Shown here: positions 1 through 52,243 of the stretch, in pieces
Layout: each line of letters starts with the position of its first letter
Numbering within the stretch: the first letter of the stretch is position 1
Assembly (NCBI GenBank): GCA_016185625.1
Contig: JACPND010000009.1
Location: 1-52,243 of the forward strand
Direction: 5' to 3'
Source: Candidatus Woesearchaeota archaeon
GTDB lineage: Archaea; Nanobdellota; Nanobdellia; Woesearchaeales; GW2011-AR9
Length of the DNA: 52,243 nt
Made by a program: the position numbers and the translations under genes
The notes under the pieces: model-generated
What the model saw: only the letters and a program-made list of their open reading frames with translations
The model's database searches: none
What the model was told of the DNA's origin: nothing

Positions 1-1
1 A

Positions 2-1588
2 AATGGGAACTATGTGAATTGTACTGCTCCGCTACCGGGAGCAGAGATATGCGACGGCCTGGACAATAATTGTAACGGAGCAGTAGACGAGGGGTTATTG
101 TTTACGATGGGATATCTGGATGATGATGGAGATGGGTTCGGTTCATCGACGTTTAAGGTCGATTGCAAAGAGTTAGGGGATGGCTATGCAACGAAATCAG
201 GCGATTGCAATGACAACAATCCTGAACAGTGGCAGGGGCTGCTGGGTTATGTTGATGCGGACAAAGACGGATATGGTACTGGCAGCCTTACTATGGTGTG
301 TTCAGGGGATTCACTTCCTGCTGGATTTGCCAGCAATGCAACAGACTGCAATAATGGAAATAATGCTATTTCCCCTGGTGCTTTGGAAATATGCGATGGT
401 CTTGACAATGATTGCAACACTGCCACTTATGATGGAAGCAGTCAAATTGCCCCCTTTAATTTACTTCAGGCAGGTATTTGCAGTGGTTCCCGACAGCAAT
501 GTATGGATGGAGCATGGCAAAGTTGGTATGGCGGTGTAGCTGGGTATGAAGCTGTGGAAGGAAGCTGTGATGGAATAGATAATGATTGTGATAAGGAGAC
601 TGATGAAGGATTGCTTTCTATCTGGTATTTAGATAATGATGGAGATGGATTTGGTGATGCCGCTACGTACAGCACTTCGTGCACCCCTACAGGTAATTAT
701 GTGTCCAACGCTGATGATTGTGACGACACTCAAAGTTCTGTCCATCCTGCCGGAAAAGAGCTCTGTGACCTTATTGATAATAATTGTGATGGAAAAATCG
801 ATGATGGTTGTCTTACCAAGATAGTATTTACCTCTCTCCGTGATGGCAATTCAGAGATTTACACCATGAACAGTGACGGAAGCAACCCCGTTCGATTGAC
901 AAATAATCCGGCTCAAGATTCTAATGCGTCCTGGTCTCCAAATGGAAAACAAATTGCCTTTGAGACTCAGCGTGATGGAAATGCAGAGATTTATGTGATG
1001 AACGCAGACGGGACGGGGCAAGTAAATATTACTAAGGATGGAAGAGACGATCGTTATCCCGCCTGGTCACCGGATGGGATGAGGATAGCTTTCTATTATT
1101 CAACTTGGGCGATTGCTACCATGGATATTGACGGTGGTAATCAAACGAAACTAACGGCTTCTTTTCCATATAGATATGCACCGGATTGGTCTCCGGAGGG
1201 CAGCAAAATCGTCCATACACAAGAAAGTCCACCCAATTCAGAAATTTATGTGATGGATTCCACGGGAGGCAACGAAAAGCAATTAACCAGCAATCCAGCA
1301 GTTGATGGGGGAGCAGCTTGGTCGCCTGACGGAACAACCATAGCGTTTTATAGCAACAGGGATGGGAATTTTGAAATCTACACTATGGCTACCGATGGAA
1401 GTGCATTGAAAAATCTGACCCAGCATGCGGCAAATGATGAAAAACCTTCCTGGTCTGGCAATAGCAGTAAAATTGTTTTTGTGTCCAATCGTGATGGAGA
1501 TTCGGAGATTTATATTATGAATGACGATGGAAGCGGCGTACAGAGATTGACATATAGTACAGGCGATGATAATGACCCTGATTGGTGA
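2..1588 (+). CDS. MopE-like Cys-rich repeat protein with TolB-type beta-propeller, 5' truncated by the window edge
   Basis: The reading frame is open to the first base of the window, so the true start lies upstream; the first in-frame GTG is at 14. The N-terminal half carries repeated MopE-type metal-binding motifs (CDGLDNNCNG, CDGLDNDC, CDGIDNDCD, CDLIDNNCDG) separated by DxDxDG acidic loops of the calcium-binding kind (DDDGDGFG, DADKDGYG, DNDGDGFG). The C-terminal half, from about residue 270, has six PD40/TolB-like blades, each with a variant of SRDGxxEIYxMxxDG followed by WSPDG. The design indicates a secreted or surface-attached protein with a six-bladed propeller. Family knowledge: MopE motifs bind copper or calcium outside the cell. 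The partner is unknown. The end of the protein looks complete. Confidence 0.85.
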   Translation, partial: NGNYVNCTAPLPGAEICDGLDNNCNGAVDEGLLFTMGYLDDDGDGFGSSTFKVDCKELGDGYATKSGDCNDNNPEQWQGLLGYVDADKDGYGTGSLTMVCSGDSLPAGFASNATDCNNGNNAISPGALEICDGLDNDCNTATYDGSSQIAPFNLLQAGICSGSRQQCMDGAWQSWYGGVAGYEAVEGSCDGIDNDCDKETDEGLLSIWYLDNDGDGFGDAATYSTSCTPTGNYVSNADDCDDTQSSVHPAGKELCDLIDNNCDGKIDDGCLTKIVFTSLRDGNSEIYTMNSDGSNPVRLTNNPAQDSNASWSPNGKQIAFETQRDGNAEIYVMNADGTGQVNITKDGRDDRYPAWSPDGMRIAFYYSTWAIATMDIDGGNQTKLTASFPYRYAPDWSPEGSKIVHTQESPPNSEIYVMDSTGGNEKQLTSNPAVDGGAAWSPDGTTIAFYSNRDGNFEIYTMATDGSALKNLTQHAANDEKPSWSGNSSKIVFVSNRDGDSEIYIMNDDGSGVQRLTYSTGDDNDPDW

Positions 1589-1616
1589 CCGTAGAAGTTT
1601 ATCTCACTTTTAACCC

Positions 1617-1838
1617 TTAACACGTCACCCACGGCAGCTTGAATGCAATCACGCCGGAATTCATCAGCCCAATCAGTATCAGCATCAGGATAATGCCAAA
1701 AAAAAGCCCCGAAATAAAGTACTTAAACTCGATAATCCCCAACTGGCCTCTTTTGTCCATAACCAAAAACAAATCTTTTATCTTTATAAATGTTTCTGTG
1801 GCCGGTAATACTTCAGCGATATGAAGCGTTACCATCAT
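1617..1838 (-). CDS. Small single-span membrane protein, hypothetical
   Basis: A 73-residue protein on the minus strand with a charged N-terminal part (residues 1-38) and one strong hydrophobic segment, ISGLFFGIILMLILIGLMNSG, near residues 42-62. It is not a recognised family. No clear ribosome binding site precedes the ATG. An overlapping plus-strand frame at 1639-1824 lacks a transmembrane pattern and looks like a shadow. The membrane helix argues for coding, but short length keeps this tentative. Confidence 0.4.
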   Translation of the reverse strand: MMVTLHIAEVLPATETFIKIKDLFLVMDKRGQLGIIEFKYFISGLFFGIILMLILIGLMNSGVIAFKLPWVTC

Positions 1839-1862
1839 TAGGTCACGCCGCCAGTTACACTA

Positions 1863-1967
1863 GGCGAGTCGTACGTTTGGGGGATATTTCTACGGAAAAT
1901 CCCCCTTAGTGTTCTTATTTTCGTCGTAGGGTCGAACGGAGTGAGTGCCCTACCTGAGAATCTCGCC
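1863..1967. ncRNA. Candidate structured RNA or palindromic element, three-stem
   Basis: A closing stem GGCGAG (1863-1868) / CTCGCC (1962-1967) encloses two hairpins: GGGGGAT (1879-1885) / ATCCCCC (1899-1905) and GTAGGG (1926-1931) / CCCTAC (1948-1953). All pairs are perfect Watson-Crick. This could be a stable RNA or a palindromic DNA element; strand and transcription are unknown. Confidence 0.45.
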
Positions 1968-2081
1968 GGGTGCCGTTGGAAAGTTCTGCAGCCGCTCGCC
2001 AAGTCGCCTTCTTGCGAACATCTTTCACTGCTCTGTGCTATTGCCCGATAGGAAGAAAGCGACCAATAATCATCTGTAATC

Positions 2082-2110
2082 TATAGAAGGGTTTGAATAA
2101 CGTACTTATT
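2082..2110. repeat. Truncated copy of hairpin element family A
   Basis: It starts with CTATAGAAGGGTTTGAATAA, matching the left end of the intact A element at 14739. The match stops after about 21 bases, where element B begins. It looks like an A element cut off by insertion of B or by deletion. Confidence 0.7.
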
Positions 2111-2242
2111 TATAGTAAGTGACCTAAATTTTTATAGAAATGTCACTTACTATATTCGAAGGACATAACAATTTTGTATATCTTGGGCTAGGCACAAGAC
2201 TTGAAATCCGTAGATTTCATTGATTATTTATGTCCTTCGCTA
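2111..2242. repeat. Double-hairpin element family B, copy 1, with expanded loop
   Basis: The same sequence occurs at 20381-20472. Hairpin 1 pairs AGTAAGTGAC with GTCACTTACT. Hairpin 2 pairs GAAGGACATAA with TTATGTCCTTC. Compared with copy 2, the loop of hairpin 2 carries about 42 extra bases, themselves able to form small hairpins (CTTG/CAAG and TGAAATC/GATTTCA). The right end reads CGCTACC instead of CGCTATA. No open reading frame inside is credible. Confidence 0.8.
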
Positions 2243-2258
2243 CCAAAATACTCCTCCC

Positions 2259-3593
2259 ATGAAAAAAGATGTCTTCATCATTCTGTCCCTATTATTCATA
2301 CTGATGGTAGGATGCAGTCCGGCAACCTTACCTGATGATACTGCTCTACCAGAGCCCGCCATGCCAGAGGTCGTCCATGATGATACTTATTCTTCTTCCT
2401 CTTCTCCTGAATATACTCATTACCCAGCATCAGATGAGCATAGCCAAGACACTGCCCGAGCTTCGTGGTCAGTCTTGTACACTGATCTTACCGGCTGTGA
2501 GCAGCAAGAAGTTCAGTTTACTCATTCCCCCCTTGATGTTGATGCCATCATTGCCGTCGAACCGCAAGGAGAATTGACGGACAGAGTTGCAGGGCACATT
2601 ACTCCCGGGGATCACGTTGGCTTTCAATACCTGCCGGAAGAGAAGTATCCCGTCTATGCCATTGGTGATGCTGTACTTAAACGCGTCGAGCGGAACAGGA
2701 ACTATTTTGATAACAAAGGAAAAAATATCAAGAATTACCACCTTTATTTTGAATATTCCTGCACTCTGTTCGGCAGCTATGTGCACGTCACCGGATTGGC
2801 GCCTGAATTGCTGGCAGCAGACGAAACCTTGAGGGAATTGGATTCACAGCCAGAGCCAGAAGACGCTAACAGAAACATCAACGTGAACATACGCGTTACA
2901 GCAGGACAAATAATCGGATATGCAGAAGGCTATGGGTTGCTGGGGATGTTGGCCGTAGACACCGATGTCACCCTGTCTGGATTTATGTCCCTAGAATTAT
3001 ATAAAAGTGAACCTTGGAAAGTGCATGCCATTCCTGTCTTTAATTATTTTACTGAACCTCTGAAGAGTCAATTACTCCTGAAAAATCCTCGGAAAACAGA
3101 ACCCCGCGGAGGAAAAATAGACTATGATGTGGACGGCAGGCTGGCGGGGAATTGGTTCAAGCAGGGAACGAGTTATCAGGGAGAGGTAACGAGAGGCTAT
3201 TGCGGAGATTATTTATGTCCGTATTGGGAAACTCATCTGGCATTTGTGTATGACTTTATCGACCCTTCAGAAGTGCGAGTTTCTCTTGGCTATGAAACAG
3301 GCATAGAGACGAATGGCCCCTTCGGTTTAAAAGGGAATCAGCCTGATCCAAAGAATATTGCTGTAGAGAACGGTCTGGTGAAATTAGAATTAGTCGCCTT
3401 AGACGACATCGGTACGCAGTTCAATTATGTGACGAGGGGAAAAGCTCTGTATACCAAAAGCAGCGATAATGTTGTGGGAACCATGCTGGTGCAGATGCTC
3501 GATACGAGAAGGATTAAAGTAGAAGTCTTTCCTGGGAAAAGATCCGGTGAAATTGCGGGATTTACCGAAAAAGCTAGGATTTATGAGAGATAA
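2259..3593 (+). CDS. Lipoprotein with possible M23-like (duplicated hybrid motif) domain
   Basis: A 444-residue protein starting at the ATG at 2259. A TTG 39 bases upstream lies inside the mobile B element and is an unlikely start. The N-terminus is a lipoprotein signal: MKK, hydrophobic core, then LMVGC, followed by a Ser/Pro/Asp-rich linker to about residue 70. The middle part (GDHVGFQYLPEEKYPVYAIG ... YVHVTGL ... VTAGQIIGYAEGYGLLGML) resembles the lysostaphin-type peptidase fold in layout, but the zinc ligands are not clearly present, so any enzymatic role is doubtful. The C-terminal half is beta-rich and unassigned. Predicted to be membrane-tethered and extracytoplasmic. Confidence 0.75.
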   Translation: MKKDVFIILSLLFILMVGCSPATLPDDTALPEPAMPEVVHDDTYSSSSSPEYTHYPASDEHSQDTARASWSVLYTDLTGCEQQEVQFTHSPLDVDAIIAVEPQGELTDRVAGHITPGDHVGFQYLPEEKYPVYAIGDAVLKRVERNRNYFDNKGKNIKNYHLYFEYSCTLFGSYVHVTGLAPELLAADETLRELDSQPEPEDANRNINVNIRVTAGQIIGYAEGYGLLGMLAVDTDVTLSGFMSLELYKSEPWKVHAIPVFNYFTEPLKSQLLLKNPRKTEPRGGKIDYDVDGRLAGNWFKQGTSYQGEVTRGYCGDYLCPYWETHLAFVYDFIDPSEVRVSLGYETGIETNGPFGLKGNQPDPKNIAVENGLVKLELVALDDIGTQFNYVTRGKALYTKSSDNVVGTMLVQMLDTRRIKVEVFPGKRSGEIAGFTEKARIYER

Positions 3594-3676
3594 TTCTAAG
3601 AGCTATTCCGCAATCAGCAGGAGCTATATTCTCCAGTATAGCAATTCTTTAAAAAGCAGCGCCTCGTGCAGACGAT

Positions 3677-4366
3677 ATGCCTGATATCTCAGTGATTATC
3701 CCTGCTCATAACGAAGAAAACTATCTCCGCAAGACGCTCCATAGCCTGGAGAACCAGACTTTCCAGAATTTTGAAATCATCGTCGTCACCAACGGCTGCA
3801 CGGACAAGACGGAAGAGATTGTCAAAAAAAGAACCGATGATAAGCTCCGTCATCTCTCACTTCCCGTCGCCAATGTCTCTGTCGCCCGCAATGCCGGCGC
3901 GTTGAACGCCAAGGGCGATATTCTTATGTTCCTCGATGCCGATACCACGCTGGAACAGGATGGCCTGCAAAACATTAAACAGCAATTTACTGCTGACTAT
4001 TCCGTCGCCACTATCCTCGGCAAGCCTGATGCGAACGCCTGGCAGTATCGTCTCGTCATGGCTTTCAAGAATCTCAACTTACAAACTGGCATTTACAAAG
4101 GATGCAGTGGCGCCTTACTCTGCCACAAAGAGCATTTCCAGAAAGTCGGCGGATACGATCCTGCGTTGTCAGTCCGGGAACACCGTAAACTCATTTTAAA
4201 ATTAAATCCACTTGGAAAATATCAATGCCTCAACACTTACGCTACCACTTCTATGCGCCGCTATCAGAATTGGGGTCTGTCCAAAGTCCTCTTCTTCTGG
4301 ACCAAACAATTCTTTAAGGATCATTTTGGCGAATTGAAAGAGAGCGTGTATGAGAAAGTAAGGTAA
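3677..4366 (+). CDS. Family 2 glycosyltransferase
   Basis: A 229-residue GT-A fold enzyme. The N-terminus SVIIPAHNEENYLRKTLHSL and the later DxD-type motif FLDADTT (about residues 89-95) are characteristic of GT2. It should transfer a sugar from an NDP-sugar to a lipid or glycan at the inner membrane face. ARNAGALNAKGD is the usual GT2 segment before the DxD. No transmembrane helix is seen. It is shorter than polymer-synthesising GT2 enzymes, fitting a single-transfer enzyme. The acceptor cannot be told. It converges with topA. Confidence 0.88.
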   Translation: MPDISVIIPAHNEENYLRKTLHSLENQTFQNFEIIVVTNGCTDKTEEIVKKRTDDKLRHLSLPVANVSVARNAGALNAKGDILMFLDADTTLEQDGLQNIKQQFTADYSVATILGKPDANAWQYRLVMAFKNLNLQTGIYKGCSGALLCHKEHFQKVGGYDPALSVREHRKLILKLNPLGKYQCLNTYATTSMRRYQNWGLSKVLFFWTKQFFKDHFGELKESVYEKVR

Positions 4367-4381
4367 AGTCGGTTCGGTTCA

Positions 4382-6688
4382 TTAAGATTCTACTTCAGGG
4401 TCTTTTGCTACAGTTTTCTCCCCCCTCCATTCTTTTTGTTTGCCTGCCACTTCCCTTTTATCTTCTTTTTTTTCTTCCTTCTCCTCCTTCCCGCTGCTCT
4501 CAAATTTCTCAATCTGCTTGCACGCCGGATATCCGCTGCATCCTACAAACTGTCCGTACAACGAGCGGCGAACCACCATCGGCTTCCCGCATTTCGGACA
4601 GGTCTTCTCAATTTTCCCAGATTCAATCTTGGTAATCTCCTTCTGTTCTTCTTTACTGATGCGCGTCGGACAATTCTGATTCAGACACACTTCCTGCGGC
4701 CGCTGCCGTTTCCGGATGACCAGCACCAAGGGATAGGTACACTGCTCGCATATTTTACCAGTTCCTTTCACCAGTCCTGTGGCAGGCAGCTTGAACGTGA
4801 TTTTACACTCCGGATAGCGATCACAGGCAATAAAGAAGCCAAACTTTCCCCGCTTGATCATCAAAGTTCCTTCGCAGCAGGGGCACTTCCCAATATAATT
4901 CTGCTCGTTCCGTGTCGCCTGCAATGATTTGAGGATATCTTCGCCCACTTGTTTTTCTTTCTTTTTGAAATCAGCTAACAATCCCGTCAGGAATTTTATG
5001 GCTTTCTCCAGCACATGTTCTTCATTTTCTTTTCCTTCTCTGATCTTGTCCATATCTTCTTCAAAATCTGCGGTTAATTTTTCATCGACGATGGTAGGTG
5101 CATGTTTTTCCAAAATATCCACCGTCTCAATGCCTAATTTTGAGACCGTGATCTGCACGCCTTCAACATAGCCGCGCTGGAACAGGCGATCCAGGATATC
5201 CGCCCGCGTAGCTTTGGTCCCCAGATTGCGCTTCTCCAGTTCTTTGATAATAGATGCTTGATTGAATCGAGATGGTGGTTGTGTTTCCTTATCCACTTTT
5301 TTTATTTCGTTGACGGCCACTTTCTCGTTTTCTTTCATGTTGGGCAGGGAAACTTCTTCTAATTTGATATATGGCTTATAGAACCGATGCCAGTTCTCCA
5401 CAATTGTTCTCGTTCCTTTGGCAATAAAGATTTCTGTATTCACATCCAAAAGTGCTTCCATCGTTTCGCGGACGGCTGGCTGGGCGAAGGTGGCTAAAAA
5501 CCGCCGTACAATCAAGTCATATATTTTCTGATCACGTAGACGTAATTCACTCGGCATGAGTCCGGTCGGATAGATGGCTGGGTGCGCCGGATCCGTTTTC
5601 TTGCCGTTATTTGGTTTCAGCTGGGGTAATTTTAAGAGTTCTGCTGACAGTGATTTGTATGCTTCCTGTTTCGCTAAATCATTTAGAATCTTCTTAAATC
5701 CGAGTTTAGTATCCAACTGCTGCGACGATGTTCGCGGATAGGAAATCACACCAGCTAAATACAGACTCTGCGCGATTTCTAATGTTTCTTTGGGCGTGAT
5801 TTTGAATTGGTTATACGATTCCGACTGCAAGGTGGTCAGGTCAAAGGGCGTGGGCGGCGCCTGTTCGCGCTGCGTGCGCTTCACTTCTTTGATAATAGCT
5901 TCTTTTTTTCCGTGGACGTTTTTGAGGATGCGCTCTACTTCTTTTTTGTCAAAAATTTTGTCTTTTTCATGCCAGGCTTCCACCGGCTGCTTCTGATAGT
6001 CGCCCAGCAAACGAATCATCCAATACGGTTCCGGCTTGAAGGCGGCAATCTCTTTCTCCCGATCGACTAATAATTTCAATGCCGGGCCTTGCACTCGCCC
6101 GATGGACATCACTTTAAAACTTCCGGCTGCTTTCACCGACGAGGTCAAGGCGCGCGAGAGATTGATGCCATAAAACCAGTCTAGTTTATGTCTCGTTTCT
6201 CCGGCATGTGCCTGCCCCCAATCCAGATGCTTCATTTTCTGTTCATAGGCTTCCACTAAATCCGGCTTGGTCAGCGTGGAAAATTTCATCCGGTTCGCAT
6301 CTTTCTGCTTGCAGCTAAAGCGGATGACATTTAAGCCAATAACTTCTCCTTCGACATCGTAATCGCAGGCGATGGTGAATTCATCTGCTTTCTTGGCCAG
6401 CATCTCAATCGTGTCGATGTAATCCTTCACGTACTTGAGTCCTTTATCCCCTTTGTATGATTCCTGCCACTTGATATCGAATACCGGATAGCTCCAGCCG
6501 TTCTTTTTATCTTCCACCAATCCGTACAGATGGCCGACCGCAGAAGTGACGATGATGGGCTTTTTGTCATGGGTAAATTCAAAATAGCTGCATTGCTTGT
6601 TTTTTTTCTGGTTGATTTTCCCGTCGGCCAGCGCATCGGCTACTTTGCGTGCGCTTGACGGTTTCTCGGTGATGATTAATTCGGTCAT
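4382..6688 (-). CDS. topA: DNA topoisomerase I (type IA)
   Basis: A 768-residue type IA topoisomerase that relaxes negatively supercoiled DNA by a transient 5'-phosphotyrosine link. The N-terminal Toprim domain begins ELIITEKPSSARKVADAL and has the acidic motif CDYDVEGEVIG. The catalytic tyrosine is Tyr317 in ISYPRTSS. Three C-terminal zinc ribbons follow: CPCC...C...C, CEQC...C...C and CPKC...C...C, then a Lys/Glu-rich tail. The ATG at 6688 is preceded on the minus strand by an A/T-rich TATA-like stretch (TTTTTAAAT near 6716-6727), consistent with a short or absent leader. It is full length for archaeal TopA. Confidence 0.95.
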   Translation of the reverse strand: MTELIITEKPSSARKVADALADGKINQKKNKQCSYFEFTHDKKPIIVTSAVGHLYGLVEDKKNGWSYPVFDIKWQESYKGDKGLKYVKDYIDTIEMLAKKADEFTIACDYDVEGEVIGLNVIRFSCKQKDANRMKFSTLTKPDLVEAYEQKMKHLDWGQAHAGETRHKLDWFYGINLSRALTSSVKAAGSFKVMSIGRVQGPALKLLVDREKEIAAFKPEPYWMIRLLGDYQKQPVEAWHEKDKIFDKKEVERILKNVHGKKEAIIKEVKRTQREQAPPTPFDLTTLQSESYNQFKITPKETLEIAQSLYLAGVISYPRTSSQQLDTKLGFKKILNDLAKQEAYKSLSAELLKLPQLKPNNGKKTDPAHPAIYPTGLMPSELRLRDQKIYDLIVRRFLATFAQPAVRETMEALLDVNTEIFIAKGTRTIVENWHRFYKPYIKLEEVSLPNMKENEKVAVNEIKKVDKETQPPSRFNQASIIKELEKRNLGTKATRADILDRLFQRGYVEGVQITVSKLGIETVDILEKHAPTIVDEKLTADFEEDMDKIREGKENEEHVLEKAIKFLTGLLADFKKKEKQVGEDILKSLQATRNEQNYIGKCPCCEGTLMIKRGKFGFFIACDRYPECKITFKLPATGLVKGTGKICEQCTYPLVLVIRKRQRPQEVCLNQNCPTRISKEEQKEITKIESGKIEKTCPKCGKPMVVRRSLYGQFVGCSGYPACKQIEKFESSGKEEKEEKKEDKREVAGKQKEWRGEKTVAKDPEVES

Positions 6689-6819
6689 GGTGATGGATAG
6701 AATGAATTTTGCCGAGGATTTAAAAAGGTTTGTCCAAGAGCGTGATAGGTTACGTCAAAAATGCTTTTTGATTTAAGAGAATAGGAGACTATACCCAGAG
6801 CAAGCCTAAAAATAAAGTA

Positions 6820-7740
6820 TCAAATTTTGGAGGAAGTATAATCAAATCTGAGATTGAAATTTACTATAGTATTCTGTGGTAACCCTAGTACTCTGTTTTC
6901 CGGAGGGTTCAATACTTCTGTGACTAGCGCCATCAAAGTTTTTTTATACTGAGGCGAATCGTCAATTACTGTTCCAAATTGCTTATTGTCCTTCAGCGCA
7001 GTCAAATGATGTTGGGCGAGTTCTATAAATGACGTATTTCCAACTTTGCTGGCCAGAGAATGAGCCTGTTCAAAATACTCTTTTGTTAATCCTTCATTTT
7101 GCCCTCGCAAAAATTCAACACGACCAAGATTAAACGCCGTCATAAATTGATAGTACGGCGCATAACTTCTAGCCGCATCTTTTGCTCTCCAAAGAAGATC
7201 ACTTACAGATTGAAGATTATGTTGTACAATCGTATCGGTGGTCTTAACTTCTCCTTCCGAAACTGAAGATGCTACATCCATATACAGCAAAACAGAACGC
7301 AGATTGAATAACATTCTGCCCAGAAAAAACTTTGATTTACCATTTGCGCTGGCAATCAATTTCTTCCTATCTTCAACGAGAGAATATCCCTTACAATGGA
7401 TGAGCGTGGTGTAAACCAGGGCCAGATTCATCTCTAATTCAGCCTCATGTTGACCAACAAAAGAAGTATCAATTTCTTCCGTCAAGTCTTCCAATTTTTC
7501 AGTTGGTGAGCGTCCTACTATTGGAACTGATTCGTAGAGTCTTTTCAATATGACCAATCCACCCGTATGAGCCACATCTTTTAGAATATCACGACCTTTA
7601 TCTGCTACGACAATGAGTTCCCCCTTACTTTTTAAAGAAGCTAAAGAAATTGCATCAGCGAGGGGATTACTTTGCGCCAAAAGAAGCTCTAGGTGTGTTA
7701 CTTTTGCTTCGGCGGACATATCTGGATTTTTGTAATACAT
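6820..7740 (-). CDS. Helical hypothetical protein
   Basis: A 306-residue protein with no recognised family. It is predicted mostly alpha-helical with regularly spaced Leu/Ala and short helices such as YQFMTAFNLGRVEFLRGQNE and FIELAQHHLTALKD, which suggests TPR-like repeats in residues 180-250. There is no signal peptide or membrane segment. A TATA-like sequence (reverse complement of TTATAAATT, 7764-7772) lies about 28 bases before the ATG, supporting the start at 7740 as leaderless. The function cannot be named. Confidence 0.7.
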   Translation of the reverse strand: MYYKNPDMSAEAKVTHLELLLAQSNPLADAISLASLKSKGELIVVADKGRDILKDVAHTGGLVILKRLYESVPIVGRSPTEKLEDLTEEIDTSFVGQHEAELEMNLALVYTTLIHCKGYSLVEDRKKLIASANGKSKFFLGRMLFNLRSVLLYMDVASSVSEGEVKTTDTIVQHNLQSVSDLLWRAKDAARSYAPYYQFMTAFNLGRVEFLRGQNEGLTKEYFEQAHSLASKVGNTSFIELAQHHLTALKDNKQFGTVIDDSPQYKKTLMALVTEVLNPPENRVLGLPQNTIVNFNLRFDYTSSKI

Positions 7741-7829
7741 AGAGTTGAAAAAGAAGAATCAGCTTATAAATTTTGCTTTAGAGAACTTTTGAACCATCAT
7801 TTTAGATGTTACTCCTCCGGCGTAAGGGT

Positions 7830-8120
7830 CTACTTTACCTGCACTTCATGCCAAGTATCGTCTTTAGGTTCATAACTAAAGTCCTTCCGTTTATAATACA
7901 ATGTTAATTCATTCTGCGCATTTGTGCAAAGCAGTTGATAATATGTGGCGGCGTGACCACTCTCAATACGAATGTCCCTCACGTCAACGCATCCTTCAGG
8001 CCTGGCCAATTCACCGTTATCCTCGTTGACAACGGAAATATCTTTATTGTCATCTTTATTGTTACAGCCCAACAATACACCTGCTAATCCCAATGCGGCA
8101 ATTCCCATTCGAGCATTCAT
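7830..8120 (-). CDS. Small lipoprotein
   Basis: A 96-residue protein. The preferred start is the ATG at 8120, because the ribosome binding site AAGGAG lies a normal distance (9 bases) from it but directly abuts the upstream ATG at 8129. The signal peptide ends in the lipobox LAGVLLGC, followed by an Asn/Asp/Lys-rich linker. The mature domain (CVDVRDIRIESGHAATYYQLLCTNAQNELTLYYKR) is a short beta-rich unit with two Cys that could form a disulfide. No family recognised. Probably exported and lipid-anchored. Confidence 0.7.
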   Translation of the reverse strand: MNARMGIAALGLAGVLLGCNNKDDNKDISVVNEDNGELARPEGCVDVRDIRIESGHAATYYQLLCTNAQNELTLYYKRKDFSYEPKDDTWHEVQVK

Positions 8121-8265
8121 AGTATTCATCTCCTTGATTTTTTAAACGCATCTAAGAACCTCTCTTTATTAAAATACCCCGCTATTTAAAAACATTACCC
8201 AGTTGATTCTTTTTGTCGGTTAAAAAAAACAACATAAATAAAAAGAAAACCATAGAAAAAATAAA

Positions 8266-8466
8266 TCACTCCTTAGTCTTTATCCCGCATACGTGCATGA
8301 ATGCGCAATACCCGATAAACGCTTCCAGCAGGGCAATCCACCCCAGGATAAAAATCGCCCAGTTCATCCAGACGTATGGATAGTCTGGCGCTAACGGGCC
8401 AAGCCACCAGAACGCAAGTAACAAACGAAACCAGCGGTCGGTCTTGTTCAAGTTTGGTTGGAACAT
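8266..8466 (-). CDS. DUF2892-like two-span membrane protein
   Basis: A 66-residue membrane protein with two hydrophobic segments and the typical DUF2892 layout: N-terminal Asn/Asp-Arg (LNKTDRWFRLLLAF), then a second helix ending in a Cys-containing stretch GYCAFMHVCGIKT. Family knowledge: such domains occur alone or fused to rhodanese (YgaP). A strong ribosome binding site GAGGTGAT lies just before the ATG (8468-8477, minus strand), one of the clearest in the window. Confidence 0.75.
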   Translation of the reverse strand: MFQPNLNKTDRWFRLLLAFWWLGPLAPDYPYVWMNWAIFILGWIALLEAFIGYCAFMHVCGIKTKE

Positions 8467-8552
8467 AGTATCACCTCGTGAAAAAGAGATATTCTAGTCT
8501 ATAAAATACTTTCGCACAAATATTCTTAAATCAGCCGCCTTTTTCCCAGTTC

Positions 8553-9665
8553 ATGGCCACACCTTTATGCCCTTATTTCGGATCATGCGGCGGCTGCGCA
8601 ACACAGCATCTCGAGTATAGCCTGCAGCTCGAAAACAAGAAGAAGTCGTTAACGCAACTGATCAACTATTCGGACATCAACGTCTTCTCCGCTAACGAAT
8701 ACTTCTACCGCAATCGCATGGATTTTGTCTTTCATCCGCGAGGTGTAGGATTACGGGAGAAAGACAAATGGTGGAAGATTATGGATATTGAACGCTGCGT
8801 TATTTCGCAGGAGCCATTGAACAAATTATTATTAGAAGTGCGGACGTTCTTTACCAATGTCGATGCGTTTGATGTCCGCCAGCATACTGGAACTTTCCGC
8901 TATGCGGTGATTCGCGTGACCACGATTGGCGATTCATCCGTCTCTTTCGTCGTCAATGAAGAATCTACAAAATTAGAAGAGGCAACAGAGAAAATAAAGG
9001 AATTTGCCGCCAAAACGACGGCCAACAATATTCTGATTACCTACGTCAAACCTGATACCGATGAAAGCGTTTCTGAAGAATATATCCTAATCAAAGGGAG
9101 AGAGCTTCTGCAGGAAAAACTGCTGGGCAGAACATTTTATTATCCGGTTCAGGGATTCTTTCAGAACAATCCGGCGATGGCCGAAAAGATGCTGCAATAT
9201 AGCTATGATATTTTGCCCAAATACGATACTAAAAAAGCGCATCTCCTGGACCTGTATGGCGGCGTGGGCACGTTTGGGATCATTAACTCCGATCTTTTCA
9301 AAGCAGTTACTATTGTGGAAAGCGTTCCGCCGGCAATTGAATGTGCGAAGAGAAATGCAAAAGAGAATAGAATATCAAACAGTAATGCTCTGGTGCTGGA
9401 TGCCAGGAATCTGAAAAAGCTAGCGTTGCCGTCGCCATTGTTTGTCATCACCGATCCGCCCAGAAGCGGCATGCATCCCAAGACGATTGAAGAATTAAAG
9501 AGGGTAAAGCCGGAAGTGATTCTTTATATCTCCTGTAATATTCAACAACTCGCTAAAGACATTCCCAAATTCAAAGAATACAAAATACAAAGTGCAGCAT
9601 TATTCGACTTATTCCCGCAGACGAACCATGTAGAAGCGGCGGTAGAATTGGTGAAAACACTTTAG
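8553..9665 (+). CDS. TrmA/RumA-type RNA uracil-5 methyltransferase
   Basis: A 370-residue SAM-dependent enzyme expected to make 5-methyluridine in rRNA or tRNA. The N-terminus has the iron-sulfur motif CPYFGSCGGC (Cys6, Cys12, Cys15), with a fourth Cys in IERCVIS near residue 80. The SAM site is LLDLYGGVGTFG. The catalytic cysteine is Cys328 in ILYISCN. The C-terminal NHVEAAVEL carries the conserved glutamate. No TRAM domain is present, as in archaeal members. Whether the target is tRNA U54 or a 23S rRNA position cannot be decided from sequence. It converges with the next gene by 4 bases. Confidence 0.9.
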   Translation: MATPLCPYFGSCGGCATQHLEYSLQLENKKKSLTQLINYSDINVFSANEYFYRNRMDFVFHPRGVGLREKDKWWKIMDIERCVISQEPLNKLLLEVRTFFTNVDAFDVRQHTGTFRYAVIRVTTIGDSSVSFVVNEESTKLEEATEKIKEFAAKTTANNILITYVKPDTDESVSEEYILIKGRELLQEKLLGRTFYYPVQGFFQNNPAMAEKMLQYSYDILPKYDTKKAHLLDLYGGVGTFGIINSDLFKAVTIVESVPPAIECAKRNAKENRISNSNALVLDARNLKKLALPSPLFVITDPPRSGMHPKTIEELKRVKPEVILYISCNIQQLAKDIPKFKEYKIQSAALFDLFPQTNHVEAAVELVKTL

Positions 9666-10288
9666 TAGCCGCGTATACTTTTCGTATTCCTTCTCTCCAC
9701 CAAAGGCAGGCAAAAGCTCACAAACACTTTTTCTAATAGTTCCGTATTCTCCCCACAATGCCTCCGTATTTTCTCCCATTCCTTATTTCGGTACAATTTC
9801 TCCACATCGGCCCCGGAATGCCGTTCCGCCTTTTGGACATCCAAGCCATGCAATTTAGCCAATATCTCCAAATTGGGATTCGTGAACGTCCCATATTGCG
9901 AAAAGAACTGCATGGTGTCAAAGTGATTGGACGTTTCCATGTTCCATTTGCTCGTATTGATCTGCACTGGAACGGGGATCTTATTTACCACGGAACGAAT
10001 CACCAAAAAGGGAATTTCTCCGCTATACCCGTTATGCGTCACAAAGACATCCACCTGGCTCGTGCTGACCATCCGCCAGAGTTCACGAAGAAGGTTTTTT
10101 TCATCCTCTCCGCTTAAGACGATGGTTTTATCGTTTGCGGATTTCACTCCAATAGCAATAATCCGGGAATAATTGGGGTCATAACTGCGCCGTTCCTTGC
10201 TGATCTGCTTGTCCATCAGGTAGTTGCGGACATCGTCGTCGGTGATCTCAAGAGGAGAGGTCTCCAGAGTCATGATGAAGTAGTTCAT
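9662..10288 (-). CDS. RNase H-fold exonuclease-like protein, active site apparently altered
   Basis: A 208-residue protein whose layout matches the DnaQ/PolB-type 3'-5' exonuclease fold (closest to the DNA_pol_B_exo2 group). Exo I would be MTLET, Exo II HNGYSGEIPFL, Exo III around RRHCGENTELLEKVF. Aligned by eye to the usual DIET, NGxxFD and YCxxD patterns, the acidic residues are replaced by Thr, Glu and Asn. It may be inactive or a nucleic-acid-binding relative. A TATA-like TTTAAATAG (10308-10316) lies about 25 bases upstream on the minus strand, suggesting a leaderless mRNA. Confidence 0.65.
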   Translation of the reverse strand: MNYFIMTLETSPLEITDDDVRNYLMDKQISKERRSYDPNYSRIIAIGVKSANDKTIVLSGEDEKNLLRELWRMVSTSQVDVFVTHNGYSGEIPFLVIRSVVNKIPVPVQINTSKWNMETSNHFDTMQFFSQYGTFTNPNLEILAKLHGLDVQKAERHSGADVEKLYRNKEWEKIRRHCGENTELLEKVFVSFCLPLVERRNTKSIRGY

Positions 10289-10644
10289 ACATAAACAAAA
10301 GAGTTAATGTTTAAATAGTTTGTTGTGAGAAGTATGCATTAAGTTAAGTCAGGGCTAGCGTGGTCAATAATACCTGCCGAGCTATACTATTCGTAAGAAA
10401 AAGATCAGATGCGAAAATAGTCAGATGATCCTGTCGATGAGAAGGATCATCGAGGAAAACGACTGCCTAAATTTGTCTTACCTAGCTTTCCGAGTTTAGC
10501 AAGGACGTCACGAACGAGCTCAACGAGTGACTTGACGCTTAGCTCGCACCACACTCTTGGCCAGGCGGAACTTTTCAATATGACCAAACCGCAGCAAAAG
10601 CTTTAAAAGATAACAACATCATCACCACTTCTTGAAAGCGTACC
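10289..10644. other. 356-base intergenic region between divergent genes
   Basis: It holds the promoters of the divergent exonuclease-like gene and rtcB (CTTTAAAAG at 10600-10608 for rtcB) and a long inverted-repeat block (10378-10546). No coding sequence seen. Confidence 0.6.
10378..10546. ncRNA. Candidate structured RNA or long inverted-repeat element
   Basis: CGAGCTA (10378-10384) pairs with TAGCTCG (10540-10546). Inside is a perfect 9-bp hairpin GATGATCCT (10424-10432) / AGGATCATC (10443-10451) with a 10-base loop. The GCGTGGTCAA string just before it (10358-10367) is also found inside the 30362-30523 element, hinting at a related element. Confidence 0.4.
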
Positions 10645-12129
10645 ATGGAAGACCATAACAACCAACCAGCAGGTCCACCGCCCGAACTCACGCAAATTTC
10701 TAAGGTAGTCTGGGAACTTCCCATAACGTATAAAAAAGGCATGCTCGTTCCGGCGCGGATTATTGCTAACAAAGAACTGATTGCATCCATGGATGCAGGT
10801 GTTTTCAACCAGGTGACAAATGTTGCCAGTCTCCCGGGAATCCAGAAATATGCCTATTGCATGCCTGACGGACATTGGGGATATGGATTTCCTATCGGGG
10901 GCGTCGCGGCTTTTGATCCGAAAGAAGGCGGCGTAATCTCGCCCGGCGGGATTGGTTTTGACATAAATTGCGGCATGCGCCTGATCACCACCGCCCTTAC
11001 CGTCAAGGACGTCAAACCCCGCATCAAAGAATTAGTCGATGCGCTCTACAGAGCAGTTCCTGCCGGCGTCGGCTGCAAGGGATTTGTCAAAATCACCAAA
11101 AGCCAGTTCCGCGATGTGATGAAAGACGGTGCGCAGTGGTGCCTGAAGAACGGCTATGCCTGGGAAGGTGATACCATCAACATTGAAGATCATGGAAAAA
11201 TTCCCGGAGCAGATCCTGACAAAGTTTCTGACAAAGCCGTGCTGCGGGGATTGGACCAGCTCGGGACCTTGGGCAGCGGAAATCATTATTTGGAAATTCA
11301 GGAAGTGCGTGAAGGCAATATTTTTGACCAGGAAGCAGCCAACGCCATGGGCATCACTAAACCTGGACAAATTGTGATCATGGTTCACTGTGGAAGCAGA
11401 GGGATGGGCCATCAGGTGGGGACAGATTATCTCAAGAAATTTTTAGAGGTGATGCCCAAATATGGGATTACTATTCTAGATCAGGAGTTAGCCTGCGCTC
11501 CGTTTAACTCGCCAGAAGGACAAGACTATTACGCTGCCATGGCCTGCGCCGCCAATATGGCCTTTGCCAACAGGCAAGTCATCACTCATCGCATCCGGGA
11601 AGTGTTCAGCCAGATCTTCAAGAAGCCGGCGGAAGAATTAGGGATGAATTTGGTGTATGATGTCGCTCACAATATTGCGAAATTAGAGAAGTATGACATT
11701 GATGGAAAAATAAAAGAGTTGTTAGTTCACCGCAAAGGAGCCACGCGGGCCTTTGGTCCAGGCAGAGGAGAATTTCTGCCGCCCAAATATGCGAAAATCG
11801 GCCAGCCGGTAATTTTGGGAGGATCGATGGAAACCGGTTCGTATTTATTGAAAGGGACTGACGGAGCGGATGAAACGTTTGCCAGTACAGCTCATGGTGC
11901 AGGGAGAACGATGAGCCGGGCGAAAGCTAAACATATCCATCGCGGCGATCAATTGCAAAAAGACATGGAGCACCGCGGGATTTATGTGCATTCGGTTACG
12001 ATGAGCGGACTGGCAGAAGAAGCGGGAAGTGCATATAAAGATATTGAAGCGGTCGTGGATACATTGGAAGCTGCCGGAATAACTAAACGTGTCGTGGCCT
12101 TGAAGCCGATTGGCAATGTGAAAGGTTAA
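10645..12129 (+). CDS. rtcB: RNA-splicing ligase RtcB
   Basis: A 494-residue GTP- and Mn-dependent ligase that joins 2',3'-cyclic phosphate (or 3'-phosphate) RNA ends to 5'-OH ends, as in archaeal tRNA splicing. Signature segments: CMPDGHWGYGFPIGGVAAFD, the metal-binding Cys109 in FDINCGMR, LGSGNHYLEIQ, VHCGSRGMGHQV, and the guanylylated His417 in STAHGAGRTMSR. The C-terminal VVALKPIGNVKG is the usual end. No intein is present. It is full length. A TATA-like box lies about 44 bases upstream, implying a short leader. Confidence 0.97.
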   Translation: MEDHNNQPAGPPPELTQISKVVWELPITYKKGMLVPARIIANKELIASMDAGVFNQVTNVASLPGIQKYAYCMPDGHWGYGFPIGGVAAFDPKEGGVISPGGIGFDINCGMRLITTALTVKDVKPRIKELVDALYRAVPAGVGCKGFVKITKSQFRDVMKDGAQWCLKNGYAWEGDTINIEDHGKIPGADPDKVSDKAVLRGLDQLGTLGSGNHYLEIQEVREGNIFDQEAANAMGITKPGQIVIMVHCGSRGMGHQVGTDYLKKFLEVMPKYGITILDQELACAPFNSPEGQDYYAAMACAANMAFANRQVITHRIREVFSQIFKKPAEELGMNLVYDVAHNIAKLEKYDIDGKIKELLVHRKGATRAFGPGRGEFLPPKYAKIGQPVILGGSMETGSYLLKGTDGADETFASTAHGAGRTMSRAKAKHIHRGDQLQKDMEHRGIYVHSVTMSGLAEEAGSAYKDIEAVVDTLEAAGITKRVVALKPIGNVKG

Positions 12130-12173
12130 ATTTATATATTACTTTTTGTTTTCTCTTGTCAAGGTTCAGAATC

Positions 12174-12836
12174 ATGTTCAAAAAGTGGTTATTATCAGGA
12201 ATAGTATGTGGTTTAATACTTCTTCTTATGGGGTGTGCTGCTCAAGAAGCGGCTGATGAAGAAGGGGAAGAAGAGGAAATCGTGGAGGAAGAAGCGGTTG
12301 AGGAAGAAGCCGGAGAAACTCCGGAAACCGCTCCAGAAGAATCTGCTGCTGAATCTACCGCACCGCCGCCTGTGGAAGGGGATTGCAAAGCCCAGTGGGT
12401 CTGCGCCAGTTCGGTTTATAAAATCTATCGCCAGGCTGACTGCACCTTTGACTTTACCACCAAAGCCGAATGTAAACGAGGCTGTGTTGAGGAAGAAGGA
12501 AAAGATGCCAAATGCCGGCCACCGCCGGTCTGTACTTCAGGATTTAAATGCCGCACGGCAACGAAAAAAGGATATCAGAATGAAGACTGTTCCTGGATTA
12601 AAGAGAAGGAATGTGAGCTTGGCTGTGAAAATAATGCCTGTGTCGCTCCGGTTACGGAATCAACGACATCAACCTCATCAGCTACGGATGAGTATGCCGT
12701 GCAGAACAAGACCTCCGGCTGCACTGAAGGCTGGAAATGTTTTGATGCTGAATATAAAGTATTTCAGGAAAGTAATTGTTATACTCAAGGGAGGATTTAT
12801 TGCCAGAATGGCTGTCTGAATGGGCAGTGCCAATAA
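12174..12836 (+). CDS. Cys-rich lipoprotein with three tandem repeats
   Basis: A 220-residue lipoprotein starting at the ATG at 12174; a TTG 18 bases upstream is less likely. The signal is MFKKWLLSG...LLLMGC, followed by a very acidic linker (Glu runs, Ala, Pro). Three repeats follow, each with the pattern W/FxC...YK/GY...xDC...C..GC...C (VCASSVYKIYRQADC, KCRTATKKGYQNEDC, KCFDAEYKVFQESNC). The even Cys number suggests disulfide-stabilised extracellular knots. No enzymatic motif. An anchored surface adhesin or binding protein is the likeliest role. Confidence 0.8.
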   Translation: MFKKWLLSGIVCGLILLLMGCAAQEAADEEGEEEEIVEEEAVEEEAGETPETAPEESAAESTAPPPVEGDCKAQWVCASSVYKIYRQADCTFDFTTKAECKRGCVEEEGKDAKCRPPPVCTSGFKCRTATKKGYQNEDCSWIKEKECELGCENNACVAPVTESTTSTSSATDEYAVQNKTSGCTEGWKCFDAEYKVFQESNCYTQGRIYCQNGCLNGQCQ

Positions 12837-12876
12837 TGACCAGAAACCAAAGGAGACCTGAAATCTGAGCTGAGAC

Positions 12877-13980
12877 ATGAGAGATTATTTCTCGCGCTTT
12901 CGAACCCCGTACCTGCTGCTGACCTGTCACACGCTGATAGCTGCGTTGTCATTCTCTTTTGTCCCTCTATTCTTTCGTAATCAAGGCTACTCGCTCTGGT
13001 TTATCCTGCTGCTCTATATTATCTACACGGGTACTGCCGTATTCTCTATCCCTTTTTTAGCACGGATTCCGATAAAGCGTTTTCTCATCACCGGCTTGGT
13101 GTTGTTCATGGTGATGTTATTGGTCTTAGCTGCCAATCCTGCCTATTCTTTTTACATCGTGGCCATATTACTAGGATTGAATGCTTTTTTGTTTTGGATT
13201 CCGCTGAATTATCTTTTCTTTAGTGCATCGACCACGCAGACGAATGCCGTGGACAGCTCGCTTTACATGAGCATTTCGACACTGCTGGCCGCGTTTATTC
13301 CTCCCCTAGGAGCGTTCTTTATACAGCGAACAGGGTATAGTCATTTATTTTTCTTTGCGGCGCTGCTCTACCTTATTCCACTCTATCTGCTCTATCAGCG
13401 TGTTCCGGAGCAGCATCATGAAATTTCATTCCTGCCGGCCGTCCGCAATTTCAAGGGCCTGAAGACGATTACCCTGTTTGAGGGAAGTTTGCAGCTCTTC
13501 GGCGGCGTTGTTTTGCCGGTCTATGCTCTTCTCTATTTGAGAACAGAGATGGAATTTGGCCTGCTGTTGAGTTATATCGGCATTGCTGGCTTCTTTGTCT
13601 CTCTTGTGCTCTCCTTCCGTTCCGATAAGACACAGCGCAGGAAAAAATATGTCTTTCTCTCTTTCCTGCTGCTCACGGCATCGATCATTTCCCTCGCCTT
13701 TGCTCACAATGTTCTGCAATTTCTGATTGCCGTCGGTATTTTTTCGATGATTGCCACGGCATCCTATCCTCTTCGCTTAGCTGTAAGCCTGGACGCCAAG
13801 CAGCCCACGGCAGAGTTCTGGACGATGCGAGAATTTTTCTTTAGTCTGGGCCGGATGATTACTTTGTCGTTAGCGATGTTGTTTTTGTATCTGGAGACAT
13901 ATTGGGCGGTCTTTGTGCTATATGGGCTGATGAGTGCGGCGTATCCTTTTTTAGTATATCGCAAGCTAAAAATGTGTTAG
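12877..13980 (+). CDS. MFS-type membrane transporter
   Basis: A 367-residue integral membrane protein with about ten to eleven hydrophobic helices arranged as two halves joined by a loop near residues 170-190 (YQRVPEQHHEISFLP). A loop RSDKTQRRKKY near residue 248 resembles the basic cytoplasmic loop between helices of the second MFS half. The substrate cannot be inferred. It is slightly shorter than standard 12-helix permeases. It lies 40 bases after the Cys-rich lipoprotein and converges with the GINS gene. Confidence 0.8.
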   Translation: MRDYFSRFRTPYLLLTCHTLIAALSFSFVPLFFRNQGYSLWFILLLYIIYTGTAVFSIPFLARIPIKRFLITGLVLFMVMLLVLAANPAYSFYIVAILLGLNAFLFWIPLNYLFFSASTTQTNAVDSSLYMSISTLLAAFIPPLGAFFIQRTGYSHLFFFAALLYLIPLYLLYQRVPEQHHEISFLPAVRNFKGLKTITLFEGSLQLFGGVVLPVYALLYLRTEMEFGLLLSYIGIAGFFVSLVLSFRSDKTQRRKKYVFLSFLLLTASIISLAFAHNVLQFLIAVGIFSMIATASYPLRLAVSLDAKQPTAEFWTMREFFFSLGRMITLSLAMLFLYLETYWAVFVLYGLMSAAYPFLVYRKLKMC

Positions 13981-13995
13981 CGGCACGTCAAACGG

Positions 13996-14682
13996 TCACA
14001 CCTTCACCGCCCTTCCTTTCCGTACTAGCAAATCGGCCACTTCCGGAAATATCTCCGTCTCTTCACCGGTGTCAAACGGGCCATAGACTTTCATGTCCTT
14101 CCAGACGAAGCTGGGAACGGCATGCGTAAATTTGATTCTGGTTTTGTCCGGATTTTCCGGTGCATCTTCATCGGCATCCGGCATCGCCTGCTCCAATTCT
14201 TTTCGGATCTGCTCTTTCTTCTGCTCCAGCAGGGAGGATTGCATGGATATTGATGGTACTGATAGCATCGGCAATTGCCCCTGCATCAGATTCAATAAAA
14301 CTCCGTGCCGATGAGCATCTAATGTCATTAAAATCTTATGATAAAAATCCAGTTCTTCCGATAACATCGCACTAGTGTCAATAATATCAGATCCCGTCCT
14401 GCTTTTGTTCAAAGCTATCTCAATGATCTTTTTTTCACGCTTTTCATAGATCTCTTTCAGGATGCGCCGGGTGCTGCGTAATTCATATTCCACTTTCTGC
14501 TTTTCACTGACGGCGAAGATCTGGGTGTCATCTTTAATGCTTTCTAAGAGGGTCTGCTTCTCCCGCAGATGGGTTATCACATCCAGAAAGAAAGTGGCTT
14601 CTAGCTTCTGCAAATCTTCCCGCTTTTTCTCGTTCCGCAGGATATCGTACAGAGTTTCCAAAGTAATACGTATTTCTCCCAT
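13996..14682 (-). CDS. Archaeal GINS subunit (Gins51 type)
   Basis: A 228-residue replication factor, part of the CMG-like helicase (Cdc45/RecJ, MCM, GINS). The N-terminal two-thirds is a helical A domain (EKREDLQKLEATFFLDVITHL, IYEKREKKIIEIALN). An acidic linker (DADEDAPENPDK) leads to a small beta B domain, VPSFVWKDMKVYGPFDTGEE followed by EIFPEVADLLVRKGRAVKV. A-then-B order is the hallmark of Gins51. The EIFPEVADLLVRKG segment is strongly conserved in archaeal members. Full length. Confidence 0.88.
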   Translation of the reverse strand: MGEIRITLETLYDILRNEKKREDLQKLEATFFLDVITHLREKQTLLESIKDDTQIFAVSEKQKVEYELRSTRRILKEIYEKREKKIIEIALNKSRTGSDIIDTSAMLSEELDFYHKILMTLDAHRHGVLLNLMQGQLPMLSVPSISMQSSLLEQKKEQIRKELEQAMPDADEDAPENPDKTRIKFTHAVPSFVWKDMKVYGPFDTGEETEIFPEVADLLVRKGRAVKV

Positions 14683-14738
14683 AAATCTTTCTAAATTTCC
14701 AAGAGAAGCGTAGTTTTAAAAGATATTGCTGATGGAGA

Positions 14739-14837
14739 CTATAGAAGGGTTTGAATAATCTGTCCTTATTTGTCAAACCATTCTAAGAAGGACTCTGAAT
14801 TCAATACTAAATCGGGGTTATTCAAAGTCCTCTATAG
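14739..14837. repeat. Double-hairpin element family A, intact copy 1
   Basis: 99 bases with terminal inverted repeats: left CTATAGAAGGGTTTGAATAA, right (reverse complement) CTATAGAGGACTTTGAATAA. Internal arms form two tandem hairpins (GGTTTGA.../TCAAACC around GTCAAACCATTCTAAG, then GACTCTGAAT.../ATTCAAAGTC). The reverse complement of 21701-21798 aligns to it along the whole length. Confidence 0.85.
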
Positions 14838-14889
14838 GTTTTCAGCGGCTGCTTTTGGTATTTGTTATTACCCTACAATAGCGAAAGAT

Positions 14890-14897
14890 TTATAAAG
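14890..14897 (+). promoter_or_regulatory. TATA box for the methyltransferase gene
   Basis: TTATAAAG begins 29 bases before the ATG at 14919. Archaeal transcription starts about 25-27 bases after TATA, so the mRNA should begin almost at that ATG, which decides between it and upstream candidates. Confidence 0.65.
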
Positions 14898-14918
14898 CCG
14901 TTAATGCCATTTCTAACC

Positions 14919-15632
14919 ATGTCTGAAAACGTGTACAATGCTGAGATTAGCCGGGGGTATGATGCCACCATGGACGCTGGTTATAATCCGAATAGTTATA
15001 AAGTTGCGGTCGAAGCAATGCTCAAAATACTAGGTTCAAGAAAGAAAGTTCTGGAGTTAGGTATTGGAACAGGATTACTTGCGGAGCAATTAGTAGAATG
15101 CGGGATTGATCTTTCCGGTACTGACTTTAGTGCGTCAATGCTGGAAAAGGCAGCAGCCAGACTCGGAGATAGAGTTAAATTATATCAACAGGACGTTCTT
15201 ACTCTTGATTTGCCGGAAGTATATGAAGCTGCGGTCTCTCACGGCGGAGTTTGGGTTGCTGTTCGAGATGGAAATTTTCTGGATAGTCATATTACTGGAT
15301 ATGAGAGGAATCTGCAGGGATTAACAAGAGTGGCCCAACATCTTACGCCAGATGGTGTATTGATCATTAATGTTGGTCCAGAACAGAAGGATTTGACTCT
15401 GAAACTGACTAGGGGAGAATATTCGCAACGCGTTTTCTTTAAAGGAGACCATTACGAAAAGGATTATGTTGTAACAGAAGGTGGTTGGGTAGTAGCGTTG
15501 CAGCATTGTGTATATGGAAGATTTAATGAGGAAGAAACAGCTCGAATGATGGAGGAAGCAGGTTTTAAAGCGAGCGGAAGGGACGAACATTTTGCCGTGT
15601 TTGAGAAGGGGCAGGATGATGAGACAAGATGA
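14919..15632 (+). CDS. Class I SAM-dependent methyltransferase
   Basis: A 237-residue protein starting at MSENVYN (ATG 14919); earlier in-frame starts lie upstream of the TATA box. Motif I is KVLELGIGTGLLAEQL (about residues 37-52), with SGTDFSASMLEKAAARL as the acidic-strand region and VLIINVGPE later. This is a Methyltransf_11/25-type Rossmann domain. The final ATGA overlaps the next gene's start, so the two are likely translationally coupled. The substrate is unknown; the neighbouring exported HExxH proteins and radical SAM enzyme leave a peptide- or RNA-modifying role open. Confidence 0.85.
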   Translation: MSENVYNAEISRGYDATMDAGYNPNSYKVAVEAMLKILGSRKKVLELGIGTGLLAEQLVECGIDLSGTDFSASMLEKAAARLGDRVKLYQQDVLTLDLPEVYEAAVSHGGVWVAVRDGNFLDSHITGYERNLQGLTRVAQHLTPDGVLIINVGPEQKDLTLKLTRGEYSQRVFFKGDHYEKDYVVTEGGWVVALQHCVYGRFNEEETARMMEEAGFKASGRDEHFAVFEKGQDDETR

Positions 15633-16474
15633 TGAAACAAAAGCACAGAGCCAGGGATACCCCAAAGACTACCGGAAAAAGAGCACTGACGATAGTTTTA
15701 GGATTCGTCTGTCTCCCTGCCGGTTATTACGCCATTAAAGCTGCTCACTCTTCATCTGCAGATATCTATGAAACACGGTCGAATGACTCGGTGATGGCTA
15801 TCTCCTTTGCCGAAGCGCAACTCTTCCCGGCCAAACGGCAGGCATACCTGGACGAACTGCTGCAAGGAGTAGATCTTCCGTATTGTGAAGCTGTGCTCTA
15901 TGACCCCGATGGCTCACAGATTTTGTCTTATCGGGATCTGCAATTGGCGCCAGGAAAAAACAGCCCGCATCAAAACGCCATTTTTTTAGAGCGGGAAGAA
16001 AGCCTCTTTCAGGGAGGACAGTATCATATTTATACGCCATCTATTATTAACCGGCGGGGAAAAGGGGAACATACCGCTATTTTTGTGGGGCAGAAGGCAT
16101 TTACGTCGGATCTGTTTCAGAATGATGAGGATTTAAAAGCTGCTCTTGTTGCCCATGAACAGCGCCATGTTCTGCAATATGCGCAGGGAATGAACGTGGA
16201 CCAGTCTGTACCGCCGCCGTTTATTGACCATCTTCTGGAGGGAAGAATCACATTGAAAACAGTCTACGATATCGCTGAATTAGATGCACAGCAGCAGGAA
16301 TTGATGAGGATCAAGCAAGGGGAATTTAGGGTAAGTGATTCCTATCTCACGTCTCGCCGGAATGAATTTTACCAGAACAAAAGTCGTCTGGAGACAATGC
16401 TGTCTTTTTCGTCTCCAGCACAGGCAGCTTACATCAAGGCGGCCCTGAGGTCCTATGGCACGACTGCCTTTTGA
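15629..16474 (+). CDS. Membrane-anchored HExxH protein, putative zinc metallopeptidase
   Basis: A 281-residue protein overlapping the methyltransferase by 4 bases. A basic N-terminus (KQKHRARDTPKTTGKR) and one helix (ALTIVLGFVCLPAGYYAI) give an N-terminal anchor with the body outside the cell. LVAHEQRHVLQYAQG contains His176-Glu177-x-x-His180, the zincin signature. A third zinc ligand may be in IDHLLEGR or the AELDAQQQE helix (AELDA is like the ExxxD of some gluzincins). No other family marker is recognised, so peptidase activity is inferred from the motif only. Confidence 0.6.
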   Translation: MMKQKHRARDTPKTTGKRALTIVLGFVCLPAGYYAIKAAHSSSADIYETRSNDSVMAISFAEAQLFPAKRQAYLDELLQGVDLPYCEAVLYDPDGSQILSYRDLQLAPGKNSPHQNAIFLEREESLFQGGQYHIYTPSIINRRGKGEHTAIFVGQKAFTSDLFQNDEDLKAALVAHEQRHVLQYAQGMNVDQSVPPPFIDHLLEGRITLKTVYDIAELDAQQQELMRIKQGEFRVSDSYLTSRRNEFYQNKSRLETMLSFSSPAQAAYIKAALRSYGTTAF

Positions 16475-16650
16475 TATGGAATAAGCTATACGTTACAATG
16501 TACTGATGATAGAGTAAATTGCGGCAGATGTAAACCATCACCATAATTATCTATAAAGGACGATAGGGTTTGCAGATACATTTCTTTATTGTTTCTAAGA
16601 ATCACAAATAAGTAGTAAAATATTTAAATGAGAAGTTCATTTTACTGTAT

Positions 16651-17865
16651 ATGAATCGACGAACATTTTTGGAAGATTTGGGATATCTGGTGGCGGGTAC
16701 GCTAGGGTCTCTCTGTCTCGGTTCTTCTAGTGAGTTAGACAACCAAATTAAATGGCATTTTCACCTGGCAGAGGAACGAAATATGTTTCATACTGAAAAT
16801 AGCTGGCTTCGTACTATCGAGCAACGAATTGCCAAAGAGCTTCCTCCGTGGCAGAATCTTGATCGTCATTGGATACGCTTTATCCGGCCAAAACCAAAAT
16901 TGCTTCCCCCCTGGGACAGATCACTTGCCAAGTCAGGAGAACAACAAGATTTAGGAGAATTACAAGATATACACAATATTCAGCAGGTTAGAGGCGGATA
17001 TTACCATCATCGCACTCGGCAAGTATATGTAGGAGAGCCAAAACCTTATGCTCATGTTTGTGCACTCCTTGAAGGCACCTCACCGATTCTTTCCACGTTG
17101 ATTCACGAATCTGCACATTACTTTTTTCATCAGGGAAGCCCGTACCGCACATTGGAGGAGCAGCTCCACCACCTCAATGCAGAAATCGGACGGGATGATG
17201 ATAACTTTTATGTCCTGGTACGAGGGAAAAACTTTGAAGCGCCAAAAGATACGTACGTATATCAACCTTTCACAGAGAACATATTCATTCAGGCTAGTAG
17301 AGGGACTGAGCACCAGATTGATGCTTTCTTTACAAATATTAAGAAAGCGTATCATTGTAAAAGTGGCGGGGAAGTCTATTGGTTATTGAGGAATTATGCT
17401 GAGCAGAGCGCAGAGCAGGGACCGGTAATAATCTTAAATGAGATTAATGCTTATTTTTGCCAAGCTTTGATATACGATAAGAATTACGCTGCCCAACTTA
17501 ATCCAAAGGCAAGACTTAAGAAGCATTTGACCTCTCAGTTGTATTCTGAACTGCCGGAGAGGCCTTTTAATAACGGATTTGCAGCTTTGGTAGAATTTTA
17601 CTCGGTCCTTCTGGAAGGAACAAAACAAAAGAACATGATGGATACAATTCGTGATGGATGCATCACTGTTGGAAAATGTGCTTATTCCTATTCAGAGATT
17701 ACCTGGGACTATCCCGACCTGTGGAAAGAGATAGATCTCCTTGCCGATAAGTTCAAGATCCACAACCCCCATGCCGCTTCCACTATGGCAGCAGAAGACC
17801 ACACACTTCCTTATCGAGAAAAAATTAGAGATATGACGCGAAAATTTCTGAAAGATAAAATATGA
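16651..17865 (+). CDS. Exported HExxH protein with Tat-like signal
   Basis: A 404-residue protein. The N-terminus MNRRTFLEDLGYLVAGTLG has a twin-arginine RRxFL signal with a hydrophobic stretch. TLIHESAHYFFHQG carries His152-Glu153-x-x-His156, the zincin motif. ALLEGTSPILSTL precedes it and LEEQLHHLNAEIGRD follows, where an Asp/Glu could be the third ligand. Residues 200-404 are unassigned. ATATTTAAA about 30 bases before the ATG suggests a leaderless mRNA. It shares a 4-base overlap with the radical SAM gene. The same N-terminal style occurs at 22373, suggesting a common export route. Confidence 0.65.
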   Translation: MNRRTFLEDLGYLVAGTLGSLCLGSSSELDNQIKWHFHLAEERNMFHTENSWLRTIEQRIAKELPPWQNLDRHWIRFIRPKPKLLPPWDRSLAKSGEQQDLGELQDIHNIQQVRGGYYHHRTRQVYVGEPKPYAHVCALLEGTSPILSTLIHESAHYFFHQGSPYRTLEEQLHHLNAEIGRDDDNFYVLVRGKNFEAPKDTYVYQPFTENIFIQASRGTEHQIDAFFTNIKKAYHCKSGGEVYWLLRNYAEQSAEQGPVIILNEINAYFCQALIYDKNYAAQLNPKARLKKHLTSQLYSELPERPFNNGFAALVEFYSVLLEGTKQKNMMDTIRDGCITVGKCAYSYSEITWDYPDLWKEIDLLADKFKIHNPHAASTMAAEDHTLPYREKIRDMTRKFLKDKI

Positions 17866-19085
17866 CCAAACTCCACTTTGATACGCTGCGCTTTGAACTG
17901 ATCGAGAGAGCGCTGCAGATTACGCTGCTCAAGATATTTCGTACCGAAATACCACTGCAGGAACTGGAAAAGATTGACCGGTTCAAATTAGTAGATGAGC
18001 ATACTCTTGAATTTCCAAATCAGGATTCAGAGAAAGCAGAAAGAAAATTTTCTTTCCTCCTGTCTAAATATTTGGAGAATTTAACCGATATCGTCAGCAA
18101 GAATAAAGCGTTGTACATCCATCGCTATTCCGGCATTCCTCTGATCGGAAACGTCGCTTTTGGCATCGTCTATCGAAATACTTCCCTTATCGAAATAAAG
18201 CCGGTGACGTCCTGCAATCTATCCTGCGTGTACTGTTCGGTTCGCGAAGGACGGAATTCAGGAAAGAATGATATTGTCGTGGAGAAAGAGTATCTGCTGG
18301 AAGAATTGCAGAAACTGCTTGAATTTGTGGAAGTGCCCGTGGAGATCCATATTGGCGTTCAGGGAGAGCCATTTCTCTATGCCGATCTGGTTCCGTTAAT
18401 TGAAGAGCTGCAGAAAAATGCACAAGTTTCGGTCATTTCGGCCGATACGAATTTTACGCTGGTGACGAAGCCCATTATTGATCGCTTGTGCCTGTTGGAT
18501 AAGGTACGCCTGAATGTTTCTCTGGATGCCATTGATCCAACGATTGCGCAGGAGATGGTCGATGCGCCGTATGATGTGAAGCGGTTGATGGAACATATCC
18601 GTTACGGCGCAGAGAAAGGCTTGGGATTATTGCTGGCGCCGGTGTTTGTTCCGGGCTATAACGAGGCGGAGTTAGAAAAAGTGGTGGAATTCGCCAAAGA
18701 ATTAAATAAAATCAGTCCAAGATTTATTCGCGTCGGCATTCAGAATTTTTTGGCGTATAAAGCGGGAAGGCATCCCACGAAACCGATGAGCTGGGACACG
18801 TTTTATCGGATGATTGCGGAACTGGAGAAGAAAACAGGATTTCCCCTGAAATTATCAGAAGCGGATTTTAATATCGTGAAGACCAAAGAATTGCCGAAGC
18901 CGTTTGTGGAAGGAGAGGTGGTCACGGCAGTGGTGAAAGGGAGGGATCGGTTTCCGAACACCGTTTTAGCCGTTGCTGGGGACAGGACGATTTCCGTGCC
19001 GGATTGTGAATTTAAAAAAGATAAGAAAATAAAAATCATGATTATGCGGGATAAGCATAATATCTTTGTGGGGAAAATATGTTAA
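17862..19085 (+). CDS. Radical SAM protein with C-terminal TRAM-like domain
   Basis: A 407-residue enzyme. Residues 118-125, CNLSCVYC, bind the radical-SAM 4Fe-4S cluster (Cys118, Cys122, Cys125). The barrel continues with HIGVQGEPFLYADLVPLIEEL and LNVSLDAIDP. Residues about 350-407 (FVEGEVVTAVVKGRDRFPNTVLAV ... IMIMRDKHNIFVGKIC) look like a TRAM RNA-binding fold. TRAM favours an RNA substrate, as in methylthiotransferases, although the MTTase N-terminal domain is absent. It is translationally coupled (ATGA) to the upstream exported HExxH gene. Confidence 0.85.
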   Translation: MTKLHFDTLRFELIERALQITLLKIFRTEIPLQELEKIDRFKLVDEHTLEFPNQDSEKAERKFSFLLSKYLENLTDIVSKNKALYIHRYSGIPLIGNVAFGIVYRNTSLIEIKPVTSCNLSCVYCSVREGRNSGKNDIVVEKEYLLEELQKLLEFVEVPVEIHIGVQGEPFLYADLVPLIEELQKNAQVSVISADTNFTLVTKPIIDRLCLLDKVRLNVSLDAIDPTIAQEMVDAPYDVKRLMEHIRYGAEKGLGLLLAPVFVPGYNEAELEKVVEFAKELNKISPRFIRVGIQNFLAYKAGRHPTKPMSWDTFYRMIAELEKKTGFPLKLSEADFNIVKTKELPKPFVEGEVVTAVVKGRDRFPNTVLAVAGDRTISVPDCEFKKDKKIKIMIMRDKHNIFVGKIC

Positions 19086-19111
19086 GCATGAATAAAACTG
19101 AATTTTAGGAA

Positions 19112-19564
19112 TCATTCTTGTAATAATTCTTCTACTTTTTTCTGTACTGCTACAATGTACAAGTCAAACTGCAATTCGATGCTTTTCCACATCGCCGGAC
19201 TGATATCTTTTCCTTCATATTTACTTCCATTGCGCATTTTTCGGATACATTCCAGAATTTCCCAATCAAATTCCAATGGAGGGAAATGAACCACAATAAA
19301 TGCAAACACCGCCTGATGGTTACTTGTTTTTTTTCTGTTGAAAAGCATAAGTAAATCGCAGAGTTCCCTGAAAATATCATAATGAGCATTAAAAATGATT
19401 CTCCAACGAGGGGACTTTTCACTTCGTACCTGTTTGGCGAATTCGTAATCTTTTTGAAGCATAGTCAAAACTTGCTGTACCACTTCACGTTCAAGAGAGG
19501 ACTCTTCGTATAGGCCGTCGGCTTCAAAATGTTCATAAAATTTTTTAGCTATGCTGTTAAGCAT
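19112..19564 (-). CDS. HEPN-domain protein, toxin-like partner of MNT protein
   Basis: A 150-residue helical protein lying immediately after, and overlapping by 8 bases, a minimal nucleotidyltransferase gene. This is the standard HEPN/MNT pair. The C-terminal ECIRKMRNGSKYEGKDIS contains the RN...Y-type pattern seen in HEPN domains in place of the strict RxxxxH ribonuclease motif. Family knowledge: HEPN proteins are RNases neutralised by the MNT partner, often by AMPylation. Lack of the exact RxxxxH makes its nuclease activity uncertain. Confidence 0.75.
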   Translation of the reverse strand: MLNSIAKKFYEHFEADGLYEESSLEREVVQQVLTMLQKDYEFAKQVRSEKSPRWRIIFNAHYDIFRELCDLLMLFNRKKTSNHQAVFAFIVVHFPPLEFDWEILECIRKMRNGSKYEGKDISPAMWKSIELQFDLYIVAVQKKVEELLQE

Positions 19565-20096
19565 GGACCATCACTTCAAATGGCTCTAAATTCCCTTTGA
19601 TATTAAATCCTTTCGTGATATTAGGGATGAGTGCTGGATTAAGCTCTTCTTTTATTTTTTGAGGGTCGTAAAACGAAAATACTTGCAATTCCCTCTTTAG
19701 GAGAAGTTCAAATCTTTCTTTTTCAAAGTTTTGATCATCACCAAAGAGAAAGAGGTCTACATCACTTGATTTTCCCCAATCTCCCCGAGCAAAACTGCCA
19801 AAAAGGAGAGCTGTTTTTATCTTAGGATCAGCATAAATATGGTCAAACAAGCCGCTACTTTGCAATATACTTAGGCCAAAGAAACGTTTTTCCATGCGGA
19901 AAGAAGGCTGCTCTTTATTGGCCACATAGTAAGGCATTTTACTGCGTGGCTTAATTCTCGTAATGAATTTCTGCTTAAGCAATTCTCGGAGATAGAAATG
20001 AACTCGTTCCCGGCTTAATTTTGATTCTTGTATTAAAGCTTCAAAATGCCAATGGCGCAATGTCTGTTCAAAAAAGAGCGGTTTGAGGGGGTTCAT
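19557..20096 (-). CDS. MNT nucleotidyltransferase with N-terminal winged helix, antitoxin-like
   Basis: A 179-residue protein. Residues 1-75 form a winged helix-turn-helix (LIQESKLSRERVHFYLRELL then a basic wing RIKPRSKMPYYV), so it probably regulates its own operon. Residues about 90-115 hold the polymerase-beta-like NTase motif LLFGSFARGDWGKSSDVDLF with GS and DxD. It is the first gene of the minus-strand pair with the HEPN protein. An A/T-rich TATTTAAAG (about 20121-20129) lies roughly 28 bases upstream on the minus strand. Confidence 0.82.
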   Translation of the reverse strand: MNPLKPLFFEQTLRHWHFEALIQESKLSRERVHFYLRELLKQKFITRIKPRSKMPYYVANKEQPSFRMEKRFFGLSILQSSGLFDHIYADPKIKTALLFGSFARGDWGKSSDVDLFLFGDDQNFEKERFELLLKRELQVFSFYDPQKIKEELNPALIPNITKGFNIKGNLEPFEVMVHA

Positions 20097-20157
20097 TTTT
20101 AGTATGATAAATCAAACTAATATTTAAAGGTTACTCCGGGAGACACTGTTATCTTTT

Positions 20158-20286
20158 CGTCATCTCCCCATTTAAGTCATTTAGTCTCTTCTGAGGCTAA
20201 CTTGTTTTGACCTTGTGTAAGCTCATTTTGCGTCTCACAAAACAATTTTTCTTCGGCTTTTTGACTCAATCTTTTGAGATGACGAG
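20158..20286. repeat. Long inverted-repeat element
   Basis: TCGTCATCTC near the left end pairs perfectly with GAGATGACGA at the right end, about 105 bases apart. A flanking GGTTA/TAACC pair lies just outside. The A/T-rich interior shows no coding pattern. Palindromic DNA element or structured RNA. Confidence 0.5.
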
Positions 20287-20293
20287 GATTAAC

Positions 20294-20373
20294 CATTGTC
20301 CTTCGGCGAAAATAAAATTTCACTGAACCCTGAACGAATCCAAGAGATTGAAAGAATAATAGAAGAATTATAA
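20294..20373 (+). pseudogene. 3' remnant of an unidentified gene, copy 1
   Basis: An open stretch ending ISLNPERIQEIERIIEEL and TAA at 20371. A 31-base identical core (20323-20353) recurs at 21571-21601. The further differences are mostly silent or conservative, so both were once coding. No start codon or body remains. The parent family was not recognised. Confidence 0.55.
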
Positions 20374-20380
20374 CTCTACT

Positions 20381-20472
20381 TATAGTAAGTGACCTAAATT
20401 TTTATACAAATGTCACTTACTATATTCGAAGGACATAACAATTTTGTATAATTATTTATGTCCTTCGCTATA
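20381..20472. repeat. Double-hairpin element family B, copy 2 (compact form)
   Basis: 92 bases from TATAG to CTATA. Hairpin 1: AGTAAGTGAC / GTCACTTACT. Hairpin 2: GAAGGACATAA / TTATGTCCTTC. It sits between two convergent gene remnants that are only 12 bases apart in the other copy (21.6 kb), so it inserted there. TATA occurs at both ends and could be a target-site duplication. Confidence 0.85.
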
Positions 20473-20543
20473 ATTTCCTGCCAGCCGCTCTCAGGTGTCA
20501 AGATGCTTTGGGGATTTCCTTCCTCCTGACGATTAAATGCCAG
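20472..20543 (-). pseudogene. 3' remnant of a minus-strand gene, copy 1
   Basis: Reads EEGNPQSILTPESGWQEI on the minus strand and then runs into element B. Its counterpart at 21633-21704 ends LIWTPKDDYQEIK. Shared TP and aromatic-QEI positions suggest diverged copies of one gene. A stop codon bounds it upstream at 20544. Confidence 0.4.
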
Positions 20544-20593
20544 TTAATCATTAACAACAAAACATTTATATACTTCCAATGTTAATTATTAAC
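20543..20593. promoter_or_regulatory. Operator pair flanking a TATA box
   Basis: Two perfect 13-base palindromes of form GTTAATNATTAAC lie at 20543-20555 and 20581-20593, 38 bases apart. Between them is the TATA box TTTATATA (20565-20572). A bound dimeric repressor at both sites would block the promoter. The start codon preferred for the downstream gene (20597) lies 32 bases after the TATA box. Confidence 0.7.
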
Positions 20594-20596
20594 AAA

Positions 20597-20995
20597 ATGC
20601 CGAACGACTTGAAGATTAAAGCGAGAAACTATTTTCTGTTAGGCAGCATTGCGTTGAAGTTACGTATGCCCTCTGAGGCAGCAACTAATTTTTTTAAAGC
20701 GCTGTTTGCCGTAGATGATTCGGTATTATATGACCAATTAAAATTGGAACCCAAAGACCACACTGAAAGATTTGACCTGCTGCGGAAGAATAGCCCTAGG
20801 TTGTACTCTATCACTGACCGGATGTTTCACACATATAGAAGGACTTACACACAGGAATTGAATGAGGAAGAAGTGCTATTAATAAGAAAAAGAGTAATGG
20901 AGGCGTTTGAGCATGCCAGAATTGTTATCCCTACAGATGAAGAAGTTAAAAGCAAATTTGAAGAGCTTCTTAAAAAAAGAGAACTATCTGGTTGA
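20597..20995 (+). CDS. HEPN-like helical protein of a second HEPN/MNT pair
   Basis: A 132-residue protein. The start MPNDLKIK at 20597 is chosen from the TATA position; the ATG at 20579 would lie upstream of the transcript start. Helices such as ARNYFLLGSIALKLRMPSEAATNFFKALFAVDDSVL and DHTERFDLLRKNSPRLYSITDRMFHTYRRTY match the style of HEPN proteins paired with nucleotidyltransferases. A strict RxxxxH is not obvious (HTYRRTY region). It overlaps the NTase gene start. Confidence 0.65.
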   Translation: MPNDLKIKARNYFLLGSIALKLRMPSEAATNFFKALFAVDDSVLYDQLKLEPKDHTERFDLLRKNSPRLYSITDRMFHTYRRTYTQELNEEEVLLIRKRVMEAFEHARIVIPTDEEVKSKFEELLKKRELSG

Positions 20996-21494
20996 TGTAA
21001 TCCTGTTCGGTTCAGCGCTGAAGGGAAAAGTCAAGCCAGGAGATATAGATTTAATTGCCCTCTTCCGGGATCACGACCCTGAGAAAATAGAAGATATACT
21101 GTACCGGATCCGGAAAAGGGGTGAAGAACTAAAACTAAATTTACATATCGAGCCTATCGTCGTTGACCAGATGTTCAATGAGAAAGTTTATCCTTTGCTG
21201 CTGCATGAGGGATTCAGTATCCGATGCTTTGATTTCGTACATAAAAAATTAAACATTCAGCCGTTGGTGTTGGTAACCTATCTTTTGGAAGGCAAGAGCG
21301 CTTCGGATAAAGTGAGGTTTTCCTACGCTTTATACGGAAGAAACAAAGGCGAAGGGTTACTGGGCAAAATAAATGGCAGAATAGTGGGAAAAGGTTCAAT
21401 ATTAATCCCCATAGCTCACCAAGAAACGATTAAAGAATTCTTCAGGCAATGGGAAGTCGAATATCAAGAACAGCGGGTGTTTCTCTTTGGTTAA
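20913..21494 (+). CDS. Nucleotidyltransferase (MNT-like) with extra C-terminal domain
   Basis: A 193-residue protein. The ATG at 20913 is preceded by GGAGG with 9-base spacing, inside the upstream HEPN-like gene, so translation is probably coupled. VILFGSALKGKVKPGDIDLIAL is the GS...GDxD NTase motif (about residues 25-46). The C-terminal half (LVLVTYLLEGKSASDKVRFSYALYGR ... IPIAHQETIKEFFRQWEVEY) is not part of minimal MNTs and may bind DNA or the HEPN partner. It is followed by a second operator pair. Confidence 0.75.
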   Translation: MPELLSLQMKKLKANLKSFLKKENYLVDVILFGSALKGKVKPGDIDLIALFRDHDPEKIEDILYRIRKRGEELKLNLHIEPIVVDQMFNEKVYPLLLHEGFSIRCFDFVHKKLNIQPLVLVTYLLEGKSASDKVRFSYALYGRNKGEGLLGKINGRIVGKGSILIPIAHQETIKEFFRQWEVEYQEQRVFLFG

Positions 21495-21541
21495 TATTTA
21501 ACAAATAAGCTATATTTTAAACCTCTTTGTTAATAATTAAC
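21490..21541. promoter_or_regulatory. Second operator pair downstream of the HEPN/MNT operon
   Basis: GTTAATATTTAAC (21490-21502, one mismatch) and GTTAATAATTAAC (21529-21541) are spaced 39 bases apart, almost exactly as in the upstream pair (38). A TATA-like TATATTTTAA sits between them. It suggests a duplicated regulatory region whose downstream gene is now a remnant. Confidence 0.6.
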
Positions 21542-21621
21542 ATAAGGCGGGATACGGGATAGAAGTTTCGCTGAACCCTGAACGAATCCAAGAGATTGAA
21601 AAGATAGTAGAAGAACTCTGA
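21542..21621 (+). pseudogene. 3' remnant of an unidentified gene, copy 2
   Basis: Reads HKAGYGIEVSLNPERIQEIE followed by KIVEEL and TGA. It is homologous to the remnant at 20294-20373. It is about 26 codons long and has no start codon, because a stop codon directly precedes it inside the operator. Confidence 0.5.
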
Positions 21622-21632
21622 CTATTAAATCA

Positions 21633-21704
21633 CTACTTAATTTCCTGGTAGTCATCTTTAGGTGTCCAGATTAGATCTAGTATTCCATCGTTATCTTCAT
21701 CTAT
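21633..21704 (-). pseudogene. Severed 3' end of the EF-hand-like repeat gene
   Basis: The minus strand reads IDEDNDGILDLIWTPKDDYQ followed by EIK and TAG. It lies directly beyond element A (21701-21798). Joining the shared ATA codons at the two edges of the element restores one frame with the gene at 21779-22270, giving ...GDIIEET-IDEDNDGILDL.... It is therefore the original C-terminus of that gene. Confidence 0.65.
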
Positions 21705-21798
21705 AGAGAACTTTGAATAATCCATATTTTGTATTAAAATTCAAAGTTCTTCTTAGAATGGTTTGACAAATTGGATAGTTATTCAAACCATTCTATAG
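21701..21798. repeat. Double-hairpin element family A, intact copy 2
   Basis: 98 bases, in reverse orientation to the copy at 14739-14837. Ends CTATAGAGAACTTTGAATAA and (reverse complement) CTATAGAATGGTTTGAATAA. Two tandem hairpins: AGAACTTTGAAT/ATTCAAAGTTCT and AGAATGGTTTGA/TCAAACCATTCT. It supplies the last codons and stop of the gene it interrupts. Confidence 0.88.
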
Positions 21799-22270
21799 TT
21801 TCTTCAATTATATCGCCGGATGCATCATACTTTCTGATCGAGTTTATGTCCAGTTCTCCATTCTCCTTCAAATGGTAGATTTCTTCTGTAACCTTGCCTT
21901 TCGGCTCATATTTGAAGACCTCAATATACTCTGGTGTCCCATCAGCATCTTTATCCCACACAAATTTTGTCTGCTGTCCACGCGTGTTAAATTCCCAGCA
22001 TTTGATACTGAGGTCTTTTCCATCTTTATTCCAGTCCTGAGTCCAAGTTATTTTTGTGATCCTGCCCCCTTCGTCAAATTCCTGAACCTCTTTCATTATC
22101 GTGTCATCAATCTCGTAAGTATGTGTTTTTATACGGAAAAGTTCTGGAGTGGGGAGATTATTTATTGTGGCGTAACTTGTCGCTGGGCTAAGTGCAACTG
22201 AAGCATAAAGAACGCCTTTAGCCACTGCTCGAGAAGCTTCTTTTATAAGGCCTACAAGATCAGGTGTCAT
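21779..22270 (-). CDS. Exported repeat protein with EF-hand-like loops, C-terminus replaced by element A
   Basis: A 163-residue protein from MTPDLVGL; the start at 22270 is set by a TATA box about 28 bases upstream, while a longer frame to 22318 would begin before that promoter. A signal-like stretch VAKGVLYASVALSPATSYA leads to repeats with DWNKDGKD and DKDADGTPEY loops resembling calcium-binding DxDxDG sites, alternating with beta strands (WEFNTRGQQTKFV, EVFKYEPKGKVTEEIYHL). The last five residues, IEWFE and the stop, come from element A. The natural C-terminus survives as a remnant at 21633-21704. Confidence 0.7.
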   Translation of the reverse strand: MTPDLVGLIKEASRAVAKGVLYASVALSPATSYATINNLPTPELFRIKTHTYEIDDTIMKEVQEFDEGGRITKITWTQDWNKDGKDLSIKCWEFNTRGQQTKFVWDKDADGTPEYIEVFKYEPKGKVTEEIYHLKENGELDINSIRKYDASGDIIEETIEWFE

Positions 22271-22292
22271 CGGACTTAAAATAGGGCGCGAC

Positions 22293-22301
22293 TTTATAAA
22301 T
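22293..22301 (-). promoter_or_regulatory. TATA box for the interrupted repeat-protein gene
   Basis: Minus strand ATTTATAAA about 25-30 bases before the ATG at 22270, supporting that start and a leaderless mRNA. Confidence 0.6.
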
Positions 22302-22342
22302 ATTTTGTTGATAATCACTTAAAAGTTGTAAAAATAGAAACA

Positions 22343-22352
22343 TTTATATATA
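22343..22352 (+). promoter_or_regulatory. TATA box for the thioredoxin-like exported protein gene
   Basis: TTTATATATA begins 30 bases before the ATG at 22373, leaving no leader. Confidence 0.65.
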
Positions 22353-22372
22353 GGCGCCCTTTATACAGAATC

Positions 22373-23266
22373 ATGAATAAGCGCGGATTTTTGGAAGCAT
22401 TAGGATTACTTGGCTTAGAGGCAGTTGTGAAAGAACCTACTGCCAGGGCAAAAGGCTGGGAGCCAGATTTCTTCGACCGCCTTCTCACCTACATCGGGAA
22501 GAAAGAGCGAAAGAAAGTTCGTACGGAATATGTTCCTTCGACAAACTACGAGCAAGAATATCAAGAATTAGTCGACCGCATTTGCGAACTTGACGTGGCA
22601 CGATACCGCGAAGCAACTGACTGGTACGTGGATGGTTTAACCATAAGTATGTTTCCATTTCCACGAAAAATGAATTTGAAACCATTACTAAAGCCTTGTC
22701 AATATAGGACTATACCAGAAGTTGAGAATTCGCCTGAGAAAAAAGAGAAATGCCGGCAATCCTGGGAGAGAGTTAAGGGTACTGAGAGCTTTCACGTGTT
22801 AAACTATTATACAGAGACCTGCGGGCCACCCCCTGGAACCTGTCAGAATGGATATACTAGTGGTGTTTTCTTTGAAGAGCTATCACCGGAGCAAGCGAAT
22901 CAGCTTTTTTACGTAAGCTGGCGTGTTGGTGAGGACTTATTTACCAAGCGCATCGTTCCTGACAATGAGCGATGGAAGAGTGGCCGCCCATTAGTTTCGC
23001 AAGAATATCAAAAGAATTTCACTGCAGGAACGGAGAAACTTCCTTACGATTCACAGACGCGTGAATTCGTCTTCTTCGGAGCCGAAGGTTGTAATCCTTG
23101 TTACCAAGTAAGGATTTTCCTAGCAGATAATTACATCAGATGGAGAGAAGTGATAGTTGAAGAAGGACAAACGCCGAGAATGCATTACCAGGATCAGGAA
23201 ATGGTAGGTCTTGATGAGGTTACTCGTGTTGTGAGAGAAATGTATGGAATTAAGAAGGAAAAATAA
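22373..23266 (+). CDS. Exported thioredoxin-like protein with CNPC motif
   Basis: A 297-residue protein. The N-terminus MNKRGFLEALGLLGLEAVV resembles the twin-arginine-type signal of the HExxH protein at 16651 (MNRRTFLEDLGYL), though with Lys-Arg. Residues 230-297 are thioredoxin/glutaredoxin-like: FVFFGAEGCNPCYQVRIFL with Cys240 and Cys243, then a strand and MVGLDEVTRVV. The middle section has four extra Cys (CQYR, KCRQ, TCGPPPGTC). It is probably an extracytoplasmic disulfide exchanger. The following gene begins 1 base after its stop. Confidence 0.68.
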   Translation: MNKRGFLEALGLLGLEAVVKEPTARAKGWEPDFFDRLLTYIGKKERKKVRTEYVPSTNYEQEYQELVDRICELDVARYREATDWYVDGLTISMFPFPRKMNLKPLLKPCQYRTIPEVENSPEKKEKCRQSWERVKGTESFHVLNYYTETCGPPPGTCQNGYTSGVFFEELSPEQANQLFYVSWRVGEDLFTKRIVPDNERWKSGRPLVSQEYQKNFTAGTEKLPYDSQTREFVFFGAEGCNPCYQVRIFLADNYIRWREVIVEEGQTPRMHYQDQEMVGLDEVTRVVREMYGIKKEK

Positions 23267-23267
23267 A

Positions 23268-23909
23268 ATGGTCTCCCCATCAGAAAAACTCCGCTGCACC
23301 CAGTACATCTGCAATCGCCTAGAAGATTCTGGACTGTATATAATTACAGGAAAAGACGCTGAGCACGTTCTCGTACGGGAAAAACCGGAAGTCAGGGAAC
23401 AACTCAGAACAATAGATGTCGTTATCACGAATGCTCTGCCCACTGCCGATGATTTCGTGCTACGACGACGCAGCAATCAACACCAAGGCATTTACACGTG
23501 TCCCATTCTCTATAAAGATGGCAAAACTGCCTTTGTCCGGATGGTCGAACGAAATCCCTCCTGGAGAACGGAGAAGAGTTTAAAGAAATACTCCCCGCAG
23601 CAAATAAATCAAATGCTGCATCTGCGAAAGATCGAAAAAGTAACTGCCGAGTTCCTGCGCGGCTCTCGAATGAGATATTACCAACCAACGACAGACTTGT
23701 TGCCAGAATCAATACGGGAATTTGATCTGCAAGATGTTAAACTGGATTACAGCCATATCGGCCCAAACCACCCCTCCTATGACTTTGTGGAGAATAGCAC
23801 TTCTATAGACTACAAACTCCCCGTAGAACTGACAACCATGACGGGCGCAGTGCAATGTGGATTTGCCGGAGATGATCCCTCTTTACGCGCCAAGCTCATG
23901 CCTGTTTAA
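23268..23909 (+). CDS. Hypothetical protein following the thioredoxin-like gene
   Basis: A 213-residue protein, not recognised. The ATG at 23268 is chosen because it comes just after the upstream stop codon; an ATG at 23244 would add eight residues overlapping that gene. It is rich in Arg and Gln with charged helices (QINQMLHLRKIEKVTAEFLRG). There is no signal peptide or membrane helix. The tight spacing implies co-transcription with the thioredoxin-like gene. The 3' end overlaps the convergent Lhr gene by 27 bases. Confidence 0.6.
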   Translation: MVSPSEKLRCTQYICNRLEDSGLYIITGKDAEHVLVREKPEVREQLRTIDVVITNALPTADDFVLRRRSNQHQGIYTCPILYKDGKTAFVRMVERNPSWRTEKSLKKYSPQQINQMLHLRKIEKVTAEFLRGSRMRYYQPTTDLLPESIREFDLQDVKLDYSHIGPNHPSYDFVENSTSIDYKLPVELTTMTGAVQCGFAGDDPSLRAKLMPV

Positions 23910-26771
23910 CTTCTCTAGCATAAACGCTCTTAATTCCACAGGCCAATTTTCTTCAATCTCCTTCCGATAGTTCTTGCATTCGTCAAACACATCCTTCCGC
24001 ATCGTGCCGAATTCAACCAATTTGATCAGCTCTTCTTTCACATACACCGGCACGTGCTTCAGATTCCAGACCTGCATTTTTAATTTCTCCTTTGCCGTAT
24101 CCTTCTCGTCCAGCTGCTTCTGCTGCATCTTTTCCCAAAATGAAGTGTAGGAAAATTTCTCCTGCTCTTTCTTCACTTTGCTCTTCCCTTCTTTCAATGA
24201 AATCTTGGCCATCACCAGCTCATGCATCCGCTTTAGGAACTCCTGTTTATCTTCCACCTTAATCACATCACCATATCCCTGCAAAATTAAGTCAAAGGCA
24301 AATGGGCTGGGAATCGCCGTGTTGAACTCTTCCACCTTGAGCTTTCCATCCAGCACCAGATTGACGATCTGCTGCGCATGCTCATAATCCATCAGGTCTT
24401 CCAGCACTTCCCGGCGGGCTTCTTTGAGGATGGGGAAATCATTGCTAATCCTCTTCACGGCATTAAATAAAATCTTGCTGCCGACCTGCATCCGGCCGAC
24501 GTGTTTAGTACGGCCCATGTAATTACGCAAAATCATCAATGATCGGCCGGCGCAATGGCGGAATCTCCGGCTTAATACTTCACTGCTCTCCAGCGCATTT
24601 TCGAGGATCGTCCGGAAATTTTCTGATTTTAACATTTCAAAAGCGCGCACGGCATGAAAAGCCTTATCCGCCGCAACATAAAATCCATTATCAGTAATGC
24701 CGACTTCCACATCGCGGTGTTGGGAATGCCCGATGACATAAGCCAGCGATCTCGATAGGCAGTCATTGACCCGCCGGCCAAAGAGCGTATGGAAAATCAC
24801 ATAATGCCGTCCCCTATCCGTAAAACTTTCCACCAATATCCGCTTATCGCTGGGAATTTTGCTGAAGTTAAATTGCTCATAAAAATAATGATAGATGCTC
24901 TCGGCGGCATTCTCGTCGACGTAGACGTATTCGTGAATAAACTTGATCATCTCTTCTTTCGTTCTTTTATTCACGAATTTTTCTTCCATCAAGCGCCGGA
25001 AGCGGTTGATTTCCATGGCGAGATCAAACGAAAGAGGCAGCATTTCCGAAAACCAGCTTGGCACAGTAGGCGGTTTGGTGACGGAACTGGTCACTTGAGC
25101 CGTCATTCCCCTTGAGAACTTGAACATATAGACATTGCCGCCAAGGACGAAAACATCTCCCGGCCGTAATCTTTCCAGGAAGCCCTCATCAATCATGCCG
25201 ACAATATGCTCGCCTTCTTTGACGGTCACGAACGACTCTTCCGGAATCGTGCCGATATTGGTCATGTAAATTATTCTCGCCATTTTCCCTCTTTTCCCGA
25301 TATTGCCCGTTTCCTTGTCGTACCAAATCCGGGCATAGACATAGCGTTCTTCTAAACTGACATAGTCCCCAGCCAGATATTTGATAACTTCCTGAAAATC
25401 GTTCCATTCCAGCGTATGATAGCAGTAGCTGTTTTTGATGAAGGTATACATTTCGTAAATATTGGTCACTTCGTTGATCGCTATCCCGTAGATCTGCTGC
25501 GCCAACACATCTAAAGCATTATGGGGAATATGCACACGATCGATTTTCCGCTCCATGGCTGATTTCAGTAAAATTGCACATTCAACTAAATCATCCCGAT
25601 CCATGACGATGATTCGCGCTTTCACGGTGCTGTGCAATTGATGGCCGGCTCTCCCGGCGCGCTGCAGGAAACGGGCCACGGATTTTGGACTGCCGACACA
25701 AATCACTAAATCAATATACCCGATATCAATCCCCAGTTCTAACGACGTCGAGGAAACGACAACTCTCAGTTTGCCGTCGCGCAGATCCTGTTCCGTCTTA
25801 AAGCGGTTTTCTTTTCCCAGACTGCCGTGATGCGCGGCAATATTCTCGCCGGTATAGAATTTTGGATACATCTCTTTCAGCGTATGCACCACGCGTTCCG
25901 TTCCGCTTCGGGTGTTGGTAAAAATTAACGTGGTTTTATGCTCCTGGATTAATTTGTGCATGGTTTCATACATCTTATGATGCTTTAACATATAATCAGA
26001 TTCCACCAGACTTTTTACCGGACTAATGACCTGCAGATCCATCTGTTTCAGGAATTGCACATCCACAATGCCGCAATCGCGTTCTGTATTTCCGTTGTAG
26101 CCGACGAGATATCTGGCAATCTCTTCCAGGGGAGCAATCGTCGCACTCAATCCCACACGGCAAAAACCAGGAGAAAGGCGCTGCAGGCGTTCTATGGTAA
26201 GATTTAAATGAACGCCTCGTTTATTATCGGCTAAGGCATGGACTTCATCCACGATCAGCCATTGCACACTGGTCATTTTTTCTTTAAATTTGGGAGAGTT
26301 GATGATGATGGCGAGAGATTCCGGCGTGGTAATCAAAATATGCGGCGTATGGGCTAACATCTTCGCTTTTTCCGAAGCGGTGGTATCTCCGGTTCGCACG
26401 GCAATTCTGATACCTAGTTTTTTGTTGGCAATCTTTTCGATTTCTTCTAATGGGCGAAGTAAGTTAAATTGGATGTCATAATTGAGCGCTTTCAGAGGAG
26501 AGATGTAAACAGCATAGACCTTATCTTCCAGAATGCCTTTTTCTGCCGAATCAACCAGTTCATTTAAAATGGCGAGAAAGCCGGTTAATGTCTTTGTTGC
26601 TCCCGTTGGCGCAGAGATCAGTACATTTCTCCGCTGATGAATTTCCATCACACCGTAGAGCTGAGGAAGGGAAAATTCTTTAAATTTGGAAAAGAACCAT
26701 TGTATCACATATGGATGCAGCACCGCCTTCAGGTGCAGCGGTTCATAGGGTTGCTCTAGTTTGGTAATCAT
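23883..26771 (-). CDS. Lhr-type superfamily 2 helicase
   Basis: A 962-residue ATP-dependent DNA/RNA helicase of the large helicase-related family. Motifs in order: P-loop region SAPTGATKTL (residues 53-62), YISPLKALNYD, TTPESL, DEVH (175-178), LSATIAPLEEIARYL, TLIFTNTRSGTERVV, VSSTSLELGIDIG and RFLQRAGRAGH. The C-terminal winged-helix and Lhr-specific part extends to residue 962. The P-loop has Thr where GKT normally has Gly (TGATKT instead of TGSGKT). Family knowledge: involved in repair. The size is normal. Confidence 0.92.
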   Translation of the reverse strand: MITKLEQPYEPLHLKAVLHPYVIQWFFSKFKEFSLPQLYGVMEIHQRRNVLISAPTGATKTLTGFLAILNELVDSAEKGILEDKVYAVYISPLKALNYDIQFNLLRPLEEIEKIANKKLGIRIAVRTGDTTASEKAKMLAHTPHILITTPESLAIIINSPKFKEKMTSVQWLIVDEVHALADNKRGVHLNLTIERLQRLSPGFCRVGLSATIAPLEEIARYLVGYNGNTERDCGIVDVQFLKQMDLQVISPVKSLVESDYMLKHHKMYETMHKLIQEHKTTLIFTNTRSGTERVVHTLKEMYPKFYTGENIAAHHGSLGKENRFKTEQDLRDGKLRVVVSSTSLELGIDIGYIDLVICVGSPKSVARFLQRAGRAGHQLHSTVKARIIVMDRDDLVECAILLKSAMERKIDRVHIPHNALDVLAQQIYGIAINEVTNIYEMYTFIKNSYCYHTLEWNDFQEVIKYLAGDYVSLEERYVYARIWYDKETGNIGKRGKMARIIYMTNIGTIPEESFVTVKEGEHIVGMIDEGFLERLRPGDVFVLGGNVYMFKFSRGMTAQVTSSVTKPPTVPSWFSEMLPLSFDLAMEINRFRRLMEEKFVNKRTKEEMIKFIHEYVYVDENAAESIYHYFYEQFNFSKIPSDKRILVESFTDRGRHYVIFHTLFGRRVNDCLSRSLAYVIGHSQHRDVEVGITDNGFYVAADKAFHAVRAFEMLKSENFRTILENALESSEVLSRRFRHCAGRSLMILRNYMGRTKHVGRMQVGSKILFNAVKRISNDFPILKEARREVLEDLMDYEHAQQIVNLVLDGKLKVEEFNTAIPSPFAFDLILQGYGDVIKVEDKQEFLKRMHELVMAKISLKEGKSKVKKEQEKFSYTSFWEKMQQKQLDEKDTAKEKLKMQVWNLKHVPVYVKEELIKLVEFGTMRKDVFDECKNYRKEIEENWPVELRAFMLEKLNRHELGA

Positions 26772-26988
26772 GATCTAGTGGTCTAGAAAACAGCTATCGG
26801 GATGGTTATTTTAAGGATGATTTATAATGGTTGTGGTCGTATTTTATAGGAATAAAAGTTCTATTTTTAGGGAAATTTTTGAGAAGAAAGGTTTCTAAAA
26901 TTTGATGAAATGTTTAATATTTTAACTTGCCAGGATTATACAGCATATACACAACCTTTAATACCCCCTGCCTTCCCCCGCCAGATTT

Positions 26989-27624
26989 ATGGATCTAAAA
27001 CTCGCCCTGGCAGGAATTGTCTTTCTGGGATGCGCCTCCGCACTTGAGCAAAAAGTAGACCGCAGGCTCGATACCCTGGAAGCACGCCTTCAGGCAGTAG
27101 AAGAGTACCAAGCCAAACCACCGCAGGAAACAGCAGCAGAGAAGTATTGGCGGGAGAAAGGCGCAGCCGAATACCAACACCAGCAGCAGAAAGCGAACGA
27201 TCCACTCGGACAAAAAGTCGGATTTTATTTTTCTGTCTATGTGGATACGGCTGGCCGGCAGCGGCTCACAGTGGATACCACTTCTTTTACCGGCACAGGC
27301 TACGATGTAGAAGTGCGTGAGCGCCGGAACGCATATTGCACAACTTTAGCTGTCATTTCCTATAACAAAGGGGAAGTCGCTCGGGTCGTTTCCATCGACG
27401 AAGCCTTAGGGCAGGTCGAAAAAATTAAAATCGAACAGAATCAGTACTCCGTGCATTTGTTTCTGACAGAAGAAGGCCTGCAGGTTCAGCCGCCAATACT
27501 AAATATCGGCGAAGCCGCACGGGTCTTTAGGCATCACGAAAAGGAATACCGTACTTTCGTCCAGCAGTATGAGATTGAACGAAGGATTAATGAGTATGCT
27601 CCGCAGGCGCCAGCCGTGGATTAA
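26989..27624 (+). CDS. Coiled-coil lipoprotein, hypothetical
   Basis: A 211-residue protein. A short signal with lipobox IVFLGC, then a heptad-like helix LEQKVDRRLDTLEARLQAVEEYQ (residues 19-41) and a Gln/Ala-rich linker. The C-terminal beta-rich domain (VGFYFSVYVDTAGRQRLTVD ... YSVHLFLTEEGLQVQPPI) is unassigned. Probably a trimeric or dimeric cell-surface lipoprotein. The next gene, PIG-L-like, starts 49 bases downstream with its own TATA box. Confidence 0.65.
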   Translation: MDLKLALAGIVFLGCASALEQKVDRRLDTLEARLQAVEEYQAKPPQETAAEKYWREKGAAEYQHQQQKANDPLGQKVGFYFSVYVDTAGRQRLTVDTTSFTGTGYDVEVRERRNAYCTTLAVISYNKGEVARVVSIDEALGQVEKIKIEQNQYSVHLFLTEEGLQVQPPILNIGEAARVFRHHEKEYRTFVQQYEIERRINEYAPQAPAVD

Positions 27625-27643
27625 AAATGACTGCCGCCAAACC

Positions 27644-27651
27644 TTTATAAA
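27644..27651 (+). promoter_or_regulatory. TATA box for the PIG-L/GT4 operon
   Basis: TTTATAAA starts 30 bases before the ATG at 27674. It rules out a longer start at 27569 that would also overlap the upstream gene. Confidence 0.65.
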
Positions 27652-27673
27652 TCTCACTTCTTTTATTTCCTCC

Positions 27674-28318
27674 ATGCCTCGAAAAGAATCCATCCTTGTC
27701 TTTAGCGCCCATTCCGATGACTTTGTGTTAGGAGCAGGAGGAACGATTGCCAACTATACCAAAGAGGGTAAGAAGGTCACGGCTATCGTCTTCTCCTATG
27801 GTGAGAAATCACATCCCTGGCTCAAGGAAGAAGTAGTGCAGCGTATGCGCGCCCAGGAAACACTGGAAGCCTGCACCATCCTGAAATGTTCAGTCCTGTT
27901 TTTTGACTTGCGGGAGTTGCAGTTTGAAGAAGATTTCAGAACCAAGAATTTAGGAGCAAATCTAGTGGACATCATCACCAAAGAAAAGCCATCCAAAATT
28001 TTTACGCACAGCCTTGAAGATCCTCATCCAGATCATAAAGCAGTTCATACTATCACTCTCAACCTGCTCAAGAAAATAAAAAAGAAGCCAGAGCTCTACA
28101 TCTATTCCATCTGGAATCCGGTATCGTTCCGAACGACGTATCCGGCGCTCTTTGTTAAGATCAGCAAAACCTTTTCTTTCAAGATGCAGGCGCTGAAAAC
28201 CTTCCGCAGCCAGAAAATCCATATTCTCTATCCTGTCTTTTTGCTGCTGTTCCGCAATTTCCTCGCCGGGATAAAATTGCATACGCTGTTTGCAGAAAAA
28301 TTTTATCGGATAAAGTGA
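27674..28318 (+). CDS. PIG-L/LmbE family deacetylase
   Basis: A 214-residue zinc-dependent N-acetylglucosaminyl deacetylase. The metal-site motif is FSAHSDDFVLGAGGT (Ala12-His-Ser-Asp-Asp16, in place of AHPDDE), with a later HPDH in EDPHPDHKAVH. The family removes the acetyl group from GlcNAc conjugates (GlcNAc-PI, bacillithiol and mycothiol precursors, antibiotics). The C-terminal third has a hydrophobic stretch ILYPVFLLLFRNFLAG that may sit at the membrane. The next gene is a GT4 glycosyltransferase 24 bases downstream, making a transfer-then-deacetylation pair plausible. Confidence 0.88.
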   Translation: MPRKESILVFSAHSDDFVLGAGGTIANYTKEGKKVTAIVFSYGEKSHPWLKEEVVQRMRAQETLEACTILKCSVLFFDLRELQFEEDFRTKNLGANLVDIITKEKPSKIFTHSLEDPHPDHKAVHTITLNLLKKIKKKPELYIYSIWNPVSFRTTYPALFVKISKTFSFKMQALKTFRSQKIHILYPVFLLLFRNFLAGIKLHTLFAEKFYRIK

Positions 28319-28342
28319 AGGGCATATGAAACCAAAATACAA

Positions 28343-29461
28343 ATGAAACCGAAACTATTGCTGGTAGCCGACACCTATTATCCGAAGGTAGATGGCACAC
28401 TGCGCTTCATGGAGGAATTCCTGAAAAGATCTGGTGACCAATTTGACATCAGTCTGCTCGTTCCGGATTTAGGAGTGCATAAGGGAAAAAAAGTGAGCTA
28501 TGTACAGCCCTCCAAAATCCTGCAGGTATCCGGCTATCCCTCCCTGAAATTATCCTGGAGCAACATCCAAAAAATAAAGCAGACGATTCAGCAGAACGAT
28601 CTTATTTTCGTGCAAGGACCGGCGTTGATGAGCTATCTGAGTATTTATTATGGTGCAAAATACCATAAAAAGACTTTTTTTTACACCCATACCCTCGCTT
28701 GGGAGTTATTTGAGAAATTTTTTCCGCCGATTTTGAAGAAATTATTCTTTACGCTGATCAAAAAAGCATCTATCTGGTTCTACAACCAGTGCGATGAAAT
28801 TTTTGTGCCGTATCATGAGCTGAAAGAGCATCTGGCTAGCGAAGGCGTACGGACAAAAATGACCGTCGCTCGTCTGGGTGTCGATATCGATCTGTTTTCG
28901 CCCAGTAAGAATAAAGCTGAAAGCAAACGAAAGCTGGGAATTCATTCGGATGTTAAAGTTATCGGCTACGTGGGCAGGATTTCTAAAGAGAAAAATATGG
29001 CGATCTTACTCAGTGCATTCAAGAGATTGAGATATAAAAATCTATTGTTTCTTTTGGTCGGCGATGGTCCAGAGGATCAGGTAGAAAAGTTCAGGCAGCT
29101 GCCGAATTGCAGGATTACAGGCTTTGTGTCCAATGTGCAGGATTATGTGCCGGCGATGGATGTGTTCATCATGCCTTCGCTGACGGAAACGACCTCCTTA
29201 GCAACATTAGAAGCGATGTCCTGCAGCGTTCCGGTCATTGTCACCAAAGTCGGATTCGTGAAGAAATATGTGGTCAAGGAATATAATGGATTGTTTTTCC
29301 CGCGGCACAGCGCCAGTGCTTTGGCTGGCCAGATGGAGCGGCTATTGGAAGACAAGAATCTACGGGAGAAGCTGGGAGCGAATGGCCGCAAGACGGTGGC
29401 CTATTCTTTTTCATGGGACAGATCGATAAATAAAATCAGAAGGCTGCTTCTGGAATGGTAA
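28343..29461 (+). CDS. Family 4 glycosyltransferase
   Basis: A 372-residue GT-B fold retaining glycosyltransferase. LLLVADTYYPKVDGTLRFMEEFLK is the N-terminal acceptor domain. VIGYVGRISKEKNMAILLSAF and LFLLVGDGPE begin the donor domain. ETTSLATLEAMSCSVPVIVTK carries the EX7E motif. It follows the PIG-L deacetylase and is probably in one operon. Family knowledge: GT4 plus PIG-L pairs build GlcNAc-inositol or GlcNAc-malate products that are then deacetylated. The acceptor here is unknown. Confidence 0.88.
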   Translation: MKPKLLLVADTYYPKVDGTLRFMEEFLKRSGDQFDISLLVPDLGVHKGKKVSYVQPSKILQVSGYPSLKLSWSNIQKIKQTIQQNDLIFVQGPALMSYLSIYYGAKYHKKTFFYTHTLAWELFEKFFPPILKKLFFTLIKKASIWFYNQCDEIFVPYHELKEHLASEGVRTKMTVARLGVDIDLFSPSKNKAESKRKLGIHSDVKVIGYVGRISKEKNMAILLSAFKRLRYKNLLFLLVGDGPEDQVEKFRQLPNCRITGFVSNVQDYVPAMDVFIMPSLTETTSLATLEAMSCSVPVIVTKVGFVKKYVVKEYNGLFFPRHSASALAGQMERLLEDKNLREKLGANGRKTVAYSFSWDRSINKIRRLLLEW

Positions 29462-29492
29462 ATTTTTAAAGTTCTGACAGGAAACGACGCCG

Positions 29493-30032
29493 ATGAGTAA
29501 AAAGAAATGTTGGGATATGTTTACAATTACAGAACAAAATCCGGATCCCGGTGCAGGCATTCTGTACTGCTTACGGTATAGAAAGCGCAGAATATATTAT
29601 CATCAGAGATCAGTAGTGAAGGCGTTACGATCCCTAGGCGTGGGCCTGGAAGTGCTCCTTGGAGAAATTGTCGTCAAGCCATCCAGGATATTGGACGAAT
29701 CAGAACAACGCAGGCTTGGTTCGCTTTTGGAAGAGTTATCATGCTTGAACGAAGCCCGTACCTATAGTGCAGCCGGGTTTAGCAAATTCCACAGTATCCG
29801 AGACTTAAAAAAGGGCTTGATATCCACTTATTCTGCATTAATAGAGTATCAACGGATCAGGCAGGCGTACGACGTGATACATAAAGTTATTCCCCAGCTG
29901 GTGAGGGAGTTAAGGACAGCGAACCATCAAAATAAAGTTCTGTCGCCATCCGAACGAAAAGATTTAAGTGAACTCCTTCAATTTGCGCAAAATCAGGAAC
30001 TGTCATTCGAAGCCGAATTCCAGTACTATTAA
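29493..30032 (+). CDS. Hypothetical cytoplasmic protein
   Basis: A 179-residue protein, not recognised. The N-terminal part is short and basic (YRKRRIYYHQRSVVKALRSLG), the rest helical (SALIEYQRIRQAYDVIHKVIPQLVREL). No membrane segment or catalytic motif. It lies 31 bases after the GT4 gene and could be the third gene of that operon. Confidence 0.6.
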   Translation: MSKKKCWDMFTITEQNPDPGAGILYCLRYRKRRIYYHQRSVVKALRSLGVGLEVLLGEIVVKPSRILDESEQRRLGSLLEELSCLNEARTYSAAGFSKFHSIRDLKKGLISTYSALIEYQRIRQAYDVIHKVIPQLVRELRTANHQNKVLSPSERKDLSELLQFAQNQELSFEAEFQYY

Positions 30033-30120
30033 CCTGGCATAGTTCTACTTCCAAGTAGACATATACCTATATATATTATATACAAAATCTTTAAAAACAA
30101 ACTCTGAAAGTCGGTGAACT

Positions 30121-30345
30121 ATGGAAGACGAATTTGTAGAGGAAGTTGAGGAGCAGGTGGCAGATGTCGTAGAAGAAGAAGACGGCTTCATGCAAGGATA
30201 TACCAAGGATGAGGAAGTCGAGGAATGTGCCGAATGTGGCACTGCTGTCACGAAAGAAAAAAAAGTGATGAAGAGCATTACAGAAGAGGAATATGCCTTC
30301 TGTTCCAAAGACTGCGCCAAGGATTTTGAAGAGAGTGCGAAATAA
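30121..30345 (+). CDS. Small acidic protein with four-Cys zinc finger
   Basis: A 74-residue protein. The first 35 residues are very acidic with alternating Glu/Val. The second half has CAECGTAVTKEKKV then YAFCSKDCAKDFEE, a CxxC...CxxxC pattern like treble-clef or TRASH-type zinc fingers. This is a typical small metal-binding or protein-binding module. A TATA-like TCTTTAAAA lies about 30 bases upstream. Confidence 0.75.
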   Translation: MEDEFVEEVEEQVADVVEEEDGFMQGYTKDEEVEECAECGTAVTKEKKVMKSITEEEYAFCSKDCAKDFEESAK

Positions 30346-30361
30346 ATTTTCTTTATTTCTT

Positions 30362-30523
30362 GTATTTGTTTAGCTCGGCGTGGTCAAATTTGCTTAACGA
30401 GCTGAACCTTTGCTCTGCACAAAAATAAGTTGCCCGCTTTTCTCTGTACTCCTCCATTTGTTCATCAAGAAACACCTCCGAGAGCGGGGCGAGGCAAGCG
30501 ACCGCCGATTGCTAAACAAATAC
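30362..30523. ncRNA. Candidate structured RNA with very long closing stem
   Basis: GTATTTGTTTAGC (30362-30374) pairs perfectly with GCTAAACAAATAC (30511-30523). Inside, TCGGCG pairs with CGCCGA and GTC with GAC, separated by 2-base bulges, for a stem of about 22 bp. A further internal hairpin pairs TTGC-CCGCT with AGCGG-GCAA. It exactly fills the gap between the zinc-finger gene and the end of polX. Function unknown. Confidence 0.6.
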
Positions 30524-32241
30524 TATTCCTTTAATGCTTTTTCTATCCTTTTTATGCTCCAGTGATTTAACAGATCTTTCTTCTCCAGCCAGCCGCGACG
30601 GGCACTCAGCACGCCCAGACGATAGAAAGGAAGATGGGAGATATCATGCCCATCAGTGCTTAACGCAAATAAGCATCCGGCTTCTTTCGCAGCCTTGACC
30701 TGCAGCCCGGAGAGATCCATACGTCCTGGGCTTCCATTAATCTCCATAAACACGTTCCGCCGTTTCGCAACATCAAACACTCTCTCCAGATTGATGGCCA
30801 TTGGCTCACGCTCATTTAATATTCTCCCGGTGGGATGGCCCAGAATATTGAGCGGATAGTTTTCCAAAGCATTACACACGCGTTTGGTCATTTCCTCTTC
30901 GGACATTTTCAGAGAAACATGAACGGAAGCAATAACGACATCAAATTCCTTCAATTTTTTCGCCGATAGGGGCAAGGTACCATCTTTTAGGATATCTATC
31001 TCCACGCCGGATAATACTCGGAGGCCAACTTTCTTGCGCACTTTTTCTATTTCTTTCAGGTATCCGGTTAATCGTTTCTCATTCAACGGATTGGTGATGC
31101 CCATGTGCCCAAAATGATCGTTAAACGAAATGAATTTCAAGCCAAGCTGTTCTGCTTTCTGCGCCATCTCCAATAAAGAATTATTCCCGTCGCTCCAGAT
31201 GCTGTGATTATGAAACACGCCGTTGATGTCCTTGGCGGTGACCAATCTGGGCAAGATTCCTTTCATGGCCGCGGGGATTTCTCCGGTATTTTCCCGCAGT
31301 TCCGGCTCGATATATTGTAATCCTAACTTTTTGTAAACCTCATCTTCCGTCCGCCCGGCAACCCATCTTTTGCCTTTCAATCGAAACAATCCGTACTCAC
31401 TTAACGTATAGCCTTTGCGTAAGGCGAGTTTCCGCAGTTCTACGTTGTGCTCTTTGTTGCCGATAAAATAAAGCATGGCTGAGCCAAATTCTTTTTCTTT
31501 CAGGACACGTAGATCAACCTGCAGCCCGTTGGTCAGCCGCACTGAACTGCGCGTTGAACCTTTCGCCAATACTTCTTTCACGTCCGGCATGGCGGTAAAT
31601 AAATTGACGACCTTCTCCGCCTTGTCGGATATGACCAGAAAATCAAGATCACCGACGGTCTCTTTTCCCCTACGAAAGGAACCGGTGATTTCCACCCGCT
31701 GCACACCATCGCCTTGTTGTAATCGTCTGGTAATTTCCTGCACGAGGGGAAGAGCATGCGCGTACAGAAAGCGCTGTGGTCTCGTTTTAATTAATTCTAT
31801 CCCTTTCAGGAGATTTTTCTCTGTTTCCTCGCCAAAGCCGTGTAGATCACGCAGCTTTCCCTGTAATATTGCTTTTTCTAAATCGTCAACTGTTTTTATG
31901 CCTAATTCCTGATATAATAATTTAATTTTCTTCGGTCCCAGCGTGGGAATCTTATTCAACTGTTCAATATCGACTTTAATCTCTTTCTTTAAATCATCAT
32001 AATATTTCAGTTTTCCGGTCTGGATGATTTCTTCCATCTTGACAGCAATATGTTCGCCGACGCCGGGAATTTCCATCAAGGCTTTCAGGCCGCCTTTGGT
32101 GTAGATGTCTCCCGCATCCTCGCTTAACGATTCCAAGGCTAGGGCCACCTTGCGATAGGCCAGCGGCTTGAACAGCACTTCCTGCAATTCGAGAATGTCG
32201 GCTATATTATACAGGATTTTGGCGATGTCCAAATTCTTCAT
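30523..32241 (-). CDS. polX: DNA polymerase X with PHP domain
   Basis: A 572-residue bacterial/archaeal-type PolX. The start at 32241 (MKNLDIAKIL) has the ribosome binding site GAGGTC just upstream; a longer frame to 32397 has an unrelated N-terminus. Order: helix-hairpin-helix region with IPGVGEHIA and IPTLGPKKIK (residues about 57-105), polymerase core GSFRRG (187-192) with Asp198, Asp200 and Asp243, then a PHP phosphoesterase domain from about residue 340 (FHNHSIWSDG, INGSPGR, LSTDGHDISHL). It performs gap-filling repair synthesis; the PHP domain provides 3'-5' exonuclease activity in homologues. Confidence 0.93.
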   Translation of the reverse strand: MKNLDIAKILYNIADILELQEVLFKPLAYRKVALALESLSEDAGDIYTKGGLKALMEIPGVGEHIAVKMEEIIQTGKLKYYDDLKKEIKVDIEQLNKIPTLGPKKIKLLYQELGIKTVDDLEKAILQGKLRDLHGFGEETEKNLLKGIELIKTRPQRFLYAHALPLVQEITRRLQQGDGVQRVEITGSFRRGKETVGDLDFLVISDKAEKVVNLFTAMPDVKEVLAKGSTRSSVRLTNGLQVDLRVLKEKEFGSAMLYFIGNKEHNVELRKLALRKGYTLSEYGLFRLKGKRWVAGRTEDEVYKKLGLQYIEPELRENTGEIPAAMKGILPRLVTAKDINGVFHNHSIWSDGNNSLLEMAQKAEQLGLKFISFNDHFGHMGITNPLNEKRLTGYLKEIEKVRKKVGLRVLSGVEIDILKDGTLPLSAKKLKEFDVVIASVHVSLKMSEEEMTKRVCNALENYPLNILGHPTGRILNEREPMAINLERVFDVAKRRNVFMEINGSPGRMDLSGLQVKAAKEAGCLFALSTDGHDISHLPFYRLGVLSARRGWLEKKDLLNHWSIKRIEKALKE

Positions 32242-32273
32242 ACGACCTCTTTTAAGCGGGATAAATGAATTCG

Positions 32274-32282
32274 ACTTTATAA
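32274..32282 (+). promoter_or_regulatory. TATA box upstream of the small gene and sigma factor
   Basis: ACTTTATAAAA-type sequence about 50 bases before the ATG at 32327, with an AGGAGGAGG ribosome binding site at 32305-32313. It points to an archaeal promoter driving the small gene and probably the sigma-like gene. Confidence 0.5.
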
Positions 32283-32326
32283 AAATAGTGGCAAGATTAA
32301 TAAAGGAGGAGGCATCAATATTCGTC

Positions 32327-32530
32327 ATGCCCAAAAATAAGCCCTGTTTGTTCACGTTGGGTGAACAACCACCTGCTGATCCAATAGAGCTACTCAAAGA
32401 AAGCTTGGAACGAAGCGCACGTGACTATAATCCTAACCGGGCAGACCAACAAAGAGACACGACACGGGCAATGCTAAATGAGCATCCAGAAAAGTTGTAT
32501 GCTCTTGGCGAGCCAGCTGACCAGCAATAA
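32327..32530 (+). CDS. Small protein upstream of the sigma-like gene
   Basis: A 67-residue protein, MPKNKPCLFTLGEQPPADPI..., with charged helices (LLKESLERSARDYN) and an acidic C-terminus. A strong AGGAGGAGG-type ribosome binding site precedes the ATG at 32327. A longer frame from 32168 lies within polX and is unlikely. Its end lies 13 bases before the preferred start of the sigma-like gene, so the two are probably co-expressed. No family recognised. A role as sigma partner or regulator is pure inference. Confidence 0.55.
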   Translation: MPKNKPCLFTLGEQPPADPIELLKESLERSARDYNPNRADQQRDTTRAMLNEHPEKLYALGEPADQQ

Positions 32531-32543
32531 TTCTTTACGCCTC

Positions 32544-33629
32544 ATGGTTGACCAGGATCTTCTGTCCCTGTATTTTGCAGATGTGAGCAAGCGGCCATTA
32601 CTTACAGAAGCAGAAACAAAAACATTGTTTGGGCAATTGGCATACTGCGATAGTAAGCTGGTCGAGGTGCAATTACGTGATCAGAGGCTGCGCCAAAGTC
32701 TCGAAGAACGGCTCGATGCCGATCAGAGTGAACAATATCGCCCTATCCCGGAAAAAAGGAAACGGTCATTTCTGTATCGTGCCCTGCCACTCTACGAAAT
32801 CCGTGGAGCCGCCCGAGAATCCGTTTCAAATGGCTATGAGGAGCGACTTGTCCGCCCGCTTCGTAAATTCTTATACGACATCAAAACCGTGCAGGATACT
32901 CTCTGTGAGCATAATCTGCGATTGGCAGTGAACATTGCCAAACAGTTTTACTCACGTTCTGCGGAAATCTCTTTGTTAGACCTGATTCAGGAAGGAACGC
33001 TGGGATTGTACAAAGCCATCGAGAGATTCGACTACCGCCGGGGATATAAATTGAGCACATATGCTATCTGGTGGATCAGGCAGAATATTGGGCGGTGGCT
33101 GGAGGAGAGAGGCCGGATAATACGATTGCCATGCCACGTTCAGCATGAGCTGCAAAAATATCGTCTGATCTCCAAGGGACTGGCATCTGAGCTGGGCCAT
33201 GAGCCTACCCCTGAGGAAGTTGGCGTGCGGGTTCTGGGGAAAGCCGAAAAGGTTCCTCAGTATCTGGAAAGAATGAGATGGTATTTTCAGTTAGACAAAA
33301 CAACGTCGCTGGATGCGGAAATCAAAGATGAAAAAACGTTTTTCACGTTAGTTGCTGATGTTGATTCCCCTGATCCTGAAGAAGAATGCGCCCGCTCTGA
33401 TTTTCGACGACATTTGTGGGCTATTACAAAAGAGACCCTCTCTCCCCGTGAGGCGCACATTCTTAATCAACGGTTTGGGTTGGGAAATGATGGCCCCTAT
33501 GATGACACTCAGACCTTGGAAAGGCTGGGAGCTGAGCTTCAGGTAACACGGGAGCGAGTCAGGCAGATTGAGAAACGATCGTTGCAAAAACTGCGGCGAA
33601 AACTTGTAGAGAGAAATGTGAGGTTATAA
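32544..33629 (+). CDS. Bacterial-type sigma-70 factor
   Basis: A 361-residue protein starting at MVDQDLLSLYF (ATG 32544); an ATG at 32478 would overlap the preceding gene and adds unconserved sequence. Region 1.2: DLLSLYFADVSKRPLLTEAE. A charged non-conserved stretch lies near residues 35-115. Region 2: HNLRLAVNIAKQF, SLLDLIQEGTLGLYKAIERF, KLSTYAIWWIRQNIGRWLEE. Region 3 follows (HELQKYRLISKGLASELGHEP). Region 4: LSPREAHILNQRFGLG and the DNA-binding helix LERLGAELQVTRERVRQIEK. All core regions are present, so it could bind both RNA polymerase and -10/-35 promoters. It is unexpected in an archaeon, which normally uses TBP/TFB. Confidence 0.93.
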   Translation: MVDQDLLSLYFADVSKRPLLTEAETKTLFGQLAYCDSKLVEVQLRDQRLRQSLEERLDADQSEQYRPIPEKRKRSFLYRALPLYEIRGAARESVSNGYEERLVRPLRKFLYDIKTVQDTLCEHNLRLAVNIAKQFYSRSAEISLLDLIQEGTLGLYKAIERFDYRRGYKLSTYAIWWIRQNIGRWLEERGRIIRLPCHVQHELQKYRLISKGLASELGHEPTPEEVGVRVLGKAEKVPQYLERMRWYFQLDKTTSLDAEIKDEKTFFTLVADVDSPDPEEECARSDFRRHLWAITKETLSPREAHILNQRFGLGNDGPYDDTQTLERLGAELQVTRERVRQIEKRSLQKLRRKLVERNVRL

Positions 33630-34613
33630 CTTGTTGAAGAAATTTTTTGAACCAAGCACCACCAATCTCGGATTTGCTTTCAGCCTGCGCTTCACATACG
33701 CAGCTCCTAATCCCGGTGCAAGTTCTATTGGCATATACTCCCGCACGATTTTTCCCCGCTGGCGAAGCTGCTCGCCCAGCACTTCCCCCGCCTGCACGCC
33801 GCGAAGGAACTGGAATTCGTACCTCTCTGGCGAAATGATCCCAGACCGCTCATAATGGTCAATAAGAGGAAGAAGCCGGTCTATAACTTCCTGGTCGTGC
33901 GTGGCAATTTCCACATAGACGCCAGCGGCGAATAATTCCAGAATTCTTTTCACCAAGCGGTTTTTCGCTTCGGGAATATTATTGGTGGCTATTTCTTCCG
34001 GCTCGTTGTAAATGCCGATGCAGGCACGCACGCGAATTTTCTCTTTGGGAAAGGGATAGGACGGTCGCGAGAGATAATAATCGATATCTTGTTGCGTCCG
34101 GTTCAGCCGCGACTGCAGGACGATGCCAAGATTGGTATATCCTTTTTCCAAAAGTTCTTCAGCCGCACTTAACGACACATCCGTCCAGCGATGATCTTCC
34201 ATATCCAATGTTACGTCCAAATCAGCTGCATGCCCGCACAACTGTTCTAACCGCTCCGGCAGAGGCGTTGATGCATCCAGCTGCAACGGTTCGGCTGAGA
34301 CAATGGCACAAATTGAAGAGGGTTTGACCGATAAAGAGACTGGCCGCTGATGCGGTGACTGGCCGCAGAAAATGCTGGAAAAGAAATGCGCCGCCTGAAT
34401 GTACGACAGAAGATAATGATCGGCTTCCTGCTTGGTCGTTGCTTCTTCACCCAGAATGTCAAACGTGGAATACCGGCCGCAATCGGTGTAATTCTCCTGC
34501 ACGGCCTGAAAGCCTTCCTCCAGTGAACTTCCTGCCAAATACGGCCGTCCGAGCGTGCTGATGACTCGTTTAGGGAGAAGAGAAATCGCGGCCCTGTTTA
34601 GTGTGTCTAACAT
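33624..34613 (-). CDS. Proline dehydrogenase
   Basis: A 329-residue FAD enzyme oxidising L-proline to delta-1-pyrroline-5-carboxylate. Barrel signatures: VTLDMEDHRWTD, NLGIVLQSRLNRT, RVRACIGIYNEP, RYEFQFLRGV and KIVREYMPI. The size fits a monofunctional PRODH rather than the PutA fusion. No membrane segment. The P5C dehydrogenase partner is not in the window. It converges with the sigma-like gene and overlaps it by 6 bases. Confidence 0.92.
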   Translation of the reverse strand: MLDTLNRAAISLLPKRVISTLGRPYLAGSSLEEGFQAVQENYTDCGRYSTFDILGEEATTKQEADHYLLSYIQAAHFFSSIFCGQSPHQRPVSLSVKPSSICAIVSAEPLQLDASTPLPERLEQLCGHAADLDVTLDMEDHRWTDVSLSAAEELLEKGYTNLGIVLQSRLNRTQQDIDYYLSRPSYPFPKEKIRVRACIGIYNEPEEIATNNIPEAKNRLVKRILELFAAGVYVEIATHDQEVIDRLLPLIDHYERSGIISPERYEFQFLRGVQAGEVLGEQLRQRGKIVREYMPIELAPGLGAAYVKRRLKANPRLVVLGSKNFFNKL

Positions 34614-34730
34614 GAACGATGGCGAAAAGGGGATGGTTTTTAAATGTTTGGTTCGAAGTGTCCCCTTTTGATGTTGTTTAATATTCTTTTTTAATGACGC
34701 TAAATAAAATATAATTGGTAATAATCAATC

Positions 34731-34858
34731 TTGTAGCTCTTCGATTTTAGCGTGGAAGAATCCCACATCATAAACAATACTAATCTGGCACACTTTGTAG
34801 CTCTTCGATTTTAGCGTGGAAGAATCCCACATCATAAACAATACTAATCTGGCACACT
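34731..34858. repeat. Exact 64-base tandem duplication
   Basis: Two identical 64-base units, starting TTGTAGCTCTTCGATTTTAG, lie head to tail at 34731-34794 and 34795-34858. Each contains a small inverted repeat, GTGG...CCAC (in GTGGAAGAATCCCAC). There is no third copy and no different spacer between them, so this is not a normal CRISPR array. The perfect identity implies a recent duplication. Confidence 0.9.
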
Positions 34859-34884
34859 TCTTATTTTCTACTCAAACTTCTCTA

Positions 34885-34974
34885 AGAGACTTTGCAATGT
34901 CGCAATTTTAAGCTTATCTGTGCACCTGTTGGTGCAAACTAAATATTACAAATTGCTTTTTGCAAAGTTCTCTA
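34885..34974. repeat. Inverted-repeat element with central hairpin
   Basis: AGAGACTTTGCAA near the left end pairs with TTGCAAAGTTCTCT at the right end (one bulge). GCAATTT/AAATTGC extends the stem inward. The centre has TGCACC tgt TGGTGCA. The size and design are similar to the other intergenic hairpin elements. Confidence 0.65.
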
Positions 34975-35020
34975 AACAATTACGTTTATTTCGGTTTCTT
35001 CCAAAACTCTTCGAAAACCT

Positions 35021-35027
35021 TATAAAA
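35021..35027 (+). promoter_or_regulatory. TATA box for the sec61-beta/NAC operon
   Basis: TATAAAA begins 30 bases before the ATG at 35051, with a purine-rich CGAAAA stretch just before it in the position of the BRE element. Confidence 0.7.
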
Positions 35028-35050
35028 CACCTTCGGTTTTTAGCAGAAAC

Positions 35051-35221
35051 ATGGCTGACGACCGCATTCGCTTACCTTCCGGACAAGGCGGCTTAGTGCG
35101 CTATTCCGATGAATCTGTTTCTAAAGTTGAATTCTCCCCGGGAACAGTTATCGTCATGGCGGTCATGATCATGGTTATGGTCCTTCTTCTCCATTCCTTC
35201 GGCGGACGGATTCTAGGATGA
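35051..35221 (+). CDS. Preprotein translocase subunit Sec61-beta (SecG homologue)
   Basis: A 56-residue protein. It has the conserved archaeal pattern: N-terminal LPSGQGGLVRYSDE, then SPGTVIVMAVMIMVMVLLLH, a single transmembrane helix, and a short tail FGGRILG. It is part of the SecYE-beta channel that exports proteins. Its stop overlaps the NAC start (ATGA at 35218), making a translocation/nascent-chain operon. Confidence 0.93.
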   Translation: MADDRIRLPSGQGGLVRYSDESVSKVEFSPGTVIVMAVMIMVMVLLLHSFGGRILG

Positions 35222-35550
35222 TTCCCGGCATCAATCCGCGCCAGATGCAGCAGGCCATGAGAAAGCTCGGTATCCAGCAGACTGAAATCCCTGCCACAGA
35301 AGTCATCATCCGAACAGAAGATAAAGAAATTGTCATCCGCAATCCTTCTGTCCAGAAAGTCAACATGATGGGGCAGGAAACCTTCCAGATTGCGGGCGAC
35401 ATCGAAGAATGTAAAATCAAAGAAGAAATCTCAGAAGAAGACATTAAGACCGTGATGGAGCAAACCAACGTCACCAAAGACCAAGCCAAAAAAGCTCTGG
35501 AAGATAGCGAGGGCGACTTGGCCCAGGCGATCATGAACCTGCAAGCATGA
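35218..35550 (+). CDS. Nascent polypeptide-associated complex protein (NAC-alpha)
   Basis: A 110-residue ribosome-associated chaperone. The NAC beta-barrel core covers residues about 25-70 (EIPATEVIIRTEDKEIVIRN then VNMMGQETFQIAGD). A UBA domain follows at about 72-108 (EEDIKTVMEQTNVTKDQAKK, ALEDSEGDLAQAIMNL). Archaeal NAC is a homodimer of this single subunit. It overlaps Sec61-beta and the next gene through ATGA junctions, indicating a coupled operon. Confidence 0.95.
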   Translation: MIPGINPRQMQQAMRKLGIQQTEIPATEVIIRTEDKEIVIRNPSVQKVNMMGQETFQIAGDIEECKIKEEISEEDIKTVMEQTNVTKDQAKKALEDSEGDLAQAIMNLQA

Positions 35551-35957
35551 AAGCGCATCAACAATTGGCCGTCGCTAAACATCTCGTCGGCGTTAGTTAT
35601 CCGCTCCTGAAGGACCAGAAGCTGCTCATTGGAGCAGTACATAACCTTTTTTCAGCAATAAATCTTGCCTTGGAAGCAATTCTACAGCAGGACGGGCACT
35701 TTGTTCCTGATAGTTTTGAAAGCCGGTATGCCCTCTTCACATCGAAACATAAAGCCAAGAAAGAACACCTGGAATTACTGCTTACAATAAAAGAACTCCA
35801 TGACCTGCATAAGAACAGTGCTGTTGATTTCCCGCGCCACGGCAGCTTGGTGATGTGCACGGAAGATTATCGCCTGAGGACGTTAGCGGTAAAAGACGTG
35901 GAAGAGTATGTGCATCGTACGGAGGAGTTCTTGAGGGACTATAAAGGGTTGGAATAA
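35547..35957 (+). CDS. Helical protein, possibly HEPN-like
   Basis: A 136-residue protein overlapping NAC by 4 bases. It is all-helical, with an N-terminal helix pair (QLAVAKHLVGVSYPLLKD, GAVHNLFSAINLALEAIL) and a C-terminal helix DVEEYVHRTEEFLRDYKG. The layout recalls HEPN domains, but no RxxxxH motif is certain (FPRHGS near residue 105). The NAC/Sec context suggests a ribosome or membrane-linked role rather than a toxin. Confidence 0.55.
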   Translation: MKAHQQLAVAKHLVGVSYPLLKDQKLLIGAVHNLFSAINLALEAILQQDGHFVPDSFESRYALFTSKHKAKKEHLELLLTIKELHDLHKNSAVDFPRHGSLVMCTEDYRLRTLAVKDVEEYVHRTEEFLRDYKGLE

Positions 35958-36004
35958 ACGATTTACATCGTCAAAACACGAGAACTAAATTTATGTTTTT
36001 TGTC

Positions 36005-36577
36005 ATGGAAAAAATGCCTACCTATATCATCGAGCATCTGGAACCGAAAGTGTACGAATGGTGTTTCATTGAATATAAGCAGATCTCCCGCATCGTCGGA
36101 AAGAAGAACCTCTGGATCACCAATACCAAAAATCAAACATTAAACCATTATGCGCGCGTCATTCCGAAATCAGCCGCGGGATTACATCTCAACAATGTCT
36201 GCCTCCTTGACCCCGCAGCTAAAAAAGAATTGACGCCGGAAGAAGCCAGACATTTTCAGTATTTCGTCTTTGGCGGCATTTTAGGTGATTATCCGCCACG
36301 GAAAAGAACGGAAGTAGAATTGACCCAAAAATTTTCCCAGGGAACCGCAACCAGAAATGTCGGGAAAGAACAAATGAGTACCGACCATGCCGTCGCTGTC
36401 GTTAAAGAAATCGTACAGGGAAAAAAGCTATCGGCATTGAAATTTCAGGACCAGCTGGAAATTCACATGAAAGAAGGAGAATCAATGTTACTGCCCTATC
36501 GCTATTTGTTGATAAAAGGAAAGCTGTTGGTAAGCAAAGAATTATTAGAATATTTGAAGAAAAAGAAAGGGTTTTGA
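36005..36577 (+). CDS. Sfm1-like SPOUT methyltransferase
   Basis: A 190-residue protein from the ATG at 36005 (an ATG at 36014 is equally plausible). Segments YIIEHLEPKVYEWCFIEYKQ, LWITNTKNQ, VCLLDPAAKKEL and FVFGGILGDYPPRKRTEVEL match the SFM1/DUF431 family. This is a knotted SPOUT fold that binds SAM at GGILGD. Yeast Sfm1 methylates an arginine of ribosomal protein uS3; whether archaeal members do the same is unknown. The neighbouring NAC and Sec genes fit a translation link. Confidence 0.8.
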   Translation: MEKMPTYIIEHLEPKVYEWCFIEYKQISRIVGKKNLWITNTKNQTLNHYARVIPKSAAGLHLNNVCLLDPAAKKELTPEEARHFQYFVFGGILGDYPPRKRTEVELTQKFSQGTATRNVGKEQMSTDHAVAVVKEIVQGKKLSALKFQDQLEIHMKEGESMLLPYRYLLIKGKLLVSKELLEYLKKKKGF

Positions 36578-36623
36578 GAGCACTATCCAAAAAGGGAGTG
36601 ATAATCCTCTTGGCTGCTCGGTC

Positions 36624-36682
36624 GGCTGATTTTTCGCAGTATGAATTTCTACAAAAAGAAGTATTTTCGAGAAAATCAGGCC
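36624..36682. repeat. Hairpin element
   Basis: GGCTGATTTTTCG (left) pairs with CGAGAAAATCAGGCC (right) with one bulged base, loop about 30 bases. It lies directly before another inverted repeat, giving a tandem two-hairpin layout like families A and B but with different sequence. Confidence 0.5.
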
Positions 36683-36693
36683 AAACCTAGAGC

Positions 36694-36788
36694 TAAGGGC
36701 CCACTGCAAAATAAATTGATAAGTTTTAGAAAAATTATCCTCTCATTTCACTTAAAAATTTGCTATTTTATTTTGTGGCAAGCCCTAA
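36694..36788. repeat. Inverted-repeat element, about 95 bases
   Basis: Terminal arms: left TAAGGGCCCACTGCAAAATA, right (reverse complement) TTAGGGCTTGCCACAAAATA; 16 of 22 positions agree over the full arms, including GGGC and CAAAATAAA. The length is close to the A and B elements. Confidence 0.5.
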
Positions 36789-36919
36789 CTTTGTCTTACG
36801 AATCGCAAAGTAACAGGCACTTCTTCGCATCCCCTACTTTTTACACAAAGCCCCGACAAAGTGAAAATTTATAAACTATTAAATTAAACCATTAAATGAT
36901 TGAATGAAAAATGGGGGTA

Positions 36920-37501
36920 ATGATGAATAAAAAAATAATATTGGTGTTTCTACTCTTCTCAAGCCTTTTGCTGCTTCTTGGATGCACTACCTTGACAGTG
37001 CAAGAGGATGAGCAATATCTCAACACAAAAGAAGTGCCAGATGCACAAGAACCCTCCGAAAAAGGATCTACCGGGTGGATGAACATAAACCTTGTAGATG
37101 TCAGAACCGGAAAGACTTTCAAAATTAGTGATTTCAAAGGAAGACCTGTATTATTGGAGAGCTTCGCGGTGTGGTGCCCTATTTGCACTCAACAGCAGAA
37201 GAAAATCAAAGAGTTGCATGAAGAAATTGGCGATACGTTCGTCTCCATATCCTTAGACACAGATCCTAATGAGGATGCTGCTAAAGTAAAAGAAGCAGCT
37301 GAAGAACGTGGGTTTAACTGGTATTTTACAGTTTCTCCCGTAGAATTGACCCAGGCTTTGATAGACCAATTTGGGGTCCGCGTGGTAGATGCACCAGCAG
37401 CACCAGTCATCCTTATCTGCGAAAATGGTTCTGCACGATTGCTCAAACGAGGCATAAAATCAGCGCAGGATTTGAAAGGAGAAATAAGCAGGGGATGTTG
37501 A
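36920..37501 (+). CDS. TlpA-like thioredoxin lipoprotein
   Basis: A 193-residue exported thioredoxin-like protein. The lipobox is LLLLLGC after a hydrophobic signal. The redoxin domain follows with FKISDFKGRPVLLESFAVWC and the active site CPIC (Cys at about residues 86 and 89), then TFVSISLDTDPNEDA and a cis-Pro region APAAPVIL. The GGGGGT sequence before ATGATG supports a start at 36920 or 36923 over the ATG at 36911. It is the first gene of the redox operon and probably receives electrons from the CcdA immediately downstream. Confidence 0.87.
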   Translation: MMNKKIILVFLLFSSLLLLLGCTTLTVQEDEQYLNTKEVPDAQEPSEKGSTGWMNINLVDVRTGKTFKISDFKGRPVLLESFAVWCPICTQQQKKIKELHEEIGDTFVSISLDTDPNEDAAKVKEAAEERGFNWYFTVSPVELTQALIDQFGVRVVDAPAAPVILICENGSARLLKRGIKSAQDLKGEISRGC

Positions 37502-38178
37502 TGGTAAGTGCATTGACTAATTTTTGGCTTTCTTTTTTAGCTGGTTTACTCGCACCGCTCGGGGCGGTCTGTGTTCTTCCTCTATATCCTGGATTTTTAG
37601 CGTATCTCGCCGGGAAAGTACCTAAAAAAGACCCTAAGAAAACTATCATTCTTCTGGGTGTTATTGTAACGCTGGGGGTAATGTTGTCCATGTTTATCTT
37701 CGGATTAATATTCACTCAATTTCTTCAAGCATCGCTGGCTAAAGCTATCGGAGTAATCTCTCCTATTGCATTTATAATTCTGGCAGTGGTCAGCGTTCTC
37801 CTCATCTTTAATGTTAATATCGGGAAATTTTTTCCTCAAACGCATGCGCCGATGCTTAAGAATCCATTTTTGAGTTCGCTTCTCTTTGGCTTATTTTTTG
37901 GTGCTATCATCCTGCCTTGTAATCCGGCCTCCTTAATTGTATTGTTTGCTATAAGCACTTCCACCATGACTTTTGTTGCCAATTTCCTTAATTTTGTTTT
38001 CTTTGGATTAGGAATGGGTTTGCCTTTATTGCTTATCTCCTTTATTTCAACCGCAAGAAGCCAGGAAGTCCTCGGTTTCTTATCCCAGCATCAGAGAGTT
38101 ATAAACATTATTGCCGGGATCATTATGTTAGGGGTTTCGCTATATTATCTTATTTTTGTGTTTAAGGTAGTGGGATAA
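37495..38178 (+). CDS. ccdA: CcdA/DsbD-type membrane electron carrier
   Basis: A 227-residue protein with six hydrophobic helices that passes electrons from cytoplasmic thioredoxin to the outside. Canonical order is kept: Cys26 in APLGAVCVLPLYPGFLAYLAG (helix 1) and Cys142 in IILPCNPASL (helix 4). AGGGG before the ATG at 37495 is the likely ribosome binding site. It overlaps the TlpA-like gene by 7 bases and lies 5 bases before the DUF3179 gene, so the three are co-translated. Confidence 0.88.
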   Translation: MLMVSALTNFWLSFLAGLLAPLGAVCVLPLYPGFLAYLAGKVPKKDPKKTIILLGVIVTLGVMLSMFIFGLIFTQFLQASLAKAIGVISPIAFIILAVVSVLLIFNVNIGKFFPQTHAPMLKNPFLSSLLFGLFFGAIILPCNPASLIVLFAISTSTMTFVANFLNFVFFGLGMGLPLLLISFISTARSQEVLGFLSQHQRVINIIAGIIMLGVSLYYLIFVFKVVG

Positions 38179-38183
38179 CAAAT

Positions 38184-39221
38184 ATGAGAAAGATAACCTT
38201 AATTGTTGGTTTGGTAGCGAGTTTGTTTTTGCTAGCTGGTTGTGTTCCACAAAAAGCAGTAACTCCAGAAAAAGTAACCGTTGATGAAAATTTAGTGGAT
38301 CGTCCCATGGAACCTTCTGAAGAAGAAGGAATTCAGGTTACCGAAAAAGGCGTGAAATACCTGGTGCATCCCAGTAAAATAATTAGCGGGGGGCCCCCCA
38401 AGGACGGGATTCCTTCGATTGATAACCCCAAATATGTTTCTGTAGAAGAAGCAGACGGATGGATTGAGGATAACGAATTGGTACTGGCTATTATTTACAA
38501 AGGAGTAAAGCGTATCTACCCCCTCCAAATTCTGGTATGGCATGAAATCGTGAATGATAAGGTTGCCGGTGATCCCGTGCTGATTACGTACTGTCCTTTG
38601 TGTGGTTCAGGAATTGCCTTTGAACGAACCATTGACATAAAGGGCAAAAGAGAAGAAGTAGAATTTGGAACTTCTGGTAAATTATACAATTCTAATTTAG
38701 TGATGTATGACAGAGTAACTGGCACCTACTGGACGCAGATCGGTGGGAAAGCAATCATCGGAGAATTGACGGGGCAGGAATTAAGTGAGATTTCGATTGA
38801 CACCGTAGTCTGGAGAGAATGGAAAGTCGAACATCCAGATTCAGACGTATTGAGTCAAGAAACCGGATACATCCGGGATTATGGCCGAGATCCATACGGT
38901 AATTATTATGAGGATAGTTATCTTTTTTTCCCGGTTGGGAATCAAGATAATAAAGTCCATCCTAAAACCGTTATTTTTGGAATTGAAGTCGATGGAACGT
39001 ATAAGGCATATCGGGAAGATGAGCTCATCAAAGCAGGGGTTATAGAAGATGTCTTTCATGGAATTCACATAAAAGTGAAGAGAGATGGGGCTGGAATGGT
39101 CAAAATCATTAATCTTGATACTGGAGAAGAAATCGTGAAGGAACGTGACTTCTGGTTCGCGTGGTACGCATTTCATCCGGAGACAGGTTTATATAGTCTG
39201 AAGAATGCATCTTCACCATGA
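38184..39221 (+). CDS. DUF3179 lipoprotein
   Basis: A 345-residue protein. Signal with lipobox FLLAGC. The DUF3179 core contains RIYPLQILVWHEIVND, TYCPLCGSGIAFER (Cys137 and Cys140), LYNSNLVMYDRVTGTYWTQ and the C-terminal FWFAWYAFHPETGLY. The biochemical role of DUF3179 is unknown. The CPLC pair and the position between two CcdA genes suggest a thiol or metal function on the outer face of the membrane. Its stop overlaps the next gene's start (ATGA at 39218). Confidence 0.85.
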   Translation: MRKITLIVGLVASLFLLAGCVPQKAVTPEKVTVDENLVDRPMEPSEEEGIQVTEKGVKYLVHPSKIISGGPPKDGIPSIDNPKYVSVEEADGWIEDNELVLAIIYKGVKRIYPLQILVWHEIVNDKVAGDPVLITYCPLCGSGIAFERTIDIKGKREEVEFGTSGKLYNSNLVMYDRVTGTYWTQIGGKAIIGELTGQELSEISIDTVVWREWKVEHPDSDVLSQETGYIRDYGRDPYGNYYEDSYLFFPVGNQDNKVHPKTVIFGIEVDGTYKAYREDELIKAGVIEDVFHGIHIKVKRDGAGMVKIINLDTGEEIVKERDFWFAWYAFHPETGLYSLKNASSP

Positions 39222-39943
39222 GACCTGGGCGCATCTTTTTGGCGAGTTTGTTCTTTGTCCTTGGTTTTTCCGTCATTTTCTCACTCGTCGGCGTCTTGCT
39301 GCAGAGCGTTCTCGCCAACGTCGCCGCAGGGGTACAGATTTGGCTCGGCCGTATCGGAGGGACAATCATCATTCTCTTCGGCCTCTATCTCTTGGGCCTG
39401 ATCAGCATACCCTTTCTGGAACGGGAACACAAGATGAGAGTGACCACCCAGTTTCGCTCGATGTACGTGACGTCGTTTGTCTTTGGTGCGGCCTTTGCCG
39501 TGGGCTGGACACCTTGCGTGGGAGCGGTGCTGGGCGCAATACTGACTCTGGCCGCCACTCAGCCAGGAACGGCATTTTTGCTGATGTTATCATATTCTTT
39601 AGGATTGGGAATCCCTTTTTTATTAGTGGGGTTATTTGCCAATCAGGCGCAGCGGCTCATTTCCAAAGCAGGAGCGTGGCTCAAATATGCGCAATATTTT
39701 TTCGGCGTGGTGCTGGTGATGCTGGGAATTTTTGTGTTTACCAATCAGCTTAGCCGTATTGCCAATCTCGCGTTTGTCTCTGATCTTCTTATCAGACTCA
39801 ATGTTGGCGGTATTATCGGTATGAGCAGCCTGAACCTCGGCATCGCCTTCTTTGCTGGGATTGTGTCCTTCCTAAGTCCGTGCGTATTGCCGTTAATTCC
39901 GGCATTTTTGTCCTATTTAGCGTCTGTAGGTGTGAAGCGATGA
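39218..39943 (+). CDS. Circularly permuted CcdA-like membrane protein
   Basis: A 241-residue protein with about six helices. All CcdA landmarks are present but in rotated order. It begins with the segment that normally follows helix 1 (IFLASLFFVLGFSVIFSLVG), continues with GWTPCVGAVLGAIL (Cys100), and ends with the helix that normally comes first, GIAFFAGIVSFLSPCVLPLI (Cys222). The upstream DUF3179 gene ends naturally, and the downstream gene begins in an ATGA overlap, so neither a lost 5' exon nor a frameshift explains it. Both Cys are retained, so it is probably functional with DipZ. Confidence 0.78.
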   Translation: MRPGRIFLASLFFVLGFSVIFSLVGVLLQSVLANVAAGVQIWLGRIGGTIIILFGLYLLGLISIPFLEREHKMRVTTQFRSMYVTSFVFGAAFAVGWTPCVGAVLGAILTLAATQPGTAFLLMLSYSLGLGIPFLLVGLFANQAQRLISKAGAWLKYAQYFFGVVLVMLGIFVFTNQLSRIANLAFVSDLLIRLNVGGIIGMSSLNLGIAFFAGIVSFLSPCVLPLIPAFLSYLASVGVKR

Positions 39944-41091
39944 AAACGAAAACAATTAGTTTAATCGTGGTAATAGCACTTATAGTTGGTGCAATTTATT
40001 ATTTAGAAAGTCAAAAAGTTAGTCCTGTCGCTCCTGCATTTCAACCTCCTTCAGAGAAGGCTGCTTCTCCTGAACCAGCTTCTGTCAATGTTTCTCCTAA
40101 ACTTGTTTCTGTCACTGAAATAGCAGAAACGAAAGTTCAGCCGCCATTCAAAGAGGGGATCTATCCTTTAGCGCCGGAACTGACGGGCATCACCGGCTAT
40201 ATCAATGCCAAAGAAGGATTAAAAATACAGGATTTCAGAGGAAAGGTCGTGCTCATTGATTTCTGGACGTATACCTGCATCAACTGCATCCGCACGCTGC
40301 CTCATTTAATTGCCTGGGATCAGAAATACAAAGAGCAGGGATTGGTGATTATCGGGGTGCATTCGCCGGAATTTGAATTTGAGAAAGATAAGGATAATGT
40401 GCAGGCAGCGATGGAAAAATATGGGATAACCTATCGCGTGGTGCAGGATAATGATCACGCCACCTGGAGCGCCTTCAAAAATCGCTTCTGGCCACATAAA
40501 TATTTGATTGACAAGGACGGCTATATCCGTTATGATCACATTGGCGAAGGGGCATATGAAAAAACGGAAAAGAAAATTCAGGAATTGCTGGCGGAAATTA
40601 ATCCTGCGGCACTGCAAATCAATATGACCACAATGCCTGATCTCACTCCGACAAAGAAATTAACGCCGGAACTGTATGCCGGCTATGAGTTTGCGCTGCC
40701 CAGGGGACAAGATCTTGGAAATGCCGGCGGACTGCAGCCAGGAAAAGAATTGGACTACATCCTTCCGACAACACTAACATCGGATGTTGTGTATCTCGAA
40801 GGCAGATGGAAAAGCAGTCCTGATGCTCTGGAAGCTCTGTCTCCGGGAAAAATTGTCTTACGCTTCACTGCCGAGGATGTGAATATTGTTGCCGATGGGA
40901 AAGGAAACATGAAAGTACTCATTGATGGCCGTGTGGTTGCTGAAGAGCAAATGGGAGCTGATGTGCACAATGGAGCTGTGGACATTGACATGGCTCGTCT
41001 GTACAACATTATTAACGGTAAGTATGGCACGTATACGTTAACGCTGGAAGTTGAACCGGGATTCACCTTTAATGCGTTTACGTTTGGGTGA
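39940..41091 (+). CDS. DipZ-like thioredoxin with C-terminal carbohydrate-binding-like domain
   Basis: A 383-residue protein starting at the ATG at 39940, which overlaps the CcdA stop. An N-terminal helix (ISLIVVIALIVGAIYYL) anchors it, with a Pro/Ala/Ser linker to about residue 70. The thioredoxin domain has VVLIDFWTYTCINCIRTLPH (Cys113, Cys116), VIIGVHSPEFEFEKD and WPHKYLIDKDGYIRYDHIGE. The C-terminal domain from about 250 (LGNAGGLQPG ... NIVADGKGNMKVLIDG) matches the DipZ type. In bacterial DipZ the CcdA domain is fused to this; here it is split. The 3' end forms half of a 28-base direct repeat. Confidence 0.88.
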   Translation: MKTKTISLIVVIALIVGAIYYLESQKVSPVAPAFQPPSEKAASPEPASVNVSPKLVSVTEIAETKVQPPFKEGIYPLAPELTGITGYINAKEGLKIQDFRGKVVLIDFWTYTCINCIRTLPHLIAWDQKYKEQGLVIIGVHSPEFEFEKDKDNVQAAMEKYGITYRVVQDNDHATWSAFKNRFWPHKYLIDKDGYIRYDHIGEGAYEKTEKKIQELLAEINPAALQINMTTMPDLTPTKKLTPELYAGYEFALPRGQDLGNAGGLQPGKELDYILPTTLTSDVVYLEGRWKSSPDALEALSPGKIVLRFTAEDVNIVADGKGNMKVLIDGRVVAEEQMGADVHNGAVDIDMARLYNIINGKYGTYTLTLEVEPGFTFNAFTFG

Positions 41092-41095
41092 AATG
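41068..41095 (+). repeat. 28-base direct repeat flanking the Fic module, left copy
   Basis: It spans the last codons and stop of the DipZ-like gene. The right copy at 42252-42279 differs at only 2 of 28 positions; the last 19 bases are identical (TTTACGTTTGGGTGAAATG). Confidence 0.85.
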
Positions 41096-41164
41096 TATGC
41101 GCTGTTATGCTACCTGAACTGAAGGCAGTGAAGCGAGAGAGCAGTGAGGTCTGAGCGAAGAAGT

Positions 41165-41271
41165 AATGCGACTGCCAAATTCATTTATTTAAAATGTCCA
41201 AGGTAATGTCGATTCTTGAATCGACAAAATTACCTTGGACATTTTAAAACTTTCTAAATGGTAGTCGCATT
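41165..41271. repeat. Large nested palindrome inside the Fic module
   Basis: Outer arms AATGCGACTGCCA (41165-41177) and TGGTAGTCGCATT (41259-41271) pair at 12 of 13 positions. Inner arms AAAATGTCCAAGGTAAT (41191-41207) / ATTACCTTGGACATTTT (41229-41245) are perfect and extend 3 more bases outward. The centre GTCGATTC / GAATCGAC is perfect, leaving a 2-base loop. It may be a transposon-like end, a mobile element or a strong terminator-like structure. Confidence 0.88.
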
Positions 41272-41344
41272 ATTGAGCATAACCCGCTCTATCTTGAAAG
41301 CTACTTCTTTATCTTACCCCTACATTTCCTGCAAAAACAAAAGA

Positions 41345-41353
41345 TTTATAAAT
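41345..41353 (+). promoter_or_regulatory. TATA box for the fic gene
   Basis: TTTATAAAT begins 30 bases before the ATG at 41375, so the Fic module carries its own leaderless promoter and does not depend on the redox operon. Confidence 0.65.
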
Positions 41354-41374
41354 ATGTGGGGGTAAGCAAGGCTC

Positions 41375-42256
41375 ATGAACATCCGCCGCAAAAAAATTGG
41401 CAGCCAGACGTACTTATATTTGGAGCATTCTCTCAGAGAGAAGAATAAAGTCCTGAAGAAGGAACTCTATCTAGGGTTAGAATTGCCTCCCGACATTGAA
41501 AAAATAAAGAGTAATTTCCTGTACAACCTTCTCCAAGAAAAATATTTTAATTATTTTGACCAGATTAAATATCATTTCGCGGATGAACTGAAAGATATGC
41601 CGCCCACTGCACGAGAAAAATATCTCAACTATTTTATCATTAAGTTTACCTACGATAGCAATAGGATTGAAGGCAGTACGATAACACTCAAAGAAACTGC
41701 CAAAATCTTAGAACAGGGAATTGCCCCATTGAATAAGCCCATTGAAGATATTAAAGAGACAGAAGCGCATCGCCAGGTATTTCAGGAAATGATGAAGCAT
41801 CAAAAAAATCTTACTCTGCCGATTATTTTATACTGGCATAAACTATTATTTCAGCACACCAAACCGGATATTGCCGGAAAAATCAGAACCCACCACGTAA
41901 AAGTAGCGGGAAGTAAAACGGAATTCCCCCTTCCGGCAGAGCTCGATACTTTACTACGGGAGTTTATACAATGGTACCATCATCACCAAGAAAAGCTCCA
42001 TCCTTTAGAATTAGCTGCTTTAGTCCATCTCAAATTTGTGTCCATCCACCCTTTTAGCGATGGTAACGGCCGGACATCCCGCCTCTTGATGAATTTTGTA
42101 TTGCATCATTATAGATATCCGATGTTAAACATCAAATATTCAAATCGGGACAGTTATTATAACTCTTTGGAAAGAGCGCAAGTAAAGAAACTGGAAAAAG
42201 TATTTGTGATGCATATCTTTAAAAGATACTTGAAAGAGTACCAAAAATATATTTAA
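41375..42256 (+). CDS. Fic-domain protein (AMP transferase-like)
   Basis: A 293-residue Fic protein. The active-site motif HPFSDGNGRTSR begins at His225. The inhibitory glutamate is Glu99 in YDSNRIEGSTITLKE, N-terminal to the Fic core, which is the class II arrangement and means self-restrained activity. Family knowledge: Fic enzymes transfer AMP or other nucleotide parts to target hydroxyls. The gene sits between 28-base direct repeats, its stop codon lies inside the right repeat, and it interrupts the spacing of an otherwise tight operon, indicating recent acquisition. Confidence 0.92.
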   Translation: MNIRRKKIGSQTYLYLEHSLREKNKVLKKELYLGLELPPDIEKIKSNFLYNLLQEKYFNYFDQIKYHFADELKDMPPTAREKYLNYFIIKFTYDSNRIEGSTITLKETAKILEQGIAPLNKPIEDIKETEAHRQVFQEMMKHQKNLTLPIILYWHKLLFQHTKPDIAGKIRTHHVKVAGSKTEFPLPAELDTLLREFIQWYHHHQEKLHPLELAALVHLKFVSIHPFSDGNGRTSRLLMNFVLHHYRYPMLNIKYSNRDSYYNSLERAQVKKLEKVFVMHIFKRYLKEYQKYI

Positions 42257-42279
42257 TGACTTTACGTTTGGGTGAAATG
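42252..42279 (+). repeat. 28-base direct repeat flanking the Fic module, right copy
   Basis: Near-copy of 41068-41095. It ends with the ATG (42277) used as start for the DUF362 gene. In the left copy the same ATG follows the DipZ stop by one base. Confidence 0.85.
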
Positions 42280-43191
42280 AAATCCATATTTCGAGCGTTA
42301 ACTCAACGAACAGTTGGCGTGCGAGAGCCCATGCCATTTAAGAAAAATCTATTTGTACGCAACGGCAAAGCTCTCGTGGCCATTGAAAAAAGTTCACATC
42401 CGATCGATGCCCGCGTGAAAGCCGCCGTTGATATGATGGGCGGCATCCATAAAGTCATCAAAAAAGGCGATACCGTTCTGCTCAAGCCGAATTTCGTGTT
42501 TCCTCAACCACCGCCCTGCACGACTGCTCCCGATTTTCTGACAGCAGTGATCAAACTCTGTTATGAGGCCGGAGCGTCGCGCGTTGCAGTCGGTGAAAGC
42601 GCCGCCTATTGGGTGGATACCGAATCCACAATGAAAAAATTAGATGTGATTCAGTCCATACAAAAAGCGGGTGCAGAGATTATCTATTTTGATCAGGGAA
42701 AATGGATTGATGTTGCTCTCAATACACCTTTGATAAAAAAAGTTTCTTTTCCCGAATCAGCATTTCAGTTTGACAAGATTATCTTCCTTCCTAATCTGAA
42801 AACTCATCATCTGGCGCGGTTTACCATGTCATTAAAACTAGCCTACGGCTTCCTCAGCCAGCGCTATCGAACTGCCCAATTGCATTTCCTCCATCTGGAA
42901 AAAAAGATTGCCGAAGTCAATACCGCCATCCATCCGGATTTGATCATCATCGATGCCCGCCAATGTTTCGTGACCGGTGGCCCGGCAGAAGGCGATATCG
43001 AAAAGCCGAATCTGATCTTGGCGTCAGGCGACAGAATAGCCATCGATGCCGTGGGCGTGAAGATCTTACAGCGTTACCAAGCAAAAAACAAACTGATCTA
43101 TGAGAATCCATTTCAGTATGAGCAGATTAAGCACGCAGCAGAACTGGGATTAGGTGTTGCTTCCTGGAAGGCCATCAAGAAAGTGGAATAA
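42277..43191 (+). CDS. DUF362 domain protein
   Basis: A 304-residue protein. The start at 42277 (MKSIFRALTQ) is the one preserved in the duplicated repeat; a start at 42256 only arises because of the repeat, and MPFKKNLF at 42331 is an alternative. DUF362 segments: DTVLLKPNFVFPQPP, CYEAGASRVAVGESA, IIFLPNLKTHHLARFTMSLK and PDLIIIDARQCFVTGGPAEG. The biochemical role is unknown; some members are linked to Fe-S proteins. Before the Fic insertion it would have followed the DipZ-like gene with a one-base gap, as the last gene of the redox operon. Confidence 0.85.
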   Translation: MKSIFRALTQRTVGVREPMPFKKNLFVRNGKALVAIEKSSHPIDARVKAAVDMMGGIHKVIKKGDTVLLKPNFVFPQPPPCTTAPDFLTAVIKLCYEAGASRVAVGESAAYWVDTESTMKKLDVIQSIQKAGAEIIYFDQGKWIDVALNTPLIKKVSFPESAFQFDKIIFLPNLKTHHLARFTMSLKLAYGFLSQRYRTAQLHFLHLEKKIAEVNTAIHPDLIIIDARQCFVTGGPAEGDIEKPNLILASGDRIAIDAVGVKILQRYQAKNKLIYENPFQYEQIKHAAELGLGVASWKAIKKVE

Positions 43192-43216
43192 CCAATTCAT
43201 TCCTTCTTCAGAAATC

Positions 43217-45553
43217 TTACTCTTTCAACGCTTTCAGTATAATCTCCATCACTTGCGGATAGCGTTCAATGTTGAGCATCTCGGTATGCAAATACATAAA
43301 CTTATCACAGTCCCCCCTCACTTCGTATTCCTTCGTGCCTTTTAATCCCCCGTTTTCTTTCAAGACAACGCCGTCGCCATCGCCTTCGGTCATCTCGCAA
43401 CCTACGCCCACAATAGTATACACAGGAAGATCTAATTTTTGTGATTGCAGTTTGTTCATAAACACGCTGCCGGCATCCATATCACGGCATTCCCGCTCCT
43501 CACCAATCACGCCGCAATAATCTAAACTATCTCCTACGATCCCTTGGTTGGGAGTGCCGATCAAAATCATTCTATCCACTTTCTCAGAGCCAAAAATCTG
43601 CAGATACCGGCGTACCACCAATCCGCCCATACTGTGGGCAATAATCACCACTTTCTGGCGCCCCGTCTTATACTCAATCGTATCTAATAATTCTTTTAAT
43701 CGTACGGCATAGGTGTCGATACTCTCGCTTTTCTGCTGCACCACGACGTAGTTTTCCGGTGTCTGGAAAAGGTCAACGTAATAACTTGCTTTAATGGAGA
43801 AGGGCGCACGGAATACTCCCCATTCTGCAGGCGGAGTGTCTCTTTTAGTATAGACAGAGATAGCACCGGCATTCACATACCCTTCTTGTCCCAATTTTTC
43901 CTGGATCTGATGAAATGCATCCAGGCTGTACTCAAAAGAAACATCTTTGTTAAAGGCATGACCATGGATAAACACGATAGGATATAATTCTTCAGTACTT
44001 TTACATCCTTCATCGCAGCACGCCTGGCAGGCGCCAAACAGGCAGCAGCGCAGTGCTGGTTCGGGGAAGGAAAGATTTAATGAGAACTGAGGTGGTACAA
44101 TTTCCAGAGGGGTGAGATTCATAAGCATCTCCTTAATAATGTCTTTAATTCTGTCGTTAATATCAACCACTTTTAGTTCACAAACGGGTATATGTTTCAT
44201 TAATGCCGGTACGAGAAGAGCAGTATTGCTGCTCGCTGCCGCGGTGATATTCTTTCGTTCGAGAAAAGTTATGTTTGGCGCCAGATCAAGATAGGCATTC
44301 GTCATATTTTGAATAATGTTCTTCGCCGCCTCGGTCACGTCGGTGGTTTCATTGGTGAATAAGGTGGCGTTAATTTCCTGATACGTCTTCAGCATTTGTG
44401 CTGCAAAAGAGCAACTCTCATTTAATTCCGGTTCTTCCTTGACTCTTTCCACAATGGACGGATGAGCTGCACAGATGGAAGCAACTCGGCATAACGCATC
44501 CGCGGCAAGATCAGTTTGCACGGCTATGCGCACGGGATCGATTTTCAGTTCCTCGCGCAAAGCGGAGATATTTTGCTGGGAAGATATTATTGTTTTTTGC
44601 ATACCCTCGAATGAGCCAGGAGCGGTAAACAGCGTCACCGCCTCCTGCAAGTATTGTACCGTGTTATTTATCCATTCAATTCTTTCGGCAAGAGCGCTGG
44701 TTCCATCCAGTGACAGAAGAAACTGTTTATTTTCCGAAATATTTTGGAGAAGAGAATTATACCGCTGAGTAAGAGCTGAGAGCGAGGTATTTTCCTCCAG
44801 AATATGTTGACGAAGCCTCTTTATATCGACTCCCCGCAAGCGCTGTGCAGCCACAAAGAAATTGTAGCTTTGCCAGTCGGACTGCAGGCGTTGCAGATCC
44901 TGAACCGCCTGTTCTATCTCCCCATCGATCTGTTCCATTGAATATGGCAGCTCTGCCGTTGGCTGTAATTTTCCTTCTGCATCTTTCAACGATAACCAGA
45001 GACCGGACAGCGATTCCAGTTCTTCCATTGCCTGAAGAAGATTCTGTTTTAGCGATACCTGTATTTGTTTTTCATTATCACTGAGATCATAGCGTACCAC
45101 GACCAAGGCGCTTCTGGTGATTGGTTCTTCCTTCGTGTGGCAGAGAAAGCTATTGACACCGTGACAGGCTAGGGTGAACCGGTAGAGACCATAGCCTGCT
45201 CCCAAGGCTGGCGCTTCCAGCATGAATTCTTTTGATTTTGAAAGGCCTGGACGGAGGGTGAAACTATCCTCATCAAGTGTTATTCCCTTAGCCAGATTTT
45301 CAAACTGGGAAGAACACGCTGCGGAACAGAAAGGATTGGTGGTGACGCTGCCTTCAAAGGTAACTTTTTTCTGCTCTCCTCTGGTGATCTGGAGAGATTC
45401 CCAGTCTACACTTAATTTAATGACCACATCATTGCCCAGAATGAAGTTCAGCCACAGCGCAATTTGCGTGCCGAAGAGCAGCAATATGAGAGCAGCGAAT
45501 AGGATGATGGCGATTACGATAACCCTTTTCTTTTTACTCCATCCCTCTTTCAT
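43217..45553 (-). CDS. Membrane-anchored extracytoplasmic alpha/beta hydrolase
   Basis: A 778-residue protein from the ATG at 45553; a TATA-like box 27 bases upstream favours it over a longer frame. The N-terminal helix VIVIAIILFAALILLLFG anchors it. Residues about 40-500 are long, helical and Cys-containing, with coiled-coil stretches. The C-terminal quarter is a lipase-like fold: IVFIHGHAFN (oxyanion), VVIIAHSMGGLVVRRYL (nucleophile Ser), EGDGDGVV (Asp) and MYLHTEMLN (His). It may be a triacylglycerol- or ester-cleaving surface enzyme. The substrate is unknown. Confidence 0.85.
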   Translation of the reverse strand: MKEGWSKKKRVIVIAIILFAALILLLFGTQIALWLNFILGNDVVIKLSVDWESLQITRGEQKKVTFEGSVTTNPFCSAACSSQFENLAKGITLDEDSFTLRPGLSKSKEFMLEAPALGAGYGLYRFTLACHGVNSFLCHTKEEPITRSALVVVRYDLSDNEKQIQVSLKQNLLQAMEELESLSGLWLSLKDAEGKLQPTAELPYSMEQIDGEIEQAVQDLQRLQSDWQSYNFFVAAQRLRGVDIKRLRQHILEENTSLSALTQRYNSLLQNISENKQFLLSLDGTSALAERIEWINNTVQYLQEAVTLFTAPGSFEGMQKTIISSQQNISALREELKIDPVRIAVQTDLAADALCRVASICAAHPSIVERVKEEPELNESCSFAAQMLKTYQEINATLFTNETTDVTEAAKNIIQNMTNAYLDLAPNITFLERKNITAAASSNTALLVPALMKHIPVCELKVVDINDRIKDIIKEMLMNLTPLEIVPPQFSLNLSFPEPALRCCLFGACQACCDEGCKSTEELYPIVFIHGHAFNKDVSFEYSLDAFHQIQEKLGQEGYVNAGAISVYTKRDTPPAEWGVFRAPFSIKASYYVDLFQTPENYVVVQQKSESIDTYAVRLKELLDTIEYKTGRQKVVIIAHSMGGLVVRRYLQIFGSEKVDRMILIGTPNQGIVGDSLDYCGVIGEERECRDMDAGSVFMNKLQSQKLDLPVYTIVGVGCEMTEGDGDGVVLKENGGLKGTKEYEVRGDCDKFMYLHTEMLNIERYPQVMEIILKALKE

Positions 45554-45576
45554 GGGAGGATAGATATGCATAAAGG

Positions 45577-45585
45577 CTTTAAATG
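45577..45585 (-). promoter_or_regulatory. TATA box for the hydrolase gene
   Basis: Minus strand CATTTAAAG, about 27 bases before the ATG at 45553. Confidence 0.6.
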
Positions 45586-45600
45586 TTGCGATGGGGATGG

Positions 45601-45762
45601 GCACTGTCCGTTCTGTGAGTGATGTGCCAATGAGTGTAGTGAGGGAGAAGGTATAAGACTGTTCGGAGGTTGGATTAGCACTATAAACGCAGCAGGATAC
45701 GACGAGTACACGGCGATTAATCCACCCGAACTGCGGCACAGCACTCACTTTTCGGATTGTGC
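45601..45762. ncRNA. Candidate structured RNA: long helix with symmetric internal loops
   Basis: Paired blocks from outside in: GCAC/GTGC, TCCG/CGGA, GTGAGTG (45615-45621)/CACTCAC (45742-45748), GTGCC (45624-45628)/GGCAC (45735-45739), GTTCGG (45661-45666)/CCGAAC (45726-45731), GGATTA (45672-45677)/TAATCC (45718-45723). Internal loops are mostly balanced (tg/tt, ttct/tttt, at/ag). About 32 bp pair across 162 bases. No known RNA family recognised. Confidence 0.6.
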
Positions 45763-45880
45763 TTGGGGATGATGTATTAAGTCTACTGCAAGGGAGAAAC
45801 CGGCATCCTCTCAAAGGCTACTCCAACCCTATCATTCCATCCGCATAATCCTTATTAAATAAGTCCGACACCAAAGCGGC

Positions 45881-46807
45881 ATGCTTGAGATCTTTTACTT
45901 TGACGGCAAAGTGAAGCAGACCTCAGAGCTGTCCAAGCTTCGTAATAAAAAAGTGTGGATTGATGTTACCAACCTTACTGTTGAGGAAGCCGAATTGCTG
46001 GAGAAGCAGTTTAATCTGCACCATCTTACCACTGAAGACCTGCTGCACACCAGGACTCGGATCAAAATAGAAAAGTTCCCCCACTACTTGTTTTGCGTAT
46101 TTTATGGCATTACCCGTGCTTCTTCCCTGCAGTTGACGGAAATTGATTTCATACTGGGCAAGAATTTCATCATCAGCAATCATCACCCGGAATTAGCTGC
46201 CGCCCAGGAACTGAAACAGCACCCCGAAAAGATGGCCACCCTGTTCCGCCGCGGCGTGGAATTTATCTTTCACCGGCTGCTCGACGCAGAAATTGATAAT
46301 TATTTTCCGGTACTGGCATATATAGATGACAAGATTGAAGTGATAGAAGAGACCATCAAGCATCCCCGTCCCGGCATTTCGCAGCAGATAATACAATTGA
46401 AAAGGCAGATTATGGAGGTGAAGAAGACGGCCTTAGCCCAGCGGGAAAAAATATCCCAGTTGGCTAAAGAAGAATATGTCTCTGCCAAAGCTTTTCCTTA
46501 TTTTCGTGATGCGTACGATCATTCCATCCGCGTTGCAGATACCATTGAGAACTATCGTGAAGCGCTGAATAGCACGTTTGAGGCATACATGTCCGCTGTT
46601 TCCTTGAACATGAACGAAGTCATGAAAGTGCTGAGTGTGATCACCACTTTGGCGATGCCCATGACCGTCATCAGTTCCATCTACGGCACGAATTTTACCT
46701 TTCTGCCGGGCGCGGGCACACCCTATGGCTTTTGGCTGATGATCATTATGACGCTGCTGCTCATGATTGCACTGCTGTATTTCTTCAAGAGGAGAAGATG
46801 GTTTTAG
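45881..46807 (+). CDS. corA: CorA-type divalent cation channel
   Basis: A 308-residue protein of the CorA/ZntB family. A long helical cytoplasmic domain (residues 1-245) is followed by two C-terminal helices: VITTLAMPMTVISSIY and LMIIMTLLLMIALLYFF. The selectivity-filter motif, normally YGMN, reads YGTN (in SSIYGTNFTFLPG), so ion preference may differ. The basic tail KRRRWF at the very end is usual. The pentameric channel imports Mg or related ions. Confidence 0.9.
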   Translation: MLEIFYFDGKVKQTSELSKLRNKKVWIDVTNLTVEEAELLEKQFNLHHLTTEDLLHTRTRIKIEKFPHYLFCVFYGITRASSLQLTEIDFILGKNFIISNHHPELAAAQELKQHPEKMATLFRRGVEFIFHRLLDAEIDNYFPVLAYIDDKIEVIEETIKHPRPGISQQIIQLKRQIMEVKKTALAQREKISQLAKEEYVSAKAFPYFRDAYDHSIRVADTIENYREALNSTFEAYMSAVSLNMNEVMKVLSVITTLAMPMTVISSIYGTNFTFLPGAGTPYGFWLMIIMTLLLMIALLYFFKRRRWF

Positions 46808-46824
46808 CCCACAAAATCATAATC

Positions 46825-46833
46825 TTTATATTT
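46825..46833 (+). promoter_or_regulatory. TATA box for the glutamate dehydrogenase gene
   Basis: TTTATATTT begins 31 bases before the ATG at 46856, supporting that start over 46832. Confidence 0.6.
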
Positions 46834-46855
46834 GATGCTCTGTCCACAGCCATCA

Positions 46856-48103
46856 ATGGCATTTGAATCGATACTTTATTTTTTGCACAAAATGGCTCCT
46901 CTGGTGCCGCTCCAAGAGCAGGAGATCAAATTACTCCGTACCCCAAATCGTGTCCTGACGGCTGAATTAACGGTCAGCGGCAGGAAATATCCTGCCTACC
47001 GCGTGCAATTTAATAACGCACGAGGCCCGTACAAAGGAGGCATCCGCTATCATCCGGATGTTGATGAAGACGAAGTGAAATCGTTAGGTTTCTGGATGAC
47101 CATAAAGACTGCTGTCCTTGATGTACCGTTTGGTGGCGCAAAAGGAGGAATTGCTGTTGATCCAAAAATGCTCTCTCCAACTGAATTGGAAGAATTAAGC
47201 CGTGCTTATGTGCAGGCATTTTATCACTATCTTGGCCCTTATCAGGATATTCCTGCACCAGACGTGTACACCACTCCGCAGATCATGGCTTGGATGCTCG
47301 ACGAATACGAGAAAATAACCAAAACCAAAGCACCGGCGATGATTACCGGAAAGCCGCTGGAGCAGGGCGGCTCTAAAGTCCGTGATATCGCTACGGCGTT
47401 AGGCGGGTTTTATGTACTTCTGGAGGCGACACAGAAACGCCATCTTCCTGCCAAGACTGTTGCCATTCAAGGCCTTGGCAATGCGGGTATGAATATGGCA
47501 AAACTTCTTCATGGCCAAGGTTTTGTCATTCAGGCGCTCAGCGATTCACAGGGAGGTGTGTACGGCAAAAATGGCCTTGATCCACGACAAGCTGAAGAGA
47601 GTAAAAAAACAGGCAGTGTGGTCGGCTATGGTGAACAGAGTTCTGCCGCACCAAAAAGCGACTGTCGGGTTATCACCAATGAAGAATTGCTGGAACTTCC
47701 CGTGGATATTCTTGTTCCTGCCGCTTTAAGCGGTGTCATAACTAAAGAGAATGCAGGGAATATCAAAGCTAAAATTGTCCTTGAGTTAGCGAATGGGCCC
47801 ACTACGCCAGAAGCAGATGAGATACTGTATCAGCGGAACATACTGGTCATCCCCGATATATTGGCCAATGCCGGCGGTGTTACGGTCTCGTATTTCGAAT
47901 GGCTGCAAAACCTTCGTCAAGAATCATGGAGCGAGGAAGAAGTCAGGAAGCAGCTCAGGCAAAAAATGATTACCGCCTTTGACCGGCTCTGGCAGGAATA
48001 TGCAGAGAACAATAAAGAAAATAAATTTGATCTAAGAACTGTTGCGTATATTCACGCTCTTAAAAGAATTCTGGAAGCAGAGCGGAAACACGGACGGCTT
48101 TAA
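46856..48103 (+). CDS. gdhA: Glutamate dehydrogenase
   Basis: A 415-residue hexameric-type dehydrogenase interconverting glutamate with 2-oxoglutarate and ammonia. N-terminal catalytic domain: NARGPYKGGIRYHPDV, VPFGGAKGGI (catalytic Lys) and QDIPAPDVYT (catalytic Asp). The nucleotide-binding domain has VAIQGLGNAGMNMAKLLHGQG. ELANGPTTPEADEIL and DILANAGGVTVSYFEWLQN are standard C-terminal motifs. The start at 46856 follows from the TATA position. With proline dehydrogenase in the window, a proline-to-2-oxoglutarate route is possible. Confidence 0.95.
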   Translation: MAFESILYFLHKMAPLVPLQEQEIKLLRTPNRVLTAELTVSGRKYPAYRVQFNNARGPYKGGIRYHPDVDEDEVKSLGFWMTIKTAVLDVPFGGAKGGIAVDPKMLSPTELEELSRAYVQAFYHYLGPYQDIPAPDVYTTPQIMAWMLDEYEKITKTKAPAMITGKPLEQGGSKVRDIATALGGFYVLLEATQKRHLPAKTVAIQGLGNAGMNMAKLLHGQGFVIQALSDSQGGVYGKNGLDPRQAEESKKTGSVVGYGEQSSAAPKSDCRVITNEELLELPVDILVPAALSGVITKENAGNIKAKIVLELANGPTTPEADEILYQRNILVIPDILANAGGVTVSYFEWLQNLRQESWSEEEVRKQLRQKMITAFDRLWQEYAENNKENKFDLRTVAYIHALKRILEAERKHGRL

Positions 48104-48133
48104 GTGTTTCATCGGTGAAAGAGTCATGTTTTC

Positions 48134-48940
48134 TCAGACCAACTCTGCATACTCCGGCACAAGGTCGGCGGTGAATTTCTCCATCCCTTTATACGTCAGG
48201 GGATGCTTCAGCAGATCTTGTATAACCTCCAACGGCATCGTCGCCATGTGCGCACCGACTAAGGCCGCTTCACGCACCTGCCGGGTATTCCGTAATGATG
48301 CGGCTAACACTTCCGTGTTCAGATTGTACTGCCTCAACACCTGCACGCACTGCCGTACTAAATCAATCCCCGACACAACACCATTATCATTCCATACTTT
48401 ACCCTGGTCAATCCACCCCGTAGCCGGGAAGTAGTCTGATTTCTCAAATTTCAAGCCCTGCTGCATTCGCAGATAATCGTCAATTCTTCCGGCAAAAGGA
48501 CTGACGATTTTTGCTCCCGCCTTGGCTGCCAGTAAAGCTTGTTCAGGAGTAAAAATCAGCGTGCAGTTGATGGGTATTTTTCTCTGGGTCAGCTCCCGTA
48601 TCGCAGCCAGACCATCAAAATGAGTTGTATCTGCATCTTTAAACGCCGGGTTGATCGGAATCTTGATATAGACATTTTTTGCTACCGGGTTGAAGAGCTG
48701 GTACAATTTCGTCCCTTCTTCAATCATGCTCCGGGCAGTGTAGGCGGTCACTTCCAGGCTAACCGGCGTTCCCTTGGCCACCAAAAGAATTTTCCGAAGA
48801 TATTGTTTTAGATCTTTCTCTCGTCGTTTTTCCAGCGCTTTCTTCAGAAGCGAGGGATTGGTGGTGATGCCGTCAACAATAACCTGGGAATACGCGTGTT
48901 CAATCTCCGTCAAGTCGGCGCTGTCAATAAAGATTTTCAT
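48134..48940 (-). CDS. Transaldolase / fructose-6-phosphate aldolase-like protein
   Basis: A 268-residue class I aldolase of the transaldolase family. MKIFIDSADLTEIEHA, DGITTNPSLL and VYIKIPINPAF, whose Lys forms the Schiff base, are diagnostic, together with CTLIFTPEQALLAAKAGA and SPFAGRIDDY. It transfers dihydroxyacetone units in sugar-phosphate metabolism. It is slightly longer than typical 215-residue TalC members because of an inserted stretch near residues 160-185. It starts 4 bases after the glutaredoxin stop, so it is co-transcribed. Confidence 0.9.
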   Translation of the reverse strand: MKIFIDSADLTEIEHAYSQVIVDGITTNPSLLKKALEKRREKDLKQYLRKILLVAKGTPVSLEVTAYTARSMIEEGTKLYQLFNPVAKNVYIKIPINPAFKDADTTHFDGLAAIRELTQRKIPINCTLIFTPEQALLAAKAGAKIVSPFAGRIDDYLRMQQGLKFEKSDYFPATGWIDQGKVWNDNGVVSGIDLVRQCVQVLRQYNLNTEVLAASLRNTRQVREAALVGAHMATMPLEVIQDLLKHPLTYKGMEKFTADLVPEYAELV

Positions 48941-48944
48941 GCCT

Positions 48945-49184
48945 TTATCTTTTTGGTTTTTTTACCGCTCTCAGTATCTCATCCGTATCAAAACCGACCA
49001 CGATCTTTCCATCAATGTCTAAGACGGGAACACCCATCTGCCCTGATTTCTTGATCATCTCACGACGGGCTTTCTCATCGTCCACCACGTTCAACTCTTT
49101 GTAGGGGATTTTCTTCGATTTCAAAAATTCTTTGGTTTTCTTGCACCACGGACAGGTCGGCGTGGTATATATTTTAACAGCCAT
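48945..49184 (-). CDS. Glutaredoxin
   Basis: A 79-residue glutaredoxin of the NrdH/archaeal type. The active site is PTCPWCKKTKEFL (CPWC), followed by cis-Pro MGVPVLDIDG and GFDTDEIL. It reduces disulfides in the cytoplasm. A strong ribosome binding site GAGGTGAT sits at the same distance from the ATG as for the 8266 gene. It lies between the surface protein gene and transaldolase with 4-base gaps. Confidence 0.92.
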   Translation of the reverse strand: MAVKIYTTPTCPWCKKTKEFLKSKKIPYKELNVVDDEKARREMIKKSGQMGVPVLDIDGKIVVGFDTDEILRAVKKPKR

Positions 49185-49188
49185 AGTA

Positions 49189-51411
49189 TCACCTCATTTT
49201 AAGGATAGTCGGTCGTGATTTATAATTATTTCGTCTTCGACCGAACCAATAGACGGCGATACAGAAAACTCCCAGGAGTGCTGTGATTCCCACTAACGCT
49301 ATCATCTTGGCACTCGCCGCTTTCTTTTCCAGTGTTATGGCAAGCGGCAAAGACTCCGAAAAGACCACCTCGCCTTGCACCAAGCCCTGAACCAGCACTT
49401 CTCCACGGACTGCTCCTTTGGGTTTGGTGGTCAGAAAACCAGTGAGCGTGTCTTTTGATTGTTTTCGGATGAGCCTGAATGTCGTTCTATTACCGGTGAA
49501 TTCCAGTGTTTCAGGAATGGTAATAATAGCTGCTAATGGAGGACTCAACTGCAACGCCAGCCGTTCTGCTTGACAATTGCCAGTACTGATGACCTCGCTT
49601 TCAAAAGTATCATTGTCAGAGATTGTAATCTCCTCCGGAAGCGCCATTTCCAAGGCATAATCGCACTCTTTCTGCGCCGTTGTACTGCTCTCCTGAACCG
49701 TCTTTTCCCCTTTAAGTGCTATGGCTTGTTTTGTTCCGGAAGCGAGGGGGTGTTCTGATGCGGCTGTTTCCGCTATTGTAATATCAGAAAGATCTCTCGA
49801 TGATCCACCCCTGCCACCTCCTCCATCGCCAGAGCCGCCGCCACTTACACTATCACTGCTGGGAGTATTTGTCGATGGGGCTGGCTGTACTGCCGTTCCA
49901 AACAGCCCGAACCAGCTGAGATGCGGAGCTATTGCCGTCGCTTCATTGTCGCTTTCATTGAGAGTGGTATTCAGCGGCTCCCACCCGTCCCCATAGACAT
50001 AAATCTGAAGCGTCTGTTCATCCACGCCGCTGCTTTCATTATACTGCAACGTAATCTGCACGCTTGAAAAATTGCTGGAGCTGTTTATTTCCAGAAAGCG
50101 GCGTACCGGGAGTCCCGGAAAGGGCGTGAGAGTACTCACTGCAGTCTCAATCAGGGTTAGTGTTCCATTTGCGAGCGGAGATCTCCCCTGAATCAGGCTG
50201 CGGGTTTTTGTTATTAGAGAGAGTGAAGAATTGTCTGTTGAAAAGGAAACCTGCAGCGAGTCGGTGCAATTATAGAGGTCGCAGTAATTGCAGCTGTAGG
50301 TTACTGCTTCTTGTGCATCACTGGCTAGTCCTGTCTGCGTAAAACAACCGTTGGCATCTTCAAATCTTCCCATAAAAGTATTGCCGGGAGTGCAGCTTCC
50401 GTTGGCGGCGCTCCAGTTCGGCGTGCAGTAATCACAGCTCTCAACTGTCCCATTATCTACCGGCAACGTATCCGCTGTGCCGCAACTATTGTTATCAACA
50501 TAATACTTCACTTTTGAATCATTCGTTGCGCAGTCTCCGTATGTTTTCACCCAGTTTTCAACACAAGCCAGAGCATACTGGACTTTCATCCATTCTATGA
50601 CCGGAGTAGAGCTCCCGTCTGATGTGAGCACCGCTTTTATTTTCAGCTTGGAACTGTGTGGATTAAAATCCGCGGCCAGAGGATTCCAGGTACTACCACT
50701 ATCAACGGAATATTGATATTGCACACTGCCGCTGTTCTGAGCCGTAAAATCGTGCCAGGCTGCTACCCGATCTAAGATAAAATCATTCGTTTCTAATGTT
50801 CCTGAGGAAGGATAGATAATTCTTTCTGTCTGCTGAGGATGATATCCCACAATCATGTCCAGTTTTGCTGTGTCGTCTGTCGTCAAGTACACGACCGTTG
50901 TTGTCTGTGCCAGCGTGATATTTATCCATGAATCGGCACTCACTGGATTTAGCGAACCATAACTGCTGCACCCTGACGCGTCCTGGCAGATGGCCAGGGT
51001 TCCTATACCCCCATTAAGGACATAGAAAGAGAGCACATCTCCGGCTACGAGCTGCTGTACGAAAGAAATCTGGAGCACTTCCTCTTTTTTCAATACCACA
51101 AGTCCTTGGCTGACGCTATCCAACCTGTCAAATACGTTCTGATCGTTATTTTTCTTGGAGAGCGTTGCGGCTGAGAGGGGAATCGCAGTCACATTGATTT
51201 GGGGCGAGATTGTTGGCTTTAGAGAGGCAGTTCCATTCAAGATTATGGCTGTATCATATGTATATTCAAGTGATGTAAAATCCCATATTTTTTCCTCATC
51301 CGGCAAAGAAGTGACTGCTCCCGTTATGCCGAGTTGATAAGGCACTGTCAGCCATAAAAGGAGTAGAACCAGACTTATACACCATACCGCAAACACCGAC
51401 CTCTCTTTCAT
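49189..51411 (-). CDS. Large cell-surface protein with N- and C-terminal membrane segments
   Basis: A 740-residue protein. The N-terminus VFAVWCISLVLLLLWLTVPY is a signal or anchor. The C-terminus MIALVGITALLGVFCIAVYW followed by FGRRRN is a stop-transfer helix. Between are beta-rich modules, a Cys-rich section at residues about 280-390 (SCDYCTPNW, CNYCDLYNC), many N-glycosylation sequons (NGT, NCT, NSS) and a Gly/Ser-rich stretch (GGGSGDGGGGRGGSSR) near 525. It is likely a glycosylated surface or adhesion protein. TATA-like TTTATATAG lies about 25 bases upstream. Confidence 0.8.
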   Translation of the reverse strand: MKERSVFAVWCISLVLLLLWLTVPYQLGITGAVTSLPDEEKIWDFTSLEYTYDTAIILNGTASLKPTISPQINVTAIPLSAATLSKKNNDQNVFDRLDSVSQGLVVLKKEEVLQISFVQQLVAGDVLSFYVLNGGIGTLAICQDASGCSSYGSLNPVSADSWINITLAQTTTVVYLTTDDTAKLDMIVGYHPQQTERIIYPSSGTLETNDFILDRVAAWHDFTAQNSGSVQYQYSVDSGSTWNPLAADFNPHSSKLKIKAVLTSDGSSTPVIEWMKVQYALACVENWVKTYGDCATNDSKVKYYVDNNSCGTADTLPVDNGTVESCDYCTPNWSAANGSCTPGNTFMGRFEDANGCFTQTGLASDAQEAVTYSCNYCDLYNCTDSLQVSFSTDNSSLSLITKTRSLIQGRSPLANGTLTLIETAVSTLTPFPGLPVRRFLEINSSSNFSSVQITLQYNESSGVDEQTLQIYVYGDGWEPLNTTLNESDNEATAIAPHLSWFGLFGTAVQPAPSTNTPSSDSVSGGGSGDGGGGRGGSSRDLSDITIAETAASEHPLASGTKQAIALKGEKTVQESSTTAQKECDYALEMALPEEITISDNDTFESEVISTGNCQAERLALQLSPPLAAIITIPETLEFTGNRTTFRLIRKQSKDTLTGFLTTKPKGAVRGEVLVQGLVQGEVVFSESLPLAITLEKKAASAKMIALVGITALLGVFCIAVYWFGRRRNNYKSRPTILKMR

Positions 51412-51489
51412 GATGTCAGAAAGCGGAATAGACTATATAAACTTTGTTTGGACAGAGCGAATATCTTTTATATTCGAAATCTTTTCCTC

Positions 51490-51618
51490 ATGTTATGTTC
51501 CACGATCGTGCTGCTGCAGGAAGGCGTCTTGCGGAAAAAACATCGGGCAACGATGAGGCTGATTATTGGCCTGTTTTTGATTGCGCTGGGATTTTATATG
51601 ATTTACAGTATCCGATAA
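51490..51618 (+). CDS. Small membrane protein, 42 residues
   Basis: The reading frame ATG 51490 to TAA 51618 encodes a basic N-terminus (LRKKHRATMR) and one helix LIIGLFLIALGFYMIY. A TATA-like CTTTTATAT lies about 25 bases upstream, matching leaderless expression. It is divergent from the surface-protein gene. Too short to assign. Confidence 0.5.
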   Translation: MLCSTIVLLQEGVLRKKHRATMRLIIGLFLIALGFYMIYSIR

Positions 51619-51630
51619 GATGAAAATTTG

Positions 51631-51639
51631 AGGAGGTGA
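51631..51639 (+). promoter_or_regulatory. Strong ribosome binding site for the 25-residue microprotein
   Basis: AGGAGGTGA, complementary to the 16S rRNA 3' end, with 4 bases between it and the ATG at 51644. It is the best match in the window and argues that the tiny frame is translated. Confidence 0.7.
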
Positions 51640-51643
51640 AACC

Positions 51644-51721
51644 ATGGCGAAGAAAAAAGGAAAGAAAATGAAAGCAGGAACGAAGGTTAAAAAAGGGAAG
51701 AAGGTGTGTGAGTTTTGTTAA
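51644..51721 (+). CDS. 25-residue Lys-rich microprotein with CxxC
   Basis: Starts MAKKKGKKMKAGTKVKKGKK and ends VCEFC. About half the residues are Lys, and the last four form CEFC. The canonical ribosome binding site directly upstream supports translation. The basic body could bind rRNA or DNA, and two such CxxC ends could share a metal ion. No known family recognised. Confidence 0.6.
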   Translation: MAKKKGKKMKAGTKVKKGKKVCEFC

Positions 51722-51763
51722 CACAGTAAGCGCGTATCGCACACGTGGTAAATTATTTGTAGA

Positions 51764-51842
51764 ATAGCTAAACCTCTATTTCTTTCCAAACCCTTTCCAG
51801 AGGGTTGAAATATTCCTGGGTAAATTTCACGACTTCTTCCAC
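51764..51842 (-). pseudogene. Possible remnant of a DDE-type or similar gene
   Basis: The minus strand reads FGSVEEVVKFTQEYFNPLER then VWKEIEV and a stop. The NPLERVWKEI segment recalls the end of IS630-like DDE transposases (NPIExxW). There is no start codon and only about 27 codons, so this is at best a fragment. Confidence 0.25.
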
Positions 51843-51892
51843 AGAGCCAAACTAAACATAACCCTTGTTAATCTCCTCTCTTTAATAAAGAC

Positions 51893-52003
51893 ATGGCAAA
51901 AAAAGAGAATAGAGATTGGGTATTTTGGCTGGCAATCGTGTTAAGTGTCATTGGAGTAGTAGCCATTGTGGTGATGGCGTTACGAGTGTTAGGAGCAATA
52001 TGA
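51893..52003 (+). CDS. Small membrane protein, 36 residues
   Basis: Starts MAKKENRDW and continues with a helix VFWLAIVLSVIGVVAIVVMA. Short single-span proteins with this Lys-then-helix layout occur repeatedly in the window. No clear ribosome binding site. Tentative. Confidence 0.45.
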   Translation: MAKKENRDWVFWLAIVLSVIGVVAIVVMALRVLGAI

Positions 52004-52199
52004 GCAGAACCGTCCGCGCCGTGATTCTCTTAGATTTTACTTATATAAAGGAATGTCTTTATTGGATTTATGGTATAATTATATTATGTCTTTCTTAACA
52101 TTATCAAACTTATCTTGAATCTGCAACTGATTCAGAATACCGTCATTTAAACAGAACCTTTATTAATCCCTAAACCAACCTTCACCAAAAAGAGGTCCC

Positions 52200-52243
52200 A
52201 TGGTAGAGATTAAGCCGGTTAAAAAAATCAGCGACATCAAGAA
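52200..52243 (+). CDS. 5' end of a gene cut by the window edge
   Basis: ATG at 52200 followed by VEIKPVKKISDIK and the end of the window. An AGAGGT ribosome binding site lies just upstream. Too short to identify. Confidence 0.55.
   Translation, partial: MVEIKPVKKISDIK

Follow-up and report, generated by a model that had tools for sequence, protein, structure and literature searches.

A sigma-70 family gene native to a Woesearchaeota genome and its possible role beside TBP and TFB

The window considered here is the entire contig JACPND010000009.1 (52,243 nucleotides) of the Candidatus Woesearchaeota archaeon assembly GCA_016185625.1. On its plus strand, at 32544..33629, lies a sigma-70 family gene whose uninterrupted frame of 361 codons, exactly where the original prediction had placed it, encodes the 361-aa protein P0001. 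Three Pfam domains, each scoring better than its curated cut-off, make up most of the product: region 2 (PF04542, residues 121-191, 32904..33116, E-value 3e-17), which bears the -10 reading and melting helix and, by the residue table, the core-docking helix 2.2 (residues 144-161, 32973-33026); region 3 (PF04539, residues 202-280, 33147..33383, 9e-8); and region 4 (PF04545, 33435..33596, 5e-14), in which the residue table locates the -35 reading helix VTRERVRQIE. Region 1.2, also expected to be recognisable, is the weakest part of the protein: a weak stretch resembling it spans residues 4-27 (32553..32624), the motif DLLSLYFADVSKRPLLTEAE is present, and the model TIGR02997 aligns from residue 5, but the Pfam model of this region stays silent even at E<=10. 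Region 1.1 is missing, and the N-terminus is region 1.2 itself. The family model TIGR02937 is matched at 99.8 bits (cut-off 42.9), the top match in the PDB is RpoD (E 1.6e-45), and an AlphaFold2 model (mean pLDDT 79.6) aligns in Foldseek with the SigA chains of initiation complexes at E 4e-15 over 361 columns; global TM-scores reach only 0.3-0.4, a low value that probably reflects a shift of the domains relative to each other.

The sigma gene may not be the first of its transcript. A probable ORF of 67 aa (32327..32530, plus strand), suggested by its codon score, ends 13 nt before the sigma ATG and could be co-transcribed; its coding score exceeds that of 98% of wrong frames and is lower than that of 95% of real genes, and no homologue occurs across the genomes of the family, so that its status is that of a candidate. 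It encloses an imperfect inverted repeat (32345-32371). Comparison with the promoter profile of the genome places a TATA-like box, CTTTATAAAAATA, at 32275..32287 on the same strand as the candidate promoter of both frames, and the sigma gene is probably transcribed from such an archaeal TATA promoter. An in-frame ATG upstream, at 32478, offers an alternative start, and the ATG at 32544, past the stop of the small ORF, is the likelier of the two. The divergent neighbour is a DNA polymerase X with a PHP domain (30523..32241, minus strand; NCBIfam PRK08609 above cut-off), its start probably at 32241, and the convergent one is a gene with a proline dehydrogenase domain (33624..34613, minus strand; Pfam PF01619), whose end overlaps that of the sigma gene by 6 nt. 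Elsewhere in the window, a cluster of thioredoxin-like, DsbD-like and DUF3179 genes (36911-41091, plus strand) may form a redox system, and the protein encoded at 14-1588 (plus strand) combines PD40 beta-propeller repeats with putative metal-binding motifs of the MopE type.

By its regions 2 and 4 and its -10/-35 reading residues, P0001 belongs to the sigma-70 superfamily. It shares regions 2, 3 and 4 and the key -10/-35 residues with bacterial RpoD/SigA and the group 2 sigmas (TIGR02393, TIGR02997), and differs from them in the lack of region 1.1 and in the archaeal nature of the RNA polymerase (RNAP) in its cell. Its best NCBIfam match is the group 2-like TIGR02997, aligned over the whole model at 213 bits against a cut-off of 384.5; the group 1 model TIGR02393 (RpoD/SigA) gives 199 bits against 354, which together with the missing region 1.1 places the protein outside group 1. 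The model of the MZA-system sigma MzaA (NF041931) is likewise scored far below its cut-off (200 bits against 800).

The genome around this gene is archaeal. A draft of 1.16 Mb in 46 contigs, rated 100% complete with 1% contamination, it contains a partial archaeal 16S rRNA gene (497.5 bits) and encodes an archaeal RNAP with split Rpo2 and Rpo1', one TBP and one TFB (C21:26862-27791); the large RNAP subunits found are the archaeal ones only, and no bacterial RNAP is present. The contig agrees with the rest of the genome in GC content and codon usage, the sigma gene itself has genome-like GC3 and codon usage, and genes for Gins51, RtcB, Lhr and an SFM1-like protein lie on the same contig. The sequence profile upstream of 386 host genes displays an A-rich BRE at -37..-32 and a TATA element at -30..-22 with leaderless spacing, and a TATA-like box precedes 17 of the 28 genes in the window, in keeping with the archaeal promoter style ascribed earlier to the surrounding genes. 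The gene for P0001 is thus a native gene of a real archaeal genome, and the claim of a bacterial-type sigma-70 in an archaeon is borne out.

It is also not the only one. A further sigma of the host, an ECF-type protein of 187 aa (C26:20774-21337, plus strand; L180:774-1334), is encoded between genes recognised by eye as phosphoglycerate mutase and an aminoacyl-tRNA synthetase, with no anti-sigma-like gene seen beside it. Among the relatives, short sigma genes at 20 loci (L295-L314) lie amid ordinary archaeal genes, and a scan for HxxxCxxC motifs with membrane helices revealed no zinc-type anti-sigma next to any of them. Other archaeal sigmas are fused to the C-terminal DNA-binding domain of bacterial DnaA or to a helicase C-terminal domain (L101:393-2651, minus strand; L205:371-3661, plus strand). 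At L303 a short sigma gene lies near a TFB-like gene, and at L298 (G025) and L299 (G024) an ECF-type sigma overlaps the start of a methyltransferase-like gene, a conserved pair.

Relatives of P0001 occur in 39 of the 49 genomes of the family, and sigma region 2 in 112 of the 371 genomes of the phylum (about 30%), including the single-contig genomes G052 and G088. Bacterial relatives share about 42-44% identity with P0001 over the core. Within the family, P0001 shares about 25-50% identity with the other sigmas (mostly 28-46% in the longer matches), compared with 73-87% for Rpo1'. The phylogeny called for by the original prediction groups the archaeal sigmas together (11 changes against a shuffled mean of 26.7) on a star-like tree whose deep nodes are weak. 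No viral, phage or plasmid relative is closer to P0001 than bacterial sigmas in general, and an origin from such an element was rejected on this ground.

In about 12 relatives the sigma gene or genes follow directly, on the same strand, a gene of 235-305 aa for a membrane-anchored protein. Its winged helix, which would face the cytoplasm, is a database match to DUF7343; a signal peptide, a sheet-rich extracellular part and a single membrane helix were read by eye. The gene for IleRS lies on the other side of this slot in several of these genomes. The membrane winged-helix gene is itself present in 39 of the 49 family genomes (for example at L191:11845-12573, L195:1817-2524, L199:2594-3295, L292:1462-2220 (G000:C4:35631-36380), G000 being the host), and in about 8-9 genomes it adjoins IleRS with no sigma between. 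The host lacks the slot: its winged-helix gene is on C4, IleRS on C28 and the sigma gene on another contig. Pairwise identities among slot genomes are 51-68% for IleRS and 24-54% for sigma, counting G015, where IleRS lies near the slot copy without adjoining it. The tandem sigma triples of G013 and G014, from one genus, are orthologous (L195:2557-6994, L196:86-4498). Five pairs of sigmas give dN/dS values of about 0.2-0.4, some of them at a dS close to saturation; this indicates that the sigmas of the relatives are under purifying selection, and the slot copies are likely to reflect vertical inheritance with fast change.

In 39 archaeal sigmas the segments 2.2, 2.3-2.4 and 4.2 are the best kept: their identity to the bacterial consensus is 0.57-0.60, that of the other segments 0.28-0.45, in a bacterial comparison set that is mostly Verrucomicrobia because it was fetched using P0001. 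With residue numbering verified against E. coli RpoD, RpoB and RpoC, the docking residues D403, E407, N409 and Q406 are kept in 85%, 79%, 74% and 72% of these sigmas, the melting residues Y430 and W434 in 90% and 85%, and R584, E585, R588 and Q589 of the -35 helix in 90-92%. Most members have a linker of unchanged length between regions 3 and 4, and S255/L256 are retained. P0001 has Y430, W433, W434, Q437, R584, E585, R586, R588 and Q589, with T440 replaced by G, and the polymerase-binding and -10/-35 recognition helices predicted for it are indeed present in helix 2.2, 2.3-2.4 and 4.2. L402, on the other hand, is lost from 74% of the archaeal sigmas.

On the side of the polymerase, the picture is one of divergence from the bacterial partner. 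Alignment places I, L, D and H of the archaeal clamp coiled coil at E. coli R275, E295, R297 and A302, which we take to be its sigma-contact positions, and the flap-tip helix EEKLLRAIF is absent. The beta' coiled coil is the binding site of sigma 2.2, and the beta flap is that of sigma 4 (PMC4598750). A sigma acting on the archaeal enzyme would therefore need altered docking, which the loss of L402 may reflect. P0001 would meet the RNAP core with helix 2.2 retained and with partner surfaces that differ. No co-adaptation is visible in the Rpo1' clamp coiled coil, which is near-identical with or without an RpoD-like sigma in the 27 readable genomes, a comparison in which two of the five 'sigma-less' genomes (G006, G024) do have shorter sigma-region-2 proteins.

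The search for -35/-10 promoters, proposed as a check on the function of the gene, returned no enrichment. In the host genome, its contigs joined for the count, 28 sites match the consensus at 10/12 positions or better, compared with a mean of 29.5 with a shuffled -35; TTGACA by itself is unenriched there, as are consensus sites within the window. Across the 49 genomes, exact consensus sites number 57, whereas the reversed pattern has about 54 (summed from the table), and 32 exact matches at the wrong spacing are found among the sites listed. Of the sites examined, 3 of 41 with the consensus lie in promoter position, and 2 of 20 with the wrong spacing. Autoregulation receives no support either: -35/-10 elements occur in 3 of 38 sigma upstream regions, against 2.5 in shuffles, while TATA-like boxes are frequent before the sigma genes of relatives. 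This makes it less likely that consensus -35/-10 promoters are widely used and, together with the BRE/TATA profile, indicates that main transcription is driven by TBP/TFB; any sigma regulon would be small or would recognise a changed sequence.

What, then, could P0001 do in this cell? The sequences document its fold, the integrity and distribution of its gene, the retained docking and DNA-reading residues, the purifying selection on its relatives and the archaeal-type promoters of the genome. From the retention of docking and strand-opening residues we tentatively propose, at somewhat under an even chance, that P0001 serves the RNAP of its own cell as an accessory (alternative) initiation factor, active at few promoters; its polymerase binding, promoter opening and small regulon are what we infer. 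In this reading an authentic archaeal gene of bacterial sigma-70 ancestry, kept in the lineage, encodes a protein whose helix 2.2 would dock on the coiled coil of the RNAP clamp, in the only RNAP that the host has. Region 2.3-2.4 would capture the opened strand of a -10-like element and helix 4.2 would read a -35-like element, and the few promoters served in this way would be started either together with TBP/TFB or independently of them. Such a protein would share with TFB/TFIIB the expected role of opening promoters on an archaeal RNAP, but it has neither zinc ribbon nor cyclin repeats, and the host has a separate TFB. In favour of this proposal speak the native gene in a cell whose only encoded RNAP is archaeal, the preferential conservation of 2.2, 2.3-2.4 and 4.2 with the mostly kept linker length, and, among relatives, purifying selection, frequent TATA-like boxes and the slot in about 12 genomes. 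Against it stand the lack of promoter enrichment, the unadapted coiled coil without bacterial sigma-contact residues, the missing flap-tip helix, the frequent loss of L402, and a patchy presence with very fast divergence.

The altered or missing docking surfaces and the lack of promoter enrichment would suit a sigma-derived DNA-binding regulator (an activator, repressor or DNA-processing factor) that does not itself start transcription, as would the fusions of relatives' sigmas to a DnaA DNA-binding domain and a helicase. This main rival we consider rather unlikely: helix 2.2 and the strand-capturing aromatics are kept as well as the DNA-reading helix, and the linker between regions 3 and 4 retains its length; a plain DNA binder would require neither the docking helix and the aromatics nor such a linker. 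It is improbable that P0001 directs a foreign bacterial-type RNAP, whether that of a bacterial partner or one from a mobile element. Bacterial-type docking residues retained opposite an RNAP without the bacterial partner residues, in a genome showing no sigma promoters, would fit such a role, but no export signal was seen in P0001 by eye, its virus and plasmid relatives are no closer than general bacterial sigmas, and the genome has no bacterial RNAP. Very improbable, too, is a functionless gene that was acquired recently or is decaying, which patchy presence and large divergence might suggest but which is at odds with the intact frame, the native codon usage and, in relatives, the purifying selection, orthologous tandem sets and conserved slot. 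Contamination or a chimeric contig, the objection the original prediction itself raised and one that a 46-contig draft invites, has a negligible probability and is rejected given the matching composition, the archaeal 16S, RNAP, TBP and TFB, the archaeal genes on the contig, the relatives in 39 of 49 genomes, the sigmas borne by G052, G088 and a 1.47-Mb contig of G022, and the exclusion of mis-binning for the published DPANN set (PMC8204110).

Initiation factors form a dividing line between bacteria on one side and archaea and eukaryotes on the other, and sigma, to our knowledge, was long thought confined to bacteria as a transcription-start protein. Complete sigma factors were reportedly found in archaeal single-cell genomes by Rinke et al. 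in 2013, the earlier report to which the original prediction referred and which fits the present case. The same phenomenon is covered by a later study that described sigma-70 in DPANN archaea, chiefly Woesearchaeota, as fam00359 (Castelle et al. 2021, PMC8204110). The present case is like that set in being a native sigma-70 gene in a small TBP/TFB archaeal genome with no anti-sigma recognised. It is therefore of a kind already known; added here are the data on retained residues and on the RNAP surfaces, the promoter tests, the slot of the relatives, the ECF gene of the host and the 67-aa ORF. The membrane winged-helix, sigma and IleRS slot of the relatives is a starting point in the search for a partner or sensor. 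With sigma region 2 in nearly a third of the genomes of the phylum, the question concerns a large group, and an organism that combines a single archaeal RNAP and TBP/TFB promoters with two intact sigma genes amounts to a natural test of sigma on the other kind of polymerase.
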